A stretch of 64,000 nucleotides of DNA from Martinezella rhizogenes (GTDB lineage: Bacteria > Pseudomonadota > Alphaproteobacteria > Rhizobiales > Rhizobiaceae): the NCBI GenBank assembly GCA_013322215.1, contig JAAMEZ010000036.1:558001-622000 (forward strand), in the 5' to 3' direction. The position numbers and the translations under genes were made by a program. The notes beneath the pieces were generated by a model. That model did not search any database, had not been told where the DNA came from, and saw nothing but the letters and a program-made list of their open reading frames with translations. Of the stretch, positions 1 through 64,000 are shown one piece after another; positions within the stretch are counted from its first letter, which is position 1, and the number at the start of each line of letters is the position of its first letter.

Positions 1-333
1 ACCATGACGAGCGAGCTTATGTCCGTGGTCGAGAATGCAGGCGGCCGTACCAGCTACGACTGGATGCGTTATCTCGTCACCCGTTTTGAGCCGAACGACG
101 GACCGCAAAGTCAGATGACCGGCTTCATGCGAGCAATCTTCGGCAACCGCATGCTGCAGAATGCCATGGTCAAGTCGACGGCCGTTGCCGACGCCGGTGT
201 CACCAAACAAACGCTTTATGAGGTCGATCGTGCCCAGTTCACCAGGGGTACCTACGACCGGGCTCTGGATTCGCTCAATCTCGTCAACAGCGAGATCGAG
301 ACGCATCTCCGCCTGACCTGGGGAAGGAAATAA
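1..333 (+). CDS. repA: RepA partition ATPase, C-terminal fragment
   Basis: This is the last 110 or so codons of a RepA (ParA-like) partition ATPase; the start and the Walker motifs lie to the left of the window. The fragment has the usual RepA tail, with a conserved VTRFEPND stretch, a LYEVDRAQFTRGTYDRA stretch and a short basic C-terminus. RepA segregates the plasmid and, with RepB, represses the repABC promoter. The gene ends 4 bp before repB, the normal order and tight spacing of a repABC operon. The family call rests on this tail together with repB and repC following directly. Confidence 0.93.
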   Translation, partial: TMTSELMSVVENAGGRTSYDWMRYLVTRFEPNDGPQSQMTGFMRAIFGNRMLQNAMVKSTAVADAGVTKQTLYEVDRAQFTRGTYDRALDSLNLVNSEIETHLRLTWGRK

Positions 334-337
334 ATAG

Positions 338-1339
338 ATGGCGCGCAAAAACCTCCTTGAAATCTCGGCGCCGAGCACGGCGCGCACGGATGCGCCGACA
401 GCAAAGGACAATCGTCCGATTGCTGGCTTCCTGCCACAGGCGAGGGGTGCCGGTCCTGTAGGTGGCATTACGAGGACGCTCGGAAACATCACGGAGAAGA
501 TGGAACGCGCCAGCGATCTCGAACGGCAGCTGGCAGAGGGACAAACGGTCGTCGACATCGATCCCGATGTCATTGACGGGTCCTTCGTTACCGATCGCCT
601 CGAAATAGATCCGATTGAGCTTGGCCAGCTGGTTGAGCAGATACGCGAGCACGGCCAGCAGGTCCCGATCCTTGTGCGACCGCATCCGGAGGCCAAGGGG
701 CGCTTTCAGGTCGCCTACGGCCATCGGCGACTGGCGGCCACGAAGGAACTCGGCATTAAAGTGCGCGCGGTCGTGCGTCAGCTCACGGATGACCAGCTGG
801 TCGTCAGTCAGGGCCAGGAAAACAGCGCACGCACCAATCTCTCCTATGTTGAGCGAGCATTGTTCGCATTGCGCCTCGAGCAGCGTGGTTTTGGCCGCGA
901 TGTCATCATGGCTGCGCTTGGCGTCGACAAGGCAGCGCTTTCCAAGATGCTGATCGTCACGAGACAGGTGCCTCTGCCGCTTATCAGCGCGATCGGGCCG
1001 GCTCCCGAAATCGGCCGCAGGCGATGGCTAGAGCTGGGAGAGCGTCTTGAGAGCATTGCTTCCGAGCCGATCACTGCGGAGTTGTCCGCGGACAACTATC
1101 GGAAGATGTCGAGCGATGAGCGCTTCCAGCGTGCACTCATTCTGGCAATGGGCAAGCCCACTTCTGCCAAGAGTGTAGCAGCTCCCTCATCCATGACCGG
1201 AGTTCCAGTAACTTTTAAGCGAACACCCGCGCGCGCCACCTTTGTTTTCGACAGCAAGGCTGCGCCTGGTTTCGACGAGTTCGTGCAGGAGAGACTGCAA
1301 TCTCTCTTCAACGAGTTTCAGCAAGGAAAGGAAACGTAA
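338..1339 (+). CDS. repB: RepB, ParB-like partition protein
   Basis: A 333-residue centromere-binding partition protein of the repABC type. A ParB/sulfiredoxin-like N-terminal domain covers roughly residues 70-165, with the arginine-rich YGHRRLAATKELG box near 127-139. A helix-turn-helix region follows at about 185-210 (DVIMAALGVDKAALSKM). RepB binds parS, works with RepA in segregation and acts as co-repressor of the operon. It starts 4 bp after the repA stop. A parS-like palindrome lies inside the reading frame over codons 248-253. The length is typical of the family. Confidence 0.96.
   Translation: MARKNLLEISAPSTARTDAPTAKDNRPIAGFLPQARGAGPVGGITRTLGNITEKMERASDLERQLAEGQTVVDIDPDVIDGSFVTDRLEIDPIELGQLVEQIREHGQQVPILVRPHPEAKGRFQVAYGHRRLAATKELGIKVRAVVRQLTDDQLVVSQGQENSARTNLSYVERALFALRLEQRGFGRDVIMAALGVDKAALSKMLIVTRQVPLPLISAIGPAPEIGRRRWLELGERLESIASEPITAELSADNYRKMSSDERFQRALILAMGKPTSAKSVAAPSSMTGVPVTFKRTPARATFVFDSKAAPGFDEFVQERLQSLFNEFQQGKET
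1081..1096. promoter_or_regulatory. parS: parS-like partition site inside repB
   Basis: A perfect 16-bp palindrome, GTTGTCCGCGGACAAC, fits the repABC parS consensus GTTNNCNGCNGNNAAC at every fixed position. It lies within repB over codons for SAD and neighbours, so it is coding and probably also the RepB binding site. Parts of the repABC family carry parS between genes or downstream of repC; here it is intragenic. Assignment is by consensus match only. Confidence 0.72.
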
Positions 1340-1345
1340 CCCGCA

Positions 1346-1383
1346 AAAGAAAAAGGCCCCCAAACGACGTCGTCGTGGAAGCC
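1346..1383 (-). terminator. Intrinsic terminator of the antisense RNA
   Basis: Read on the minus strand, GGCTTCC pairs with GGGGGCC (including G-U pairs), enclosing a second stem ACGAC/GTCGT, followed by TTTTTCTTTT. The hairpin plus U-tract is a textbook Rho-independent terminator. On the plus strand the same hairpin lies in the repC leader. Confidence 0.8.
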
Positions 1384-1400
1384 CTTCTCTGATCTTAAGC
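1346..1400 (-). ncRNA. repABC antisense counter-transcribed RNA (incompatibility RNA)
   Basis: The repB-repC gap of repABC replicons encodes a small antisense RNA that limits RepC synthesis and sets incompatibility. Here the minus strand shows a TTGACT -35 (positions 1430-1435), a 17-bp spacer and a weak GATTCT -10 (1407-1412), predicting a start near 1400. Transcription would run to a strong intrinsic terminator at 1346-1383, giving an RNA of about 55 nt, the size usual for this family. The exact 5' end is inferred. Confidence 0.75.
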
Positions 1401-1494
1401 AAATCGAGAATCGCATTTCCCCGAATCACAGTCAAGAGTCTTTGACGCCGTTTTGGTGAGCTGTCTTCTTTTGCCACAACGTAGGTGAAAGAAA

Positions 1495-2808
1495 ATGGAA
1501 GCCGAATATGTGACGACGCCTTTTGGGCGGCGGCCGATGACGCTTGCCATGTTGATGGCTCAAAGACGAGCCGAGCATGGGAAGCCCATCAGGTCTGTCG
1601 ACAAATGGAAGATTTATCGCGCGCTCTGTGAAGCCAAGCCTCTTCTCGGGGTGACGGACCGCGCACTTGCAGTTCTCAATGCACTCTTGAGCTTCTATCC
1701 GAAGAACGAGTTATCGGATGACGCCAACCTGATCGTGTTTCCTTCGAACGCGCAATTGTCCTTGCGCGCCCATGGGATGGCCGAGCAGACCATTCGCCGT
1801 CATCTGGCTGCGTTGATCGCTGCCGGGCTTCTTGTGCGCAGAGATAGCCCCAACGGCAAGCGTTATGCTCGTCGGAGCAGGGCAGGGGACCTCAATGAGG
1901 CCTATGGCTTCTCATTGACGCCTCTTCTCTCGCGAGCGGAAGAGATCGAATATCTTGCCGCCCAGGTCGCAGCCGAGCGGCTTCATATCCAGAGCCTGCG
2001 CGAGCGCATCAGCCTCCACAGACGCGATATTGCCAAACTGATCGAAACCGCCATTGCCGAGGCCGTGGAAGGTCCCTGGGAGGCGGTCTATGTGGCTTTC
2101 CGTGCATTGATCGACGGGCTTTCAAGATCCCCGACGGCAATGGAGCTGGAAGTTCTTCTCGATAAGCTAGGCCACCTACATGACCAAATCATCAACCAGT
2201 TGGAAACATACATAAAAACCACGAAATTAAGCGGCAATCCCTATCAAAATGAGCGGCACATACAGAATTCAGACTCCGAATCCTTCATTGAATCTGAAAC
2301 CGGAGCCAAACAGCAAACAGTACCGCTGAACCAATCTGCATTTCCGCGGACAACTCCAACAACCCCCAAAGCCCAAACATCTTCGGGTACTATCCGACCA
2401 ACACCTTCAACATCACATGGCTTTTGCACTGAAACTCGTAAGGAGATTCCAGCGGAACTGAAATCTTTCCCGCTGGATCTCATCCTCCGTGCTTGCCCGG
2501 ACATCACGGCTTATGCACCGGCCGGCACTATCAGCAACTGGCGCGATCTGCTTGCAGCCACGATCATCGCCAAATCAACACTCGATATCAGCCCTGGAGC
2601 CCATCAGGAGGCCTGCAGGGTCATGGGGACAGAAAATGCTGCCACTGTGATCGCCTGCATCCTCCAACGCGCCGCACACATCAATTCTGCCGGTGGTTAT
2701 CTTCGAGATCTGACCCGGCGAACGGAGAAGGGAGAATTTGCGATCGGTCCCATGCTTATGAGCCTTCTGCGGGCAAACATGACCACGACAGCGCGAAAGG
2801 TGGCCTAG
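1495..2808 (+). CDS. repC: RepC replication initiator
   Basis: A 437-residue RepC, the replication initiator specific to alphaproteobacterial repABC replicons. The N-terminal half is a winged-helix DNA-binding region (about residues 40-150, including a QTIRRHLAALIAAGLL recognition-helix-like segment). A helical stretch (about 150-245) and a variable linker lead to a conserved C-terminal domain (about 325-437). Synthesis is expected to be limited by the antisense RNA upstream. The linker DNA is notably AT-rich and is the likely origin. ATG start 155 bp after repB, the spacing expected for a ctRNA-bearing gap. Confidence 0.96.
   Translation: MEAEYVTTPFGRRPMTLAMLMAQRRAEHGKPIRSVDKWKIYRALCEAKPLLGVTDRALAVLNALLSFYPKNELSDDANLIVFPSNAQLSLRAHGMAEQTIRRHLAALIAAGLLVRRDSPNGKRYARRSRAGDLNEAYGFSLTPLLSRAEEIEYLAAQVAAERLHIQSLRERISLHRRDIAKLIETAIAEAVEGPWEAVYVAFRALIDGLSRSPTAMELEVLLDKLGHLHDQIINQLETYIKTTKLSGNPYQNERHIQNSDSESFIESETGAKQQTVPLNQSAFPRTTPTTPKAQTSSGTIRPTPSTSHGFCTETRKEIPAELKSFPLDLILRACPDITAYAPAGTISNWRDLLAATIIAKSTLDISPGAHQEACRVMGTENAATVIACILQRAAHINSAGGYLRDLTRRTEKGEFAIGPMLMSLLRANMTTTARKVA
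2190..2420. other. oriV: Candidate replication origin inside repC
   Basis: Within repC the base composition drops sharply to AT-rich over the region encoding the low-complexity Asn/Thr/Ser/Pro linker (about residues 235-310). In studied repABC plasmids the origin maps to an AT-rich stretch inside repC, so this is the best candidate here. No iteron or DnaA box was confirmed by eye. Confidence 0.5.
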
Positions 2809-3300
2809 CTGGTTCCGATTTCAATGTAAAAAAATTGATATCCGGTTCCGCTTAGGCCCCAAATTCGTGGCGCTGATTTAACGCGGACCTGATCAAGTCT
2901 GCTGAGACGCATCAACGACGGTTTCGTTGATGCGAAAGGTAGTGCACGACCTTCGTGCAGGGCTAGCGGCAGCAAAGGAAAAGATAGCTTCTGATTGAGG
3001 TTTTATTTCAATGAAATCAATCGGCTAGAGACTATATAAAATTCAGCCAAATTGACCGAATAAGTCATGGGAGACGCTTTTATCGTTCGCCGATACCAAG
3101 TTTTTATGCCGTTTTTGCTGGCAAATGTCCATATATTTTCGCATATGGGTTCTCGGTCCGATGCTGCGATATCCATAGATGAGGATACTGGACGGCGCGC
3201 CGGCGGCGTATGGAAATTGTATCCCCGGCTAGCCTAAACAGGCACGACAATAATCCTCGCCGTTGCCTGTCAAACGCCCTGACTTAGCCGTTGGCCATTG
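2809..3300. other. Non-coding region downstream of repC with several inverted repeats
   Basis: No convincing gene is present. The stretch holds three hairpins: GCATCAACG/CGTTGATGC (2909-2933), GCACGA/TCGTGC (2944-2958) and a nested GATTGA...TCAATC with ATTTCA/TGAAAT (about 2992-3022), followed by AT-rich DNA to about 3150. One of the hairpins may terminate repABC transcription, although no long T-run follows them. The cluster could also be a plasmid-maintenance element. Confidence 0.4.
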
Positions 3301-4308
3301 TCACTGCTGGTCGCAGATCGGGATGGGCTTAGCAGGCGGAGCCGGATGGTCCTTCCTGTACTGAACGATGATCGGCTCGAGGGTCTCCTTGGGCCAGAAC
3401 TTAGGTGTGCCGATTTCCTTCAGGCAGGAATCGTTCCAATACAGTCCGGATTGGGCCGGAGAGCGTCCCGCCGCGACGGCCTTCGCGATTGCCTTGATGT
3501 CTGAAGACTCCGGGTAGATATAGAGTGTCGTTGGATTGTCCTTGACCATGGAGATGATCTGATTGGCATCCGATGCCGCCCAGCTGGTGCAACCATCACT
3601 GCGGCCGCCGGCATATTCCACCAGCTTTCCGAGCGGAACATAGCCGTCCCGGTTGGCATAGGGGCTCTGCGGATCCTTCTTCATGCAGATGCCCGCAACC
3701 TTGGCGGCGGCATGTCCGCCGATCGCCCGCTGCCGTGCATTGGCGGTCTCGCCTTCACCGTCGAATTGGAGGAACGTGCGAAGATAGGCGGCCTCCTTCG
3801 TTTGGGAGAGCTTGTAGTAACCCTTGAAGGTCGTCTTCGTCTCTTCGGTCACATAGGAGCCGCCCATCGTGAGGTTCGAGTCCATCGCGTTGCCGAAGTT
3901 CTTCGCGCACATGCGTCCATTGCCGAAGTCGGCAACACCTTTGAGGTCGCGGCCGCTGCCGTGGCCCGATGAAACGACACGGAAGGTCTGTGTCGCCTCG
4001 CAGACGATATAGAAGCGACCCGCGGACTTGCCATCATTTGGAGTGTTCGGACGGGTTGCGTCCATGGCGAAATAGCAGGGATTTTTGACCGTGCCTTCGC
4101 TCACTTTTCGCATGTAGAGCGCGCGGGCTCTTTGCAGGATCGGTTGGGCAATCTGCCCTTCACCGGTACCGACATCGGCTCCGAGCCAGGCCGGAATGTC
4201 CGGCTGCCGGGTCGCGGCCAGGGATTGCGATGTTGCGGGAATGACGAGGGCGAGGGAGCAAAGGCTGAGCATCTGGGGGACGCTTCGAAGGGCATATCTC
4301 AACCGCAC
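3301..4308 (-). CDS. Secreted murein L,D-transpeptidase-like protein (YkuD_2 family)
   Basis: A 335-residue exported protein with a hydrophobic signal segment ending near SQSLAAT (about residue 32). The core resembles the YkuD_2 L,D-transpeptidase catalytic family: a histidine at residue 199 (GGHAAA) and a serine-aspartate-glycine-cysteine motif RSDGCTSW with the putative nucleophile Cys240. The family is predicted to act on peptidoglycan peptides in the periplasm. Extra cysteines (78, 103, 134, 208) could form disulfides. It stands alone on the minus strand. Family call fairly sure; substrate unknown. Confidence 0.75.
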   Translation of the reverse strand: MRLRYALRSVPQMLSLCSLALVIPATSQSLAATRQPDIPAWLGADVGTGEGQIAQPILQRARALYMRKVSEGTVKNPCYFAMDATRPNTPNDGKSAGRFYIVCEATQTFRVVSSGHGSGRDLKGVADFGNGRMCAKNFGNAMDSNLTMGGSYVTEETKTTFKGYYKLSQTKEAAYLRTFLQFDGEGETANARQRAIGGHAAAKVAGICMKKDPQSPYANRDGYVPLGKLVEYAGGRSDGCTSWAASDANQIISMVKDNPTTLYIYPESSDIKAIAKAVAAGRSPAQSGLYWNDSCLKEIGTPKFWPKETLEPIIVQYRKDHPAPPAKPIPICDQQ

Positions 4309-4672
4309 GGAATTAGTTCTCCTATCAAATATCCCGGGCCCTCACGCGCCGCTGCCGTCAAAAGCAATGTTGACAGCCTGCCTGCCCCACAAGCTCGACT
4401 GCCACGCGCTCAGATCCGGAAATCATACTTGTGCGCTGCTTTGCTGAACGAGACCCTAACAGATGCGGGAAATCCTGGCTGACAAGGAAAATTGCTCGCC
4501 TGTCATTGATTGTCGACATCCATTTCGCGCCAGCATTCTTCAGCGATCGCGGCGCAAATATGGCGGACTTCAGGCGAGCAGGGCGCCAGAAGCTAGGAAC
4601 TCGTGGGAATGCCTTGGAACCGCCGATGTAGCTCTTCCGCGTCTGGATCAGATTGGCAGGGTGGCCGGTCAC
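4309..4672. other. Intergenic region, nothing recognised
   Basis: This gap lies upstream of the L,D-transpeptidase-like gene and downstream of the next minus-strand gene. No open frame here looks like a protein by composition, and no RNA gene, long palindrome or clear terminator was seen. The 4309-4400 end probably holds the promoter of the transpeptidase gene. Confidence 0.4.
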
Positions 4673-5389
4673 TTATTGCGAAGACAGATGCGGGGCAGGA
4701 AAATCCAGCACCCGGCTGGTATAGCTTTCGATCAGCGCGCTGAACGGTGTTCCATCCGGCAGTTTCAGCACGGCATGGTGTTCGAGAAGAAACGAAGGCA
4801 GCGCGAGAGACGCGTTTCCGGATGGCGGCAGATCGACGCCTGTGTCCCATCCTTGCGGGAGAGGCGACCAGAGCAGCTTTGCCGACAGGTTCGTACGCGT
4901 GAAATTGAGGGCCTGAACGGCGCGGCCGAATGCGATATCGCTGGTATCGAGCGACTTGTTCATCTCGGCTGTGAGCTTTGCCGGCACGTACCAATTATCC
5001 GCCTCGGACAGAATACGATCCCCGCAAGCCAGGCGAACGCGACGATAGGCGACAGGCTCGTCGGATCCGACCGCCAGCAGCTTCCGGATGGAAGCATCGG
5101 CCGGTTTGTCCTGACCGCGCACGCGCTGTGCGACGATTTTCGAGCCTTCCGGCGCAAGCTTATGCGCGGCGCACCAGCGGTCGAGCGTCAGCGTGGCGCT
5201 GGCATTGCTGAGGAGATCGGCATTGAGGGTCTGAAGGATTGCCAGTGCTTCCAGACGCGAGGTCGGCGTGTCGGGCCACTGGGAAGCAGCCGACATCTCC
5301 TGCGCCGTTGCCGTCTGCGCGCCAAGCGCGATGGCGACCGAGCTGCCGATGGCAATCATGCGGACGAATGACGGGGACTTTGATGCCAT
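4673..5389 (-). CDS. Exported protein of unknown function, weakly chorismate lyase-like
   Basis: A 238-residue protein with an N-terminal signal peptide ending near TATAQ (about residue 30). The central part, VAYRRVRLACGDRILSEADNW followed by a segment ending in GRAVQ, and the late LEHHAVLKLPDGTPFS segment recall the chorismate lyase/UTRA fold (Arg in the first strand, late Glu). That enzyme is normally cytoplasmic, so an exported relative would be a divergent member. The likeness is weak and the function unknown. It is flanked by other envelope genes on the same strand but separated from them by gaps. Confidence 0.6.
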   Translation of the reverse strand: MASKSPSFVRMIAIGSSVAIALGAQTATAQEMSAASQWPDTPTSRLEALAILQTLNADLLSNASATLTLDRWCAAHKLAPEGSKIVAQRVRGQDKPADASIRKLLAVGSDEPVAYRRVRLACGDRILSEADNWYVPAKLTAEMNKSLDTSDIAFGRAVQALNFTRTNLSAKLLWSPLPQGWDTGVDLPPSGNASLALPSFLLEHHAVLKLPDGTPFSALIESYTSRVLDFPAPHLSSQ

Positions 5390-5562
5390 GCGATGAAATC
5401 CTCTGCAGATGATTTTACAGGCCAGAACCTAGTGGCTGACAAGTGCGCCGTTGGCATAGATGGCAGGCCCGCTGCTATTGGCAAGACCTGAAAAGGCTGT
5501 TGCGGACAAGCGCGGCAACCGGCCGCAAAATCAGCCGGTGTCTTCCTCGCCGTATGAGATGC

Positions 5563-6192
5563 CTAAGATCCGATTGCATCGAGACCGATGATCGCCAACT
5601 GGATGAGGCCGGCCGTGGCGACGAAGGCCAGCGCGGAGACCAACAGTGCCGCCAATATCAGCAATCCGTCCCGTGCCATCAGGGCGACCAAGATCGCGAC
5701 GAGGGCAAAGACCGGCATATAGTTGCCGAGCGGGATCGGAAGGACAATGGCAATCGCCAGCAGCAGGATCGGAAAGGAAAGCAGCCATTGCATGGTGCTG
5801 CCCGTGAAAGCGGCCAGACGACCCGGACGAACGACGGTTTCAATCCTGGCGAGGATCGGCGCGCTGTAGCGCGCAATGAGTTCCACGAGTGACGGCGACA
5901 GCCTGTGCCGGCTTAGAAAGGCGGGCAACCATATCGTCCGGCAGCCTAGCCCGATCTGCACCGCCACCAGAGCGAGAGCGCTTCCGAAAACGACACCGAA
6001 CGGCCCCGGTATCGGAATCAGGGCAGGCAGGGCGAGAACGAGAATGGTAAAGGCCATGCTTGTGCGCCCGAGGCCGGAGAGCACCTCTCCGATGGAGAGG
6101 CCGCCCCGCTCATGGGCGAGCTTGGCGAGATCGTACAGGCGAGTGGACGCCCTATCATCCTCCTCAGTCGTGCCGGCAGCCCGTTCTATCAT
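5563..6192 (-). CDS. exoD: ExoD-family inner-membrane protein
   Basis: A 209-residue protein matching the ExoD family of exopolysaccharide-synthesis-associated membrane proteins. A soluble N-terminus (about residues 1-45, with LSIGEVLSGLGR) precedes four or five hydrophobic segments, including the family hallmark LALPALIPIPGPFGVVFG near residues 53-72. ExoD of Sinorhizobium meliloti affects exopolysaccharide production and alkali sensitivity; the biochemical role is unknown. It is last in a leftward run terC - small secreted protein - exoD with gaps of 72 and 48 bp, so co-transcription is plausible. Confidence 0.85.
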   Translation of the reverse strand: MIERAAGTTEEDDRASTRLYDLAKLAHERGGLSIGEVLSGLGRTSMAFTILVLALPALIPIPGPFGVVFGSALALVAVQIGLGCRTIWLPAFLSRHRLSPSLVELIARYSAPILARIETVVRPGRLAAFTGSTMQWLLSFPILLLAIAIVLPIPLGNYMPVFALVAILVALMARDGLLILAALLVSALAFVATAGLIQLAIIGLDAIGS

Positions 6193-6240
6193 CGGACATC
6201 ACCAGATCGGGCCACTCGAATCTCTTGCTTGCACAAAGCT

Positions 6241-6552
6241 TCAGGCCTCGTCGGAACCTGCGCTCTTTGTCTGGATAAGCTTGATGATGGGCGCGCAGGC
6301 TGGATTGCTTTTGTCGAGGAGATCCGCAGGGCTGCTCCAGCCAGTCGATAGGCCGATGACGGTGGAAATCGTCCAGAAGGTATCTTCCGATGCGCGTTGC
6401 GCCAGTGCCGGGACCTCCGATGAGAGACATGCCTGCGATTGCCTGACGATCTCGACTGGCTGGCCGGCGGCGACGGCTTGTCGCTCGATCTCGGCTTGAA
6501 GCGGACCAAGGGCGAAGGTGGCGAAGAGGGCTGTGAGGAGATTGGAGATCAT
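6241..6552 (-). CDS. Small exported protein of unknown function
   Basis: A 103-residue protein starting at the ATG that follows AAGG by 8 nt; longer in-frame starts lack a ribosome site and would precede the signal peptide. The N-terminus (MISNLLTALFATFALGPLQA) looks like a cleavable signal peptide. Two cysteines (QACLS and PACAP) could pair in the periplasm. I do not recognise the family. It sits between terC and exoD on the same strand. Confidence 0.6.
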   Translation of the reverse strand: MISNLLTALFATFALGPLQAEIERQAVAAGQPVEIVRQSQACLSSEVPALAQRASEDTFWTISTVIGLSTGWSSPADLLDKSNPACAPIIKLIQTKSAGSDEA

Positions 6553-6624
6553 GTCTGTACCTTGTCGAATATTTGTTTGAAGCGGGGAGGGAGATGCCCA
6601 CGGGACTGCGGGCACCTCGCGGCA

Positions 6625-7608
6625 TCAGGCGTTTTCGGTCTTGTCGCGTGTCTTCAGCAGGCTCCAGGCGACACCACTGCCGATAATGGCGAAGGTGATG
6701 CCGAGCGAGAGGGCGGCCGGGAATTTTTCCAGGCCCAGCATGTCGGCGACGAAGATCTTCGAGCCGATGAAGACGAGCACGATGGCAAGCGCCGGCTTCA
6801 GATATTGGAAGCGATGGATCATGGCGGCGAGTGCGAAGTAGAGGGCACGCAAGCCAAGGATTGCAAAGATGTTCGAGGTGTAGACGATGAACGGATCGGT
6901 CGTGATCGCGAAGATCGCGGGAACCGAATCCACGGCAAAGATCACGTCGGCGACTTCGATCAGCACAAGCGCCATGAAGAGCGGCGTGATGAACCAGACC
7001 ATTTTACCGTTCTGTGGATGCGGCTGTTTGACGAAGAAGCGTTCGCCATGATGGTGGTCGGTGACGTTGAAGCGGCTGCGCATGAAGCGAATGAGCGGGT
7101 TCTTCGCGACATCAGGCTCGGCATCCTTCATGACCAGCATCTTGATGCCGGTTACGATCAGGAAGGCGGCAAAGACATAGAGCAGCCACGAGAACTCGGC
7201 CACTAGCGTCGCACCGACACCGATCATGATGGCGCGCAGCACGATGACACCCAGAATCCCCCAGAAGAGCACGCGGTGCTGATAGAGGCGGGGTACGGCA
7301 AAGAAGGCGAAGATGAGGGCAATGACGAAGACGTTGTCGAGAGCCAGCGTCTTTTCGACGACGAAGCCCGTCATATAGGCAAGGCCGGAATCGGCACCGA
7401 GATACCACCATACCCAGCCACCAAAGGCAAGACCGAGCGTGATGTAGAGGACGGAGAGCTTGATGCTCTCGCCAACGCCGATTTCCTTGTTTTCCTTATG
7501 CAGGACACCAAGATCGAAGGAGAGGATGGCAATGACGAGCGCAAGGAAGCTCGCCCACATCCAGAGCGGCTTTCCCAGCCACTCGACGAAGAGCAAAGAC
7601 GTTTCCAT
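6625..7608 (-). CDS. TerC/Alx-family integral membrane protein
   Basis: A 327-residue polytopic membrane protein of the TerC/Alx family with about nine hydrophobic segments. Family hallmarks are the acidic intramembrane motifs EKTLALDNVFV (near residue 75) and EVADVIFAVDSVPAI (near residue 210). A cytoplasmic loop carries a DHHHGERFF histidine cluster. Relatives are linked to manganese efflux and metallation of exported proteins, or to tellurite resistance. The start (METSLLF) has AGAGG 9 nt upstream; an upstream in-frame start would fall inside a hairpin. A structured leader precedes it. Confidence 0.88.
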   Translation of the reverse strand: METSLLFVEWLGKPLWMWASFLALVIAILSFDLGVLHKENKEIGVGESIKLSVLYITLGLAFGGWVWWYLGADSGLAYMTGFVVEKTLALDNVFVIALIFAFFAVPRLYQHRVLFWGILGVIVLRAIMIGVGATLVAEFSWLLYVFAAFLIVTGIKMLVMKDAEPDVAKNPLIRFMRSRFNVTDHHHGERFFVKQPHPQNGKMVWFITPLFMALVLIEVADVIFAVDSVPAIFAITTDPFIVYTSNIFAILGLRALYFALAAMIHRFQYLKPALAIVLVFIGSKIFVADMLGLEKFPAALSLGITFAIIGSGVAWSLLKTRDKTENA

Positions 7609-7617
7609 GACGGAAAA

Positions 7618-7680
7618 CCTCTGTCGGCGCGATGTCGGAAAGGTCCGACATCGCAAGAGCGCCGACGGCTCTCACCAGAG
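7618..7680 (-). promoter_or_regulatory. Structured 5' leader of terC that can sequester the ribosome site
   Basis: On the minus strand a long hairpin lies just before the terC start. Its inner stem is GCGATGTCGG/CCGACATCGC (10 bp), its outer stem GTCGGC/GCCGAC, and a further CTCTG/CAGAG pairing would cover the AGAGG ribosome site at 7618-7622. TerC/Alx genes are often controlled by the yybP-ykoY manganese riboswitch, but the GGGGAGUAG-type core of that riboswitch is not visible here. A regulatory role is inferred from structure and position only. Confidence 0.5.
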
Positions 7681-7779
7681 GGGCCCGGACCAGCGGGTTG
7701 GCCAATAGCTGGGAAGCGGACGTTTGCGTTTCAAGGGCTGCACGCACTTTTCAAAGGAGCAGCGGTTTAGCTTGCTCCA

Positions 7780-8496
7780 TTAAGCTGCGGTCCGGCCGAT
7801 GTGGATGCTGTGAACGCTCGCTCTCTTCTGTGCGACGAAATCCGTCAGCGCGGATGGAATGTCGACATGGGCGCTGCGCCGCGCAAGAATACGGAACCCT
7901 TTGGGAAGACAGGTGGCGATGCGGTCGATAATCGTCTCATAATCGACAATGAGCATCTCCCGACCGGCCATGAGGTCGAAGAGAAGGGGATCGGCGAGCA
8001 CGCGCTCATTTTCGCAGAACCAGTAGGAGGAAATTGTCAGATCGGGGAGGTAGCCGATCTGCGCCGGCAGATTTCTTTGCTCGAACTGGAAATCGCCGGG
8101 CAACCCCGCGGCAGCCATCAATTCTCTGGCGAGGGACAGCTGGTGTTCGGATAAATCCAGCCCCCGAAGCTCCAGCTCGGGATTGTCGGCGAGATAGGCA
8201 AAGGCAAGGCTGAAGGCGCCGGAGCCGCAGCCGAGATCGCATACCCTTCTATATCTGTGGACGGCGTCTTCAAGGCTGGTAAGCGCCTGCAGGCATTTCA
8301 GAGAGTTTCGCATACCGAATGCACGGGTGAAGGCATCGGCGGAAAGGTTATAGTCGAATATCTCGATCTGGCGCCGGCTTTCGACAGCATTGCGCAAAGC
8401 AATACTGTCGTTGCTTGGATGGTACAGGTGGTCACACCTTAGCAGGACCTCAGAAAATTCTTCGATATTTCGTGTCTGTACGGCCGCGTATGTCAT
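7780..8496 (-). CDS. Class I SAM-dependent methyltransferase
   Basis: A 238-residue protein when started at MTYAAVQTRN; a longer frame runs 58 codons upstream but reads like non-coding sequence. The Rossmann motif I, VCDLGCGSGAF, is near residues 85-95 and the acidic motif II (RGLDLSEHQ) near 110-118, as in class I methyltransferases. The substrate is unknown; the C-terminal half resembles no specific subfamily that I recognise. It lies 139 bp downstream of an Lrp/AsnC regulator on the same strand, which may control it. Confidence 0.72.
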   Translation of the reverse strand: MTYAAVQTRNIEEFSEVLLRCDHLYHPSNDSIALRNAVESRRQIEIFDYNLSADAFTRAFGMRNSLKCLQALTSLEDAVHRYRRVCDLGCGSGAFSLAFAYLADNPELELRGLDLSEHQLSLARELMAAAGLPGDFQFEQRNLPAQIGYLPDLTISSYWFCENERVLADPLLFDLMAGREMLIVDYETIIDRIATCLPKGFRILARRSAHVDIPSALTDFVAQKRASVHSIHIGRTAA

Positions 8497-8635
8497 GAAG
8501 CCTGTCCTCGCCAAGGGTGTAGTCTTTGGCGTGATTGGAAAGGCTGCATGCGCCGAAAGCAAGCCCTCAAAACTTGCCTTCGTCGGTCGATGGGGCAGGG
8601 CCGCGCAATTGCGATCATCGAACGTCGTCGCCACG

Positions 8636-9115
8636 TCAGCCGTGTGGCGGCAACACAGGAAATCCTTCAAAGGTCTTGAGCGTGTCGAGGACGATCGACG
8701 TCTTTACATGCTGAACCGATTCATGCGGCAGCAGGACATCGTTGACGAAACGGGAGAGATCGGTAAGCCCGCGGGTGGCGACCTTCAGGTGATAGTCCAT
8801 TTCGCCTGTCAGCGCATAGGCTTCCAGCACCTCCGGCAGCCCGTTGATGAGCTGGGAGAACCGGCGGGCATTGTCTCTGTTGTGGGTGGCAAGCGTCACC
8901 GAAATGACCACGAGCATGTCCAGCCCCAGCTTCTGCCGGTCGAGATTGGCTTGGTAGCTGCGGATATAGCCTTCCGCCTCCAGCCTCGTACGTCGCCTCG
9001 AGCACTGCGATGGCGAAAGTGCGATACGTTCGCCGAGCTCGTTGTTCGTCAATCTTCCGTCTTTCTGAAGCTCCTCCAACAGGCGCAGATCCAATTTGTC
9101 GAGCTGTTCATCCAT
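8636..9115 (-). CDS. Lrp/AsnC-family transcriptional regulator
   Basis: A 159-residue regulator. The N-terminal winged helix (residues 6-60) includes DLRLLEELQKDGRLTNNELG and the recognition helix SPSQCSRRRTRLEAEG. The C-terminal RAM/ligand-binding domain (about 70-150) includes the conserved LTGEMDYHLKV segment. Such proteins sense amino acids or related metabolites and usually autoregulate. It is divergent from the alkaline phosphatase gene across a 326-bp gap and upstream of a methyltransferase on its own strand. The target is not known. Confidence 0.9.
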   Translation of the reverse strand: MDEQLDKLDLRLLEELQKDGRLTNNELGERIALSPSQCSRRRTRLEAEGYIRSYQANLDRQKLGLDMLVVISVTLATHNRDNARRFSQLINGLPEVLEAYALTGEMDYHLKVATRGLTDLSRFVNDVLLPHESVQHVKTSIVLDTLKTFEGFPVLPPHG

Positions 9116-9441
9116 TGCGCAAAACTCTTACAATCCTCACGAATCCTGTACGAGTTTTGTCTTTTCCCCGGAGAGTTACAAGCTTCAAGGACGAATCTTC
9201 GGTCAAATCTTGCACAGTTGGATTCGATAATTTTCGACGCTTTTGGGCCGAACGAAACGGGAAGGGGCTGCACTGCCACCAGCGTTCGCGCCATCTTTTT
9301 AGATGCCGCACATACAATCAGTCTTCCTTAGCGTTTGCACCTTTGGAATTTCCGGTTGCAGAAAGTTGACTCCTTTTTACGTGATTGTCATCTGGCTTTT
9401 ATAAGTGGGAAGCGGGAAGCAACCAAACGCAGGGGGTAAAA
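9116..9441. other. Divergent promoter region between the Lrp regulator and alkaline phosphatase
   Basis: This gap has no gene. It must carry the promoters of both flanking genes. The right end contains the PHO-box-like site described separately; the middle has AT-rich patches but no single strong palindrome for Lrp binding was seen. Confidence 0.5.
9385..9402 (+). promoter_or_regulatory. PHO-box-like site before alkaline phosphatase
   Basis: TTGTCAT, a 4-bp spacer (CTGG) and CTTTTAT match the PhoB consensus of two CTGTCAT repeats spaced by 4 bp at 11 of 14 positions. It lies 40 bp before the chosen start, a position suitable for activation by PhoB. The second half is degenerate, so this is a candidate only. 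Confidence 0.4.
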
Positions 9442-11196
9442 ATGCGTAAACTTCTTCTCGCCATGATGTCTGCGACCGTAATATCCGGCGCAGCCCATGC
9501 AGCGACAGTCTATCCGTTGGACCGGGCAACGGTACTTGCCGGCTCGCCCTTCGATTTCAAGGTGGAATTCAGCAAGGTCGTGAAGCCGGAGGACGTCAAG
9601 GTCACCGTCAACGGCGAAAGCTACGATGCCGTTTTCGGCAAGGCTGCCGATTTCGTCGCGGAAGAAAAGGGCGCTGAGGACAAGGTTCTCGGATCGGCCC
9701 TGATCCTGCGCGGCATCAAGCTCGCAAAGCCTGGCCAGTACAAGGTCGAAGTTTCGGCCGGCGACGAGAAAAAGTCGGTCAACTGGGATGTCTATGGCAC
9801 GTCGGCGACGCCGAAGGCCAAGAACATCATCTTCCTGCTCGGCGACGGTCTCTCCGTTGCGCATCGCACCGGTGCCCGCATCATGTCCAAGGGCATGATC
9901 GAAGGTAAGGCCAACGGCCGCCTCGCCATGGACGATATCCCGCCGGTCGCTTTCATCGGCACGTCCTCGACCTCGGCCATCGCCACCGACAGCGCCAACA
10001 CCATGTCGGCCTACATGACCGGCCACAAGTCGGCCGTAAATGCACTCGGCGTCTATGCTGACCGCACGCCGGCGAGCCTGGACGATCCGAAGGTCGAAAC
10101 GATCGGTGAAGCCCTGCGCCGCACCGGCAAGAAGTCGCTCGGCATCGTCACCACGGCCGAAGTCGAAGATGCAACGCCGGCCGCACTCGTCTCCCACACG
10201 CGCAAGCGCGGCGACAAGGCTGAGATTGTCGGCATGATGTACGACGTCAAGCCGGATGTCCTGCTCGGTGGCGGCTCGGCCTATTTCCTGGCGAAAAGCG
10301 TTCCCGGCTCCAAGCGCAAGGACGACAAGGACTATATCGCGCTCTTCAAGGACGCCGGCTATGCCGTTGCCACCGACAAGAGCGAACTGGCGACCGCTGC
10401 CGGCTCCAACCAGGACAAGCTGCTCGGTCTCTTCCACACCGGTAACCTCGACGTGACGCTCGATCGCGAATTCCTCAAGAAGGGCACCGTCGACAAGTTC
10501 CCGAACCAGCCGGGCCTCGTCGATATGACCAAGGTTGCGCTCGACAAGCTCGCCAAGAACCCGGAAGGCTTCTTCCTGGTGGTCGAGGGTGCCTCCATCG
10601 ACAAGATGAGCCATCCGCTCGATTGGGATCGTGCCTTGGTCGATACCATCGAGTTCGACAAGGCCGTTGCCGTTGCCCGCGAGTTCCAGGAAAAGAACCC
10701 GGATACGCTGATCGTTGTTACCGGCGACCATACCCATGGCGTCTCGATCATCGGCACGGTTGACGATAACAAGCCCGGTACGGAAATGCGCGAAAAGGTC
10801 GGCACCTACGCCGCTGCCGGCTTCCCGAACTACGAAGACAAGGATGGCGATGGCTATCCGGATCGCGTCGACGTTTCGCGTCGTCTGTTCATGGCCGCCA
10901 ACAACGGCCCTGACCACTACGAAACCTTCCGTCCGAAGCTCGATGGTCCTTTCGTTCCGGCAATCCAGAACGAGAAGAAGGAATATGTTGCCAACGAAGC
11001 CTACAAGGACGTGCCCGGTGCCGTCTTCGTGCAGGGCAATATCCCGAAGGACGAGGATAGTGGTGTCCACGCTGTAGACGATATCGTTCTGCAGGCTGCC
11101 GGTCCTGGTGCCGAAGGCTTCCGCGGTTACATGGAACAGAGCGACGTCTACCGCGTGCTGGCCGATACCTTCGCGCTCGGCACCGAAAAGATGTAA
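9442..11196 (+). CDS. Periplasmic alkaline phosphatase
   Basis: A 584-residue exported phosphomonoesterase. The start at MRKLLLAMMS has a strong AGGGGG site 6 nt upstream; the signal peptide ends at AHA (residue 20). An Ig-like N-terminal domain (21-120) precedes the alkaline phosphatase domain. Visible catalytic elements are the metal-ligand motif FLLGDGLS (Asp135), the nucleophile in ATDSANTMSA (Ser184) and the late ligand motif VTGDHTHG. An EF-hand-like loop, DKDGDGYPDRVD, near residue 467 suggests a bound calcium ion. The enzyme family uses zinc and magnesium. It is a single gene ended by a strong terminator. Confidence 0.9.
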   Translation: MRKLLLAMMSATVISGAAHAATVYPLDRATVLAGSPFDFKVEFSKVVKPEDVKVTVNGESYDAVFGKAADFVAEEKGAEDKVLGSALILRGIKLAKPGQYKVEVSAGDEKKSVNWDVYGTSATPKAKNIIFLLGDGLSVAHRTGARIMSKGMIEGKANGRLAMDDIPPVAFIGTSSTSAIATDSANTMSAYMTGHKSAVNALGVYADRTPASLDDPKVETIGEALRRTGKKSLGIVTTAEVEDATPAALVSHTRKRGDKAEIVGMMYDVKPDVLLGGGSAYFLAKSVPGSKRKDDKDYIALFKDAGYAVATDKSELATAAGSNQDKLLGLFHTGNLDVTLDREFLKKGTVDKFPNQPGLVDMTKVALDKLAKNPEGFFLVVEGASIDKMSHPLDWDRALVDTIEFDKAVAVAREFQEKNPDTLIVVTGDHTHGVSIIGTVDDNKPGTEMREKVGTYAAAGFPNYEDKDGDGYPDRVDVSRRLFMAANNGPDHYETFRPKLDGPFVPAIQNEKKEYVANEAYKDVPGAVFVQGNIPKDEDSGVHAVDDIVLQAAGPGAEGFRGYMEQSDVYRVLADTFALGTEKM

Positions 11197-11220
11197 GTTC
11201 TTGCGGACCATGTGAATATG

Positions 11221-11250
11221 GACAGGCGGCGTCAACGCCGCCTGTCTCTT
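11221..11250 (+). terminator. Intrinsic terminator after alkaline phosphatase
   Basis: A perfect 11-bp stem, GACAGGCGGCG/CGCCGCCTGTC, with a TCAA loop is followed by the T-rich tail TCTTCATCTTT. It lies 24 bp after the stop codon and separates the phosphatase from the next operon. Confidence 0.85.
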
Positions 11251-11270
11251 CATCTTTCATGGGGTATGCG

Positions 11271-11747
11271 ATGTCCGGGGACAAGATCGCCACCATCAAT
11301 CGTCGGAGCTTTTTGGCTGCTGCCGCGGCTTTGCCTGTCATAGGCCCTGTCATGGGCATTGCGACACGCGCAGGCGCCTCCGAAAAGTTAGGCTTCGGCG
11401 AGCTCTACAAGAGTTTCGGCCCGCTTGGGCTGGAATTTTCTGACAAGGTAAAACAGCTGAGCGGCAAGGAAGTCGCCATAAACGGCTTCATGGCGCCGCC
11501 CTTGAAGGCGGAGGCCGCTTTCTTCGTGCTCACGGAAATCCCGATGTCGCTCTGCCCGTTCTGCTCTTCCGATGCCGACTGGCCCGACAATATCCTGGTC
11601 GTCTATCTCTCCTCCAAGCAGACATTCGTGCAGTACAACGCGCCGATCATGGCACGCGGCATGCTGGAACATGGTTCGTGGACGGACCCGGAAACCGGCT
11701 TCATCAGCCAATTGCGTCTCAGGGACGCCTCGTTCAGGACTGTCTGA
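11271..11747 (+). CDS. Tat-exported DUF3299-like protein
   Basis: A 158-residue protein with a twin-arginine signal (INRRSFLAAAAALPVIG). The start at MSGDK is preferred because GGGG precedes it by 8-9 nt, whereas the in-frame ATG 12 nt earlier has no ribosome site. The mature part has VAINGFMAPPL and a CPFC pair (IPMSLCPFCSSDADWPDNILVVY), resembling DUF3299 proteins. It is followed 5 bp later by an ABC ATPase and then an FtsX-type permease, a set I associate with zinc-starvation operons of other proteobacteria. The two cysteines may bind metal or be redox-active; function unproven. Confidence 0.68.
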   Translation: MSGDKIATINRRSFLAAAAALPVIGPVMGIATRAGASEKLGFGELYKSFGPLGLEFSDKVKQLSGKEVAINGFMAPPLKAEAAFFVLTEIPMSLCPFCSSDADWPDNILVVYLSSKQTFVQYNAPIMARGMLEHGSWTDPETGFISQLRLRDASFRTV

Positions 11748-11752
11748 TCCTC

Positions 11753-12439
11753 ATGCTCGCTCTCGATGTTTCCAGCCTGAAGATGCAGTTTCCGGGTCTG
11801 GCCGCGCCGGTTCTCTCCATTGATCGGCTTCATTTGCCGGCAGGCGGCCGACTTGCGATCACGGGTGCGTCCGGTTCAGGCAAGAGCACCTTCGTCAATG
11901 CCATTACCGGGTTGGAAGATGTCAGGGATGGCAGCGTGTCCTGGAGCGGGACGGAGATCACGCGCCTCTCCGCCGGCCGTCGCGACGCCTTTCGCGCGCG
12001 CAATATCGGTCTCGTCATGCAGGATTTTCATCTGTTTCCCGGCCTGTCCGCCTTCGAGAATGTCGTGTTGCCGATCAAGCTGACACGGCGCCTTGCGGCC
12101 CAAGAACGCGAGCGTGCGTTTTACCTGCTCTCCGTGACCGGTATCGCCCGGCCGCAGCAGAAGATCGAAACCTTGTCGCGCGGCGAAATGCAGCGCGTTG
12201 CCGTTGCGCGCGCATTGCTATCGCGCCCCGGCGTCATCGTCGCCGACGAGCCGACGGCGAGCCTCGATCGCCAGGCGGGTGGTGAGGTTGCGGAACTCCT
12301 GTTGCAATTGTCGGCAGAAGAAGGGACGACGCTTATCGTGGTTACGCATGATGCGGCGCTCGCCGAGCGTCTTGGCCGCCGCATCAATCTGGCGAGCGGA
12401 CGCATCGAAGAAGACAGCCAAGAGGTTGCCGCGCAATGA
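11753..12439 (+). CDS. ABC transporter ATP-binding protein (LolD/MacB type)
   Basis: A 228-residue ATPase. Walker A is GASGSGKST near residues 39-47, the signature is LSRGEMQRVAVARAL, and Walker B is VIVADEPTASLD. Sequence style and pairing with an FtsX-fold permease place it in the LolD/MacB/FtsE group, whose members drive mechanotransmission or extraction across the envelope rather than import. The start MLALDV is chosen because it lies 5 bp after the previous stop; longer in-frame starts would overlap that gene. It overlaps the permease start by the ATGA tetranucleotide, showing tight coupling. Confidence 0.88.
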   Translation: MLALDVSSLKMQFPGLAAPVLSIDRLHLPAGGRLAITGASGSGKSTFVNAITGLEDVRDGSVSWSGTEITRLSAGRRDAFRARNIGLVMQDFHLFPGLSAFENVVLPIKLTRRLAAQERERAFYLLSVTGIARPQQKIETLSRGEMQRVAVARALLSRPGVIVADEPTASLDRQAGGEVAELLLQLSAEEGTTLIVVTHDAALAERLGRRINLASGRIEEDSQEVAAQ

Positions 12440-13719
12440 TTACCTTCATCCTTGCCGACCTCAGGCGTTTCTGGAGTGGAGCGCTGGCCGTCGTGGTGTT
12501 GATCGCCTTGTCGGTCGCGTTGAGCGTGACGGTGACGCTGCAGGAGCGGGCGGTCCGCCTCGGCAGTGCGCGCGCTGCGGAGAAATTCGATCTGCTTGTC
12601 GGCGCTGCCGGCAGCGAGACGCAACTGGCGCTTTCCGCGGTCTTCCTACAGCCGGCGCCACTGCCGCTGATGGAGGGCGCCGTCCTTTCCCGCTTGACCA
12701 ACGATCCGCGTGTCGAACTGGCGGCACCCGTCGGCTTTGGCGATTCCGCTTACGGCCATCCGATCGTCGGCACGACCACGAGCCTGATCTCATCCCTTTC
12801 GCCATCGCTCTCGCAGGGGGTGATGTTCTCGCGCCTCGGTGAAGCAGTGGTCGGCTCCGATGTCGCCTTGTCGGCCGGTGCCGAGATCAAGCCGATGCAT
12901 GGAACAGCTGAAACCGGCGGCGAAACCCATACGGCGATTGCCTATAAGGTCACCGGCCGCATGGCGCCGACCGGCACGGCCTGGGATCGGGCGATCCTCG
13001 TGCCGATCCGCGCCGTCTGGCAGCTGCACGGCATGCATGGCGAGGACCATCAGGATCATGATGCCGAGGAGGCGGATGCGCATGGCGCAGCCAGCCCAGA
13101 ACAGGATCATCATGAAGACCATGACCACGAGCATGGCCACGTCGATGCGGATGCGCCGCTCGATGAGCAATTCGACGTGCAGACGCCTGGCGTTCCGGCC
13201 GTTCTCGTCAAGCCGAAGACAATTGCCGATGCATACCGCCTCAGGCAGGAATATCGCACCGGCACGACGCTCGGCGTCTTTCCGGCGGAGGTGTTGACCA
13301 GGCTCTATGCGACGCTCGGCGATGCCCGCAGCCTGCTTCTGGCGATTGCGCTCGGCACGCAGGCGATCGTGATTGCCGCGATCGTGCTGGTAACCATCAT
13401 GCATGTCGGTTCGCGACGCCGGCAGATCGGCGCCCTGCGGGCGCTTGGAACACCGGTCCGCTCGATCGTCACGCTCGTCTGGGGCGAACTCTTCGTCCTG
13501 TTCGCCGCCGGCATCCTGCTTGGCATCGTGCTCGGCTATGCCGCAGCATTGGTCATCTCCGCCAGGCTGGCGGCATCGACCGCCGTTCGTTTGCCCGTCG
13601 GCTTTTCCTTCGATGATCTCTGGCTCGTTGGCGGCTTTGCGGCGGTTGCCGCGATCATCTCCATCGTGCCGGCCTTCAGTGCGTTACGCTCCAGCCCGGC
13701 GGCGGCGCTGCGCGCCTGA
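12436..13719 (+). CDS. FtsX-type ABC permease with histidine-rich periplasmic loop
   Basis: A 427-residue permease with one N-terminal membrane helix (about 13-36), a long extracytoplasmic domain (about 40-295) and three C-terminal helices (about 300-325, 350-378, 395-420), the FtsX/MacB/LolE topology. A metal-binding-like insert at residues 198-235 carries 11 histidines among Asp and Glu. This points to zinc or a similar metal sensed or handled in the periplasm. With the ATPase and DUF3299-like protein it forms a three-gene operon. The transported substrate is unknown; the metal link is inference from the insert and the gene set. Confidence 0.85.
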   Translation: MITFILADLRRFWSGALAVVVLIALSVALSVTVTLQERAVRLGSARAAEKFDLLVGAAGSETQLALSAVFLQPAPLPLMEGAVLSRLTNDPRVELAAPVGFGDSAYGHPIVGTTTSLISSLSPSLSQGVMFSRLGEAVVGSDVALSAGAEIKPMHGTAETGGETHTAIAYKVTGRMAPTGTAWDRAILVPIRAVWQLHGMHGEDHQDHDAEEADAHGAASPEQDHHEDHDHEHGHVDADAPLDEQFDVQTPGVPAVLVKPKTIADAYRLRQEYRTGTTLGVFPAEVLTRLYATLGDARSLLLAIALGTQAIVIAAIVLVTIMHVGSRRRQIGALRALGTPVRSIVTLVWGELFVLFAAGILLGIVLGYAAALVISARLAASTAVRLPVGFSFDDLWLVGGFAAVAAIISIVPAFSALRSSPAAALRA

Positions 13720-13898
13720 CGCTTAGCTGGCAGAAGCAAGCAAACTATCGCGGGCTTTGGCCGTTGGATCGACGACGGGCCACCGACAAGTTCGTCCGTT
13801 AGCGCGGGCTTTTGCTCGCAAAAGACGAGATAAAACTGGATTGCAAAACTCCTCTTTATTGACTAAGCCATGTCGCGTGTCTGATGGAGGATCCCGTA

Positions 13899-14867
13899 AT
13901 GGCGAACAGCGCACGTAAAATCGCTTCTGTTTTTGGTCTGCTCGCCGTTCTGGCTGCAAGTTCGGCCTTGGCGGAAGATACGAAAACCGTTTCCGTGATG
14001 GATGATCGTGGCGTCAAGGTCGATGTGCCCGTCCAGCCGAAGCGGATTGCCGCAATCTCCTATTTTGCCGACGACGTCGCGCTCGCCCTGGGCATCAAGC
14101 CAGTCGCCAGCACCTATATGACAGCGGGCCGGCAGCCGGATTTCCTTCTCGGCCTGACCGCGCAGATGGCGCAGATCGGCCAGCGCGCCAAGCCCAATTT
14201 GGAGCTGCTGTCGCAGGCCAAGCCCGATCTCATTGTGGCTATCCGCCGTTACACGGTCGGTAACGCGCCGCAGCTGGAAAAGATCGCGCCCTACCTCGCC
14301 TACAACATGGAGCTCTTGACCGAGAGCGACAAGGAAATCGCCGAATTCTCGAAGATCCTCGGCAAGCCTGAACGCGGCCTGCAGCTCAACGCCGATTTCC
14401 ACAAGCACCTCGACGAGATCGCGGCCAAGGCGCCGAAGAACGTCCATCCGCGCTTTGCGATCATGTGGGGCGGCGCGACGCCCTTTGCCTTCCATACCGA
14501 AAATACCGCAGCCTCGATCGTTGCCGCCACCGGCGGCGACAATATCGCCGGACCGAAGACGGCAGGTGGCCCCTTCGGCATTGATATGAGCCTGGAAACC
14601 ATGCTGGAGAAGGACCCGGAGGTCCTGTTCATCTATGATTCCGGGCCGGACCGGCCGCAGGAAAGCAATCCGATCTGGCAGGAATTGACCGCCGTCAAGA
14701 ACAAGCGGGTATTCTACGTTGGGGATCAGTGGGTCGAAACCAATGGCCCGATCGCGCGCGAAATCGTGCTGCGCGAGGCGGCCCATTATCTCTACCCAGA
14801 TGCTTTCCCGGCCGTCGATGTGAGGGCGGAAGCCGCCAAGATCATTCCCGCCGATATTCAGAAGTAA
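13899..14867 (+). CDS. FecB-type periplasmic metal-chelate binding protein
   Basis: A 322-residue substrate-binding protein, started at MANSARK with GGAGG 9 nt upstream; the signal peptide ends near ALAED. The mature protein has the type III binding-protein layout of siderophore/heme/cobalamin systems, beginning VSVMDDRGVKVDVPVQPKRIAA and including the YTVGNAPQLEKIAPYLAYN segment. It captures a ferric siderophore or related chelate for the permeases encoded next. It is the first gene of a FecBCDE-like operon. No siderophore synthesis gene or TonB receptor is in the window, so the ligand cannot be named. Confidence 0.85.
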   Translation: MANSARKIASVFGLLAVLAASSALAEDTKTVSVMDDRGVKVDVPVQPKRIAAISYFADDVALALGIKPVASTYMTAGRQPDFLLGLTAQMAQIGQRAKPNLELLSQAKPDLIVAIRRYTVGNAPQLEKIAPYLAYNMELLTESDKEIAEFSKILGKPERGLQLNADFHKHLDEIAAKAPKNVHPRFAIMWGGATPFAFHTENTAASIVAATGGDNIAGPKTAGGPFGIDMSLETMLEKDPEVLFIYDSGPDRPQESNPIWQELTAVKNKRVFYVGDQWVETNGPIAREIVLREAAHYLYPDAFPAVDVRAEAAKIIPADIQK

Positions 14868-14868
14868 G

Positions 14869-15894
14869 ATGCTTCGGGCCGTGGCCACGATGGATGCGCG
14901 CAAATCACTGGCGGTGATCGCACTCCTCGTTGCCGCGACCCTGCTGGTCGTCTTCATCGGCTTGCTGCCCGGCGCAAAGGTCTTGACGATCACGGACGCG
15001 GCCCGCGCCCTCTTCTCACCGGACGGCAAGGTCAATTCCATCCTTGTCTGGACGCTGCGACTACCGCGAAGTCTTGCAGCGGCGCTCGCCGGTGCCGGGC
15101 TCGCGATCTCCGGCTATCTCCTGCAGACCTTGACGCGAAACCCGCTCGCCGATCCTGGAATTACCGGCGTCACCGCCGGCGCGATCACGCCGATCGTCTG
15201 CTGTTTCGTTTTCATCCCCTGGCTTTCCTCCACGTATTATCCCTTCGTCGGTCTTGCGGGCGGCCTTGCAGCCGCGGCCGTCACCTTCTGGGTCTCGAAA
15301 GGCGGGCAGGGGCGGCCGTTGCATCTGGCGCTCGGCGGCGTCAGCATCTCGCTGTTTCTCGGTGCAATCACGATTTACGTGCTGCTTTTGACCGGGCCGC
15401 AATCGACATCGCTTCTGTTCTGGCTCTCCGGCGGCTTTCAGGGACGCTCCTGGCCGCATCTTGGCTATATGCTCCCCTGGGTCGTCATCGGCGTTGGGGG
15501 CGCGTTGGCACTGCATCGTGTGATCGGCATGTTCGCGCTCAGCGATCATGCTGCCGCCGGCATGGGTGTGCAGCTCACTCTTTGGAAGCCGGTGCTGCTC
15601 GTGCTCGGCATCTGTCCCGTCGCCGGTGTTGCACCGGTTGCCGGGCCTGTCGCCTTCGTCGGGCTTTCGGCGCCGCATATCGCGCGTATGCTGAAGCCGC
15701 GCGGTGCTGCATGGGAAATCGCGCTTTGCGCCGCCATTGGAGCGCTGATCGTGACGGTCGCCGACCTCGTCGCCCGCACGGTTGCCATCCCGAAGGAACT
15801 TCCCGTCGGCATCATCACCGCATTGATCGGCGGGCCGGTCTTTATTTACCTCATCCAACGCGGCCGCCTGCAATTCAGGGGTCATGGCCCATGA
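14869..15894 (+). CDS. FecCD-family ABC permease 1
   Basis: A 341-residue permease with about ten membrane segments typical of BtuC/FecCD transporters. Family landmarks are RLPRSLAAALAGAGLAISGYLLQTLTRNPLADPGITG near residues 63-100 (loop after the second helix) and GPVAFVGLSAPHIAR near 260. It starts one base after the binding-protein stop and ends overlapping the second permease by ATGA, so the three are translated together. It forms half of the heterodimeric channel for chelate import. Confidence 0.9.
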   Translation: MLRAVATMDARKSLAVIALLVAATLLVVFIGLLPGAKVLTITDAARALFSPDGKVNSILVWTLRLPRSLAAALAGAGLAISGYLLQTLTRNPLADPGITGVTAGAITPIVCCFVFIPWLSSTYYPFVGLAGGLAAAAVTFWVSKGGQGRPLHLALGGVSISLFLGAITIYVLLLTGPQSTSLLFWLSGGFQGRSWPHLGYMLPWVVIGVGGALALHRVIGMFALSDHAAAGMGVQLTLWKPVLLVLGICPVAGVAPVAGPVAFVGLSAPHIARMLKPRGAAWEIALCAAIGALIVTVADLVARTVAIPKELPVGIITALIGGPVFIYLIQRGRLQFRGHGP

Positions 15895-16925
15895 CTGTGG
15901 ACGCCTCCGTCTCTCATATGCCGGGAAGAGGGATGTTGCCGATTATCATCTTCATCGCGCTTCTTTCGCTGATTGCCGCGACATTCCTCGGTGTCGTCGA
16001 TCTGCCGGCGGCGGATGTGCTTGCTGTCTTGAGCGGCAAGGGTTCGCCCGAGGCGCAGTCGATCATTCTCGATATCCGGCTGCCGCGCATCGTCACCGGT
16101 ATTCTTGCCGGCATCCAGTTCGGCGTCGCCGGCTTGCTGCTCCAGACGATAACGAGAAACCCGCTCGCAGATCCCTCCCTGATGGGGGTGTCGCAGGGTG
16201 CGACGCTGACCGTCACGCTGTTCCTTCTCTTCACGGTCTACATCTTCAATCCCGGCGAGAATACGGTGGCGGAACTGCCGATCGCCTGGCTTCCGGTCGC
16301 AGGTCTTGCGGGCGGAATGCTCGCCGGCGGTATCATCTACCTGCTCGCCTTCCGGCTCGAACTCAGTCCGCTGCGCATCACGCTCTGTGGTGTCGCCATC
16401 GGCGCGGTCCTGCATGCGCTCGCCGTCGGCCTCATCGCCGGCTGGGGATCGGCGCGCATCGAGATCATTCTCGAATGGCTTTCGGGCAGCCTTTATGCGC
16501 GCACCTGGGACCATGCGTTGTTTCTCCTGCCGTTTACGATCGCAGGTCTGCTTATCTTGCCGCTGATCTACCGGCCATTGGTTATGCTGCAATTCGATGC
16601 GCAGGTCGCCCGTTCGTTCGGCCTTGCCTATCGCAGGCAGTTTTCCTTGGTGCTGCTGGTGTCCTGCGCCCTAGCAGCAAGCGCGGTCGGTGCCGTAGGC
16701 CCGATCGTTTTCGTCGGGCTGGTTGTTCCGCATCTCGCCCGCTTCCTTGCCGGCCGGCATTTCCCTCTGGTTCTGCCTTTGACGATTGTTCTTGGCGCTA
16801 TCTTCGTTACGCTGGGTGATCTTATCGGCCGTCTTGTCGGGCAGGCGGAGGAAGTGCCGATCGGGGTCGTCACCGCGATTATCGGTGTGCCCGTGCTGCT
16901 TATGCTTTTGAGAAAAATTTCCTGA
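15891..16925 (+). CDS. FecCD-family ABC permease 2
   Basis: A 344-residue partner permease. The start (MTVDASVSH) overlaps the preceding stop in ATGA; a longer in-frame extension to the left is shadow sequence inside the first permease. It contains the same landmarks as its partner: RLPRIVTGILAGIQFGVAGL, then ITRNPLADPSLMGVSQGA, and the late GPIVFVGLVVPHLAR. It completes the membrane channel with permease 1. It is followed 8 bp later by the ATPase gene. Confidence 0.9.
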   Translation: MTVDASVSHMPGRGMLPIIIFIALLSLIAATFLGVVDLPAADVLAVLSGKGSPEAQSIILDIRLPRIVTGILAGIQFGVAGLLLQTITRNPLADPSLMGVSQGATLTVTLFLLFTVYIFNPGENTVAELPIAWLPVAGLAGGMLAGGIIYLLAFRLELSPLRITLCGVAIGAVLHALAVGLIAGWGSARIEIILEWLSGSLYARTWDHALFLLPFTIAGLLILPLIYRPLVMLQFDAQVARSFGLAYRRQFSLVLLVSCALAASAVGAVGPIVFVGLVVPHLARFLAGRHFPLVLPLTIVLGAIFVTLGDLIGRLVGQAEEVPIGVVTAIIGVPVLLMLLRKIS

Positions 16926-16933
16926 GATCGCCC

Positions 16934-17722
16934 ATGCCACTTTCCTGTTCGCAATTGTCTGTCTTTTACGGCCGCCGCAAGGCACTCGACAGCTTTAAAC
17001 TCTCCATGCATAAGGGAGAGATCCGGGCGCTGATCGGCCCGAACGGCTCGGGCAAAAGTACGGCCCTGCAAGCGCTTGCCGGCCTGATTGCCCCGGCAGA
17101 GGGACAGGTGACAATCGAGGATATCTCGGTCGCAACCATGTCCCGCCGTACGATCGCCAAGAAGCTTGCCTTCCTGCCGCAGCAGCCGTCGGCACCGGAC
17201 GAGATGACGATCGCGCAACTCGTGCGGCAAGGTCGTTTCGCCCATGTCGGACTTTTTCGCAGCTATGATCGCAGGGATGAAGAGGCGATCGAATGGGCGC
17301 TGGAAAGCACCGGGCTTTCGAGCCTCGCCGGTCGCACACTGCAAGAGCTTTCCGGCGGCGAGCGACAGCGGGCATGGATATCAGCCGCGCTCGCGCAGGA
17401 AGCCGGCATATTGTTGCTCGACGAGCCGACCTCGTTCCTCGACATAGGCTATCAGGTCGAGGTTCTGGATCTCGTTCATCGCCTCAGCCGCGAAAGGGGC
17501 GTCACCATCATCATGGCGATCCACGATATCAATCAGGCGATTGCCGTCAGCGACCGCATCTCATTGCTGGAGAAGGGCGAGCTTCGCTTCGACGGCGAGC
17601 CGAGGGCGCTTGCCGAAAGCGGCCTGATCGAGAAGACATTTCGAGTGAAAGGGCGGTTCGTCCAGGTGAGCCCCGATGCGCCGCCGCATTTCGATATCGA
17701 GCTGACGCGGCTCAGCCATTGA
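16934..17722 (+). CDS. FecE-type ABC ATP-binding protein
   Basis: A 262-residue ATPase powering the FecCD-type permeases. Walker A is GPNGSGKST near residues 35-43, the signature is LSGGERQRAWISAALAQ, and Walker B is ILLLDEPTSFLD, as in FecE/FhuC/BtuD. It is the last gene of the importer operon. Its 3' end overlaps the 3' end of a convergent methyltransferase gene by 11 bp, so no terminator fits between them. Confidence 0.9.
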   Translation: MPLSCSQLSVFYGRRKALDSFKLSMHKGEIRALIGPNGSGKSTALQALAGLIAPAEGQVTIEDISVATMSRRTIAKKLAFLPQQPSAPDEMTIAQLVRQGRFAHVGLFRSYDRRDEEAIEWALESTGLSSLAGRTLQELSGGERQRAWISAALAQEAGILLLDEPTSFLDIGYQVEVLDLVHRLSRERGVTIIMAIHDINQAIAVSDRISLLEKGELRFDGEPRALAESGLIEKTFRVKGRFVQVSPDAPPHFDIELTRLSH

Positions 17723-18404
17723 GGGGCTTGACGAGCCGGAAGACGATTTTCGTCTGCGTGTAATAGTCGAGTGCATCGGCAAAGTCCGGCGTCCAGCCAT
17801 CCTCGACGAAGGGGATGAAGCCGTCATATTCCAGTTTCCGGCCGGAGACTGCGAAGCCTGCCTTTGAGAAAGCGCGTCCGTAATCGGAAATCGAGCGATC
17901 CTGGACGACGGTGTTGGTGCGCTTGGCGACGAGGTCGCGCCACTTCGGCCAAAGCGGGTTGTCCGTGTGGCAACCGGTGACGGCATAATAGACACCGCCG
18001 GGCTTCAATGCCTTCCAGATATCCGCGGCATGAGCATGGATATCCTCGACGAGATATATGACCTCGTGGCTGATCGCAAGATCGAATTCTTCCACCCAGC
18101 CTTCGAGCGTTCCGCTCACCGCATGCTGGACCGGCAGGTTGCTCTTGAAAGATTCAGCCTTGGCGATCGACTGTTCGGCGATGTCGATGCCCAGCGCCTT
18201 GCGAAACGGCCTGATGGCATAGAGATGACGCAGCAGGCCGCCCTGGTTGCAGCCGAAATCGACGACGCTCTTGGCGGATAGATCACGCTCGACGATCAGG
18301 TCGATCAGATGTCTCCAGATCGGCGCATGCCCATCGGCCATCCTGTCTTCGGCGTCCGGGTCGACATACCATGTGGCGATCGTCTTCTGACCTTGCTGGC
18401 TCAT
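17712..18404 (-). CDS. Class I SAM-dependent methyltransferase
   Basis: A 230-residue methyltransferase, started at MSQQGQKTIATWYVD, which has GGAGAG 8-9 nt upstream; a longer frame lacks such a site. Motif I is VVDFGCNQGGLLRHL near residues 50-64, with an acidic motif II (ALGIDIAEQSIAKAE), then the ISHEVIYLVEDIHAH segment. The substrate is unknown. It is convergent with and overlaps the iron-chelate ATPase gene, and is separated from the next minus-strand operon by a repeat-containing gap, so it is probably expressed on its own. Confidence 0.8.
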   Translation of the reverse strand: MSQQGQKTIATWYVDPDAEDRMADGHAPIWRHLIDLIVERDLSAKSVVDFGCNQGGLLRHLYAIRPFRKALGIDIAEQSIAKAESFKSNLPVQHAVSGTLEGWVEEFDLAISHEVIYLVEDIHAHAADIWKALKPGGVYYAVTGCHTDNPLWPKWRDLVAKRTNTVVQDRSISDYGRAFSKAGFAVSGRKLEYDGFIPFVEDGWTPDFADALDYYTQTKIVFRLVKPLNG

Positions 18405-18522
18405 CAGCTTTCTCTCCAGGCTATTCAAAACGTGCCCCGTCTTTAAGCTGGACTGCGGTCCATGGCTAGCGCAGTTCCGCTTTTCTTCGAATCGCGAAAC
18501 CACTCTATCCTTTTATTTCTTG

Positions 18523-18572
18523 GCGCATTCCGGACGGAAAACCGCTGCGCACTTTTCCGGGAAATGCTCTAG
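18523..18572. repeat. Rhizobial intergenic palindromic repeat (RIME-like)
   Basis: The motif GCATTCCGGACGGAAAACCG, a short loop region and CTTTTCCGGGAAATGC form an imperfect palindrome. I recognise this wording as a repeat seen many times in Rhizobium intergenic regions (RIME-like mosaic elements). Only this copy was noticed in the window. It lies between the methyltransferase promoter region and the end of the sugar transporter operon. Confidence 0.5.
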
Positions 18573-18646
18573 ATTTTGAAACCCAAAAGCCGTGCGGACA
18601 GAAGATTTTATCTGCCGCAATAACCCGGAGAACAAAGGCCTCGCAA

Positions 18647-19714
18647 TCAATGCAGGCGCTGGCCATTCGACGGATCGAACAGATGTGCCTTTGCCGGATC
18701 GATCCTGAGCTGGATCGGCTGGCCGGGAGACACCGAAGGGCGGTCCCTGATGGCTGCCACGATCGATTGCGCGCCGGCCTGCAATTGCAGATGCGTGTCC
18801 GAGCCAGTCGGCTCGATAATGATGACCTTGGCCTCTACGCCATTTGCGTCGACGGCAATATGTTCCGGGCGGATGCCAAGCTGGACGGATCGGCCGAGAT
18901 GGCGACGGGCGCTTTCCGGCAGCGGCCAATGCAGGTTTTCCGCGTCCTGCAATCCTAGGCTTCCGTTTCGATCGGTGACGAGGCCATCGATGAAGTTCAT
19001 CGACGGCGACCCGATAAAGCCGGCGACGAAGCTATTGGCGGGCGCATCGTAGATTTCGAGTGGTGAGCCGATCTGCTCGATATGGCCGCCGCGCATGACG
19101 ACGATGCGGTCGGCCATGGTCATGGCCTCCATCTGGTCGTGCGTGACATAGACCATGGTGGTGCCGAGGCGCTGGTGAAGCGTCTTGATCTCGGTGCGCA
19201 TCTGCACGCGCAGCTTTGCATCGAGATTGGACAGCGGTTCGTCGAAGAGGAAGACGGCGGGATTGCGGACGATGGCCCGGCCCATCGCCACGCGCTGACG
19301 CTGTCCGCCCGACAGTTGTCGGGGATAGCGATCGAGGAGGGCGGAGAGATCGAGGATCGCGGCCGCATCGTTCACCTTCTGCTCGATCTCCTGTTTGCTG
19401 CGGCGCGCGAGCTTCAGCGAAAAGGCCATGTTGTCGCGCACCGTCATATGCGGATAGAGCGCATAGGACTGGAACACCATGGCGATATCGCGTTCGTTCG
19501 GCTCGAGATCGTTGACAACGCGATCGCCGATTTCGATCTCGCCGTCGCTGATGCCTTCCAGCCCGGCGATCATGCGCAGCAGGGTGGATTTGCCACAGCC
19601 CGACGGGCCGACAAGCACCATGAATTCGCCGTCCTGCGCGGCAACGGAGACGCCATGCAGCACTTCGAGTGCGCCGTAGCGTTTGATGGCGTTGCGAATG
19701 GTCAGTTTCGCCAT
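18647..19714 (-). CDS. Sugar ABC transporter ATP-binding protein (MsmK/UgpC type)
   Basis: A 355-residue CUT1-family ATPase. The start [14 protein letters not shown] follows GGGAGAG by 6-7 nt. Walker A is GPSGCGKST, the signature is [17 protein letters not shown], and Walker B is [12 protein letters not shown]. The C-terminal third is the TOBE/OB regulatory domain typical of MalK/UgpC ([11 protein letters not shown] near residue 275). It energises the two permeases encoded upstream in the same leftward operon and is the last gene of the putative fucoside operon. Confidence 0.92.
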
Positions 19715-19745
19715 GGATATCTCTCCCGAAATCGCGGCCGGTGCC

Positions 19746-20600
19746 TCAGCGGCCGCCCATGCCCGCATTGAGGGCGATGCTGTTGTAGATGAGCTTCTGC
19801 AGGATGATCGCGAGGAAGACGCCCGGAAGCATGGAAAGGGTGGCGCCGGCCATCAGGTAGTTCCACTGCGTGCCTTGCTGCGTCTGGAACAGGGTAAGGC
19901 CGACGGGCAGGGTGGCATTGTCAGCACCGGTCATGACGATCAGCGGCCAGAGGAAGTTGTTCCATTGCCCGATGAAGGTGAAGAGCGACAGAAGCCCGAT
20001 CGCCGGCATGGACAGCGGCACGATGATGCTGACGAGAATGCGCAGGCGCGAAGCGCCGTCGATCCTTGCCGCCTCCTCGAGCTCCATGGGAATGGAGAGG
20101 AAGAACTGCCGCATCAGGAAAGCACCGAAGGTGCCGAAGGAGATCGGCAGGATCACGCCGGGGAAAGTGTTGACCAGACCGAGCTTGTTGACGATCAGAA
20201 ACAGCGGAATGATCAGCATCAGCGGCGGCACCATCAGCGTGCCGATATAACCGAGCAGCAGCGCTTCGCGTGCCCTGAATTTCAACCGCGCGAAGGCGTA
20301 GCCGGACAGGCAGGAGACGACGACGGTGATGGCCGTCACGCAGATGGCGATGATGGCGCTGTTGAGGAAGAAGCGGCCGAAGGGCAGCTGGGTCCAGGCG
20401 GCGGCAAAGTTACCCCATTCGAAGACGTCGGGCAGGATACGCGGGGGTATTGCCGTCACCTCGGCATTGGAGCGCACCGCATTCGAGACCATCCAGAAGA
20501 ACGGAAAGAGAAAGGCGATCGCGACGAGTGTGATTGCCAGGTGATTGACGACATCGAGCACCAGCTTCCGGCGTGCTCTGGCTTCGGATTTAAGCGTCAT
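19746..20600 (-). CDS. Sugar ABC transporter permease (MalG type)
   Basis: A 284-residue permease with six membrane segments and the EAA loop [23 protein letters not shown] (near residues 190-210) that docks on the ATPase. It is the MalG-like half of a CUT1 sugar importer. Its start overlaps the end of the MalF-type permease gene by 11 bp, consistent with translational coupling. The downstream ATPase starts 31 bp after its stop. Confidence 0.92.
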
Positions 20601-21519
20601 AATGCACCCATTTGCGCTGGAACCAGAATTGCAGGGCGGTCAGCGCCATGATCAGCGCAAACATCACCCAGGCGATGGCCGAGGCATAGCCCATCTGGAA
20701 GTTCTGAAAACCGCGCTGGTAGATGGCATAGCCGAGCGTCGCGGTCGACGATCCCGGCCCACCCTTGGTCATGACGAAAATCTGGTCGAAGACCTGCAGC
20801 GACGTGATCGCCGTCATGACGGTGCCGAAGAATAGCGTCGGCGAGATCAAGGGCAGGCGGATTTTCCAGAAGCGGTCCCAGGCCGTGGCGCCGTCGATGC
20901 GCGCCGCTTCCAGATAAGTTGCCGGCACCATGTCGAGCGCGGCATTGAAGAGAACCGTATTGTAGCCGACGCCAGCCCAGATCGATGTCAGCACGACGGC
21001 CTGCATGGCAAGCGTGCGATCGTTCAGCACGCCCGAGAACGGCAGGGACAACGCCGCCATCATGCTGTCGAACAGGCCGCCGCTGGTAAAGATCAGCATC
21101 CAGACCATGGCGACGGCGATGAGTGGGGTGAAGGTCGGCAGAAAGAAGATCACCCGAAACCAGCGCTGCCCGATCTTCAGGCTCGAGATCCAGGTCGCCA
21201 ACCCCAGCGAGATGACGATATTGAGCACCAGATATTCGGCCGTGAAGAAGATGGTGTTGCGCATGACCGTCCAGAATTGCGGGTCGGTCGTAAACAGGCG
21301 CACATAGTTAGAGAAGCCGACGAAACGCGGCGTGCCGAGCAGCTGCCAATTGGTGAAGCTGAGCGCGATCGAGGCAAGTATCGGCAAGACGAGGAACAGG
21401 ACGATGCCGATCAGGCCTGGCAACAGGAAGAACAAGGCCGTCCATCCCTCGCCTCTGAACCATTTGCGCGAGCGTGGCCTTGGTCTTGCGATCATGTCGG
21501 TGTGCTTGCCCAGCATCAT
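20590..21519 (-). CDS. Sugar ABC transporter permease (MalF type)
   Basis: A 309-residue permease with six membrane segments (first near residues 28-50) and an EAA loop containing [20 protein letters not shown] near residues 205-225. It is the MalF-like half of the CUT1 importer. AAGGAGAGG lies just upstream of the double ATG start (the second ATG 3 nt on is equally possible). The gene follows the binding-protein gene by 72 bp on the same strand. Confidence 0.92.
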   Translation of the reverse strand: MMLGKHTDMIARPRPRSRKWFRGEGWTALFFLLPGLIGIVLFLVLPILASIALSFTNWQLLGTPRFVGFSNYVRLFTTDPQFWTVMRNTIFFTAEYLVLNIVISLGLATWISSLKIGQRWFRVIFFLPTFTPLIAVAMVWMLIFTSGGLFDSMMAALSLPFSGVLNDRTLAMQAVVLTSIWAGVGYNTVLFNAALDMVPATYLEAARIDGATAWDRFWKIRLPLISPTLFFGTVMTAITSLQVFDQIFVMTKGGPGSSTATLGYAIYQRGFQNFQMGYASAIAWVMFALIMALTALQFWFQRKWVHYDA

Positions 21520-21591
21520 GGGCCTCTCCTTTTCGGCAGTAGCGCTGCGGTCGAGCCGATGGCCCGACCGCAGGCCGGCCAGGTGCCCGGT

Positions 21592-22806
21592 CTATGGTAG
21601 CTGGCTCTGAATATCGCTCAATACGCCTTCGGGCTTCGAGTCCCCCGTCAGTGCCAGCGGCACGTACTGCATCACCAGATTCTCGAACTGGTTCCATTTC
21701 TCGTTGATGCGGAACGGCGTGGTATGGGCGAACATATATTCGAGCGTGTCGCGGGTGCCGCTGACATTCTTCGCCGCTCCGTCATACCAGGCGGTCTGCT
21801 GTGCAAGCCGGGCCGGCAGCGCGCGTCCGGCCGAACCGAGGATTTCGGCAGCCTTCGGGCCGGTCAGCACCTGTAGCGCCTTGAAGGCGGCATCCTTGTG
21901 CTGGCTGGTGGCGGAAATGCCCCAGCCGGAGCCTGCCGTAATGAAGCGCGAGGGACCGGTGCCGCGCGGCAGCGGCGCGATGCCGATCTTGAAGTTGACA
22001 TTGGCCTGCCCGGTAATCAGCGACCAGGGACCGTCGATATACATGGCGACATTGCCCGAGGCGAAGCGGCCGCTTGCGGCGGAAGCATCGGCAGCGGAGG
22101 CAAAGACCGGCGAGAGTTTGTCCTTGGCGGTGAGATCGGCATACTTGCTGAAGGCATCGACAAAACCGGCATTGGTGAGGTCGAATTCATTGTCGGCGTT
22201 GAAATAATCCGCGCCAAGCGCGACGGGGCCGGCGATGAAATCGAAGGCCTGGGTTCCGTAGCCGTAGGTTCCGTCCTTGGTCAGCGCCTTGGCGTCGGCC
22301 TTGAAATCGTCGAACGTCCAGTCCTTGGCGGGCTCCTTCAAACCGGCAGCGGCGAATTTGTCGCGATTGTAGAAGACCATCCACGGGCCGACATCGTAGG
22401 GCAGGGCATAGAGCTTGCCGTCCTGTGAAAGGCCGGACATGATCGATGTCTCGAAGTCCGCCACCTTCACGTCGCTGCTTTTCACATAATCGTCGAGCGG
22501 CGTCAGGATCGAATAGAAATTCGGCATGCGCATCGACTGCATCGAAACGATATCGGCGACCTGTCCCGATGCCGCCAGAACCGGCAGTCGCGTCCAGTAA
22601 TCCGTCCAGCCCGAAAGCTGCAGATTGACCTTGATGTTGGGATATTGCTTATTAACGAGATCGGCCAACTGCTGCCACAGCTCGGCATCGTTCGGCTGAC
22701 CCCACATCTGCCAGGTCAGTGTCACGGGGGCATCCTGCGCCTTGGCGCCGATGCCGGGTAGTGAACTCGCCGCAAGGGCGGCGGCAAATATCAATGAACG
22801 CTTCAT
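21592..22806 (-). CDS. Sugar ABC transporter extracellular binding protein (CUT1)
   Basis: A 404-residue solute-binding protein with a signal peptide ending near GIGAKAQ (about residue 24) and an excellent AAGGAGGAGG ribosome site. The mature sequence opens VTLTWQMWGQPNDAELWQQL, as in CUT1 binding proteins for oligosaccharides, and keeps the conserved YALPYDVGPWMVFYN and AMYIDGPWSL segments. It should deliver a sugar, probably a fucose-containing glycoside or its product given the fucosidase in the same operon, to the MalFG-type permeases. The specificity is inferred from context only. Confidence 0.9.
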   Translation of the reverse strand: MKRSLIFAAALAASSLPGIGAKAQDAPVTLTWQMWGQPNDAELWQQLADLVNKQYPNIKVNLQLSGWTDYWTRLPVLAASGQVADIVSMQSMRMPNFYSILTPLDDYVKSSDVKVADFETSIMSGLSQDGKLYALPYDVGPWMVFYNRDKFAAAGLKEPAKDWTFDDFKADAKALTKDGTYGYGTQAFDFIAGPVALGADYFNADNEFDLTNAGFVDAFSKYADLTAKDKLSPVFASAADASAASGRFASGNVAMYIDGPWSLITGQANVNFKIGIAPLPRGTGPSRFITAGSGWGISATSQHKDAAFKALQVLTGPKAAEILGSAGRALPARLAQQTAWYDGAAKNVSGTRDTLEYMFAHTTPFRINEKWNQFENLVMQYVPLALTGDSKPEGVLSDIQSQLP

Positions 22807-22892
22807 GATTGTTCCTCCTCCTTAATGACTTTCGTTGCAGTGACGTTCATCACTATCCGGACGCTCCCCTCCGGTTTGGTCTTGCGGCCTGT

Positions 22893-23678
22893 TCAGGCCG
22901 CGATCATGGCCTCCAGGTCGGCGATCAGGCCGATCAATTCTGTCCGCTGGCGCCGCCATATGTCCGGGTCCTGTCCCGGCTCCAGAATGGCGGTCATCCG
23001 CTGGAGGAAGTCCGGCGGCAACCGCTCCAGTTCGGCCGCCATCGGCAGGTTCCAGCCGTCGCCCGGAAAATAGACCCGGTTGAAGGCAAAAACCGTCTGC
23101 AGGATGGCGTTGGCAAGCTTGCCCGTCAGCCCGACGAGAAAGACGAGATCGCGGCGAACGACCTTGCTCTCATAATGATAATCCCTGGCCCAATAGCGCA
23201 GGATATCCATGTACTGGCTGAGGACCGAGGCCCTCAGCGCTTCAGGGTACTGCGCCAGCTGCTGCTTCCAGCCGGCCAGCAAGCCACTGGGGTCGGCGAT
23301 GATCTGCTGGCTGACAAGATCTGTCGGCAGGTGATAGCCCCAGATCGTCCATTCGAAGCTCTTCGGCACGACGATGCCGGCAAGCCAGGAATCCAGATCG
23401 CGCTGCACGCCGGCGTACCGCCGCATCCAGACGCCATCCATGCGGATGCCTTCTGCCTGCCAACTTTGCAGCGCGGCATCGAAGCGCCGCCACGCTGCCG
23501 TTTGGCGAACCTCCGGTCCGCGATAGGCATCGGCATAGACCCGGAAATCGAAATCCGATTGCGCATCCGACCATCCCTTGCCGCGCGAGCCGGCGAGCGC
23601 GACGGCGCCATTGCCGTCTTCCGCCAGATCGGCGATCAAGGGGGTCATCGCGGCAATGAGTTCGGCTTCGCGGCTCAT
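22893..23678 (-). CDS. DUF4037-like nucleotidyltransferase-fold protein
   Basis: A 261-residue protein with a nucleotidyltransferase signature: GSRGKGWSDAQSDFDF near residues 29-44 (GS followed by DxD). The remainder is helical and resembles DUF4037. Such minimal transferases can modify small molecules or proteins with nucleotides; the substrate here is unknown. It sits 33 bp after the fucosidase gene and 86 bp before the binding-protein gene on the same strand, so it is likely part of the sugar operon, an uncommon companion for a transport/hydrolase set. Confidence 0.7.
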   Translation of the reverse strand: MSREAELIAAMTPLIADLAEDGNGAVALAGSRGKGWSDAQSDFDFRVYADAYRGPEVRQTAAWRRFDAALQSWQAEGIRMDGVWMRRYAGVQRDLDSWLAGIVVPKSFEWTIWGYHLPTDLVSQQIIADPSGLLAGWKQQLAQYPEALRASVLSQYMDILRYWARDYHYESKVVRRDLVFLVGLTGKLANAILQTVFAFNRVYFPGDGWNLPMAAELERLPPDFLQRMTAILEPGQDPDIWRRQRTELIGLIADLEAMIAA

Positions 23679-23711
23679 GACGGCACCGGGCGGCTGGGCT
23701 TCGTTCTCTCC

Positions 23712-25031
23712 TTAATCCTTGAGGATCAGCTCGATGACGGGGGTCACGACGTCGGGCTTCAGAACCGGCAGTTCGAGCGTCAGGATACCTTCGCCGACGG
23801 CGACGCCGATATTGGAATCGACCTCGGCATCCGGATCGAGCCAGTGCAGCTCGCTGGCATCGTGCAGGAATTGCGCATACTTGACCTTGCGCCCCAGCCC
23901 TTCGATGTGGATGTGGCGGAACGGCCAAGTCTGGATGTGCAGGTAGAGCCGGTTGCCCTTCTGGGTGAAGCGGCAACCGCTCGGCGCCTTATGGGTGGAA
24001 GGACCGGCGCCATAGATCGCGCGGCCGTTCAGCCGCAGCCATTCGCCATAGGTGTTGAGTGCCGTGATGGCGCGGGCGTCGAAGGTGCCGCGGCCGGTCG
24101 GGCCGACATTCATCAAAAGGTTGCCGCCGAGCGAAACCGTATCGACCAGGATGTTGATAAGCTGGCCGGCATCCTTCCAGCTGGTCTCGTCGCGATAATA
24201 GCCCCAGGAGCCGCTGAAGGTGTGGCAGGCTTCCCAGCGCACCGGTAGGCCTGCGACGGTCGGAGCGACGCGTGGCGTATATTGTTCTGGCGTCACCAGA
24301 TCGGGCATGTGATCGGCGTCACGCGGCAGGTCGAGGCGATCGCCGACGATGATCTCAGGCTGCAGCTGGCGTACCAGCTTCATCAGGTCCTCGCTCTCCC
24401 AGTCGGCGCGGCCCTTGCCCGGCAGGCTCTTGTAGGTGCGGCGGGGATAGCTGAAATCGAACCAGATGACGTCGATCTTGCCGAAGTTCGTCAGGAGTTC
24501 AGTCACCTGGTCGCGCATATATTGCGCATAGCGCTTGACGTCGCGGCCCTCGTTGAGCTTTGCGGCATCGGGATGGTTGCGCTGCGGATGGTGCCCGTCG
24601 ATCGGGAAATCCGGATGATGCCAATCGAGCAGGGAATAGTAGAAACCGACCTTCAATCCCTCGGCGCGAAGCGCTTCGACGTAAGGGCCGATCAGATCCT
24701 TGCCATAGGGCGTGTTGGTGACCTTGTAGTCGGTAACCTTGCTGTCCCACAGGCAGAAGCCCTCATGGTGCTTGGCGGTCAGAACCACATATTTCATGCC
24801 GGCCTCGCGAGCGCGGCGTGCCCATTCGCGGGCGTCGTAGAGATCGGGATCGAAGTTGTCGAAATACTTCTGATAGGCCTCGGTGGTGAATTCCTCGCGG
24901 TTCTTCAGCCATTCGTGGCGTGCACCGAGAGCGTAAAGTCCGAAGTGGATGAACATGCCGAAGCGGTCGTGTCCAAACCATGTTTTGCCATCGGCCACAT
25001 TCTGGCCGCCACTGATCGCTGCGTCGCTCAC
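23712..25031 (-). CDS. Alpha-L-fucosidase, GH29 family
   Basis: A 439-residue glycoside hydrolase. The N-terminal barrel shows GH29 motifs: WFGHDRFGMFIHFGLYALGA near residues 18-37, a KHHEGFCLWDS stretch, and the catalytic nucleophile motif IDVIWFDFSYP (Asp). A C-terminal beta domain follows after about residue 340. No signal peptide is visible, so it should act in the cytoplasm on imported fucosides. GTG start with GGGAGG 5 nt upstream. First gene of a leftward operon with a perfect LacI-type operator in front. Confidence 0.9.
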   Translation of the reverse strand: MSDAAISGGQNVADGKTWFGHDRFGMFIHFGLYALGARHEWLKNREEFTTEAYQKYFDNFDPDLYDAREWARRAREAGMKYVVLTAKHHEGFCLWDSKVTDYKVTNTPYGKDLIGPYVEALRAEGLKVGFYYSLLDWHHPDFPIDGHHPQRNHPDAAKLNEGRDVKRYAQYMRDQVTELLTNFGKIDVIWFDFSYPRRTYKSLPGKGRADWESEDLMKLVRQLQPEIIVGDRLDLPRDADHMPDLVTPEQYTPRVAPTVAGLPVRWEACHTFSGSWGYYRDETSWKDAGQLINILVDTVSLGGNLLMNVGPTGRGTFDARAITALNTYGEWLRLNGRAIYGAGPSTHKAPSGCRFTQKGNRLYLHIQTWPFRHIHIEGLGRKVKYAQFLHDASELHWLDPDAEVDSNIGVAVGEGILTLELPVLKPDVVTPVIELILKD

Positions 25032-25056
25032 ACTATCCTCCCAAGTGTTAAGGCTT

Positions 25057-25074
25057 AATCGAACCGGTTCGATT
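25057..25074. promoter_or_regulatory. LacI-type operator before the fucosidase operon
   Basis: A perfect 18-bp palindrome, AATCGAACCGGTTCGATT, with the central CCGG (CG step) usual for LacI-family sites. It lies 26 bp upstream of the fucosidase start, where repressor binding would block the promoter. A related sequence precedes the divergent lacI-type gene. Confidence 0.8.
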
Positions 25075-25212
25075 TAATCATCGATCCACTTGCCCTATAT
25101 GTCAAGCGCGCTGTTGAAATCTCTTTCTGCATATTGCTTCATGGCCGACAAATGTTAGATTTATGACAGCGATTCATTGAGGAAGGTATCTTCGATTGGA
25201 ACGCTGAAGGCG

Positions 25213-25230
25213 ATAGAAACGGTTCGAAAA
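25213..25230. promoter_or_regulatory. Probable autoregulatory LacI-type operator
   Basis: GAAACGGTTCGAAA resembles the perfect operator upstream of the fucosidase gene (core GAAC-CGGTTCGA) with one central mismatch. It ends only 5 bp before the regulator start codon, so binding should repress the regulator's own gene. Confidence 0.6.
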
Positions 25231-25234
25231 ATTC

Positions 25235-26242
25235 ATGGCCACAATTCGCGATGTCGCCAAACTCGCTGACGTATCCGTCTCGACGGTGTCGTTGGCTTTG
25301 AGCAATCCGGCGCGTGTCAGCCAGAAGACGCTGGAAAAAATTCGTCAGGCGATTGCCGCTGTCGGCTTCGTTGCCGATCCGCTTGCGCAAAGTCTGGCGC
25401 GCGGCCGCAGCCGCATGATCGGTTTCGTCGTCGGCAATGTCGGCAATCCATTTTTCGGGGATATCCGGCGTGAGCTGGAAAACTATGCGCTCGACCACCA
25501 GCATTTCGTCGTCGTCACCGATTCCTCCGGCAAGACGGATCGCGAGAGAGCGATGGTCGAGCACCTGATCGGCCTCAAGACCGCGGGCCTGGCGCTTGCG
25601 CCGTCAGGCTACGACCAGGACTATCTTGACTTCATCGCCGGCTTGAACGTGCCGATCGTCTGTTTCGACCAGAAGGTCGCCGGCATCGAGCGCGATTTCG
25701 TCGGCTCCGACAACTATCTCGCCGGCGCGATGTTGACCGAGCATCTCCTGCAGCTCGGCCACCGGCGCATCGCCTTCATCACCGGCCCGAGCCATATGCA
25801 CACGGCAACGGAGAGATATCGTGGCTTTGCCGAGACTATGGCCAATGCCGGCATCGAGGTGAACCCGAACTTCATCGTCGACGGCCAGTTCACACGCACG
25901 GCCGGCTATGAGGCAGCCATGCGCTTGCTGATCCAGCCCGAGCGCCCCACCGCGATCCTCGGCGCCAACAATACCGTGGCGCTTTCGGCGCTGCAGGCCA
26001 TGCAGGAGCTAGGCTTCCGCTGTCCCGAGGACATCTCGCTCGCCATGATCGACAATGTGCAATGGAGCTCGGTCATCACGCCGCGCATCACCATGGTGGT
26101 TCAGGACACGCTGGCGCTCGGCGGCATCATCGCGCGCCGCCTGATGCACCGCATCACCAATCCGCAAGGTGCGGTCGAGCCGCCGCAGGATTTCGTGCTG
26201 ACGCCGAAATTCGTTCCAGGCAATTCCTGCCGGAGAATTTAA
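25235..26242 (+). CDS. LacI-family transcriptional repressor of the fucosidase operon
   Basis: A 335-residue LacI/GalR regulator. The N-terminal helix-turn-helix with hinge covers residues 1-60 (TIRDVAKLADVSVSTVSLALSNPARVS). The periplasmic-binding-protein-like effector domain follows (about 61-330). It is transcribed divergently from the fucosidase operon, with a perfect palindromic operator in the 203-bp gap and a second, imperfect site at its own start. The natural inducer is probably fucose or a fucoside, an inference from the operon. No clear ribosome site precedes the ATG. Confidence 0.92.
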   Translation: MATIRDVAKLADVSVSTVSLALSNPARVSQKTLEKIRQAIAAVGFVADPLAQSLARGRSRMIGFVVGNVGNPFFGDIRRELENYALDHQHFVVVTDSSGKTDRERAMVEHLIGLKTAGLALAPSGYDQDYLDFIAGLNVPIVCFDQKVAGIERDFVGSDNYLAGAMLTEHLLQLGHRRIAFITGPSHMHTATERYRGFAETMANAGIEVNPNFIVDGQFTRTAGYEAAMRLLIQPERPTAILGANNTVALSALQAMQELGFRCPEDISLAMIDNVQWSSVITPRITMVVQDTLALGGIIARRLMHRITNPQGAVEPPQDFVLTPKFVPGNSCRRI

Positions 26243-26316
26243 AGCTCTGTGCATCGCACATTGGAGGCGCCGAAGACTTCTTGCGTCTTAGCAGCCGGGC
26301 GCTGATCCGGATTGCG

Positions 26317-28644
26317 TCAGAACTGGTTGCCGAAGCCGAAGCGGAAGTTTTCCACCTTGTCGTAGTCCTGCTTGAGGAACGGCACGGCGTAGCTGAGATT
26401 GATTGTGCCGAATGGTGACGCCCAGGTCAGTCCGATGCCGGCCGATGCGCGCAGCGCCGATCCATCGTGCAGGACATCACCATAAAGATTGGCATCATTG
26501 CCATAGAGCGTTCCCGCGTCCAGGAAGACGGAGCTGCGGAAGCCGAGATCCTGCGGCATGCCCGGCGTCGGCATGCTCGTTTCCACCGAGGCGGTGAAGT
26601 ATTTGGTTCCGCCGAGCGGATCGCCGTCGGACGTCCTTGGACCGATGCCCGCATCTTCAAAGCCTCTAATCTCGCTGCCGCCGATCATGAACTGATCGAA
26701 AATGTTCAAGTCCTGACCATTTGTCGAAGTCATGTAGCCGGCACCAAGGGTTATCGAACCGATGATATCCTGTGAGTCCGAAAGTGTGTGGTAGTAGCGC
26801 GCCTTGCCGCTGAGTTTGTAATAGTTCGAGTCGCCGCCAAGACCGGCGACTTCCTGCGTGACCTTGGCGATGAAGCCGTCACGCGGTAGGTTCTGATCGT
26901 CAAGAGTATTGTAGGTGAAGGTCTGGGAAACGCTCGATTGCGTCCAGGGACCGTTGTTGATCAGGTTCTGGTACGGTGCGGAGAGATTGTCCTGCCAGTC
27001 GCTCTCGCCAGTATAGGTAATCTGCTTGTAGGTGTAGCGAAGCGTCGTCGAAAGGTCCTCGGTGATAGGCGCCGTGATCCGCAGCGAGATACCTTCCTCG
27101 CCGTAGTCGTAGTAATCGCTGCTGGTGGTGACGCTCTTGAAAAGGTCGAAGCCGGCGGCGAGGCGTTCGCCAAGGAAATATGGCTCGGTGAAGGAGAGAG
27201 TGTAGGTTTGGCTTCCGCTCGTGCTCGCGCCTGCCGCAACCTTGATATACTGGCCGCGTCCGAGGAAATTCTTCTCCTCCACGGAGGCTTCCAGCAAAGG
27301 ACCACCGTTGACGCCGACAGCGTAGCCCCCGCCGATACCGAAGGAGCCGGTTGGCTGATCTTCGACATCGACGATGATGACGACCCGATCCGGAGCGCTG
27401 CCAGGACGTGTCGAGATCTTCACCGACGTGAAATAGCCGAGCGCATCCAGGCGGCGTTTGGCGCGCGCAATCATCTGCTCATTGAAGGCATCCCCTTCGT
27501 TGAGGTCGAATTCACGCCGAATGACATAGTCCCTCGTTCGTGTGTTGCCGCGAATTTCGATGCGCTCCACATAGGCGCGTTCACCCTGATCGACGATGTA
27601 TTCTATCGAGACGGAATGATCTTCGGGGTTGCGATTGCCGCGCGGCGTTACCTTGGCAAATGGATAGCCGGCTGCCTCTATGCGTTTCGAGATTGCGTCA
27701 ATCGACTTCTGGATATCCTCGGCATTATAGGTATCGCCTTTGCGCGTGATGACGAGGCTTTTCAGGTCGTCGGCATTGATACCCTGCACGGTTGATGTCA
27801 CTGAAATATCGCCATAGCGATATTTCTCGCCCTCATCGACAACGAAGCTGACGTCGTAGCTGTTCGTCGCGCTGTCGAAGGTTGCATTATCGGACACCAG
27901 CCTGAAATCGACAAATCCGTGATCGTAATAGAATTTACGAAGTGCGTCCTCGTCGGCGTCTTTCTTCGTTTCGCTATAAATATCCTTGCGCGTCAGAAAC
28001 GACAGGAAAGTGGATTTCTTTGTGCTGATCACCGCGGCGAGACGACCGCCGCTGAAAGCATGATTTCCGGAGAATGTCAGCTTGCTGATTGTCGTGCGGT
28101 CGCCTTCGTTGATGACGAAAGCGAGATTGACCCTGTTCTTCGCGATGTTGACGACTTGCGGCGTCACTTGGACATTGTTGCGCCCGATCGCGGCATAGGC
28201 ATCCTTGATCGACTTTATGTCGTCTTGAACCTGACTTTCACTGTATGGGCCAGCCGCCTTGGACTTAACCAGCTCGGCCAATTTATCGTCCTTTATCTTC
28301 TTGTTCCCGTTGAATACAACTGCATTGATGAGATTGTTCTCGTGTACGGAGATAACGAGACTATGGCCTTCTACCGATATATGTACATCGGAAAAATAGC
28401 CAGTTGCATAGAGTTGTTTGATCGATTGGTCGATATCCGCATCTGAAAAGCTCTTGCCAGGAGCGATCGTTATATTGTCCTTTACTGCGGTCGGTCCAAC
28501 GCGCTCGGCACCAACCACCCGTATATCACTTACCATAGCTGCCTGCGCAGACAGAGGCGCGGCTATGGCTGTGCTTATGAATGCTAAAATGGCAATTGTC
28601 GAATTTGAACGTTTTAACTTTGACCGCGGTAAATCAGAGTTCAT
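26317..28644 (-). CDS. bamA: BamA/Omp85 outer-membrane assembly factor homologue
   Basis: A 775-residue BamA with a signal peptide ending at LSAQA (about residue 35), five POTRA domains (about 38-425) and a C-terminal 16-strand barrel. The barrel shows the L6 motif IRGF near residue 659 (VRGF in most BamA) and ends in aromatic Phe (FRFGFGNQF), the outer-membrane beta-signal. BamA inserts beta-barrel proteins into the outer membrane. Rhizobia keep a chromosomal bamA among lipid A genes; this copy lies alone on a repABC replicon next to an lptD homologue, so it is probably a second copy. Tandem 10-bp repeats lie upstream. Confidence 0.9.
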   Translation of the reverse strand: MNSDLPRSKLKRSNSTIAILAFISTAIAAPLSAQAAMVSDIRVVGAERVGPTAVKDNITIAPGKSFSDADIDQSIKQLYATGYFSDVHISVEGHSLVISVHENNLINAVVFNGNKKIKDDKLAELVKSKAAGPYSESQVQDDIKSIKDAYAAIGRNNVQVTPQVVNIAKNRVNLAFVINEGDRTTISKLTFSGNHAFSGGRLAAVISTKKSTFLSFLTRKDIYSETKKDADEDALRKFYYDHGFVDFRLVSDNATFDSATNSYDVSFVVDEGEKYRYGDISVTSTVQGINADDLKSLVITRKGDTYNAEDIQKSIDAISKRIEAAGYPFAKVTPRGNRNPEDHSVSIEYIVDQGERAYVERIEIRGNTRTRDYVIRREFDLNEGDAFNEQMIARAKRRLDALGYFTSVKISTRPGSAPDRVVIIVDVEDQPTGSFGIGGGYAVGVNGGPLLEASVEEKNFLGRGQYIKVAAGASTSGSQTYTLSFTEPYFLGERLAAGFDLFKSVTTSSDYYDYGEEGISLRITAPITEDLSTTLRYTYKQITYTGESDWQDNLSAPYQNLINNGPWTQSSVSQTFTYNTLDDQNLPRDGFIAKVTQEVAGLGGDSNYYKLSGKARYYHTLSDSQDIIGSITLGAGYMTSTNGQDLNIFDQFMIGGSEIRGFEDAGIGPRTSDGDPLGGTKYFTASVETSMPTPGMPQDLGFRSSVFLDAGTLYGNDANLYGDVLHDGSALRASAGIGLTWASPFGTINLSYAVPFLKQDYDKVENFRFGFGNQF

Positions 28645-28941
28645 CTACGCTTTTACCTTGCATTTCCAATTGGAGCTGTTCCGCGGGTTTTTCAGAGAAA
28701 TGAATATCCATGCGGTCGGAGAATCTGCCTGTGACGTAGAAAGAGCACTATCACTTCTCCGTGCTCTTCGGTGTTAAGTAATGTTAAGTAATATTTCGAT
28801 TGGGTCTCCGTCTTGCCGATCGCGCGCGGAACCCTGAAGTACATCGGGATCCCGGCATGTCGACCAAAACTGCTTCATCGCAAGGCGGTTCGCGATCTTG
28901 TCTGAAGCGATCCGAAAGCTGCGGATCAAATCTGAAATGAT
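28645..28941. other. bamA-lptD intergenic region
   Basis: The gap between the lptD stop and the bamA start on the minus strand carries the bamA promoter region. The notable element is the pair of tandem repeats at 28771-28790. An inverted pair GAAAGAGCAC/GTGCTCTTC at about 28739-28768 adjoins them. A small open frame within this gap has no coding features. Confidence 0.5.
28771..28790. promoter_or_regulatory. Tandem 10-bp direct repeat upstream of bamA
   Basis: Two exact head-to-tail copies of TGTTAAGTAA sit 127-146 bp before the bamA start. Tandem half-sites repeated once per helical turn are the typical binding pattern of OmpR/PhoB-family regulators, one of which is encoded 3 kb away. A degenerate pair with the same 10-bp phase (GATTAAGTTG, CGTTAATTTA) lies at 31645-31664. 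Binding is inferred. Confidence 0.45.
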
Positions 28942-31302
28942 CTAATTGCCGCCGAGCTTGACTTCCCCCAGCGTGCGGAACGTCAGGTGCAGCATTATGG
29001 ACCAATCGACGCCCGTCGTGCTGGAGGTATCCTTTTTCCAGTCGTAAACTAGGCTGGCAGTCGTGCATTCATCGGAATAGGTTACGCCGAAGTCGTGTTC
29101 GCTGAGATCCTTGGCGCGTAGATCATATCCGAGCGTCGTGTTGACTGACCATTGATCCGAGAGTTTCAATTTCACCTGCGGTTGGAGCTCATCCTCATTG
29201 GTGGGTATGTCGTAATCGGGCTGAGCCTCGATATGCGTATAGGTCAACTGCGTATCGAGAATCGGCGTGACATAACCAATCGTCGTATCGCCGCGCTTTA
29301 GCGCAAAATTGTCGTGGTCGAGCCGATAGGACGTCGAAACTGAAATGCCGTGCGGCATGGTTATGCCGAACATCGTCACATAGTCCGATCGTGCCGTTTC
29401 GAGCCCCGATTCGAGGCCGGCGCCGACCAGGTCCGGCGTTGCAAATGAATTCATTCCCATGAGCTGGTAGGACTGGCCAACGACACTGTCCAGTTTGTAG
29501 CCGCTGTCGAAGCTGCCGGTGTAACGCATGCCGACATTGGCACGCGTTCCCCCTTCCACGCGGTCGAAGCCGGAGAATTTATCCCGGTCGAAGAGGTTCG
29601 TCGCATCGAATACGAAACTTTGAGCATCCTCGTTCGGCAACTGACCGGCAAGCTGCTCGTCGGGTCGGAGATAAATCTGCGCTATGGGTTCGAAGACCTG
29701 CGTGGAGTGCTCCGTGGTCGCCAGGATCGGATATTTGGCCTCTAGCCCGGCCGTCAGCATTTCCCGCGCGGCAGCGCCATTGTCGTCGTAGTTACCGGCA
29801 TAGACATATGAGGGGCTGATGGAGTTCGGCCCATCCATCCCAAGAGCCATCGTATCTCCACGGGCGGCAAGCAGCGGCGTCAACTCCAGCCCCTGAGGCG
29901 TCACGAAGGAGCGCTGCCACTGCATTTCGGTCGTAAGCCGCGCATAATCGCCAGTAAGCCCGAGAAAGCGGTCTGAGTTGTCGGGATTGACGACGACGTC
30001 CGCGGTGCTGCGCGAGACATTCGTGAAATTGCTGGTCAGCGACAGTTCTCCACCGAGAACAGGCTGTGGCGCGATCGCGTGATAATCGATCACCGGATAG
30101 GCGACGGCCTGCTGCTTTTGCAAGGTGCTGCCGGTTGTGGCGTCCTGCTCATTGTAGTAGGCGAACCGCATATCGAAAAAGTTCCGTTTGCCGATGCCGG
30201 TCAAGTAGGCCTGATTGGTATGTGTGGTTTGATTGAGCCCCTCGATATTATAGGTTCGGGCAAAGTCGTTGTCGCTCTGCGCCATGACATCCCAGCCGAA
30301 AGTCCAGCGTGGGTTGATCCTGAAATCGCCTTTGGAAGCTATGAGCGTCCTGAGCTTGGCATTCACATCGGTGGTTCCGGTGTCAAACGCACCCGGGTCG
30401 GCCTGATCGATGAGGGCTGCGCGCAGATCATAGCTGCCGTTTTCAAGCCGCTGGCGAAACTCGCCCTGCAATAGCAAACCCTGATTACTATATCCTGTCG
30501 CGGTAACCGTCGCGTCCATGCTCGGCGAAATCACATAGTAATAGGGGATTGCCGCGCCAAAGCCGAGATTCTGGGAGACGCTGAAGGTTGGAAACAGAAA
30601 GCCCGACTTTCTCTTTACGGTATTGTCGGGCACGGTCATCCAGGGAATATAGGCGATCGGCTGGCCGAAAAGTTCAAGCCTTGCATGCTCCAGTCTTATC
30701 GTATGAGTGATGCCGTTCTGGATAATCCTCTCTGCCTTCACCTGCCACAGCGGAGCGCGGCCCTGTTCCGAGCACGGAGCGCAGGCGGTATAGACGCCTT
30801 TGGTCAGGATAACCTTGGAGCCGCCGACGCGGTCGCCCTTGATTGCCACCATTCTCGTATTGTCGGGCATTTCAACCCGCAGGGCCTCGATAAATCCATT
30901 GGAGAAATCATTGGTCACGTCCATTTTGTCACCGTAGGTACGGTTACCATCAGGGGTGATCAATTCCACATTTCCTGTCGCAGTCATCCTTTTTGTGATC
31001 TGGTTGTAGTCGACCTGATTGGCTACCAATTTATAGCCGCCATAGTGGATTTGAACTGCGCCGCGTGCGGTTATTATCTGCGTATCTTTGTTGTAAATAG
31101 CCTCGTTCGCCTGTAAGAGCAGCTTCGTCCCATCCGGAATCTTAACGTTTGTCGTGGTCGGTAGTGTCGACGTCTGACCTGCCGGTTGCCGCTGAAATTG
31201 CCCTTGCGCAAGTGAATGATCACTGGCTGCACATGTGGCGATGATGGTGAACGACCAAGCCATGGTAGCTCGGTTTGAGGACAACGGAGCTATGCGTCTC
31301 AA
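28942..31302 (-). CDS. lptD: LptD LPS-assembly outer-membrane protein homologue
   Basis: A protein of about 786 residues. An OstA-like beta-jellyroll (about residues 55-170) contains TGNVELITPDGNRTYGDKMDVT. The cysteine pair TACAPCSE follows, then RKSGFLFPTF and a large barrel to the C-terminus with one late cysteine (SDECTTAS, about 40 residues from the end). The cysteines suit the inter-domain disulfides of LptD, which places LPS in the outer leaflet. The start is uncertain: TTG 31302 has GGAG 7 nt upstream and overlaps an upstream stop as TTGA; GTG 31311 and ATG 31263 are alternatives. The usual chromosomal neighbours (surA, pdxA, rsmA) are absent, so it is probably a second copy. Confidence 0.88.
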   Translation of the reverse strand: MRRIAPLSSNRATMAWSFTIIATCAASDHSLAQGQFQRQPAGQTSTLPTTTNVKIPDGTKLLLQANEAIYNKDTQIITARGAVQIHYGGYKLVANQVDYNQITKRMTATGNVELITPDGNRTYGDKMDVTNDFSNGFIEALRVEMPDNTRMVAIKGDRVGGSKVILTKGVYTACAPCSEQGRAPLWQVKAERIIQNGITHTIRLEHARLELFGQPIAYIPWMTVPDNTVKRKSGFLFPTFSVSQNLGFGAAIPYYYVISPSMDATVTATGYSNQGLLLQGEFRQRLENGSYDLRAALIDQADPGAFDTGTTDVNAKLRTLIASKGDFRINPRWTFGWDVMAQSDNDFARTYNIEGLNQTTHTNQAYLTGIGKRNFFDMRFAYYNEQDATTGSTLQKQQAVAYPVIDYHAIAPQPVLGGELSLTSNFTNVSRSTADVVVNPDNSDRFLGLTGDYARLTTEMQWQRSFVTPQGLELTPLLAARGDTMALGMDGPNSISPSYVYAGNYDDNGAAAREMLTAGLEAKYPILATTEHSTQVFEPIAQIYLRPDEQLAGQLPNEDAQSFVFDATNLFDRDKFSGFDRVEGGTRANVGMRYTGSFDSGYKLDSVVGQSYQLMGMNSFATPDLVGAGLESGLETARSDYVTMFGITMPHGISVSTSYRLDHDNFALKRGDTTIGYVTPILDTQLTYTHIEAQPDYDIPTNEDELQPQVKLKLSDQWSVNTTLGYDLRAKDLSEHDFGVTYSDECTTASLVYDWKKDTSSTTGVDWSIMLHLTFRTLGEVKLGGN

Positions 31303-31610
31303 ATGCGGCACTCCGCAAGTAGCGCGAGAAATGCTGGTATCTCTTTGTGTATCTTGTTCCGCCTGCGTGCGATCGCGATTCCTTTAGGAGATATGTTCCT
31401 TCTTGACTGACTACTTGTCATTCCGTGACGAGATAACGGAGAAATACTTCTGATTTCCGCCGTGTTTCGCTCAGTTGATAGCCATTGAACTACCTGAGCC
31501 TTACAATCGAATTCTGCTTGACTATCCGGGCTTGTACCTGCCCGGCCTTCCTGCTGGGATACTGCAACACTATGCGTAGCTGGACGCACGATTTCGGACT
31601 CCATTGCCAT
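31299..31610 (-). CDS. Possible small protein upstream of lptD
   Basis: A 103-codon open frame whose TGA stop overlaps the proposed TTG start of lptD (TTGA), which would allow translational coupling. The predicted product is basic and Ser/Arg-rich in its second half, has no signal peptide and no family that I recognise, and its ATG lacks a good ribosome site. It could equally be untranslated leader. Low confidence. Confidence 0.25.
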   Translation of the reverse strand: MAMESEIVRPATHSVAVSQQEGRAGTSPDSQAEFDCKAQVVQWLSTERNTAEIRSISPLSRHGMTSSQSRRNISPKGIAIARRRNKIHKEIPAFLALLAECRI

Positions 31611-31916
31611 TTGGCAAGGAATAGACGAAGATAGCTACGCTTTGGATTAAGTTGCGTTAATTTATGTTTCTGTATATTTCTGCTTATTTATTTTATGTTT
31701 CTCTATGTAAATTTATGCAATTTCCGAAACAAAGTGACAGTATTGCCAACTGCGTGGACGGTACCTGCCACAAGCTCGACAAAATTAGGTGCAGGCTACC
31801 TAATGTACAATACACCTTGTGCGGGAACAGCCGAGCTGGCTCGAAAGAACATTAAACGCATGCCTTGAGAGCATCGAAATGTTCCCGAATTGATCTGAGC
31901 TGCAGTAAAGGTGCCC
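31611..31916. other. AT-rich promoter region between lptD and the two-component system
   Basis: This gap is markedly AT-rich between about 31640 and 31730 compared with the surroundings, and probably carries divergent promoters. The degenerate tandem repeat at 31645-31664 lies here. A short plus-strand frame starting near 31664 has no coding character. Confidence 0.45.
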
Positions 31917-32657
31917 ATGAATACCATTAGAACTGCAAACAAGGAGCAGAAGCAGTCGATCCTTCTGGTGGAGGACGATAGCGAGATCGCGAAGATACTG
32001 TCGGAAGTTCTGGCCGAAAACGGCTTTAACAGTATGTGGGCCGCCTCCGCCGAGAAGATGGATGCGTATCTGGAAGACAATACGGCCGATCTTGTCATTC
32101 TCGACGTGATGTTGCCCGGCGAGAGCGGATTGAGCATCTGCCGCCGGTTGAGAGCGACGTCATTGGTCCCGATCATCATGCTGACGGCGCGTTCGGAGGA
32201 TGTGGACAGGATCATAGGGCTGGAAATCGGCGCCGACGATTATGTCACCAAACCTTTCAACCATCGAGAGCTTCTTGCGAGAATCCACGCACTCCTGAGA
32301 CGTTCCCATATCAGCAGACCGCCAAACGATCCTTTCCATTCCGCCTTCCGTTTCGAGGGATGGCGCGTCGAGCCGGGGCAGCGGCAGCTGTTCAGCCCGG
32401 AGGGCGCCCGCGTGACGCTGACAAGCACGGAGTTTGACCTTCTTCTGGCGTTCTGTCAGAACTCAAGGCGTATTCTGACGAGGGAGCAGCTTCTGGAGCT
32501 CACGCACAGCGGCATAGCCGGCCCGATCGGCCGCAGCGTTGATGTCCATATCAGTCGAATACGCCAGAAGATCGAACCCGACCTGCGCTCTCCGACCTTC
32601 ATCAAAACCGTTCGCTTGGGAGGCTACGTCTTTACGCCCAGCATAGAGATATTATGA
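31917..32657 (+). CDS. OmpR-family response regulator
   Basis: A 246-residue response regulator. The receiver domain (about 12-125) has the acidic pair VEDDSE, the phospho-acceptor in LVILDVMLPGESG (Asp63), a Thr in IMLTAR and the Lys in DYVTKPFN. The C-terminal winged helix (about 145-245) ends with RSVDVHISRIRQKIEP and TVRLGGYVFTP, as in OmpR/PhoB. ATG 31917 is preferred because AAAGG precedes it by 6 nt; a GTG lies 6 nt earlier. It overlaps the kinase start by ATGA. Placement beside bamA and lptD homologues suggests an envelope-stress target. Confidence 0.93.
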   Translation: MNTIRTANKEQKQSILLVEDDSEIAKILSEVLAENGFNSMWAASAEKMDAYLEDNTADLVILDVMLPGESGLSICRRLRATSLVPIIMLTARSEDVDRIIGLEIGADDYVTKPFNHRELLARIHALLRRSHISRPPNDPFHSAFRFEGWRVEPGQRQLFSPEGARVTLTSTEFDLLLAFCQNSRRILTREQLLELTHSGIAGPIGRSVDVHISRIRQKIEPDLRSPTFIKTVRLGGYVFTPSIEIL

Positions 32658-34036
32658 CGGGGTATCTTCGTTTCATCAATCACAAGTCCATCGTCACGCA
32701 GATGATTGCGGTTGTGCTTGCAGCCGTTGTTCTGGGGACGGTATGCACCTCGGTGGCGTTTCTCTTTCTCTCTTATGGATGGCATAATGAGACCAATCTC
32801 AAGCTTGCGGCGGCCTCGGCGGCCGCGCGCATAGCCACGATCGCCGACGACGCCCGCCAGAGCGCGTCACTCGAGGAGCTGAAAAAGACCATCAAGGCTT
32901 CGCGATGGCTTGAGATGCATATAGAAATCGTTCCGAGTGCCGTGTTTTTCTCCAGCCCCGAATTTACCTCGGCAGAAAAGCGCACCGAGCAGGAAAGCGG
33001 CTTTGCCGACGAACTGCGAAACGAGCTCCTCTCCCATTGGAACCTGTCGTCATCGGATATCTCGATCTCCACGGGCAACTCGGTCGTCGTCAAGATCAAC
33101 AATCAATACGCTTTGATTTTCCAGACGACGCACCGCCCGCCGATGCAGCGGTTCATCTTCATACAGCTTGGCTTCGTCGTTGCGACGGTCATGATCGTGG
33201 TGCTTTTCCTGGCCGTTTACATCATCAAGCGGCTTATGGCACCACTCTCGTCGATAGCAGCGGCGGCTGACGCTCTTGGCCACGTATCGACCCAGGCCCA
33301 GCCGATCAACGATGCAGGGCCGCAGGAAGTCATTCAAGTGGCGAGGGCTCTCAATCATCTTCATGGGCGTCTGCAGTCCCTGATAGAAGAACGGACCCGC
33401 ATGCTGGCTGCAATCAGCCACGATCTTCGCACTCCGCTGACGCGCCTGCGCCTGAAGCTTGAGCGCGGAGTCCAGACCGGGAAACTGGGCAGCATGATCG
33501 ATGAAATCGAAATCATAGACAACATGATCTCGGAAACGCTGCATTATCTGCGCGAGCAGAACGACCGGCGCGCCGGATATGTCATAGACATGCCGAGCCT
33601 CATTCAGACCATCTGTAACGAGTTTGCGGATTTAGGCTTCGATATACGATATCAGGGGCCTGCCAGAATGGCTTACTTCTGCGAGGAATTGGGAATGAGA
33701 CGCGCGCTCTCCAATGTGATCGATAATGCGATCAAGCATGGGACAGAGGTCGTCGTATTGCTTGAAAGCCGAGGTGCAAGCGGCTTTGAAATCCGGATCT
33801 CCGACAACGGCCCCGGTATTCCGAAAGAACACCGCGCCAAGGTGTTGGAGCCTTTCTATGTTGCAGACGATGCGCGATCCCTGATCGGGAGAAGCGGATT
33901 TGGATTGGGTCTTTCCATCGTACGCGATGTCGTATCCCGTCACCGCGGAACCATTTCCTTTGCAGACAACTCGCCTTCGGGGCTCGTCGTGCGGTTGTCC
34001 TTCAATCAATCGCGATCGGCCGAATTTGCAAGCTGA
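32654..34036 (+). CDS. EnvZ-like membrane sensor histidine kinase
   Basis: A 460-residue sensor kinase with two membrane helices (about 15-40 and 168-190) enclosing a 125-residue periplasmic sensor domain, then a HAMP linker. The dimerisation domain carries the phospho-acceptor His256 (AAISHDLRTPLTRLRL). The ATPase domain has the N box (NVIDNAIKHG), G1 (DNGPGIP) and G2 (GFGLGLSIV) motifs. It should phosphorylate the regulator encoded immediately upstream, with which it overlaps by 4 bp. The stimulus is unknown; a periplasmic envelope signal is likely from the topology. Confidence 0.93.
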   Translation: MTGYLRFINHKSIVTQMIAVVLAAVVLGTVCTSVAFLFLSYGWHNETNLKLAAASAAARIATIADDARQSASLEELKKTIKASRWLEMHIEIVPSAVFFSSPEFTSAEKRTEQESGFADELRNELLSHWNLSSSDISISTGNSVVVKINNQYALIFQTTHRPPMQRFIFIQLGFVVATVMIVVLFLAVYIIKRLMAPLSSIAAAADALGHVSTQAQPINDAGPQEVIQVARALNHLHGRLQSLIEERTRMLAAISHDLRTPLTRLRLKLERGVQTGKLGSMIDEIEIIDNMISETLHYLREQNDRRAGYVIDMPSLIQTICNEFADLGFDIRYQGPARMAYFCEELGMRRALSNVIDNAIKHGTEVVVLLESRGASGFEIRISDNGPGIPKEHRAKVLEPFYVADDARSLIGRSGFGLGLSIVRDVVSRHRGTISFADNSPSGLVVRLSFNQSRSAEFAS

Positions 34037-34276
34037 ACCTTTGACGGATGCGACCGGCCGGTCTGCAACATTTATCTCGTACGGCGTCACCACTGCCACG
34101 CGCGCGACGTCGGGGAGAGTGGCGGATGCAATATTCTGACAGAAATGTCCGCCTTGCCGACCCAGATGCGGTTCCGTGAAATTAGGCCCACAGATTGCGA
34201 TTTAGTCTCGCGCAAGGTCTGGTTGCGATGGTCCATGTGGGGCGAATATCGGTGAACTGCGCTGTGGGGGCGATCA

Positions 34277-36481
34277 ATGATTTCGACGTATCTCGGCTAC
34301 GTGTCCGCGACAAAGGACATGGCATCAACGCTTGCGCGCATCGCCAAGCAGGCGACGGTCAAGAGCGACCAGCAATATTACGATGCGCATATCGGCAAGG
34401 TTAAGAATGTCGATGAGTTTCTGAGCGATTACAAGCTGTACAGCTATGCGATGAAGGCCTATGGCCTTGAGGACATGACCTATGCCAAGGCCTTCATGAA
34501 AAAGGTCCTGGCCAGCGATCTTAGCGATACGAGCAGCTTTGCAAACAAACTGACGGACAGCCGCTATCGGCAATTCGCCGCTGCTTTCAATTTTGGCGCT
34601 ACCTCAAAAAATCAATCGGCTCAGAGCGATTCCCAGAAGAGCGATACGATCGGGCTTTATGAGCAATCCTTCGCCAATGAAACGGCCTTGGCCAAGAAGG
34701 AAAGCAAGTTCTACGATAGCTGGATCGACAAAGTGTCGAATGTCGACGATATCGTCAACAGCAGCAGGATGACGGACTATATCCTGCGGGCACACGGTTT
34801 AAACCCGGACAATATCTCGAAGGCGTTCCTGAAGTCGGTTCTGACCAGCGATGTCAACGATCCGAACAGCTTCGTCAACACGGCGAGCAATTTCTCGACG
34901 GCATCGGCGCAGCCGACATACAAGCTGATCGCGTCGCAGTTCAGCTTCAATGCCGACGGAACGCTTTCCGGTGCGACTGCGCAGACGACGGAGCAGAAGG
35001 AGGCCATGATCTCGCGATATGATAGCATGGTTCCGAGCCTCTTGACCTCGGCTGCGGCCACCAGCAATGACGACTACTATCGTCAGGCGATCACGAAAGT
35101 TCAATCGATCAGCGATATTACCGGCGATAACAGGCTGTTTTCCTATATAAAGACCGCATTCAATCTCAATCCCAAGCTCACTCCGGTCCAATTCAACCTC
35201 GCCTTCACGAACTCCGATTATGCCGCCGTGACCGGAATGGCGGACATGGTTTCGCACTTCCAGTTTGCGTCCGACGGAACGCTGCCGACCGGTCAGCCGG
35301 CGCAGACACAACAGGCTATCGACGATATCTCGACCAAATATATGAACGAGGCCAAAGGCGCGAAACAGGCCCTGTTCGACGACGCCGAGAAACACTACAA
35401 GACCGCGGTCGGCGAGATAAAGACGATTGCGGACTTCTTTGCCGCCAACGACACGAAGAACAAGAATCTTCCAACCATAGAGGACATGGCGCTTCGCGCC
35501 TTTGGGATTGACAAGAACGAGGTCTCCAGGGATCAGTTGCGCAAGATCCTGGAGAGCGACCCCTATGACAGCAAGAGCTATGTTAATTCGTTGAAAGACG
35601 ACAGATTCGTCGAGCTTGCCAAAGCATTCAATTTCGACAGCGAGGGCAATCTGCGGGCGCCGGTCGTGCCCCTGTCGCAGACCTCGATCAACAGCCTGAT
35701 TTCCGCCTATTCGAAGTCGAAGACCTTCGGGTTGACCGGCGAGATGCGGGACAAGGCAGTTAAGGATGCGAAGGACGCGGCGACCGAATTCAGCAAGTCG
35801 ATCGCCAAGATCAAGACCGTCGACGAACTCCTGGCCGACAAGAAGCTGACGGAGTTTATCCTCGTTGCGAACAATATCGATCCCAAGACGGTCGACAAGA
35901 ATACCTTGAAGAAGGCCTTCACCGCAGACCCCGAGGATGCCAAGGGTTTTCTGAATACACAGGCTGGCCAGCAATTCAAGGCGATGGTGAACGCCTTCAA
36001 TTTCGACGCCAAGGGAAATCTGACCACAGCCAAGATCGAGCCGGGACAGAACAAGGGTGCGCGTCTCGCCACCAACGATCTCTATCTTCACCAGACGCTC
36101 GAAACGCAGCAGGGGGGCTCCAATGAGGGCGTTCGCCTCGCGCTCTACTTTCAGCGCAAGGCGCCGCAGGTCAATTCCGTCTACGATATCATGTCGGATC
36201 CGGCGCTCTACAATGTGATCAAGACGACCTATTCGCTGCCCGCATCCATGTCGAACATGGACGTGACCCGCCAGGCGGCGATGCTCGAAAAGTTGTTCCC
36301 GATCAAAGATTTGCATGATGCCGGCAAGGTGAACAACCTGCTCAAGCGCTTCTCGGCCGTCTATGATGCGGCAAATGGCGGGAGCACGACTTCCCCAGCA
36401 TCCGCCATTCTCACGCGAGGCTCCAAGACGGGCATGAGCGCGGACCTCATGCTCTCGATAGCCCAACTCAGATCGCGATAA
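34277..36481 (+). CDS. Multi-repeat DUF1217 protein
   Basis: A 734-residue protein built from about six copies of a helical repeat of roughly 110-140 residues. Each copy has a pattern like YYxxxIxKVKxVDEFLxDxKLxxYxxKAYGL followed by KAFxKxVLxSDxxDxxSFxN, which I recognise as DUF1217. Single or double DUF1217 proteins often sit in rhizobial flagellar clusters; none of those genes is here. No signal peptide or membrane helix is visible, and Lys and Asp are abundant. GGGGG precedes the ATG by 7 nt. It follows the kinase by 240 bp. Function unknown. Confidence 0.8.
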   Translation: MISTYLGYVSATKDMASTLARIAKQATVKSDQQYYDAHIGKVKNVDEFLSDYKLYSYAMKAYGLEDMTYAKAFMKKVLASDLSDTSSFANKLTDSRYRQFAAAFNFGATSKNQSAQSDSQKSDTIGLYEQSFANETALAKKESKFYDSWIDKVSNVDDIVNSSRMTDYILRAHGLNPDNISKAFLKSVLTSDVNDPNSFVNTASNFSTASAQPTYKLIASQFSFNADGTLSGATAQTTEQKEAMISRYDSMVPSLLTSAAATSNDDYYRQAITKVQSISDITGDNRLFSYIKTAFNLNPKLTPVQFNLAFTNSDYAAVTGMADMVSHFQFASDGTLPTGQPAQTQQAIDDISTKYMNEAKGAKQALFDDAEKHYKTAVGEIKTIADFFAANDTKNKNLPTIEDMALRAFGIDKNEVSRDQLRKILESDPYDSKSYVNSLKDDRFVELAKAFNFDSEGNLRAPVVPLSQTSINSLISAYSKSKTFGLTGEMRDKAVKDAKDAATEFSKSIAKIKTVDELLADKKLTEFILVANNIDPKTVDKNTLKKAFTADPEDAKGFLNTQAGQQFKAMVNAFNFDAKGNLTTAKIEPGQNKGARLATNDLYLHQTLETQQGGSNEGVRLALYFQRKAPQVNSVYDIMSDPALYNVIKTTYSLPASMSNMDVTRQAAMLEKLFPIKDLHDAGKVNNLLKRFSAVYDAANGGSTTSPASAILTRGSKTGMSADLMLSIAQLRSR

Positions 36482-36560
36482 TGCTTTTCCGCCCGGAGTT
36501 ACGCAAAAACAGAGGCTCTAGCGCCACTGCGTGATCGCAGAGGTGTCCTCGTCTTCGATG

Positions 36561-37337
36561 CTATTGGTGCTGCAATACGCTCAGGCCTCCGTCCACGGTC
36601 AGGCAGGCGGCATTCATGAAGGGACATTCATCCGAAATCATGAAGACCGCGGCCATGGCGATCTCCTGGGGAGTGGCGATGCGGCCGCCCGGATGCAGCT
36701 TCATCGTCTCGGCCTTCGCCTTTTCCGGATCGGGAAAGCTGTTCCAGTAATCGATGGCCTTTTGCGTTGCGACGTAGCCGGGCGCGAGCGCGTTCACGCG
36801 CACGTTCTTCGAGGCATATTCGATCCCCAGCGATTTGGTCATGCCAAGAAGCGCATGCTTGGCAAGCGGGTAGGGGAAGGTGTGCGGAATGATCGTGAAG
36901 GCGTGGGTCGAGGCGATGTTGAGTATGACGCCGCCGCCCCGGGCGATCATCTCGGGCAGCACGGATCGGCAGCAATTCCAGGCGCCCTTGAGGTTGATGT
37001 CGAAGCAGCGCTGCCAATCCTCGTCCGTTGCCTGCAGCGGCTCGGCAAAGACGTTGACGCCGGCATTGTTGACGAGTGCATTGATGCTGCCGATTTCGCC
37101 GGCCGCCCTGGCCACGGCGGCGCGCACGGCTTCGGCATCGGTGATGTCGGCGGCTTGATAGCCAAGGTTGGCGCCATCTTCCCTGAGCTTGCCGGCGCTT
37201 TGTTCCAGCAGAGCTTCGTCGCGATCGATGAGGAAGAGGCTCGCATCTTCGGCCGCGCACACCTCGGCGATGGCCAGCCCGATCCCTTGCGCGGCTCCGG
37301 TAATGAAGATCCGTTTTCCAGAAAGGCGGTTTGGCAT
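36561..37337 (-). CDS. Short-chain dehydrogenase/reductase, probably sugar-linked
   Basis: A 258-residue classical SDR: cofactor motif TGAAQGIG near residues 13-20, NNAGVN, a Ser in NIASTHAF and the active-site YPLAK (Tyr and Lys intact), and a VDGG tail. Asp in LIDRD after strand 2 favours NAD. It is the second gene of a leftward pair with an aldose 1-epimerase (gap 19 bp), facing an AraFGH-type transporter. A sugar 1-dehydrogenase (galactose or arabinose) acting after anomer conversion is therefore plausible, but the substrate is inferred. Confidence 0.85.
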   Translation of the reverse strand: MPNRLSGKRIFITGAAQGIGLAIAEVCAAEDASLFLIDRDEALLEQSAGKLREDGANLGYQAADITDAEAVRAAVARAAGEIGSINALVNNAGVNVFAEPLQATDEDWQRCFDINLKGAWNCCRSVLPEMIARGGGVILNIASTHAFTIIPHTFPYPLAKHALLGMTKSLGIEYASKNVRVNALAPGYVATQKAIDYWNSFPDPEKAKAETMKLHPGGRIATPQEIAMAAVFMISDECPFMNAACLTVDGGLSVLQHQ

Positions 37338-37356
37338 TCAGTGTTCCTTTTGCAGG

Positions 37357-38250
37357 CTATCGCGAATATTCCTGTGGCTGCAGACGGATTGATCCTGCAA
37401 AGATCTCTCCCGGCTGCAGGATCTTCAAATCCCCAAGATCGGGGAGATTATGACCGTTGGCGATGTGGGACATCGGCTCGAAGCAGAAATAGTCATGGCG
37501 AAAGGCCGGGTTGAAGCTCGTGTCGGGAATGAAGATGAATGCGTGCCTGACTGAGATGTCGGCAGTCAGCCGCAGGCTTGCATGTCTCTCCGGCCAGACG
37601 ATCTCCGCCTCGCCGCTCCATCCTTCGAAGCCGTTGTTGACCCAGCGGCGGGGCAGGGGTGAGGGCTCGGAGAAGTCGAGATCGGCTGGAATCTCGGTGC
37701 GTTCTCCCGGAAGCCAGCCTTCCGTCTCCGTCCAAAATTGCTGCGCCGGCGCAAAGAGCGTCGTTTCAGGGGTCATCGGGAAGTATGGATGCCAGCCAAG
37801 CCCGAAGGGCAGCGCCTTCTTGCCGGTATTCTCAACGCTCATGTGAAGCATCAGCCCTTCAGATGACAGAGCGATGATCTGTCTCGCCTCGTAGCCATAG
37901 GGCGTATCGCCTTCCCTATGACGAAGGCCGATCTGCAATTCGTTGCTGCTGCGGGAGAGGATGGACCATTCGGCCTGCCAACCGTCACCGTGAAGGTAGT
38001 GAGGATCTGAAGCCGTGTTCGGCCTGAGCTGGTAGTCGCGCCCCTCGAATACGAAGCGATTGTTTCGCACGCGGTTGCCGAAGGGGACGAGGGGATAGCA
38101 GGCGGAGGCGGACGCATGAGCATCGTCCGGAGCGGGTCTTAATAGCGCAATCCTGCGACCGTCTACTGTCCAGGCGTAATCAAGCAATGTGCCGCCGAAG
38201 GTTGAAACGCGAACCGAAAGCGAACCGTCCTGCAAATCGATAATGGTCAT
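37357..38250 (-). CDS. Aldose 1-epimerase (mutarotase-like)
   Basis: A 297-residue galactose-mutarotase-fold protein. Recognisable segments are YPLVPFGNRVRNNRF (near residues 52-66), HYLHGDGWQAEW with the conserved substrate-contacting His, and LPFGLGWHPYFP with the second His. The family interconverts alpha and beta sugar anomers in the cytoplasm. It is the first gene of a two-gene leftward unit with the SDR, divergent from araF across 366 bp. Together they would process the sugar brought in by the AraFGH-type transporter. Confidence 0.86.
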   Translation of the reverse strand: MTIIDLQDGSLSVRVSTFGGTLLDYAWTVDGRRIALLRPAPDDAHASASACYPLVPFGNRVRNNRFVFEGRDYQLRPNTASDPHYLHGDGWQAEWSILSRSSNELQIGLRHREGDTPYGYEARQIIALSSEGLMLHMSVENTGKKALPFGLGWHPYFPMTPETTLFAPAQQFWTETEGWLPGERTEIPADLDFSEPSPLPRRWVNNGFEGWSGEAEIVWPERHASLRLTADISVRHAFIFIPDTSFNPAFRHDYFCFEPMSHIANGHNLPDLGDLKILQPGEIFAGSIRLQPQEYSR

Positions 38251-38616
38251 TAAGCGGTTGCCTTCCCCTCACAACCAAGGCCGGTGCCGAATGGATCGCA
38301 CCCTATATTCGCCGGGTTCCATGTCAACATATATATGATTTATTTTTGGGCTATCTCCGGCATTTTCGCCAATATCCTTACGATTTCTCCGTATCTAGCA
38401 TTTCAAGCGAAGCCTCAATTGCTGTAGCGGCATAAATAATCATACATAAATATTGACTGGTATGATGTTTTTTCATATTCAAGGTCTCGGGTCCATTGGG
38501 CTGCAAGCGCGGCTTAATTGTTATACAAATAATTGACTCATATTACAATATAACTTAGGGAAGTCGAGCGGTTCCCGGGAGATGAATGGGAACGCGCCAA
38601 CAAAGGGAGAGAGATC
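38251..38616. other. Divergent promoter region of the epimerase/SDR unit and araFGH
   Basis: This gap has no gene and is strongly AT-rich from about 38325 to 38560. It must carry two divergent promoters. Several short palindromic or near-palindromic sequences occur, including CATATATATG, and the TTGTTATACAA site listed separately. Confidence 0.5.
38518..38528. promoter_or_regulatory. FadR-type GntR operator candidate before araF
   Basis: TTGTTATACAA matches the TNGTNNNACNA pattern bound by many FadR-subfamily GntR regulators. It lies about 90 bp upstream of the binding-protein gene, and a FadR-type regulator is encoded at the end of the same locus. A short degenerate motif, so the call is tentative. 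Confidence 0.45.
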
Positions 38617-39600
38617 ATGCGCTTTTTCAAAGCGGCAATCCTTGCAGGCACCTTTGCCGTTCTGGCGGCCGGCTCCGCTTTCGCGGAGGACGTCAAGATC
38701 GGCTTCATCGTCAAGCAGCCCGAAGAGCCCTGGTTCCAGGACGAATGGAAATTCGCCGATCAGGCCGCCAAGGAGAAGGGCTTCACGCTGGTGAAGATCG
38801 GCGCCGAGGATGGCGAGAAGGTGCAGTCGGCGATCGATAATCTCGGTGCACAGGGCGCGCAGGGCTTCATCATCTGCACGCCGGATGTGAAGCTCGGCCC
38901 CGGCATCGTCGCCAAGGCCGCAGCCAACCAGCTGAAACTGATGACTGTCGATGACCGCCTGGTCAATGCCGAGGGCAAGCCGCTCGAAGACGTGCCGCAT
39001 ATGGGCATTTCCGCCACCAAGATCGGCGAGACCGTCGGCCAGGCGATCGTCGATGAAATCAAGAAGCGCGGCTGGGACATGAAGAATGTCGGCGCGATCC
39101 GCGTTTCCTACGATCAGCTGCCGACCGCCGTCGACCGCGTCGAAGGCGCAATCTCGGTTCTGAAGACGGCTGGTTTCCCGGCTGCGAACATTTTTGACGC
39201 GCCGCAGGCAAAGACCGATACGGAAGCTGCGCTCAATGCCGCGACCACGGTTCTCAACAAGCATGCCGATATCAAGTATTGGGTCGCTTTCGGCCTTAAC
39301 GATGAAGCTGTGCTTGGCGCCGTCCGCGCCTCGGAATCGGTCGGCATTCCCGCAGCGAACATGATCGGCGTCGGTATCGGCGGTGCGGATTCGGCGATCA
39401 ACGAGTTCAAGAAGCCCGCGGCAACCGGCTTCTTCGGTACGGTCATCATCTCGCCGAAGCGCCACGGCTACGAGACGGCCATCAACATGTATGACTGGAT
39501 TGCCAACAGCAAGGAGCCGCCGAAGCTGACGCTCACCTCCGGCTCCCTCGCACTGCGCGGCGACTACGAGAAGGTTCGCAAGGATCTCGGCATCGAATGA
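38617..39600 (+). CDS. araF: L-arabinose-type periplasmic binding protein (AraF-like)
   Basis: A 327-residue sugar-binding protein with a signal peptide ending at SAFAED (about residue 22). The mature N-terminus, VKIGFIVKQPEEPWFQDEWKFADQ, is strikingly close to E. coli AraF, as are the later FIICTPDVKLGPGIVAKA and GWDMKNV segments. It captures L-arabinose (possibly also D-galactose or fucose) in the periplasm for the AraGH importer encoded next. GGGAGAG precedes the start. The symbol reflects family resemblance rather than tested specificity. Confidence 0.88.
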   Translation: MRFFKAAILAGTFAVLAAGSAFAEDVKIGFIVKQPEEPWFQDEWKFADQAAKEKGFTLVKIGAEDGEKVQSAIDNLGAQGAQGFIICTPDVKLGPGIVAKAAANQLKLMTVDDRLVNAEGKPLEDVPHMGISATKIGETVGQAIVDEIKKRGWDMKNVGAIRVSYDQLPTAVDRVEGAISVLKTAGFPAANIFDAPQAKTDTEAALNAATTVLNKHADIKYWVAFGLNDEAVLGAVRASESVGIPAANMIGVGIGGADSAINEFKKPAATGFFGTVIISPKRHGYETAINMYDWIANSKEPPKLTLTSGSLALRGDYEKVRKDLGIE

Positions 39601-39667
39601 TCGTCCTGCCAGGATGATGTCCGTCCGGTGGCTTGTTGCCGCCGGACCTTCTCTCGATGGAGCAAGC

Positions 39668-41173
39668 ATGGCTTTCCTTGAATTCAAGGGCATTTCCAAG
39701 GGCTATCCTGGCGTCCAGGCGCTGTCCGATGTCTCTTTCGATGTCGAAAGAGGCGCCGTGCATGGGCTGATGGGCGAAAACGGCGCCGGCAAGTCGACGC
39801 TGATTAGGGTTCTCTCGGGCGATCAGGCAGCTGATACTGGCAGCATCGTCATCGATGGCCTGGAGCAGCATTACAGCTCCGTCCGAGATGCCTTTCATGC
39901 CGGCGTCATCGTCATCCATCAGGAGCTGCAGCTGGTGCCGGAACTGACCGTCGCCGAAAACCTCTGGCTCGGCCGTTTTCCCGGCAAGGCCGGTGTGATT
40001 GACGGCAGGACATTGATCGAAACCGTTCGCGCCAAGCTCACGGAAATCGGCATTGATGTCGATCCGGCAGCCAAGGTGTCCTCGTTGTCGATCGGCGCTC
40101 GCCAGATGGTGGAGATCGCCAAGGCCGTCATGGTCGATGCGCGGGTGATCGCGCTCGACGAGCCGACCTCGTCGCTATCGTCACGCGAGAGCGAAATCCT
40201 GTTTTCCCTGATCGACCGGCTGAGAGCCAATGGCACGGTCATCCTCTATGTCTCGCATCGCCTTGATGAGATCTTCCGGCTCTGCGACAGTCTCACCGTG
40301 CTGCGCGACGGCAAGCTCGCCGCGCATCATCCAAAGGTCGCCGATACGACGCGCGAGCAGGTCATTTCGCAGATGGTCGGCCGCGAGATCAGCAATATCT
40401 GGGGCTGGCGCGAACGTCCGCTTGGCGAGGTGCGTCTCGAAGCCAAGGGGCTCTCGGGATCGAAGCTGCGCAATCCCGTCAGCTTCTCGGTCTGCAGGGG
40501 TGAAATTCTCGGCTTTTTCGGTCTTATCGGTGCCGGCCGAAGCGAGATGGCTCGCCTTCTCTATGGTGCCGATCATCGCCATCAGGGCAGCGTCTTGATC
40601 GACGGCATCGCCGTTTCGCCGAACAATCCGAAGGCGGCCATCAGCGCCGGCATGGTTCTGTGCCCGGAAGATCGCAAGTTCGACGGCATTGTTCAGGGGC
40701 GATCGATTGAGGAAAACATTGCCATCTCCTCGCGGCGGCATTTCTCGCCCTTCGGCATCCTCAATCCGAAGAAGGAAGCCTCGGTCGCCGATCAGTTCAT
40801 CGCCAAGCTCAGGGTCCGCACGCCCTCGCGCAAGCAGGATATCGTCAATCTCTCGGGCGGCAACCAGCAAAAGGTCATTCTCGGCCGCTGGCTTTCGGAG
40901 CAGGGCGTCAAGGTTCTCGTCATCGACGAGCCGACGCGCGGCATCGATGTCGGCGCCAAGTCGGAAATCTATGAAATCCTCTATGAGCTGGCGGCTGGCG
41001 GCATGGCGATCGTCGTCATCTCCAGCGAGCTCCCCGAGGTCATGGGCATTTCCGATCGCATCATGGTCATGTGCCAGGGCCGCGTCGCCGCCGATGTTGC
41101 GCGTGCCGATTTCGACGAGCGTGCCATTCTGACCGCGGCCCTGCCCGACAAGAATGCCGCCGGCACAATCTAG
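39668..41173 (+). CDS. araG: L-arabinose-type ABC transporter ATP-binding protein (AraG-like)
   Basis: A 501-residue CUT2-family ATPase with two fused nucleotide-binding domains. The first has Walker A GENGAGKSTL near residue 39, the atypical signature LSIGARQMVEIAKAV and Walker B VIALDEPTSSLS. The second has a degenerate Walker A (GLIGAGRSEMARLL), the signature LSGGNQQKVILGRWL and VLVIDEPTRGID. This layout is usual for AraG/RbsA/MglA. Start MAFLEF with GGAG 6 nt upstream; an earlier in-frame ATG reads through the intergenic gap. It ends 16 bp before araH. Confidence 0.9.
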   Translation: MAFLEFKGISKGYPGVQALSDVSFDVERGAVHGLMGENGAGKSTLIRVLSGDQAADTGSIVIDGLEQHYSSVRDAFHAGVIVIHQELQLVPELTVAENLWLGRFPGKAGVIDGRTLIETVRAKLTEIGIDVDPAAKVSSLSIGARQMVEIAKAVMVDARVIALDEPTSSLSSRESEILFSLIDRLRANGTVILYVSHRLDEIFRLCDSLTVLRDGKLAAHHPKVADTTREQVISQMVGREISNIWGWRERPLGEVRLEAKGLSGSKLRNPVSFSVCRGEILGFFGLIGAGRSEMARLLYGADHRHQGSVLIDGIAVSPNNPKAAISAGMVLCPEDRKFDGIVQGRSIEENIAISSRRHFSPFGILNPKKEASVADQFIAKLRVRTPSRKQDIVNLSGGNQQKVILGRWLSEQGVKVLVIDEPTRGIDVGAKSEIYEILYELAAGGMAIVVISSELPEVMGISDRIMVMCQGRVAADVARADFDERAILTAALPDKNAAGTI

Positions 41174-41189
41174 TTCAGGAATGGTAGTG

Positions 41190-42146
41190 ATGAATTCGTT
41201 GAAAAAAATCCTTCTCGGCGAACAGGGTCTGGTGGTGATCTTCGCGATCGCCTTCGTGATCGTTTCGCTCTTTGTGCCGAGCTTCCTGACCGAGCGCAAT
41301 ATGCTCGGCCTGCTGCAGTCGGTGGTGACGATCGGCATCGTCGCCTGCACCATGATGTTCTGCCTTGCCTCGCGCGACTTCGACCTGTCGGTCGGCTCGA
41401 CCGTCGCCTTTTCGGGCATGATTGCCGTCATGGTGTCGAACTCCACCGGCTCCATTCCGCTCGGCCTGCTCGCGGCGCTAATCTGCGGCAGCGTCGTCGG
41501 CGTCGTCAATGGCGTCGTCATTGCCAAGTTCCGCATCAACGCGCTGATCACCACGCTTGCCACGATGCAGATCGTGCGCGGCCTCGCCTTGATCGCGTCC
41601 GACGGTCGCGCTGTCGGCATCAACGATCCGGCCTTCTATCAGCTGGCGCTGTCGCGCTTCCTGACGGTGCCGACGCCGATCTGGATCATGGTGGCGCTGT
41701 TCATCATATTCGGCTTCACGCTCAATCGCACCGTTTTCGGCAAGAACACGCTGGCAATCGGCGGCAATCCCGAGGCCTCGCGTCTTGCCGGCGTCAACGT
41801 CGTCAATATGCGGATCTGGATCTTCGCCCTGCAGGGCCTGGTCTGCGCCATCGCCGGCATACTGCTCGCCTCGCGCATCACCTCGGGCCAGCCGAATGCG
41901 GCAACGGGCCTCGAGCTCTCGGTCATCTCGGCCTGTGTGCTCGGCGGCGTGTCTTTGGCAGGCGGCCGTGCGGCAATGACCGGCGTGATCGTCGGTGTCC
42001 TCATCATGGGTATTGCCGAGAATGTGATGAACCTGCTCAACATCCAGGCCTTCTATCAATATCTCGTGCGTGGCTGCATTCTGCTGATTGCTGTTTTGTT
42101 GGACAATCTGCGATCTTCGGCAGCAGGGCGCGGCAGCCGCATGTGA
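41190..42146 (+). CDS. araH: L-arabinose-type ABC transporter permease (AraH-like)
   Basis: A 318-residue CUT2-family permease with about eight to ten membrane segments. Family hallmarks are LASRDFDLSVGSTVAFSGM (near residues 60-80) and the loop GGNPEASRLAGVNVV (near 190-205). It forms the homodimeric channel with AraG as motor. The start MNSLKK is preferred over two upstream in-frame ATGs because AGGA precedes it by about 9 nt. Confidence 0.9.
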   Translation: MNSLKKILLGEQGLVVIFAIAFVIVSLFVPSFLTERNMLGLLQSVVTIGIVACTMMFCLASRDFDLSVGSTVAFSGMIAVMVSNSTGSIPLGLLAALICGSVVGVVNGVVIAKFRINALITTLATMQIVRGLALIASDGRAVGINDPAFYQLALSRFLTVPTPIWIMVALFIIFGFTLNRTVFGKNTLAIGGNPEASRLAGVNVVNMRIWIFALQGLVCAIAGILLASRITSGQPNAATGLELSVISACVLGGVSLAGGRAAMTGVIVGVLIMGIAENVMNLLNIQAFYQYLVRGCILLIAVLLDNLRSSAAGRGSRM

Positions 42147-42261
42147 CCAGACTTGCTTGGAGAAGTTTGGGGAGAAGTTTGCCGGACTTGCAGTTGCGGA
42201 TTGATGCCGGGGCATGGTGCCGCTCATGATCGCTGCCGGGCAGCGGAAGGGAGTGCAAGTG

Positions 42262-43032
42262 ATGAGTACGCGTTTGGGATCTTTAAGGGCTCATGGCAGG
42301 GCCACGCCCGAACAGGGCAGGCGCACCGTGCGCGAGGAGTTGTTGAAGAAACTCATCGGCCAGATCGTCTCGGGCGCTCTCGCCGAGGGCTCGATCCTTC
42401 CGAATGAAGCCGAGCTCTCAGAGGTCTATGGCGTCAGCCGCACCAGCCTGCGCGAGGCCATGCAATATCTGTCGGCGCTGGGGATGGTTCGCTCGCGCAC
42501 CCGCGCCGGCACCACGGTCCTGCCGCGGGAAAACTGGAACTATCTGGACCCGCTGGTTCTCGACGCGACGCTGGCACTCAGCAACGACCGAAGTTTCTAC
42601 GATTCTCTGCTCGATGCGCGGCAAGTGCTGGAACCCGCCGCCGCGGCGCAGGCAGCCGCCAACGCCACGGCCAAGCAGCTCGCACAGATCGCCGAGGCTT
42701 TTGAGGACATGGTCGCTGCCAACGCGCGGGACAACGAGGCATGGAGCCAGGCGGATCTGGAGTTTCACACGGCCATCATCAATGCCAGCGGCAACTGGGT
42801 CTTCCGCCAGTTCGCCACGGCGATCCGCGCCGCTTTGCTCGCGAGTTTTCGCCTGACAAACCGCGCCAGCCAGTCGCATGACTACGCGATCGCCCGTCAT
42901 CAGGATGTCCTGGATGCGATCCGAATGCGCCGACCCGATGCCGCACGTTTTGCCATGGAGCAGCTGATCGGAACGGCCAGAATGGAGCTTAGTGACGCCC
43001 TGCGCGTCGCCAAACTGGATGAGCCGGAATAA
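42262..43032 (+). CDS. GntR-family regulator, FadR subfamily (FCD domain)
   Basis: A 256-residue regulator. The winged helix spans about residues 20-90 (IVSGALAEGSILPNEAELSEVYGVSRTSLREAMQYLSALGMV), followed by an FCD effector domain (about 110-240) with the metal/ligand residues in DLEFHTAIINASGN and a late HQDVLDAI His. GGAAGGGAG precedes the MSTRLG start. It lies 115 bp after araH on the same strand and probably regulates this sugar locus, possibly through TTGTTATACAA upstream of araF. The effector would be the sugar or a derived acid. Confidence 0.88.
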   Translation: MSTRLGSLRAHGRATPEQGRRTVREELLKKLIGQIVSGALAEGSILPNEAELSEVYGVSRTSLREAMQYLSALGMVRSRTRAGTTVLPRENWNYLDPLVLDATLALSNDRSFYDSLLDARQVLEPAAAAQAAANATAKQLAQIAEAFEDMVAANARDNEAWSQADLEFHTAIINASGNWVFRQFATAIRAALLASFRLTNRASQSHDYAIARHQDVLDAIRMRRPDAARFAMEQLIGTARMELSDALRVAKLDEPE

Positions 43033-43201
43033 TCGATTTCCTGCGCGCAAGAAAATGGCGCGAGGCCCGTGTCGCCGTCTGCCAGAATGTTTTTAGCATG
43101 TGTTTAGCGAATTCGAGAGCTGGCCAGAGAATCCCGGCTCCTTGCGCCTGCCGGCAGGCAGGGCATAAATGCGAAGACCGCAACATGGCTCGAGCCGATC
43201 G

Positions 43202-43804
43202 ATGACAATAAAGTTCTCGCTTTCCTGTGCCTTTTGCGTCGTCGTTGTCCTGGCGGAGAGCATGAAGCCTGCATTGGCGTCGCCGACAGCAACCGCGCCT
43301 CAACTTCCGACCATGCAGCAGCTGCAATCTGCTCTCGACGAGGTAAAGCCCGGACTTGCGCGAATCCGCGAGTTTTTCGGCTGCATCCCTGCCTTCGGAA
43401 GACCGATGACCATTCGCCTTTGTGCGCTGAAGGCGGAAGGAACCGATTTCGTTCAAACCATTCCATTTCGGCTTGCCGACCAACGCTGGCAGGTCGTTCT
43501 GGATCGAACGGGAAGACCTCCAGAAACTGATGGGGCTTGCGCGCCTCTTGATGTAGCCCAGGCTGAGCTGCGCAAGCTGCGTGGGGATGACAAGCTGCAT
43601 GTTACCGGCGAGGTTGACGATGGCGCGGGAACCTTTACCAGCGAGCGCGGGTTATTGCGGGATCATAAGGGGCCTTATCGATTGATGTGTCGTTATGATG
43701 TCGTCACGGGTCCAGGCAAGAAAGCTTTGCTGATCGCCTATATCTGGCATGACGGAGCGCACTATATCGTCGATCGTGATATCGAGGCATGGCCGGATGA
43801 TTGA
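43202..43804 (+). CDS. Exported protein of unknown function
   Basis: A 200-residue protein with a signal peptide (MTIKFSLSCAFCVVVVLAES, cleavage near ALASP). The mature part has cysteine-containing segments (FFGCIPAF, IRLCALKAEG, GACAPLDV, RLMCRYDV) that could form two disulfides. I recognise no family. Its start is chosen because upstream in-frame codons precede the signal peptide. It ends 59 bp before the next gene, on the same strand. Confidence 0.6.
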   Translation: MTIKFSLSCAFCVVVVLAESMKPALASPTATAPQLPTMQQLQSALDEVKPGLARIREFFGCIPAFGRPMTIRLCALKAEGTDFVQTIPFRLADQRWQVVLDRTGRPPETDGACAPLDVAQAELRKLRGDDKLHVTGEVDDGAGTFTSERGLLRDHKGPYRLMCRYDVVTGPGKKALLIAYIWHDGAHYIVDRDIEAWPDD

Positions 43805-43863
43805 GCATGCGCGGCATCATTGCAGCTGCGAACCTCGGCATTGCATATGGAGGAGATTTCGGA

Positions 43864-44247
43864 ATGACCGATGATGAAAAGGCAATCCGGAAAGTCGTGG
43901 AAACCTGGACTGCCGCAAGCAGGCAAGGCGATACGGCCACGGTCCTCGGGTTGATGACGGACGATGTTATCTTCATGGTTCCTGGCCAGGAGCCCTTTGG
44001 TAAAGAGGCATTTGCTGCGGCGTCGAAAGGCATGGAGGGTATGACGATGGAGGGTGCGAGCGAGATCGTCGAACTGCAGGTGCTCGGCGACTGGGCCTAT
44101 ATCCGCAACCATATCGACATGACAGTGACACCGCCTGATGGCGACGCCGTTCATCGGTCGGGCTATACGCTCACGCTTCTGCGCAAGGAAGCTGACGGTT
44201 GGTGGCGTCTTGCTCGCGATGCGAATCTTCTGACGGTTAGCCGCTGA
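43864..44247 (+). CDS. SnoaL/SgcJ-like NTF2-fold protein
   Basis: A 127-residue small alpha/beta-cone protein with the SgcJ/EcaC-type pattern: MTDDEKAIRKVVETWTAASRQGD, then LMTDDVIFMVPGQEPFGKEAF, a central WAYIRNHIDMTV strand and the closing WWRLARDANLL. The fold serves as a small-molecule binding pocket or isomerase; no specific reaction can be assigned. The ATG is preceded by GGAGGAG; a longer in-frame start upstream overlaps the previous gene and is less likely. Confidence 0.8.
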   Translation: MTDDEKAIRKVVETWTAASRQGDTATVLGLMTDDVIFMVPGQEPFGKEAFAAASKGMEGMTMEGASEIVELQVLGDWAYIRNHIDMTVTPPDGDAVHRSGYTLTLLRKEADGWWRLARDANLLTVSR

Positions 44248-44272
44248 TCTATCGCCCTCTTCGTATCTTAGG

Positions 44273-45556
44273 TCAGGCGGCGTCGAGTGCCGCAGCCAGA
44301 TCGGCAATCAGATCGTCGGGATGCTCGATCCCGATCGACAGGCGGATCGTCGATTCCAGCACGCCGATGCGGTGGCGTACATCCACGGGAACGCCGGAAT
44401 GCGTGGTTGTGGCAGGATGGGAAGCCAGCGATTCCGTGCCGCCGAGGCTGACAGCGAGCTTGAATATCTGCAGCGCATTCAGGAATTTGAATGATGCCGG
44501 CTGACCGCCCTTGATATCGAAGGAGAAGGTGGAGCCTGCACCGCTGCACTGGGCGGCGAAGGTGCGACCAGTCGCCGAAGATGGATCGATATAGGGCAGA
44601 TAGTGGATCTGCTCGACCTTCGGGTGATCCCGCAGGAAATCGGCGACCGCCCGGGCATTGCTGTTTGCCCGCTCCATGCGGATCTGCAGCGTTTCCAGCG
44701 AGCGGCCGAGCATCCAGCAGGAATGCGGGTCGAGCTGCGTGCCGATCGCGCCGCGCAGTGCCTTCACCTGCTTGATGACAGCCTTGGAGCCAAGGGCGGC
44801 GCCGGCGATCAGATCGGAATGGCCGCCGACATATTTGGTCAGCGAGTAGAGGGAGATATCGGCCCCGTGCTCGAGCGGCCGCTGGAAGACAGGGCCGAGC
44901 AGCGTATTGTCGCAGGCGACGATCGGTGTGTGCCCCTGCTTTTTGCCGATCGCATCGGCAACGCGGCGGATCATCGCGATATCGACGAGGCTGTTCGTCG
45001 GATTGGCAGGCGTTTCCACCAGAATGACGGAGACGCGCCCTTTGGCCATGGCGTCCTCCGCACTTGCCATCACCGAACTTTCGCTGACGCCATCGGCGAA
45101 GCCGACGGCAGCTACTCCGAGATTGAGGAATGTCTTGGCGACCAGTGTTTCCGTGCCGCCGTAAAGCGGCTGCGAATGCAGGATCGCATCGCCAGGTCGT
45201 GCGAAGGTGAGAAGGGTCGTCGCGATTGCCGACATGCCGGAGGAAAACAGCGCGCCGCTTTCCGCTTTTTCATAGACGGCGAGACGATCCTCGACGATTT
45301 CGCTGTTGGGATGGTTGAAGCGCGAGTAGACGAGCCCGACGCCCGTGCCCGCCGGCGGCTCGGTGCGGCCGGAGATGTAGTTGAAGAAATCGCGACCGTC
45401 TTCGGCCGATTTGAAGACGAAGGTGGAGGTCAGGAAAACAGGTGGCTTGACCGCGCCCTCGGAGAGCTCAGGGTCGTAGCCGTAATTCAGCATCTGGGTT
45501 TCGGGATGAAGGGGGTGGTTGCCGATATGCGTTTTGGACGGATGCGGCGCAGTCAT
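44273..45556 (-). CDS. Cys/Met-metabolism PLP enzyme (cystathionine gamma-synthase/lyase or methionine gamma-lyase type)
   Basis: A 427-residue PLP-dependent transsulfuration-family enzyme. Visible active-site elements are YSRFNHPN (PLP phosphate partner Tyr/Arg), [13 protein letters not shown], the Asp in [16 protein letters not shown] and the PLP-binding Lys in [13 protein letters not shown]. The late [17 protein letters not shown] is standard. Subtype (cystathionine gamma-synthase, gamma-lyase or methionine gamma-lyase) cannot be decided by eye. The start MTAPHPSK has GAGGAG 6-7 nt upstream. Stands alone on the minus strand. Confidence 0.87.
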
Positions 45557-45641
45557 GACGGTCTCCTCAGCCGATGACACGAATTTTAGATTCGCATCAT
45601 ATCATCAGTTGCGGTGCCGCTTGCTATAGTCTTTGGCGGAT

Positions 45642-45667
45642 GACGGGCTCGCTGAGGCGAGCCCGTC
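45642..45667. terminator. Hairpin downstream of ppk2
   Basis: GACGGGCTCGC/GCGAGCCCGTC is a perfect 11-bp stem with a TGAG loop, 13 bp after the ppk2 stop. No T-tract follows on either side, so it may act as a transcript-end stabiliser rather than a full intrinsic terminator. Confidence 0.6.
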
Positions 45668-45679
45668 TAGTCGATATCG

Positions 45680-46594
45680 TCAGTAGATTTCCGGCACGTA
45701 CATTTCCGGCGGCACCGGTGTGCGATGATAGTCGGCGTTGCGCATGCGCTCCGGCAGGATGATTTCCGGTTTCGGAACTGCCTCGTAAGGGATCTGCGTC
45801 AGCAGATGCGCGATGCAGTTGAGGCGTGCCCTCTTCTTGTCGACGGCATGGACGACCCACCACGGCGCTTCCGGAATATGGGTGCGCTCAAGCATCTCTT
45901 CCTTGGCCTTGGTGTATTCTTCCCAATGCACGCGGCTCTGCAGATCCATCGGCGAAAGCTTCCACTGCTTCAGCGGGTCCTGAATGCGCATGTTGAAACG
46001 GAATTCCTGTTCCTCGTCGGTGATCGAGAACCAGTATTTGAGGAGAATGATGCCGGAGCGAACCAGCATCCGCTCGAAATCCGGCACCGAGCGGAAGAAC
46101 TCTTCCAGCTCTTCCGACGAGCAGAAACCCATGACGCGCTCGACACCAGCGCGGTTATACCAGCTGCGGTCGAACAGCACCATTTCGCCTGCCGTCGGCA
46201 GATGGGCGGCATAGCGCTGAAAATACCACTGGTGCTTCTCGCGCTCGGTCGGCGCCGGCAGCGCGACGACGCGGCAGATGCGCGGATTGAGACGCTGGGT
46301 GACGCGCTTGATGGCGCCGCCCTTGCCGGCGGAATCGCGGCCTTCGAACAGCACGACGACCTTGAGTTTCTTGTACTGCACCCAGTCCTGCAGGCGCACC
46401 AGCTCATGCTGCAGGCGGAAGAGTTCGCGGAAATAGACCCTGCGGTCGAGCGTCGCCTCGCCTTCGCTGATCAGGCCTTCGGCAACCAGCTCGTCGAGAC
46501 GGTCCTCTTCGAGCTGCATCTCCAGCTCTTCGTCGAAGCTGTCGACGATCTCATCCTTGATGCGGCTGAGAGGGTCCTGGTTTTCTTCGGTCAT
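45680..46594 (-). CDS. ppk2: Polyphosphate kinase 2
   Basis: A 304-residue single-domain PPK2 of the nucleoside-diphosphate-producing class. The Walker A-like motif FEGRDSAGKGGAIKR lies near residues 83-97 and the Walker B-like/lid motif FDRSWYNRAGVERVMGF near 141-157. The enzyme transfers phosphate between polyphosphate and nucleotides (ADP/GDP) in the cytoplasm, working in polyphosphate use. An acidic N-terminal extension (about residues 1-50) is common in the class. A strong hairpin follows the stop. Confidence 0.93.
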   Translation of the reverse strand: MTEENQDPLSRIKDEIVDSFDEELEMQLEEDRLDELVAEGLISEGEATLDRRVYFRELFRLQHELVRLQDWVQYKKLKVVVLFEGRDSAGKGGAIKRVTQRLNPRICRVVALPAPTEREKHQWYFQRYAAHLPTAGEMVLFDRSWYNRAGVERVMGFCSSEELEEFFRSVPDFERMLVRSGIILLKYWFSITDEEQEFRFNMRIQDPLKQWKLSPMDLQSRVHWEEYTKAKEEMLERTHIPEAPWWVVHAVDKKRARLNCIAHLLTQIPYEAVPKPEIILPERMRNADYHRTPVPPEMYVPEIY

Positions 46595-46650
46595 TGCGCG
46601 CCTCCTGCTCTCTTTTCATGTTGATGCTGCAGCCCTTGGGGCCGCAGAGA

Positions 46651-46679
46651 GCCGGCACGCTGCTCAGGCATGTGCCGGC
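46651..46679. terminator. Hairpin downstream of 3-hydroxybutyrate dehydrogenase
   Basis: GCCGGCAC and GTGCCGGC form an 8-bp stem with a 13-nt loop, 12 bp after the bdhA stop on the minus strand. No clear T-tract follows, so its termination strength is uncertain. Confidence 0.5.
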
Positions 46680-46691
46680 TGTGTTTCGGCA

Positions 46692-47480
46692 TTACTCGGC
46701 GGTCCAGCCGCCGTCGACGGAAAGCGTCGTGCCGGTAATCTGCTTGGCGGCGTCGCCGCAGAGGAAGACGGCAATCGCGGCCACTTCGTCGACGGTCACG
46801 AATTCCTTCGTCGGCTGCGCGGCCAAAAGCACGTCATGCTTGACCTGCTCTTCCGTCATGTTACGTGCCTTCATGGTCTCGGGGATCTGCTTTTCGACGA
46901 GCGGCGTCCAGACATAGCCGGGAGCGATGGAGTTGACCGTCACGCCGTTCTGAGCAGCTTCGAGAGCGATCGTCTTGGTGAGGCCGGTAATGCCGTGCTT
47001 GGCCGAAACATAGGCCGACTTGAAGGGCGAGGCGACGAGCGCATGCGCCGAGGACGTGTTGATGATGCGGCCCCACTTGCGCGCCTTCATGCCCGGAATG
47101 GCGGCCTTGATCGCGTAGAAGGCGGCAAGCAGGTTGATGCGGATGATCGCTTCCCATTTGTCGTCGGGAAACTCCTCGATCGGGGCGACGAACTGGATGC
47201 CGGCATTGTTGACAAGAATATCGAGACTGCCGAAGGCTTCCTCGGCTTCGCGCACCATTGATGTCACTTCCTCGCCATTCATCATGTTGGCACCGGAGTA
47301 GCGGCACTTCACGCCGAAATCGGCTTCGATGCCAGCGCGTTCCTTCTCGATTGCATCGGCATCGCCGAGGCCGTTGATCGTCACATTCGCGCCTTCGGCG
47401 GCAAAGGCGCGGGCAATCGCAAGCCCGATACCGCTCGTCGAACCGGTGACCAGCGCATTCTTCGAAGTCAACGAACCCAT
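46692..47480 (-). CDS. bdhA: 3-hydroxybutyrate dehydrogenase
   Basis: A 262-residue SDR closely resembling rhizobial D-3-hydroxybutyrate dehydrogenase: TGSTSGIGLAIARAFAAEGANV, NNAGIQFVAPIEEFP, the Ser in INTSSAHALVASPFKSAY and the YVSAK catalytic pair. The tail TGTTLSVDGGWTAE is typical. It oxidises 3-hydroxybutyrate to acetoacetate with NAD in PHB/ketone-body use. The ATG has AGGAG 7-9 nt upstream; longer in-frame starts are not supported. It is divergent from acetoacetate decarboxylase across 206 bp, matching the shared substrate acetoacetate. Confidence 0.88.
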   Translation of the reverse strand: MGSLTSKNALVTGSTSGIGLAIARAFAAEGANVTINGLGDADAIEKERAGIEADFGVKCRYSGANMMNGEEVTSMVREAEEAFGSLDILVNNAGIQFVAPIEEFPDDKWEAIIRINLLAAFYAIKAAIPGMKARKWGRIINTSSAHALVASPFKSAYVSAKHGITGLTKTIALEAAQNGVTVNSIAPGYVWTPLVEKQIPETMKARNMTEEQVKHDVLLAAQPTKEFVTVDEVAAIAVFLCGDAAKQITGTTLSVDGGWTAE

Positions 47481-47686
47481 GATGCAACTCCTGCAATGTC
47501 TATGACATGGTTGGGTAAATGGAAAATGCCAAGATGAGCGCACACTGCCAGCCTCGTATGTCGCTTTGATAACAGTGCAATTTTGCTCCGTGCCGCGAGC
47601 CATCGACACCTGACACTTCTCTGTCATGCAACCGTGCAAGTTTTCGCTCCGGTGCCCGGCGATTTCCTCCAACGACGGAATATACG

Positions 47687-48433
47687 ATGAAGGTCGAAGA
47701 CATTCTCAAGCATGCCTATGCGATGCCGCTGACCAACCCTTCCTACCCTCCGGGACCCTATCGGTTCTTCGATCGTGAATACATCATTATCACCTACCGC
47801 ACCTCGCGTGAGGCTCTTGAGGCCGTCGTACCCGCGCCGCTCGAAATCGATGAGCCGCTGGTGAAATACGAATTCATCCGCATGCCCGATTCCACCGGTT
47901 TCGGCGATTATACAGAGACCGGGCAGGTCATCCCGGTCACATATCGCGGGCAGAAGGGCGGCTATGTTCACTCCATGTATCTCGACGACGATGCGCCGAT
48001 CACCGGCGGCCGTGAGATCTGGGGCTTTCCGAAGAAGCTTGCCAGCCCGAAGATCGTCAACGAGGGCGAAGTCATCGTCGGCACGCTGCATTACGGCAGT
48101 GTTCTCTGCGCCACCGGAACGATGGGCTACAAGCACAAGCCGGTCGACCAGGGACCGCTTCTGTCCGCTCTCTCGGAGCCCAATTTCCTGATCAAGATCG
48201 TGCCGCATGTCGACGCCACCCCGCGCATCTGCGAGCTGGTGCGCTATTACCTGACCGATATCACCATCAAGGAAGCCTGGACTTCGCCGGCTGCTCTCGA
48301 TCTTCGGCCGCATGTCATGGCCGACGTCGCACGGCTGCCCGTGCTGGAAGTGGTTTCCGCGGTTCATTTCACCGCCGATCTGACGCTCGGTCTCGGCGAA
48401 GTCGTTCACGACTATCTCGCAGAGCGCAGATAA
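47687..48433 (+). CDS. adc: Acetoacetate decarboxylase
   Basis: A 248-residue decarboxylase of the ADC family. The Schiff-base lysine motif [14 protein letters not shown] lies near residues 108-121; the Lys pair is as in clostridial Adc. The N-terminal [27 protein letters not shown] block is also conserved. The enzyme converts acetoacetate to acetone and CO2 in the cytoplasm. It is divergent from bdhA, which makes acetoacetate, and followed 36 bp later by a patatin gene on the same strand. Confidence 0.92.
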
Positions 48434-48469
48434 CCAAACCTCATTGCTATTTCATGCTGGAGACGGATC

Positions 48470-49627
48470 GTGCTTGAACGAAATACTAAGGCCGCAGCCC
48501 CGACTATTCCGGAAATTGCCATGCAATATGATCGCGTCGCTCTGGTATTCCAGGGTGGCGGCGCGCTAGGTGCCTATCAGGCTGGCGTCTACCAGGCGCT
48601 TGCCGAAGCGGGATGCGAGCCGACCTGGCTTTCGGGGGTCTCGATCGGCGCGGTCAATGCCGCGATCATCGCCGGCAACGAGCCGAGCCGGCGTCTGCAG
48701 CGTCTGGAGCAGTTCTGGCAGATCATCTCCGGCCGCAAGATCTGGGCCTATACGCCGGAAGGCGATTTCTTCCGCGATATCCGCAATCGCACCAGCTCGT
48801 GGATGACGATGACGATGGGCCAGCCCGGCTTCTTCAAGCCACGTTTCCCCAATCCCTGGCTGGAGCTGCCGGGTGCGGAAGGCGCGACCAGCTTCTACGA
48901 TTCCTCGGAGTTGAAGAAGACGCTGGAGATGCTGATCGACTTCGACGTGCTCAACGACGGCAAGAAGCGTTTCAGCGTCGGTGCCGTGAATGTGCGCACC
49001 GGCAACTTCGTCTATTTCGACACCGACAATATCCGCATCGGCCCCGAGCACATCATGGCGAGCGGTGCACTGCCGCCCGCCCTGCCGTCCATCCGCATCG
49101 AAGGCGAATATTATTGGGACGGCGGCATCGTCTCCAATACGCCGCTGCAATATCTGCTCGATCAGGAGGAGGATCGCAGCTCGCTGGTGTTCCAGGTGGA
49201 CTTGTTCAGCGCCCGCGGCGTCCTGCCGCGCAGCATGCCCGACGTGCTGTCGCGCCACAAGGACATCATGTATTCGAGCCGTACGCGGCAGAACACCGAC
49301 AATTTCAAGCGCATCCACGGGCTGAAGATGAAGCTTCTGAATGCGCTGAAGCGCGTTCCGAAGGATCAGCTGACCCCGGAAGAGGAAGAGCTGATCGCCG
49401 ATTATTCCGATGCCGGCGTCGTCAACATCGTGCATCTGATCTATCAGCACAAGAATTACGAAGGCCATGCCAAGGACTATGAGTTCTCCGGCACCTCGAT
49501 GCGCGAGCATTGGGACATGGGGTTGGAAGATACCAAGCGCACGCTGCGCCACACTGAATGGCTGCTACCGCCCTTCAGTGATGATGCTGTCGCCATTCAT
49601 GACCTGCATCGTGAAGATCCTGCCTGA
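48470..49627 (+). CDS. Patatin-like phospholipase/acyl hydrolase
   Basis: A 385-residue patatin-domain protein. The oxyanion-hole motif FQGGGALGAYQAGVYQ lies near residues 26-41, the serine lipase box SGVSIGAVNAA near 58-68 (GVSIG, Ser nucleophile) and the catalytic Asp in YWDGGIVSNTP. A C-terminal extension follows, as in the DUF3734 group often found near PHB genes. No signal peptide. GTG start with GGAG 9-10 nt upstream; an in-frame ATG (MQYDRVALVF) lies 18 codons downstream. Possibly acts on PHB-associated or membrane lipids; the substrate is unproven. Confidence 0.88.
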   Translation: MLERNTKAAAPTIPEIAMQYDRVALVFQGGGALGAYQAGVYQALAEAGCEPTWLSGVSIGAVNAAIIAGNEPSRRLQRLEQFWQIISGRKIWAYTPEGDFFRDIRNRTSSWMTMTMGQPGFFKPRFPNPWLELPGAEGATSFYDSSELKKTLEMLIDFDVLNDGKKRFSVGAVNVRTGNFVYFDTDNIRIGPEHIMASGALPPALPSIRIEGEYYWDGGIVSNTPLQYLLDQEEDRSSLVFQVDLFSARGVLPRSMPDVLSRHKDIMYSSRTRQNTDNFKRIHGLKMKLLNALKRVPKDQLTPEEEELIADYSDAGVVNIVHLIYQHKNYEGHAKDYEFSGTSMREHWDMGLEDTKRTLRHTEWLLPPFSDDAVAIHDLHREDPA

Positions 49628-49645
49628 GCCGAGAGGGTGCCTGTC

Positions 49646-49671
49646 GGCCCGACTTTAATAATAATCGGGCC
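49646..49671. terminator. Bidirectional hairpin between the patatin and CGNR genes
   Basis: GGCCCGA and TCGGGCC pair around a 12-nt AT-rich loop (CTTTAATAATAA) shortly after the patatin stop. It sits between convergent genes and could end both transcripts, although T-tracts are weak. Confidence 0.5.
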
Positions 49672-49745
49672 GGAGCGAGCTGCGCTTAGCTCCGGCTGAT
49701 TTCAAGATCCCTCCGCAAAACCTCCATCTTCTTGCGTGGCAAGCG

Positions 49746-50366
49746 TCAGCTCTGCTTGAGCCGGCGCCGATGCGCCGCCTGCTTGGCGCGATTGCCGCAC
49801 ATCGCCATGCTGCACCAGCGTCTGCGGTGGCCGCGCGTGTGGTCGACGAAAAGCAGGGTGCATGCGTGGCCTTCGCAGGCTTTCACATCAGAGAAATCCT
49901 CCGTGCAGACAAAACGCCCCAGCGCTTCGCCGATCGGCAATAGCAGTGATTCCGGCGAACGCCATTTCCGCATCGGCTGAAAGCCGAGCCCTTCTTCTTC
50001 GCCGGATTGCCTTGCGACAATGCGATTAAAGCCCTCGTCGCGTTCCAGCAGGCGATTTAGTGGCTCCAGATCGTTCAAGGCATCCGATGTCAGCGGCTTT
50101 CCCTTGCGGGAATTTACGAAGGCCCTGAACCATTCGCGCAGGCTTCTTGCCTGATCGGCAACCTTGTCGAGTTCGCCGGGCAGCGCCCGTTCGTGCATGG
50201 CAGCGAGCGTCTCACGGGGCACCAGGCCAGCCTGTTCCAGCCAGCGAAGCAAGCCCTCCCCATCGTCAATCCAGTCGATCGGCACATCCACAGGCGTTGC
50301 GACCGAATTGAGGAAATCCAGCCCTAGCGTATCGCCAACGAAGATGGCGGGCGAGTGGTTGTCCAT
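49746..50366 (-). CDS. CGNR zinc-finger protein with ABATE domain, probable regulator
   Basis: A 206-residue protein with an N-terminal ABATE domain (about 5-140, beginning FVGDTLGLDFLNSVATP) and a C-terminal CGNR zinc finger (about 155-200): CTLLFVDHTRGHRRRWCSMAM ends just before CGNRAKQAAHRRR. The finger is thought to bind DNA or RNA, and such proteins act as stress-linked regulators. It is divergent from a three-gene hydrolase/SDR operon; an inverted repeat AGTAACC/GGTTACT lies in the shared promoter gap, suggesting it controls that operon. Confidence 0.87.
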   Translation of the reverse strand: MDNHSPAIFVGDTLGLDFLNSVATPVDVPIDWIDDGEGLLRWLEQAGLVPRETLAAMHERALPGELDKVADQARSLREWFRAFVNSRKGKPLTSDALNDLEPLNRLLERDEGFNRIVARQSGEEEGLGFQPMRKWRSPESLLLPIGEALGRFVCTEDFSDVKACEGHACTLLFVDHTRGHRRRWCSMAMCGNRAKQAAHRRRLKQS

Positions 50367-50471
50367 GGACTACTTCCTTTCCGGCCGCCGACGAGGATGT
50401 TGAACGGCCATTCGAAAACATGATCGAGATATAACCTATCAAAGACCTCTTGACAAGTTACACACATCAGG

Positions 50472-50504
50472 AGTAACCCTACTAACGCAATTTGAAAGGT
50501 TACT
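50472..50504. promoter_or_regulatory. Inverted repeat in the CGNR/hydrolase promoter region
   Basis: AGTAACC (50472-50478) and GGTTACT (50498-50504) are exact complements separated by 19 bp, and TACTAAC is directly repeated at both. It lies between the divergent CGNR gene and the hydrolase operon, 27 bp before the hydrolase start. A regulator site is inferred. Confidence 0.4.
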
Positions 50505-50530
50505 AACACCAAGCCACATGGAGAAAGCTG

Positions 50531-51217
50531 ATGCCGTCGCAAAATGTAGATGTTGTTCTTGTCCATGGCGCCTGGGCGGATGGGTCGGGCTGGGCAAAGG
50601 TGATCGCGCCGTTGGCGGCCGCCGGCTTTTCGGTAACCGCCGCGCCGCTGCCGTTGACGTCATTTGCTGATGATGTCGCCGCCCTCGAACGTGCGTTGGA
50701 ACGGACGATGGGACCGGTGATCCTGGTTGGCCACGCCTATGCCGGCGCAGTGATTGCCGCGGTTTCCAGCGAAAAGGTCAAGGCTCTGGTCTATGTAGCA
50801 GCGCTCGCACCGGATGAAGGTGAGACGGTTGCCGATGTCTTCTATCGCGGTGAGCCTCACCCGCAGGCGCCAAAATTGGCGCCTGACAGCCACAGGCTGA
50901 TCTATCTTCCGCAGGACGCGTTCGCCACCGCCTTTGCCCAGAACGCGAAGGCCGACGAACTGGCAGTTCTGGCGGCCTCGCAGCGGCCGATCTCGCCGGC
51001 ATGTATCACCGTCCCTGTCGGGCGTCCGCTCTGGAAGGATCGTCCCACCTGGTTCCTGATCGCCGAGGAAGACCGGATGATCCGGGTCGAAAACCAGCGG
51101 TTCATGGCGGCACGCATGAAGGCACAGCAGCGCTCCGTCCCGGTCGATCATATGCCGATGATTACGGCTCCGGCCGCCATTGTCGACGTCGTCCGGGATG
51201 CTGCCGCTACCGTCTGA
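50531..51217 (+). CDS. Alpha/beta-hydrolase-fold protein lacking the nucleophile serine
   Basis: A 228-residue alpha/beta-hydrolase-fold protein with the oxyanion segment VVLVHGAWADGSGW (residues 9-22). At the nucleophile elbow it reads VGHAYAG: alanine replaces the serine of the usual GHSYGG. The acid (EEDRMI) and histidine (PVDHMPM) positions remain. It may be catalytically dead, a binding protein, or use another mechanism. It heads a rightward operon with a second hydrolase (57-bp gap) and an SDR, divergent from the CGNR gene. Confidence 0.82.
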   Translation: MPSQNVDVVLVHGAWADGSGWAKVIAPLAAAGFSVTAAPLPLTSFADDVAALERALERTMGPVILVGHAYAGAVIAAVSSEKVKALVYVAALAPDEGETVADVFYRGEPHPQAPKLAPDSHRLIYLPQDAFATAFAQNAKADELAVLAASQRPISPACITVPVGRPLWKDRPTWFLIAEEDRMIRVENQRFMAARMKAQQRSVPVDHMPMITAPAAIVDVVRDAAATV

Positions 51218-51273
51218 GTTTCGGATTTGTAACTCAATAAGCTCAATTATGAAGGTTATGAAAGGACCTTATC

Positions 51274-52116
51274 ATGACTGATATCAGCTATCGCACCGTC
51301 AATGTCGAAGGCGTCAAGGTCTTCTATCGCGAGGCAGGCTCTCCAGGGGCGGACAAGCTGCTGTTGCTGCACGGCTTTCCGACTTCCAGCCACATGTTCC
51401 GCGATCTCATCCCGCTGCTTGCCGATCGCTATCACATCATCGCACCGGATCTTCCGGGCTTCGGCCAATCCGATGCGCCGAAGGGCAGCAACACATTCGA
51501 CAGCATCGCCGCGACGATCGATCGTTTCACTGAAGTCGTCGGCTTCGACCGCTATGCGGTCTATGTCTTCGACTATGGTGCGCCGACCGGTTTTCGGCTG
51601 GCGGTAAAGCATCCGGAGCGGATCACGGCGATCATCTCTCAAAACGGCAATGCCTATGAAGAGGGCTTGAGCGAGGGTTGGAACCCGATCGAGGCCTATT
51701 GGCGTGAGGCTTCCGAGGAAAATCGTAATGCGCTGAAGGCATTTCTGCAGCCGGATGCGACGGCGTGGCAGTACACGCACGGCGTGCCCGACCCGTCGAG
51801 GGTCTCGCCAGACGGCTACTCGCTTGATAGTCTCTATCTGGCCCGCCCTGGTGCGGAAAAGGTTCAGCTCGACCTCTTCGGCGACTATAAGAGCAACGTC
51901 GCCCTTTATCCGACATTCCAGAATTACTTCCGCACCCATAAGCCGCGTCTCTTGGCGGTCTGGGGCAAGCACGATCCCTTCTTCCTGCCGCCCGGCGCCG
52001 AGGCCTATCGTCGCGACATTCCCGAGGCGGTCGTCAAGTTCCTTGATACGGGTCATTTTGCTCTCGAAACCCACGCAGCGGAGATCGCAGCTGAAATCCG
52101 CACTTTCCTCGGTTGA
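51274..52116 (+). CDS. Alpha/beta hydrolase with aspartate nucleophile (epoxide hydrolase/haloalkane dehalogenase-like)
   Basis: A 280-residue hydrolase. The HGFPTSSHMFRDLIPLLA block contains the HGFP oxyanion motif. The elbow reads VFDYGAPTGFRLA, with Asp in place of Ser, as in haloalkane dehalogenases and epoxide hydrolases. The distal acid (GKHDPFF) and the catalytic His (DTGHFALE) are present. AAAGGA precedes the ATG by about 8 nt. It is the second gene of the operon with the serine-less hydrolase and the SDR. The substrate is not known. Confidence 0.87.
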   Translation: MTDISYRTVNVEGVKVFYREAGSPGADKLLLLHGFPTSSHMFRDLIPLLADRYHIIAPDLPGFGQSDAPKGSNTFDSIAATIDRFTEVVGFDRYAVYVFDYGAPTGFRLAVKHPERITAIISQNGNAYEEGLSEGWNPIEAYWREASEENRNALKAFLQPDATAWQYTHGVPDPSRVSPDGYSLDSLYLARPGAEKVQLDLFGDYKSNVALYPTFQNYFRTHKPRLLAVWGKHDPFFLPPGAEAYRRDIPEAVVKFLDTGHFALETHAAEIAAEIRTFLG

Positions 52117-52188
52117 TATCGGACCCTGCCGCGCCGGTGACTGGCCGGCGCGGGCCGGGCGACATCTTACGAAAACAGGAGAAACATC

Positions 52189-52959
52189 ATGTCAGGCAGA
52201 GTCGCTGTTATTACCGGCGCCAGCCAGGGTATCGGCCGGTCGACGGCCCTTCGCCTTGCTCAGGACTTTGGCGCATTGGTCCTCGTTGCCCGCAACCGGG
52301 CCAAGCTGGAAGAGACGGCCAAGGCGGCCGAGGAGGCGGGCAGCAAAGTGCTTGTGATCGATGCCGATCTTGGCGAACCAGCGGCGGCTCAGCGCGTTGT
52401 CGATGAAGCCTTATCCACTTTCGGCCGGATCGACGCGCTTCTGAATATCGCGGGCGCCGTGCCGCAGATCGACCTTTTCGACATGACGGATCAGCAATGG
52501 GATGATGGCCTGGCGCTGAAACTGCATGGTGCGCGCAGGCTGACAATTGCCGCCTGGCCGGCATTGAAGAAGAGCCGAGGGTCGGTCGTGCTGATGTCGG
52601 GCAATTCGGCAATCTTTCCCAAAGCGCCCTATGCGGCCGTTGGGACTATAAACGCTGCAATCATAGCGTTGGCAAAGGCCTTTTCCGATCGCGGTATCGC
52701 CGATGGTGTTCAGGTCAACAGCGTCTTGCCCGGCCCGGTCATGACCGGGCGGCGGCAGTCCTATCTCGAACATTGGGCGCCGCTGCATGGTATGACTGTC
52801 GAAGAAGCAACCGCCAAGTTCCCGCAGGAAGCCGGGATCGCGCGCTATGGCGAACCCGAGGAGATCGCAGAGCTGATGGCCTTCCTGGTCTCGCCAGGAG
52901 CGCACTGGATGACCGGTTCGGCCCTGCGCATGGATGGCGGCGAGGTGAAATCGATCTGA
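52189..52959 (+). CDS. SDR-family protein with an altered YxxxK motif
   Basis: A 256-residue SDR. The cofactor motif TGASQGIG, NIAG and the catalytic Ser in LMSGNSAIF are present, but the active-site motif reads YAAVG, with Gly where the Lys of YxxxK should be. Tyr is intact. The protein may still bind cofactor and reduce slowly, or serve another role. CAGGAG precedes the ATG by about 8 nt. It ends the operon led by the serine-less hydrolase, so two of three products carry unusual active sites. Confidence 0.85.
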   Translation: MSGRVAVITGASQGIGRSTALRLAQDFGALVLVARNRAKLEETAKAAEEAGSKVLVIDADLGEPAAAQRVVDEALSTFGRIDALLNIAGAVPQIDLFDMTDQQWDDGLALKLHGARRLTIAAWPALKKSRGSVVLMSGNSAIFPKAPYAAVGTINAAIIALAKAFSDRGIADGVQVNSVLPGPVMTGRRQSYLEHWAPLHGMTVEEATAKFPQEAGIARYGEPEEIAELMAFLVSPGAHWMTGSALRMDGGEVKSI

Positions 52960-52980
52960 CCCGCGCTTGTGGGCGCGAGG

Positions 52981-53874
52981 TCAGCGCGCCTTGTAGCTGA
53001 CAGAGATCTTGGCGCTTGCCAGTGCGGTCTGTGCCAGCTGCGCACTATTGAAGTCGAGCGCACCGATTTTCAATGGCTGGTCGAAGGCAAGATCGAGCGT
53101 GAAGAAGCCTGTGGGGTGCGGCAGATCCTGCACGAAGCGGAGCAGGGCTTTCTTCGAGTCCGCATCGATCCGGCTGTCGGGCAGTGCCTGCAGCGCCGTC
53201 ACCGTCGTATCACGCAATTGGTTGATGCCTTGGGCGGGATCGTCCGAACCTGTCATCTGCTGGAGAAAAGCAGCCAGCGATGGCACCGCCATGCCTTCGA
53301 ACAGCCCCATATTATCGAGCCGGAAGCGCAGATGGGTGAGGCCGACCGATCCATCTTGCGTCAGAGCCGGCATGCCTGCATTCTTGGGCAGGCTCAGTTC
53401 GGCCGAGAGCGAGGCCTTGCCGAGGCGCAGATTGGTGAGCTGCAGCTCCTGGATATCGAGATAACCGTCCTTCGGATCGAAACGGAAAGCGCCAGACACG
53501 TCCATCGGCCATTGCTGTACCGTCGTGATGTAATTGGCCATGGCGTTGTCGAGCATCGGCGTGAAGCGTACGCCTTCAACCGAGAATCGTCCCCAGGTGG
53601 GCAGGTGATCTGGTTTGCTTGCCATGGTCTTCAGGAAGTCGGCCAGCCCGTCTCCCTTGAACTCGCCGCGTTCGAAGGTCCATCCGATTCTGCTGCCGGA
53701 TTTGAACAGCCCGTTCGTAACCGCGCAGCCATCGTGCAGATCGGAAATGGCGAAGCCGTCCGCATGCTGGATGATACCACTGCTCTCGATGAGGTCTGTA
53801 CAGGGCGTCCCGGCGGCAACGGCAGAAAGAGGAGCAAAGGAGACGAGCAGCGGGAGCAGGAGGGAGAGGCGCAT
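52981..53874 (-). CDS. Exported protein of unknown function
   Basis: A 297-residue protein with a signal peptide (MRLSLLLPLLVSFAPLSAVAA). The mature part has a repetitive pattern of alternating hydrophobic strands and turns (e.g. FRLDNMGLFEGMAVPSLAAF), suggesting a beta-rich periplasmic fold. Two cysteines near the start of the mature protein (TPCTDL, DGCAVT) could pair. I do not recognise the family. It is separated from neighbours by short gaps, and its 3' end lies 21 bp from the SDR stop. Confidence 0.6.
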   Translation of the reverse strand: MRLSLLLPLLVSFAPLSAVAAGTPCTDLIESSGIIQHADGFAISDLHDGCAVTNGLFKSGSRIGWTFERGEFKGDGLADFLKTMASKPDHLPTWGRFSVEGVRFTPMLDNAMANYITTVQQWPMDVSGAFRFDPKDGYLDIQELQLTNLRLGKASLSAELSLPKNAGMPALTQDGSVGLTHLRFRLDNMGLFEGMAVPSLAAFLQQMTGSDDPAQGINQLRDTTVTALQALPDSRIDADSKKALLRFVQDLPHPTGFFTLDLAFDQPLKIGALDFNSAQLAQTALASAKISVSYKAR

Positions 53875-54007
53875 TTTTCAGGTCTACCTGTTTGAGTCGA
53901 TCGGCAAATACGAGCCGCGACATGTTTGCGGCTATGCCGCCCATGTCAAGGCATGGCGCCTCGATAAGTGCCTCGCGCGCATGTCTTTCAAGGAGGATAT
54001 AGTCTTG

Positions 54008-55705
54008 CTAGGTCGAGCCGCGCTTATTGCCATCGGCACGGATCAGATCGGCGGCCTTCTCGGCAAGACAATAGGTGGCCGCGACCGTGTTGGCCGAGAC
54101 GATGCTCGGCATGATCGAGGCGTCGACGACGCGCAGACCCTCGACGCCATGCACGCGCATGGTTAAGGGATCGACGACCGCTCTATCGCCGCGCCCCATG
54201 GCGCAGGTGCCGACGGGATGAAACAGCGTGCCGACCCGCTCGCGGATAAAGGCGTCGAGTGCGCCGTCGCTTTCGATGTCCGGACCCGGATCGAGCTCGG
54301 CATCGAGATGCGGCGCAAAGGGAGCCTGCGCGGTAATCTTTCGTGCGAGCCGGATGCCCTTGCGCAGCACGTCCATAGTGCTGTCGCCGCGAAAGAAATT
54401 ATAGAGGATTGCGGGCTTTTCGTCGGGATCGGCGCTCTTCAAGGCGACGCGACCGATGCTCCCAGGTCGAAGCTGGCAGACATGCATGAGGAAACCATGG
54501 CCGGTGAAACCCGATGCCGACTGTGTATTGGCTCGGCCGGTGCAGAAGAAGAGCTGGATATCAGGCCGTTCGCTTTCAGGATCTGTCGAGATAAACCCGC
54601 CGCCTTCGCCCGTCGTTGAGGAAAACAGCCCCCGCTTGTTGAAGATCCAGTTGAGTATGTGACCGACATTGCGCGGCAAGGCACGCCACGAGACGCCATA
54701 GGGTGCAATGGATTTCGCCCGATATTCGATCGTGACGTCGAGATGATCCTGCAGATTTTCTCCGACCCCGGGCAGGTCCGCGACAACTGGAATGCCGTGG
54801 CGGGCAAGCTCCTTGGCACTGCCGATGCCCGATAGCATCAGCAGATGCGGCGACGCGAAGGAACCGGCCGAGAGGATGACTTCGCGGGCGTCGAGCGTGC
54901 CGTTCTCTCCGTTTCGTCGAAAGGCAATGCCAGTTGCCTTTCGACCATCGAACACGATGCGTATGACCTCGGTCTCGCTCATGACGGTCAGGTTCGGCCG
55001 ATGTCGCACGGGATCGAGATAGGCGCCCTCGGCCGTGACACGCTCGCCGTTCCTCTGCGTGAAGGTATAGAGACCGATGCCGTTCTGGCGCGCGCCGTTG
55101 AAATCGGCGTTGAGGGGATGGCCAGCCTCTTGCGCGGCCTCTAGAAACACCTCTGCCATCGGATTGACGCTGCGCAGCGGTGCGATGTTCAGCGGTCCAT
55201 TCATGCCGTGATAGGCGGGATCGACCTGCCGTTCGAGCGGGGTGTCGCCGAAGCGAATGTGCTTGGCGGAGCCCGGTTCAGCGAGGATTTCGAAACGCTC
55301 CAGCTTGCGAAAATAGGGCAGCAGGTCGTCGTAACCCCAGCCGGGATTGCCGAGGTCGCGCCAATGGTCGAAATCCTCACGCTGGCCGCGGATAAAGATC
55401 TGGCCGTTGACATTCGTCGAGCCGCCCGTGCCCTTGCCGCGCGGCAGGGAGATCGAGCGACCCTGCAGGCCGGGTTCGGGTTCGGTCTCGAACCAGGACA
55501 TGAATTTCGGGCCGCCCAGAAAGGCGAGTGCCGGGGCCATGAAGGTGACCATGGCGAGCGGAATGCGCACGATCACCTTGCGCGCATTGCGATCCATGCC
55601 CGCTTCGACGAGGCAGACGCGAGTTGCGGGATCCTCGCTCAGGCGATTGGCGAGCACACAGCCCGCAGCACCGCCACCGACGATGATGTAGTCGAAATCA
55701 GGCAA
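54008..55705 (-). CDS. GMC-family FAD oxidoreductase (choline dehydrogenase-like)
   Basis: A 565-residue GMC oxidoreductase. The N-terminal FAD motif DYIIVGGGAAGCVLANRLSED, the GGSTNVNGQIFIRG signature near residue 100, SAGSFASPHLLMLSGIG, and the C-terminal GTLFHPVGTCAMG with the active-site His are all present. The family oxidises alcohols such as choline, alkanols or sugars with an electron acceptor. TTG start 3 bp after the SDR stop on the same strand, so the pair is co-translated. Substrate unknown. Confidence 0.9.
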   Translation of the reverse strand: MPDFDYIIVGGGAAGCVLANRLSEDPATRVCLVEAGMDRNARKVIVRIPLAMVTFMAPALAFLGGPKFMSWFETEPEPGLQGRSISLPRGKGTGGSTNVNGQIFIRGQREDFDHWRDLGNPGWGYDDLLPYFRKLERFEILAEPGSAKHIRFGDTPLERQVDPAYHGMNGPLNIAPLRSVNPMAEVFLEAAQEAGHPLNADFNGARQNGIGLYTFTQRNGERVTAEGAYLDPVRHRPNLTVMSETEVIRIVFDGRKATGIAFRRNGENGTLDAREVILSAGSFASPHLLMLSGIGSAKELARHGIPVVADLPGVGENLQDHLDVTIEYRAKSIAPYGVSWRALPRNVGHILNWIFNKRGLFSSTTGEGGGFISTDPESERPDIQLFFCTGRANTQSASGFTGHGFLMHVCQLRPGSIGRVALKSADPDEKPAILYNFFRGDSTMDVLRKGIRLARKITAQAPFAPHLDAELDPGPDIESDGALDAFIRERVGTLFHPVGTCAMGRGDRAVVDPLTMRVHGVEGLRVVDASIMPSIVSANTVAATYCLAEKAADLIRADGNKRGST

Positions 55706-55708
55706 GGC

Positions 55709-56437
55709 TCAGATATCCTGAATCTGCGGCAGGATCACGAGATCGCGAATGGTGACGTTGGCGGGCCGCGTCAGCATGAAGAGCACCGCATCGGCCACGT
55801 CCTCCGACCTCAAACCCTCCCGCGCAGCAACCTTGGCATTGATGGCGGCAGGGTCGGTATAGCCCCAGAGTTCGTTGAGCACGACGCCGGGTGCGACGGA
55901 GCCGACGCGGATATTGTGCTTCATCGTCTGCCGCCGCAGCCCGTGCACGAAAGCCTGAATCGCGTGCTTTGATGCCGAATAGATCGGCTCCCAATGGATA
56001 GCCTGATGCCCGGCGACGGATGACGTCACGACGATCTGCCCGCCACCATTTGCAATCATATCGGGCAGCACGGCGCGCGCCAGCCGGAAGACGGAATTGA
56101 CGTTGATCGAAATGAGTTGATCCCAGGCGTCCGGATCGCCTTCTGCGACGTCACCAGGGATGTAAAGGCCGGCATTGGGCAGGAGAATGTCGATCTGGCC
56201 GAAACGCTTGATCGCTGCATCGACCACCTTCTTGACGGCAGCCGGTTCGGTGAGATCCGCTGGCAGCACCAGCGCGTCGCCGCCAACCTTTGCGGCCACC
56301 GCTTCCAGCCGTTCGGCGGAGCGGCCGACAAGTGCGAGTTTCACTCCCTCTTCGCTGAGCGCCAATGCGGTTGCTCGCCCGATACCGGAGCTTGCGCCTG
56401 TGACCAGCGCGACCTTGCCTTCAAGCTTCTGTCCCAA
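55709..56437 (-). CDS. Short-chain dehydrogenase/reductase
   Basis: A 242-residue SDR started at TTG 56437 with GGGGAGG 5 nt upstream, giving MGQKLEGKVALVTGASSGIG. An upstream in-frame TTG (56479) lacks a good ribosome site. Motifs: TGASSGIG, NAG, the catalytic Ser in VTSSVAGHQ and YSASK. The C-terminus ends VILPQIQDI. It is coupled to a GMC alcohol oxidoreductase, so the pair may carry out successive oxidations of one substrate; the substrate cannot be named. Confidence 0.87.
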   Translation of the reverse strand: MGQKLEGKVALVTGASSGIGRATALALSEEGVKLALVGRSAERLEAVAAKVGGDALVLPADLTEPAAVKKVVDAAIKRFGQIDILLPNAGLYIPGDVAEGDPDAWDQLISINVNSVFRLARAVLPDMIANGGGQIVVTSSVAGHQAIHWEPIYSASKHAIQAFVHGLRRQTMKHNIRVGSVAPGVVLNELWGYTDPAAINAKVAAREGLRSEDVADAVLFMLTRPANVTIRDLVILPQIQDI

Positions 56438-56597
56438 GATGTCCTCCCCATTGGTGGAGTCTTGGAAATTCTCCGCCAATGGGGAGCCTAGGTAGGCGAC
56501 CTCTACCCGTCAATAAAAAATCTTTTCTCACGTAAATTTTTGCCATCGAAACATCGATGCAGTGGTCGCGGCAGGCGGGACCCGTGGATGGGGCTTG

Positions 56598-57308
56598 TCA
56601 GGCCGAGAGCTTGAACGCGCCGGTTTTCGTCTGTTCGGTATAGGGCAGAATGCGGCGCAGAACCTCCTGAGCAAGCGTCTGGGCGTTCTGCTGCGCCTTG
56701 TCGAGATTGCTCACCGTTTCTGGATCGATCGAATAAAGGGTCTGGCCGTAGCCGAAGACTTCGCGATAGGCGGCGCGCTCGATGATGGGTGTGGACAGCA
56801 CATGGACGCGACGGCTCGACAGCAGCTCTTTTACCGAGTGCAGTGCGCGCGTGGTGACCATCGGGTTGACGCGTGTCAAAACCACCGAATGCGGGATGCG
56901 GATATCGGCCCGATCCTCCAGATACTGCAGAAGCTCGATGACGTTGGTGGCGCCCTCCGCATCCATGGCCGAACCTTGCACGGGAATGAGCACATAATTC
57001 GAATAGCCGAGTGCCTGTGCAAGAAGCGGACTGCGGGCGCCGGGCAGGTCTATGAGCAGGAAATCGACCTCGTCGCGAAGCTTGCGCGCATGCTGGCCGA
57101 GATTGGCCGCCGTCACGTAGGGAATGACGGAAAGCGAAGACGGTGCCCTTTCGCCCAGCCGCTCATGCCATTTGGAGATCCACAATTGCGGGTCGGCATC
57201 GAGGATGGCTACCGAAAAGCCCATCCGCGCGAGTTCACAAGCGACGATGACGACGGCAGTGGTCTTGCCAGCGCCGCCCTTGGTGTTGGCAAAGGTCAAA
57301 ACGGCCAT
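56598..57308 (-). CDS. Orphan ParA/MinD-type ATPase
   Basis: A 236-residue ParA-like ATPase, started at MAVLTFANTK with AGGAAG 6-7 nt upstream. The deviant Walker A NTKGGAGKTTAVV and the LDADPQ and LIDLPGARSP motifs are clear. Sequence style is closer to small partition or VirC1-like ATPases than to RepA. No parB, repB or relaxosome gene is adjacent; the replicon's own partition genes are at the other end of the window. It may position a protein cluster or cell-surface system. Function unknown. Confidence 0.85.
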   Translation of the reverse strand: MAVLTFANTKGGAGKTTAVVIVACELARMGFSVAILDADPQLWISKWHERLGERAPSSLSVIPYVTAANLGQHARKLRDEVDFLLIDLPGARSPLLAQALGYSNYVLIPVQGSAMDAEGATNVIELLQYLEDRADIRIPHSVVLTRVNPMVTTRALHSVKELLSSRRVHVLSTPIIERAAYREVFGYGQTLYSIDPETVSNLDKAQQNAQTLAQEVLRRILPYTEQTKTGAFKLSA

Positions 57309-57610
57309 GGGAGCTTCCTGGGCTGATCGGATGGACAACGCAATGGGGCAGGCGGGCAGCTGTCATGGCTTGGGCAAATCGTTACCCATTTATGGTTAAC
57401 AAACCCTTTTGGATGAGGCCCAATCCCGTCAACTCCTTCTACCGGATCAAGCGGCTGTAAGCGCTTCGAGGTGTCGCTTCGTCCGTATTTTTCCGGTTAG
57501 GCGATTTGCCATATTCTGTCGTCGATCAGTGGGAGCTGCCGCGCCATATAGCTTGGCTATGGAAGAAGGCTCGCAAAATGCGAGCCCTCCATTTCGGAAT
57601 GAACGAAGGA
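57309..57610. other. Intergenic region between the lipoprotein gene and the ParA-like gene
   Basis: The gap contains the promoter of the ParA-like gene near 57310-57420 and a terminator for the lipoprotein gene at 57567-57585. No other element or gene was seen. Confidence 0.5.
57567..57585 (-). terminator. Terminator of the lipoprotein gene
   Basis: On the minus strand GGCTCGC and GCGAGCC form a 7-bp stem around ATTTT, followed by TTCTTCC, 25 bp after the stop of the lipoprotein gene. Confidence 0.6.
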
Positions 57611-58492
57611 TCAGTTATTCAAGAAATCCGGCGTAATGCGATCAAGTTGCTGCAGTTGCATGATGCCGCGATTGCGATCGACTGCTGACTCCGGAACCCT
57701 TCTCGGCCCGACGGGAGTCGACTTACCGGCATCGTTCTTTGATGGCAGATTTAGAATATTCGGCGATTTAAGAATATAAGGAGAAGTGCCCTGAAGCTCT
57801 TTTCCCGGCGGCAGGGTGTGGCTTTCCGGAATAGGGGCGACCACGATGACCTTTGTTGGCTTCGGCGTTTTCGGCAGCTCTGAAAAGGTGAAATCAATCG
57901 TCTCTATGGTCGTTCTGGCATGAGATATGCCGCCGGTCGCGATCCATTTCCCGTCGGCGAAGTCAGCGCCCACACCCGCGCCCGTGGTGACGGTCACTCT
58001 CACGGAATAGCTGAAACTATTCATTTGGCGCTCGGTGTGATGCGAAACTTGAGACACCCAATCACGCAATCTGAAGTCTTTTACGTCGACGTGTATATCC
58101 TTGTAGCTCTCTTTTCTCGCGCATGCCTTTGAACGTTTCTCAAGCACGAAGACGCTATATTCGACCTTACCGTTTCGATAGGCTTCACGCGAAGCGCTGG
58201 CATTTGCAGAGTATAGAAGCTTGTCGACGCCTGCCGGTGCTATCCATTTCAATGGATCGACGTTGGCGTCGTCGTTTGCTGTCACATTTTGAGTAATCGC
58301 ATAAGTCGATGTCCAATTGGAGAAGTCAAAGCCGCCCTGGCTCTTGTTCTCTTTAAATACGGTCAAGATCTCGCACTCAACGATGTCAGCCAGCTTGTTT
58401 ATACTTTCTGGCTGAGCGTCGGGCATGCGGGGTAATGTGTTGCATCCGGCTAGGCCGGTTAAGGTGGAAAGAATTATTACTTTGGTCTTCAT
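57611..58492 (-). CDS. Lipoprotein of unknown function
   Basis: A 293-residue lipoprotein: signal MKTKVIILSTLTGLAGC with the lipobox LAGC, so Cys17 would be lipidated. The body is rich in Thr/Ser/Lys with a beta-like pattern (SVRVTVTTGAGVGADFADG), and a Pro-rich tail starts near residue 215. I recognise no family. Its base composition appears lower in GC than most neighbours, which might indicate acquisition or simply lax constraint. It stands alone and has its own terminator. Confidence 0.7.
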   Translation of the reverse strand: MKTKVIILSTLTGLAGCNTLPRMPDAQPESINKLADIVECEILTVFKENKSQGGFDFSNWTSTYAITQNVTANDDANVDPLKWIAPAGVDKLLYSANASASREAYRNGKVEYSVFVLEKRSKACARKESYKDIHVDVKDFRLRDWVSQVSHHTERQMNSFSYSVRVTVTTGAGVGADFADGKWIATGGISHARTTIETIDFTFSELPKTPKPTKVIVVAPIPESHTLPPGKELQGTSPYILKSPNILNLPSKNDAGKSTPVGPRRVPESAVDRNRGIMQLQQLDRITPDFLNN

Positions 58493-58681
58493 TGGATTCC
58501 CCTCTGTTTGTTACAAACAGAGCGTCGTCGCACAAAGATATTCTGTCCAGTAAATAATAAACCTTATCGTGTTTTTCACTGAGTGCAAATAAACGCATGC
58601 GTTGCTGGAAGGCGGGTATTCTGCAAGATCCCTTCTGCCAGTTCCAGATGGGAGCAGCCGAAGAGATAGCAGGCAACATCA

Positions 58682-59764
58682 TCAATGCCGTTTGTCAGCC
58701 GCCAGGATTTCGCGGGCGATCTGATCCAGCCCGACGGTTCTGTCGACACCGCCATGGGCGATCGCTTCCTTCGGCATGCCGAAGACGACGGAGCTTTCCT
58801 CATCCTGTGCCACGGTGAAGGCGCCGGCATCGTGCATTTCCTTCATGCCGCGCGCCCCGTCGTCACCCATGCCGGTCATGATGACGCCCATGGCGTTTCC
58901 CGCTGCCGAGCGCGCCGCCGAGCGGAAGAGTACGTCGACGGAGGGTCGATGCCGTGAAACGAGGGGGCCGTCCTTGATCGCGACGACATAGCGAGCGCCC
59001 TGTCGTTCCAGCAGCATGTGCTTGCCGCCGGGGGCGATCAGCACATGGCCGCGCAAGACCGCATCGCCATGTTCGGCCTCTTTCACCTCAACTTCGCAAA
59101 GGCTGTTGAGACGCTTGGCGAAAGCCGCCGTGAATTTTTCCGGCATGTGCTGCACGATGACCACGCCGGGCGTATTGGCCGGAAGCGCCACGAGCATTTC
59201 GCGCAGGGCTTCCGTGCCGCCCGTGGAGGCTCCAACGCAGACGATCATCTCCGTCGTCTTGGCCATGGCCCTGCCGCTTGGCGGCGGCAGAACTGCGTCG
59301 GCGGTCAGCTTGGCAGTCGGCTCGGCTGGAGTGACGATCCGGCGGCGAGTGCCGCCGAGCCGTGCTGCAGCGGCACCCTTGACCGCTTCGCGGATCATGT
59401 CAGCCGTTTCCGCCAGATGGTCGGCGGCGGCGATCTTGGGCTTGAGGATGATATCGACGGCGCCGGCCTCCAGCGCCTGCATCAAGGTTTCCGAACCTGC
59501 TTCGGTGAGTGAGGAGCACATGACGACCGGGATCGGCCGTTGTGCCATCAGCTTGCGCAGGAAGGTGATGCCATCCATGCGCGGCATTTCGACATCGAGA
59601 GTAATGACATCAGGGATTTCCTCCTGGATCTTCTTTGCTGCCATGAAGGGGTCTGACGCGACGCCCATGACCTCGATATCCGGATCGGCCGACAGCACCT
59701 GCGTCATGACCTGCCGGACACTGGCGGAATCGTCGACGATGAGCACGCGGATCTTCCTGGCCAT
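58682..59764 (-). CDS. cheB: CheB chemotaxis methylesterase
   Basis: A 360-residue protein-glutamate methylesterase/deamidase. The receiver domain (1-120) has VDDSAS and the phospho-acceptor in [13 protein letters not shown] (Asp57). The C-terminal catalytic domain shows [10 protein letters not shown] (Ser), VQHMPEKFT (His) and [12 protein letters not shown] (Asp). It removes methyl groups from receptors encoded in the same operon. The start is [10 protein letters not shown]; longer frames to the right overlap cheR. It is the last gene of the visible cluster, 5 bp after cheR. Confidence 0.94.
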
Positions 59765-59769
59765 ACGCG

Positions 59770-60633
59770 TCAGACCTTTCTGAAGACCGTGTTGGCGACC
59801 TGCTTGACCGGCAGATTGAGCCCGCTGATCGTCTCGGAATGGCCGACATAGAGGAAGCCGCCTGTCACCAGTTTCTCGCAAAGCCTGGAGAGAACCTTCT
59901 CCTGCGTCGGCTTGTCGAAATAGATCAGAACGTTGCGGCAGAAGACGATATGAACCTTGTCGCCGATCTCATAGGCGCGATCCATGAGATTGAGGCGGCC
60001 AAAGCCGATCCTTGAGCGCAGCTTGGGATGAATGCGAACTTCGCCGCGCTCGGGGTCGCGCGCTTCCATGACGTAGCGCAAACGCCGCGGCCGATCGACG
60101 GGGTCGATCATCCCGGCGGGATAGACACCCCTGCGCGCCGCCCGAAGAACATCGGTCGACAGATCCGTGGCAAGGATGCTGTATTCAGGGGTGCCGTGGG
60201 CGTCGCGATAATCTTCCATGACCATGGCGATCGTGTAGGGCTCCGCGCCGATGGAGCAGGCGGCACTCCAGATCCTAAGGCGGCCGTGTCCCGCAGCGAG
60301 AAGCTCGGGTACGGCAGAGTTCTCGAGATGTTCGAAATGCTTCGGCTCGCGAAAGAAGTCCGTCTTGTTGGTCGTGACCGCATCGATCAGGTGGATCGCT
60401 TCGCGATCGATGCCGCCGCGCTTGAACAGATAGTCGCAGTAATCGTCGAGGTCGCCGATTCCGGTCGCCCGCAGCCGGCGGCGCAATCGCCCTTCCAGCA
60501 TCGTCCGTTTGCCCGGAGGCATCTTGATGCCGCTATAGTCATAGATATATCGGGCGAGCTGATCGAAGTTCCGCCGGCTCAGCCCATTGTCTCCGTAGTC
60601 TCTTACATCCTGCAACGCCACTTTACGTCCCAC
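59770..60633 (-). CDS. cheR: CheR chemotaxis methyltransferase
   Basis: A 287-residue receptor methyltransferase. The N-terminal helical domain has [28 protein letters not shown] (near residues 27-54), and the catalytic domain has [12 protein letters not shown] and [19 protein letters not shown] (SAM-binding loop). It adds methyl groups to receptor glutamates. GTG start immediately after the cheW stop (TGAGTG). It acts opposite to CheB, encoded next. Confidence 0.94.
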
Positions 60634-61143
60634 TCAAACAGCGGCCAATTCGGAGGCTCTCAGGCCCGTCCCCACGCCCATCAGCGATACCTTGTCGGTC
60701 GATGAGAAGAGCTTTGCGAGATCGATGATGACAACGAACCCGCCATCGCGGCGCACGACGCCGGCAATGTATTCGGATGGCCAGCGCACCCCGATATCGG
60801 GGGCGCTTTCGATCGATTCATGCTTGAAGGATGTGACCTCGAAAACGCGATCGGCGACGAGACCGAGGGTCAGGATCTTTTCGGCGGTCGGGATGTCGAT
60901 CACAAGGATGCGCGTATGCGGCGTCTTCGTCGTGGCCGACATGCCCAGGCGCAGACGCAGATCGATGACCGGCACGCCCTGGCCGCGCACATCACGCAGG
61001 CCGAGCAGATAGTCCGGTCCGTGCGGAATGCGAAAGGCGTCCTGATGGTCCAGGATTTCTCGGACCACCGTGACGGGCACGGCAAAGCATTCGTCGCCGA
61101 GACCGAACGTCACATATTGCGCTTCGGTGCTGGTTGCAGCCAT
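60634..61143 (-). CDS. cheW: CheW coupling protein
   Basis: A 169-residue CheW. Typical elements are QYVTFGLGDECFAVPVTVVREIL (strands 1-2), GVPVIDLRLRLG and a late GVVRRDGGFVVIIDLAKLF. CheW links receptors to the kinase CheA. Its ATG follows the upstream receptor's stop directly (TAAATG), indicating translational coupling in the mcp-cheW-cheR-cheB operon. No cheA is visible in the window. Confidence 0.94.
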   Translation of the reverse strand: MAATSTEAQYVTFGLGDECFAVPVTVVREILDHQDAFRIPHGPDYLLGLRDVRGQGVPVIDLRLRLGMSATTKTPHTRILVIDIPTAEKILTLGLVADRVFEVTSFKHESIESAPDIGVRWPSEYIAGVVRRDGGFVVIIDLAKLFSSTDKVSLMGVGTGLRASELAAV

Positions 61144-62973
61144 TTACACGCTCTCCCTGAAGTCGTTGTCATCCGCATCGGGCCCACCCATGGACATGTC
61201 GAGGGTGAAGCCCTTGAGACGAGCCTGCTGTGCAGCAACGCTGTTGTCGGTGCGCGCCGCCGGAGCTCGGGTAGCTGGCGCCTTGACGGCAGGTTTGGTC
61301 TTGACCGGGTTGGCTGCATGATGGACCGGACTATGGGCGGCCTGGACCTTGCGGGCATTGGCCTGATCGACGCGGAAGAAAGCGATGGAAGCCTGCAACT
61401 CCTCAGCCTGGGCGGCTAGTTCTTCCGAAGTTGCCGACATCTCTTCGGAGGCACCGGCATTCTGCTGCGTCACCTTGTCGAGCTGCTGGATCGCCTCGTT
61501 GATCTGTGAGGCACCGATATCCTGCTCGCGGCAGGCAGCCGAGATCTCGGCCACCAGTTCGGCTGTTTTGCGGATGTCGGGAACGAGGCGCGAAAGCATG
61601 TCGCCGGCCTCGGTCGCGACCGTGACGGTTTCGCCCGAGAGGCTGGAGATCTCGGCTGCTGCCGCCTGGCTACGTTCGGCCAGCTTGCGCACTTCGGAGG
61701 CGACGACGGCAAAGCCGCGGCCATGCTCGCCGGCACGTGCCGCTTCGACGGCGGCGTTCAAGGCAAGCAGATCGGTCTGACGGGCGATCTCCTGCACGAT
61801 CGAGATCTTCTCGGCGATGGTGCGCATGGCGTTGACGGCACGATCGACAGCCTGGCCGCTGATCTCGGCATCCTTGGCCGACTGACGGGCGATCTTTTCG
61901 GTCTGGGCCGCATTGTCGGCATTCTGCTTGATATTGGCGGCCATCTCTTCCATCGAGGCAGAGGCTTCTTCGGCGGACGATGCCTGTTCGGTCGCGCCCT
62001 GCGACAGCTGCTCGGAGCCTGCCGACAGCTGCTGGCTGCCGGACGAGACGTTGTCGGAGGCCGACAGCGCATCGGCAACCACGCCGCGCAGCCGCTCGAC
62101 CATCGACTGCAGCGACATGCCAAGCGTATCCTTCTCCGACATCGGCTTCGGCTTCACCGTCAGGTCGCCATTGGCGATCTGGTCGGCGATCGTTGCGGTA
62201 TTGCGCAGGTTGCTGGTCATGACGTTGATCGTGTTGACCAGATCCTTGATTTCGTCATTGGTCTTGATCTCGATATCCTGATCGAGATCGCCGATGGCAA
62301 CACCTTCAGCGACAGCCTGGATTTTCTTCAGGCCTCGATTGATGCCGAGCGCGATCCAGATGGCGACGGCGGTCGACAGCACGAACATGACCGCGAGCGT
62401 CGTCAGCAGGAGATTTCGTGCAAAAGCATACTGGTCGTTGGTCGCAAGATCGGTCGCGTGCAGATCAGCGAGGATTGCTTTGTTGAGGCTCTCAAGGGCA
62501 TCCTGGAGCAGGTCGCTTGCCTTGCGTCCCTCGCCCATGGAGAGGGCACCGGCCTTGCGGTTGCTTTCGTCGGTATTCTCAGTCGCAAGCTTCAGAATCT
62601 GATCGTCGATCTGCTTCCAGGCCGGATACTGCTTGGAGAACTCGGCAACCTTGTCTGAAATCGCCGGATCTTGCGCCAGCGTCCGGACGAGCTGATCGAT
62701 CGTCGCCTGTTTCTCGTGAACGGCGTCGATATAACCGCCGATCGCCTGCGGATCGGTGTTGAGGATGGCGTTCTTTTCGTTGCGGATGGCATCCAGCACG
62801 GCGGTGGAGAGGTCACCGGAATTGCGCAGATTGTTGGCCGGTCCCTGAACGATGTCGGTGATGGCGGAATTGAGGGAGGACAGGCTCATGATTGCGAGGA
62901 CCGACATGCCGGTCGACATGACGATCAGCAGGCCGAAGGCAAGGGCCAGTTTGAGTTTGATGGTGAAGCGCAT
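61144..62973 (-). CDS. Methyl-accepting chemotaxis protein
   Basis: A 609-residue receptor. Start [16 protein letters not shown] has AGGAG about 10 nt upstream. One membrane helix (about 8-30), a four-helix-bundle-type periplasmic sensor (about 33-187), a second helix (about 190-212), HAMP, then a cytoplasmic signalling domain with the hairpin tip [41 protein letters not shown]. The C-terminal tail (from about 545) is Ala/Pro-rich and ends in a conserved block [19 protein letters not shown]. The signalling domain and end block match those of the neighbouring receptor. Confidence 0.93.
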
Positions 62974-63118
62974 CTCTGAAAAGCTCCTGGAGATGAAGGG
63001 TTTGATATTTGAAATGTCAGACGGGGAGCCGTCTTGATGCGCGAAGACCGATACATTCACCCTTCCGCGAACCGGGACCGGTTCTTGAGGTCGGCGATAG
63101 CATTTGCCGGCCTTTGGT

Positions 63119-63137
63119 CCGGCGCCTCCGGCGCCGG
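63119..63137. terminator. GC-rich hairpin between the two receptor genes
   Basis: CCGGCGCC and GGCGCCGG are complementary around a TCC loop, giving an 8-bp stem 26 bp downstream of the upstream receptor gene. No T-tract follows, so it may only attenuate or stabilise the transcript. Confidence 0.4.
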
Positions 63138-63162
63138 TGTTTGTTGATGTCAGGCCAAGCGC

Positions 63163-64000
63163 TCAGGCGCTCTGGCGAAAATCATTGTCATCGGCATCCG
63201 GCCCACCCATGGACATGTCGAGGGTGAAGCCCTTGAGACGAGCCTGCTGTGCAGCGACGCTGTTGTCAGCGCGTGTAGCGGCGGGTCTAGCAGCCGGTGC
63301 CTTGCCGAGTGGTGGCTGCTTGGCCTTGGCCGAGCTGACGGCGTGATGGACAGGAGCGTGGACCGGGCTATGGGCGGCCTGGGCCTTGCGGGCATTGGCC
63401 TGATCGACGCGGAAGAAGGCGATGGAGGCTTGCAGCTCCTCAGCCTGGGCAGCGAGCTCCTCGGAGGTCGCCGACATCTCTTCGGAGGCACCGGCATTCT
63501 GCTGCGTCACCTTGTCGAGCTGCTGGATCGCCTCGTTGATCTGTGAGGCACCGATGTCCTGCTCGCGGCAGGCAGCCGAGATTTCAGCCACCAGCTCGGC
63601 TGTTTTGCGGATGTCGGGCACGAGGCGCGAAAGCATGTCGCCGGCCTCGGTCGCGACCGTGACGGTCTCGCCGGAGAGGCTGGAGATTTCGGCTGCTGCC
63701 GCCTGGCTGCGTTCGGCCAGCTTGCGCACTTCGGAGGCGACGACGGCAAAGCCGCGGCCATGCTCGCCGGCGCGGGCCGCTTCGACGGCGGCGTTCAGAG
63801 CCAGCAGGTCGGTCTGGCGGGCGATCTCCTGAACGATGGAGATCTTCTCGGCGATGGTGCGCATGGCGTTGACGGCACGGTCGACGGCCTGGCCGCTGAT
63901 CTCGGCATCCTTGGCCGACTGACGGGCGATCTTTTCGGTCTGGGCCGCATTGTCGGCATTCTGCTTGATATTGGCGGCCATCTCTTCCATCGAGGCGGAA
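63163..64000 (-). CDS. Methyl-accepting chemotaxis protein, C-terminal part (runs off window)
   Basis: The last 279 or so codons of a second receptor; sensor, membrane helices and HAMP lie beyond the right edge. The visible part begins in the signalling domain ([16 protein letters not shown]) and includes the hairpin tip. Over about 200 residues its protein sequence looks identical to that of the adjacent receptor, and the tail [19 protein letters not shown] is shared, with only the Ala/Pro linker differing. It heads the visible chemotaxis operon. Confidence 0.93.

Follow-up and report, generated by a model that had tools for sequence, protein, structure and literature searches.

A second bamA and lptD beside an OmpR/EnvZ-type two-component pair in Rhizobium: a candidate inducible spare set

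Genes of the module and their canonical counterparts

Four adjacent genes, encoding a second BamA, a second LptD, a response regulator and a membrane histidine kinase, were identified in the window, the whole stretch of 64 kb that was analyzed. The accessory BamA gene, bamA2 (26317–28644, minus strand), encodes a 775-aa protein with five POTRA stretches and an Omp85 barrel; in the Pfam search its product matches PF01103 (2.8e-87) and, in five stretches, PF07244, as expected of a BamA. An IRGF motif lies at residue 659. The accessory LptD gene, lptD2 (28942–31311, minus strand), encodes a 789-aa protein that matches PF04453 (1e-69, Pfam), which identifies it as an LptD with jellyroll and barrel. 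Its cysteines are at residues 27, 177, 180 and 749, and its structure model has the LptD fold when compared with solved LptD structures (Z 20.8, rmsd 3.6, 507 residues aligned).

The OmpR-type response regulator (31911–32657, plus strand; 248 aa) contains a receiver and a winged helix by Pfam, and its Asp65 is presumably the phospho-acceptor. The EnvZ-type kinase (32654–34036, plus strand; 460 aa) contains HAMP, HisKA and HATPase domains by Pfam and two hydrophobic segments by hydropathy, with His256 as the likely phospho-acceptor. A model of its sensor domain built from six sequences was poor (pLDDT 61), and solved structures matched the kinase part only. The two genes are adjacent and divergent from lptD2, and their Pfam domains place them in the OmpR/EnvZ type. 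Other genes near the module in the window are mostly involved in sugar uptake and metabolism. Outside the module, repB (338–1339) and repC (1495–2808), both on the plus strand and predicted by Pfam, span 338–2808 and characterize the carrying replicon. The preliminary description, a full-length second BamA and LptD beside a divergent OmpR/EnvZ-type pair on a repABC replicon, thus agrees with the Pfam results and with the presence of RepB and RepC in the window.

LptD is normally a single-copy protein, and both BamA and LptD are antibiotic targets. The genome that contains the window has two LptD matches and three Omp85 matches. Two of the latter are BamA-like; the third, a frame of 651 aa, is 24% identical to BamA. 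The canonical copies are located on contig C27 as lptG-lptD-surA and bamA-lpxD, approximately 440 kb apart. The same neighbors (lpxD for bamA, lptG and surA for lptD) are missing beside the window copies. The window genes had been taken for additional copies, a view that depended on other bamA and lptD genes being present in the genome, and the C27 loci bear it out. Another genome of this species, assembled in 7 contigs, has the set on a contig of 1.82 Mb and the canonical copies on one of 4.06 Mb. Global identity between second and first copies is 69.9% for BamA and 64.9% for LptD. Origin by one-step duplication was ruled out because canonical bamA and lptD are approximately 440 kb apart.

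A tandem-repeat box, a candidate regulator site, occurs upstream of bamA2 (28774–28797, plus strand) and again between lptD2 and the regulator gene (31647–31670, plus strand). It is present at both places in all six carriers and in none of four non-carriers. The window's own genome contains just two occurrences of the 24-base pattern at up to three mismatches, and a reversed control pattern gave 0–2 sites per genome. The overall similarity of the two intergenic regions was not significant in the window's genome (320 of 1000 shuffles as good) or in carriers G026 (358) and G054 (332). A third box site, L243, was found in four carriers (G000, the window's genome, and G062, G026 and G054) and two non-carriers (G093 and G060). 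Its position in G000 is between a different OmpR-type regulator, identical to the module regulator at 82 of 225 residues, and an efflux adaptor gene, so that it is probably that other regulator's own site. Because one and the same box recurs at both module positions in all six carriers, the module regulator probably controls bamA2 and lptD2. The earlier idea of a signal-responsive alternative assembly fits this probable common control, while its further elements, namely different barrels, another LPS form and use inside a host, stay hypothetical.

Distribution and divergence

The complete four-gene set was found in 6 of 148 Rhizobium genomes, in three genomic contexts, and the four genes are kept together in every carrier, so that the set is indeed conserved in relatives. 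Comparison of neighborhoods, proposed earlier for the Rhizobiaceae at large, revealed a conserved unit, but that frame was too wide: among the Rhizobiaceae genomes surveyed, the set is confined to the R. tropici group. Of 139 loci, 80 were retained for comparison, and the module is present in 3 of these 80. Genome G103, with two LptD matches in a 1560-contig assembly, was left out of the carrier count. Besides the window's genome, 19 Rhizobiaceae genomes gave two LptD matches (best E-values 1e-94 to 1e-118), which were taken as one split gene; G166, the one of the 19 that was re-examined, has one LptD. In two relatives, G141 and G046, the module borders on MdtABC-like pump units that come with a two-component pair of their own; the arrangement differs between the two genomes. 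No match to these pumps was found in the 64 kb of the window. At the neighboring efflux operon, the box had no match with at most two mismatches in either relative and one match with three in G141.

Trees of the copies, as had been suggested, were built, and each of BamA2 and LptD2 forms one clade with a support of 100/100 and an identical internal order in both trees. Judged from these phylogenies, BamA2 and LptD2 diverged together across the carriers. The dN/dS of the accessory copies is 0.04–0.10, and by this sequence measure bamA2 and lptD2 are intact paralogues under strong purifying selection. The stems of the accessory clades are long (0.53 and 0.43), with 30–35% difference from the canonical copies. 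Codons 680–779 of lptD2 (28975–29274, minus strand), which correspond to the last barrel strands in the structure model, are remodeled relative to the canonical protein (0 of 5000 block permutations) and conserved thereafter. In BamA2 no region stands out as specially diverged (311 of 5000 block permutations). That the barrel end of LptD2 was acquired by recombination was considered and rejected: among the outside matches listed, the best are canonical Rhizobium copies (44.8–48.3%), so no donor is seen among the sequences compared.

Among 396 sampled Pseudomonadota genomes, LptD is present once in 389, twice in 2 and not at all in 5. Beyond Rhizobium and a Caballeronia-like genus, a second LptD was detected in 1 of 395 other sampled Pseudomonadota genomes. 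A second BamA accompanies the second LptD in all 10 second-LptD genomes tested, and all 29 single-LptD genomes tested have a single BamA. The 10 include G717 (680 contigs), in which the accessory LptD is present and the canonical LptD absent. Additional bamA and lptD copies are also paired in 10 of the 58 genomes of the Caballeronia-like genus, with the gene order reversed relative to Rhizobium. From these sequences, the pairing appears to have arisen separately in that genus, which belongs to another class. Several of the LptD and BamA matches in a plasmid collection look like chromosomes filed as plasmids.

Possible roles of the second pair

We give an even chance to the module being an inducible spare set of two essential surface-exposed barrels that bypasses attack on BamA1 or LptD1. 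The membrane kinase would respond to a damaged envelope or to a compound that targets the outer membrane, and the phosphorylated regulator would bind the tandem-repeat boxes and activate lptD2 and bamA2, and probably its own operon as well. Together with the chromosomal partner proteins, BamA2 would then fold barrels, LptD2 included, while LptD2 would export LPS by way of the chromosomal Lpt bridge, and the cell might thereby survive a block of BamA1 or LptD1 by a peptide antibiotic, bacteriocin, phage or host peptide. The evidence leans to this inducible bypass because of the BamK/BaeSR precedent described below and the MdtABC-like efflux units found next to the module in G141 and G046. Also in its favor are the retention of the four genes over three contexts, the two fully supported clades with low dN/dS, the box at both positions, the second BamA in every tested genome with a second LptD, the independent Caballeronia pairing and the remodeled end of LptD2. 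Points that weigh against it are the non-significant similarity of the intergenic regions in three carriers, the sites hit by the reversed control pattern, the lack of a specially diverged region in BamA2 and of localized remodeling in the Caballeronia LptDs, the absence of pump matches in the window, the SBC-type loci without an adjacent two-component system of the C. grimmiae kind, and the poor model of the kinase sensor domain.

The remodeled and then conserved last strands of LptD2, together with the dedicated switch and common box, could instead mean that BamA2 and LptD2 build a different surface on a signal, perhaps in a plant host, with particular barrels or a particular LPS form. Substrate specialization has been proposed for BamA paralogues (Heinz and Lithgow, in the part of the work available). 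Such a role seems unlikely, given that the conserved unit contains no LPS or barrel substrate genes, that few Rhizobium genomes carry it and that the BamA2 barrel is not specially diverged. The extra copies might also act by dosage alone, adding assembly capacity when the envelope is stressed without helping the cell to evade an attacker. Strong sequence constraint is compatible with this, and the BamK authors list extra BAM capacity among several possibilities (PMC13059784, available text); dosage would require neither the long stems and the 30–35% difference nor remodeled LptD2 strands, which makes it improbable. That two duplicates came together on a plastic replicon as passengers, next to an unrelated two-component system, would suit a secondary replicon with mostly sugar uptake and metabolism genes around the module. 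Retention with the two-component pair over three contexts, the common box, purifying selection and the separate pairing in another class all argue against such a coincidence, which we regard as very improbable.

If true, a spare pair under such a switch would reveal a way for soil bacteria to sidestep attack on both targets at once and would offer a genetic handle on what in the soil environment aims at BamA and LptD. Two BamA and two LptD proteins in one cell also provide a way to find the residues that decide inhibitor, phage and LPS specificity.

Comparison with known systems

A literature search of titles and abstract beginnings, with few subscription papers and with Rhizobium LptD and symbiosis included, returned no paired second bamA and lptD, and a bacterial search of the same scope returned no use of the names lptD1 or lptD2. 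Neither bamA nor lptD is mentioned in the available text of PMC9088363 and PMC10809759. By their titles, solved LptD structures include one with a phage protein that inserts into the lateral gate, as well as LptDE with bound bicyclic peptides.

Pseudomonas BamA paralogues are described, in the available text, as highly similar recent duplicates with an undisclosed role (PMC4104836, PMC6240691). Like bamA2, these paralogues are encoded outside the canonical bamA locus; unlike the module, they come with no LptD in the available 2014 text, and the available text of both papers mentions no paired switch.

Caballeronia plasmids (C. grimmiae p3 and Caballeronia sp. SBC2) also carry an extra BamA and LptD side by side on secondary replicons. 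Next to the pair, the C. grimmiae type has a kinase and regulators of the OmpR family, as in Rhizobium; a two-component system of that kind is missing beside the pair in the SBC type (9 of 10). The Caballeronia loci differ from the Rhizobium module in their bamA-lptD order, a small ORF in front, a DUF2866 gene and two regulators, and their proteins are of Burkholderiaceae type, with BamA sharing 29% identity with BamA2. A common box was absent in Caballeronia loci L086 and L089 (432 and 495 of 500 shuffles as good) and doubtful in L096 (16 of 500), and the Caballeronia LptDs show no localized remodeling (172 and 1094 of 3000). Tentatively, and with rather less than even confidence, two classes may have separately joined a diverged LptD and BamA, in some cases with their own switch, as a convergent self-regulated bypass in which both machines are swapped together on a signal against peptides, bacteriocins or phages, the LptD barrel end beside the lateral gate having been rebuilt in Rhizobium.

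The closest functional precedent is BamK of Klebsiella pneumoniae, a BamA paralogue with 63% identity that, according to the available text, replaces BamA, bypasses a BamA-binding macrocycle and is activated by BaeSR, whose regulon includes the Mdt efflux pump (PMC13059784). The same text calls BamK undescribed outside its clade. BamA2 branches within the Rhizobium BamA in a tree that held no Klebsiella sequence, and because it arises there, we rejected it as a BamK orthologue. Both systems have a BamA paralogue beside a normal BamA (63% identity there, 70% here), an associated OmpR-family two-component system (here linked by adjacency and by the common box as a candidate site), and an Mdt connection, in the BaeSR regulon in one case and as an MdtABC-like operon adjoining the module in two relatives in the other. 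They differ in that no LptD appears in the available text of PMC13059784 and that the switch here is encoded beside the paralogues. Relative to the BamK/BaeSR precedent, we read the proposed bypass as one that would extend to LPS export.

Module genes and their canonical counterparts

A BamA and an LptD homologue lying side by side, with a divergent OmpR/EnvZ-type pair beyond them, had been reported in the preliminary description, and Pfam scans of the window showed this arrangement to be real. The bamA2 gene (26317-28644, minus strand) encodes five POTRA stretches and an Omp85 barrel, and lptD2 (28942-31311, minus strand) matches Pfam LptD. An OmpR-type regulator gene (31911-32657) and a HAMP/HisKA/HATPase kinase gene (32654-34036) were identified by Pfam on the plus strand. 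RepB and RepC are encoded at 338-2808. Downstream of the kinase gene, 34277-36481 encodes a protein of 734 aa containing four DUF1217 stretches, which also adjoins the kinase in the Rhizobium genomes G062, G026 and G054 and lies about 6 kb off in G141.

The host genome (8.16 Mb, 59 contigs) contains two LptD matches, two BamA-like Omp85 proteins and a third Omp85 of 651 aa. Canonical genes are present on contig C27 in the orders lptG-lptD-surA and bamA-lpxD; the window genes are therefore additional copies, as had been proposed. Since about 440 kb separates the canonical loci, one local duplication could not have joined the window copies and is ruled out as the source of the pair. Second and canonical copies share 69.9% (BamA) and 64.9% (LptD) global identity.

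Distribution and descent of the accessory copies

At a cut-off of at least 80% identity, an LptD2 orthologue occurs in 6 of 148 Rhizobium genomes, the host included. Joint conservation in relatives, on which the preliminary description had made its reading depend, was found: the five other carriers (5/5) retain the whole set of bamA2, lptD2, regulator and kinase. The window's neighbourhood is common to G062, G026 and G054, and the flanks differ in G141 and G046. Across Rhizobiaceae, LptD is matched in 294 of 297 genomes, with two strong full-length matches only in the host; 19 others have two weaker matches, which look like one split gene, and one of the 19 was confirmed as single-LptD. LptD was found in 391 of 396 Pseudomonadota genomes, two being listed only for the host and a Bradyrhizobium-like genome (G473).

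At least two strong BamA-type matches, plus weaker Omp85 ones, were found in 10/10 tested genomes with a second LptD, whereas 29/29 tested single-LptD Rhizobiaceae genomes showed a single BamA match at a cut-off of E 1e-150. Two possible exceptions to this pairing are G473, with two LptD and two BamA, unlinked (locus L139), and conjugative plasmid p_3 of S. meliloti RCAM1115. The plasmid LptD (L088:7995-10317) is matched in two frames among IS elements and is probably a broken copy; neither annotation nor matching revealed a bamA within 8 kb of it. The second LptD of G473 lies near a gene that by eye resembles a site-specific recombinase.

The LptD and BamA trees each hold 41 rows, of which 35 are canonical and 6 accessory, and in either tree the accessory copies (LptD2 or BamA2) group as one clade with 100/100 support. 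Both clades fall inside the same 24-row group, close to the 15 R. tropici-type canonical copies; they share the same internal order and have long stems (0.53 for LptD2, 0.43 for BamA2). The dN/dS values of accessory and canonical copies are 0.05-0.10 and 0.03-0.095 for lptD, and 0.04-0.065 (one pair saturated) and 0.008-0.10 for bamA. Between the host and G026, accessory and canonical lptD have equal dS (0.23 and 0.24), and bamA dS is 0.31 and 0.17. Accessory lptD dS exceeds canonical dS for G141 (1.07 against 0.54) and G046 (3.1 against 0.84). The larger accessory values may reflect transfer, or an origin predating the host split, with codon bias and saturation as further possible contributors.

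A comparable pair was found in a Caballeronia-like genus, where an accessory LptD occurs in 10 of 58 genomes, each time with an accessory BamA directly upstream (10/10), in the opposite gene order to Rhizobium. In the loci examined, accessory bamA is preceded by a small ORF with no Pfam match (L086:7495-7893, L087:7382-7840, L089:7596-7985). A regulator, DUF2866, kinase and second regulator adjoin the pair in one of the ten (G723) and in the plasmid-collection record C. grimmiae p3, and not in the other nine. C. zhejiangensis p2 carries bamA with genes of these kinds and no adjacent lptD. The accessory LptDs form one clade among that genus's canonical LptDs (SH-aLRT 98), and the accessory BamA shares only 29% identity with BamA2; the Rhizobium and Caballeronia pairs are therefore separate in origin. 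The arrangement is conserved, rare and independently repeated.

Remodelled barrel end and candidate regulator sites

LptD2 diverges most from canonical LptD at residues 680-779. Past residue 60, its identity to tropici-type canonical copies (0.66) is close to that between tropici-type and leguminosarum-type canonical copies (0.67). At residues 701-750 the corresponding values are 0.35 and 0.59, and the accessory copies mutually agree at 0.89. Such excess divergence in a 100-residue window was reached in 0/5000 block permutations. In a structure model of modest confidence (pLDDT 59; Z 20.8, rmsd 3.6 over 507 aligned residues against LptD structures), residues 680-779 form the last barrel strands, which in LptD adjoin the lateral gate. 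No specially diverged region was found in BamA2 (311/5000 block permutations), nor localised remodelling in two Caballeronia LptD types (172/3000 and 1094/3000 permutations).

Five-genome alignments show one conserved block in each of the two intergenic regions, upstream of bamA2 and between lptD2 and the regulator gene, and the 10-bp tandem repeat in one block resembles that in the other. A 24-base pattern built from the two window sites (at most 3 mismatches) occurs in the whole host genome only at these sites, and its reversed control at 5. A shorter exact pattern marks both module sites in 6/6 carriers, with no such site in 4/4 non-carriers (reversed control, 0-2 sites per genome); the patterns derive from the module sites, so that presence there is by construction and absence elsewhere is not. 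A third short-pattern site is common to four carriers and two non-carriers; in the host it is an exact copy that has an efflux adaptor gene on one side and a different OmpR-type regulator on the other (L243:1501-1517, contig C38). Pattern-free similarity of the two regions was better than shuffles in G046 (0/1000 as good) and G141 (6/1000), and no better in the host (320/1000), G026 (358/1000) and G054 (332/1000). We infer that the neighbouring regulator binds these boxes.

Efflux neighbours and comparison with known systems

In G141 and G046 the module is adjoined by an operon of an adaptor and two RND pumps, which we take to be MdtABC-like and which has its own regulator-kinase pair (L094/L245, L095/L246). 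One of these genomes has the operon on the bamA2 side and the other on the kinase side; the window gave no match to such pumps. The pair in G723 has RND and outer-membrane efflux genes directly next to it, MFS, MATE and FtsX-type genes are close to the pair in an SBC-type Caballeronia genome, and a Rahnella sikkimica plasmid (L090) has accessory bamA beside TolC-family and RND efflux genes. BamA matches in the plasmid collection include 12 Rahnella and 10 Pantoea records. These loci may point to stress or defence. The most likely role of the module is to bypass, when induced, two outer-membrane machines that are essential.

Second BamAs were described in Pseudomonas in 2014 (PMC4104836), and their role was called undisclosed in 2018 (PMC6240691). 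In Klebsiella, no expression of the BamA paralogue BamK (63% identity) is seen under the conditions tested. Mutations in BaeS switch it on, and BamK then replaces BamA, giving resistance to a BamA-binding macrocycle; its authors discuss what it may do against phage, antibodies and natural inhibitors (PMC13059784). The window module would work like BamK/BaeSR. However, bamA2 is not a BamK orthologue, and the module adds LptD and carries its own switch.
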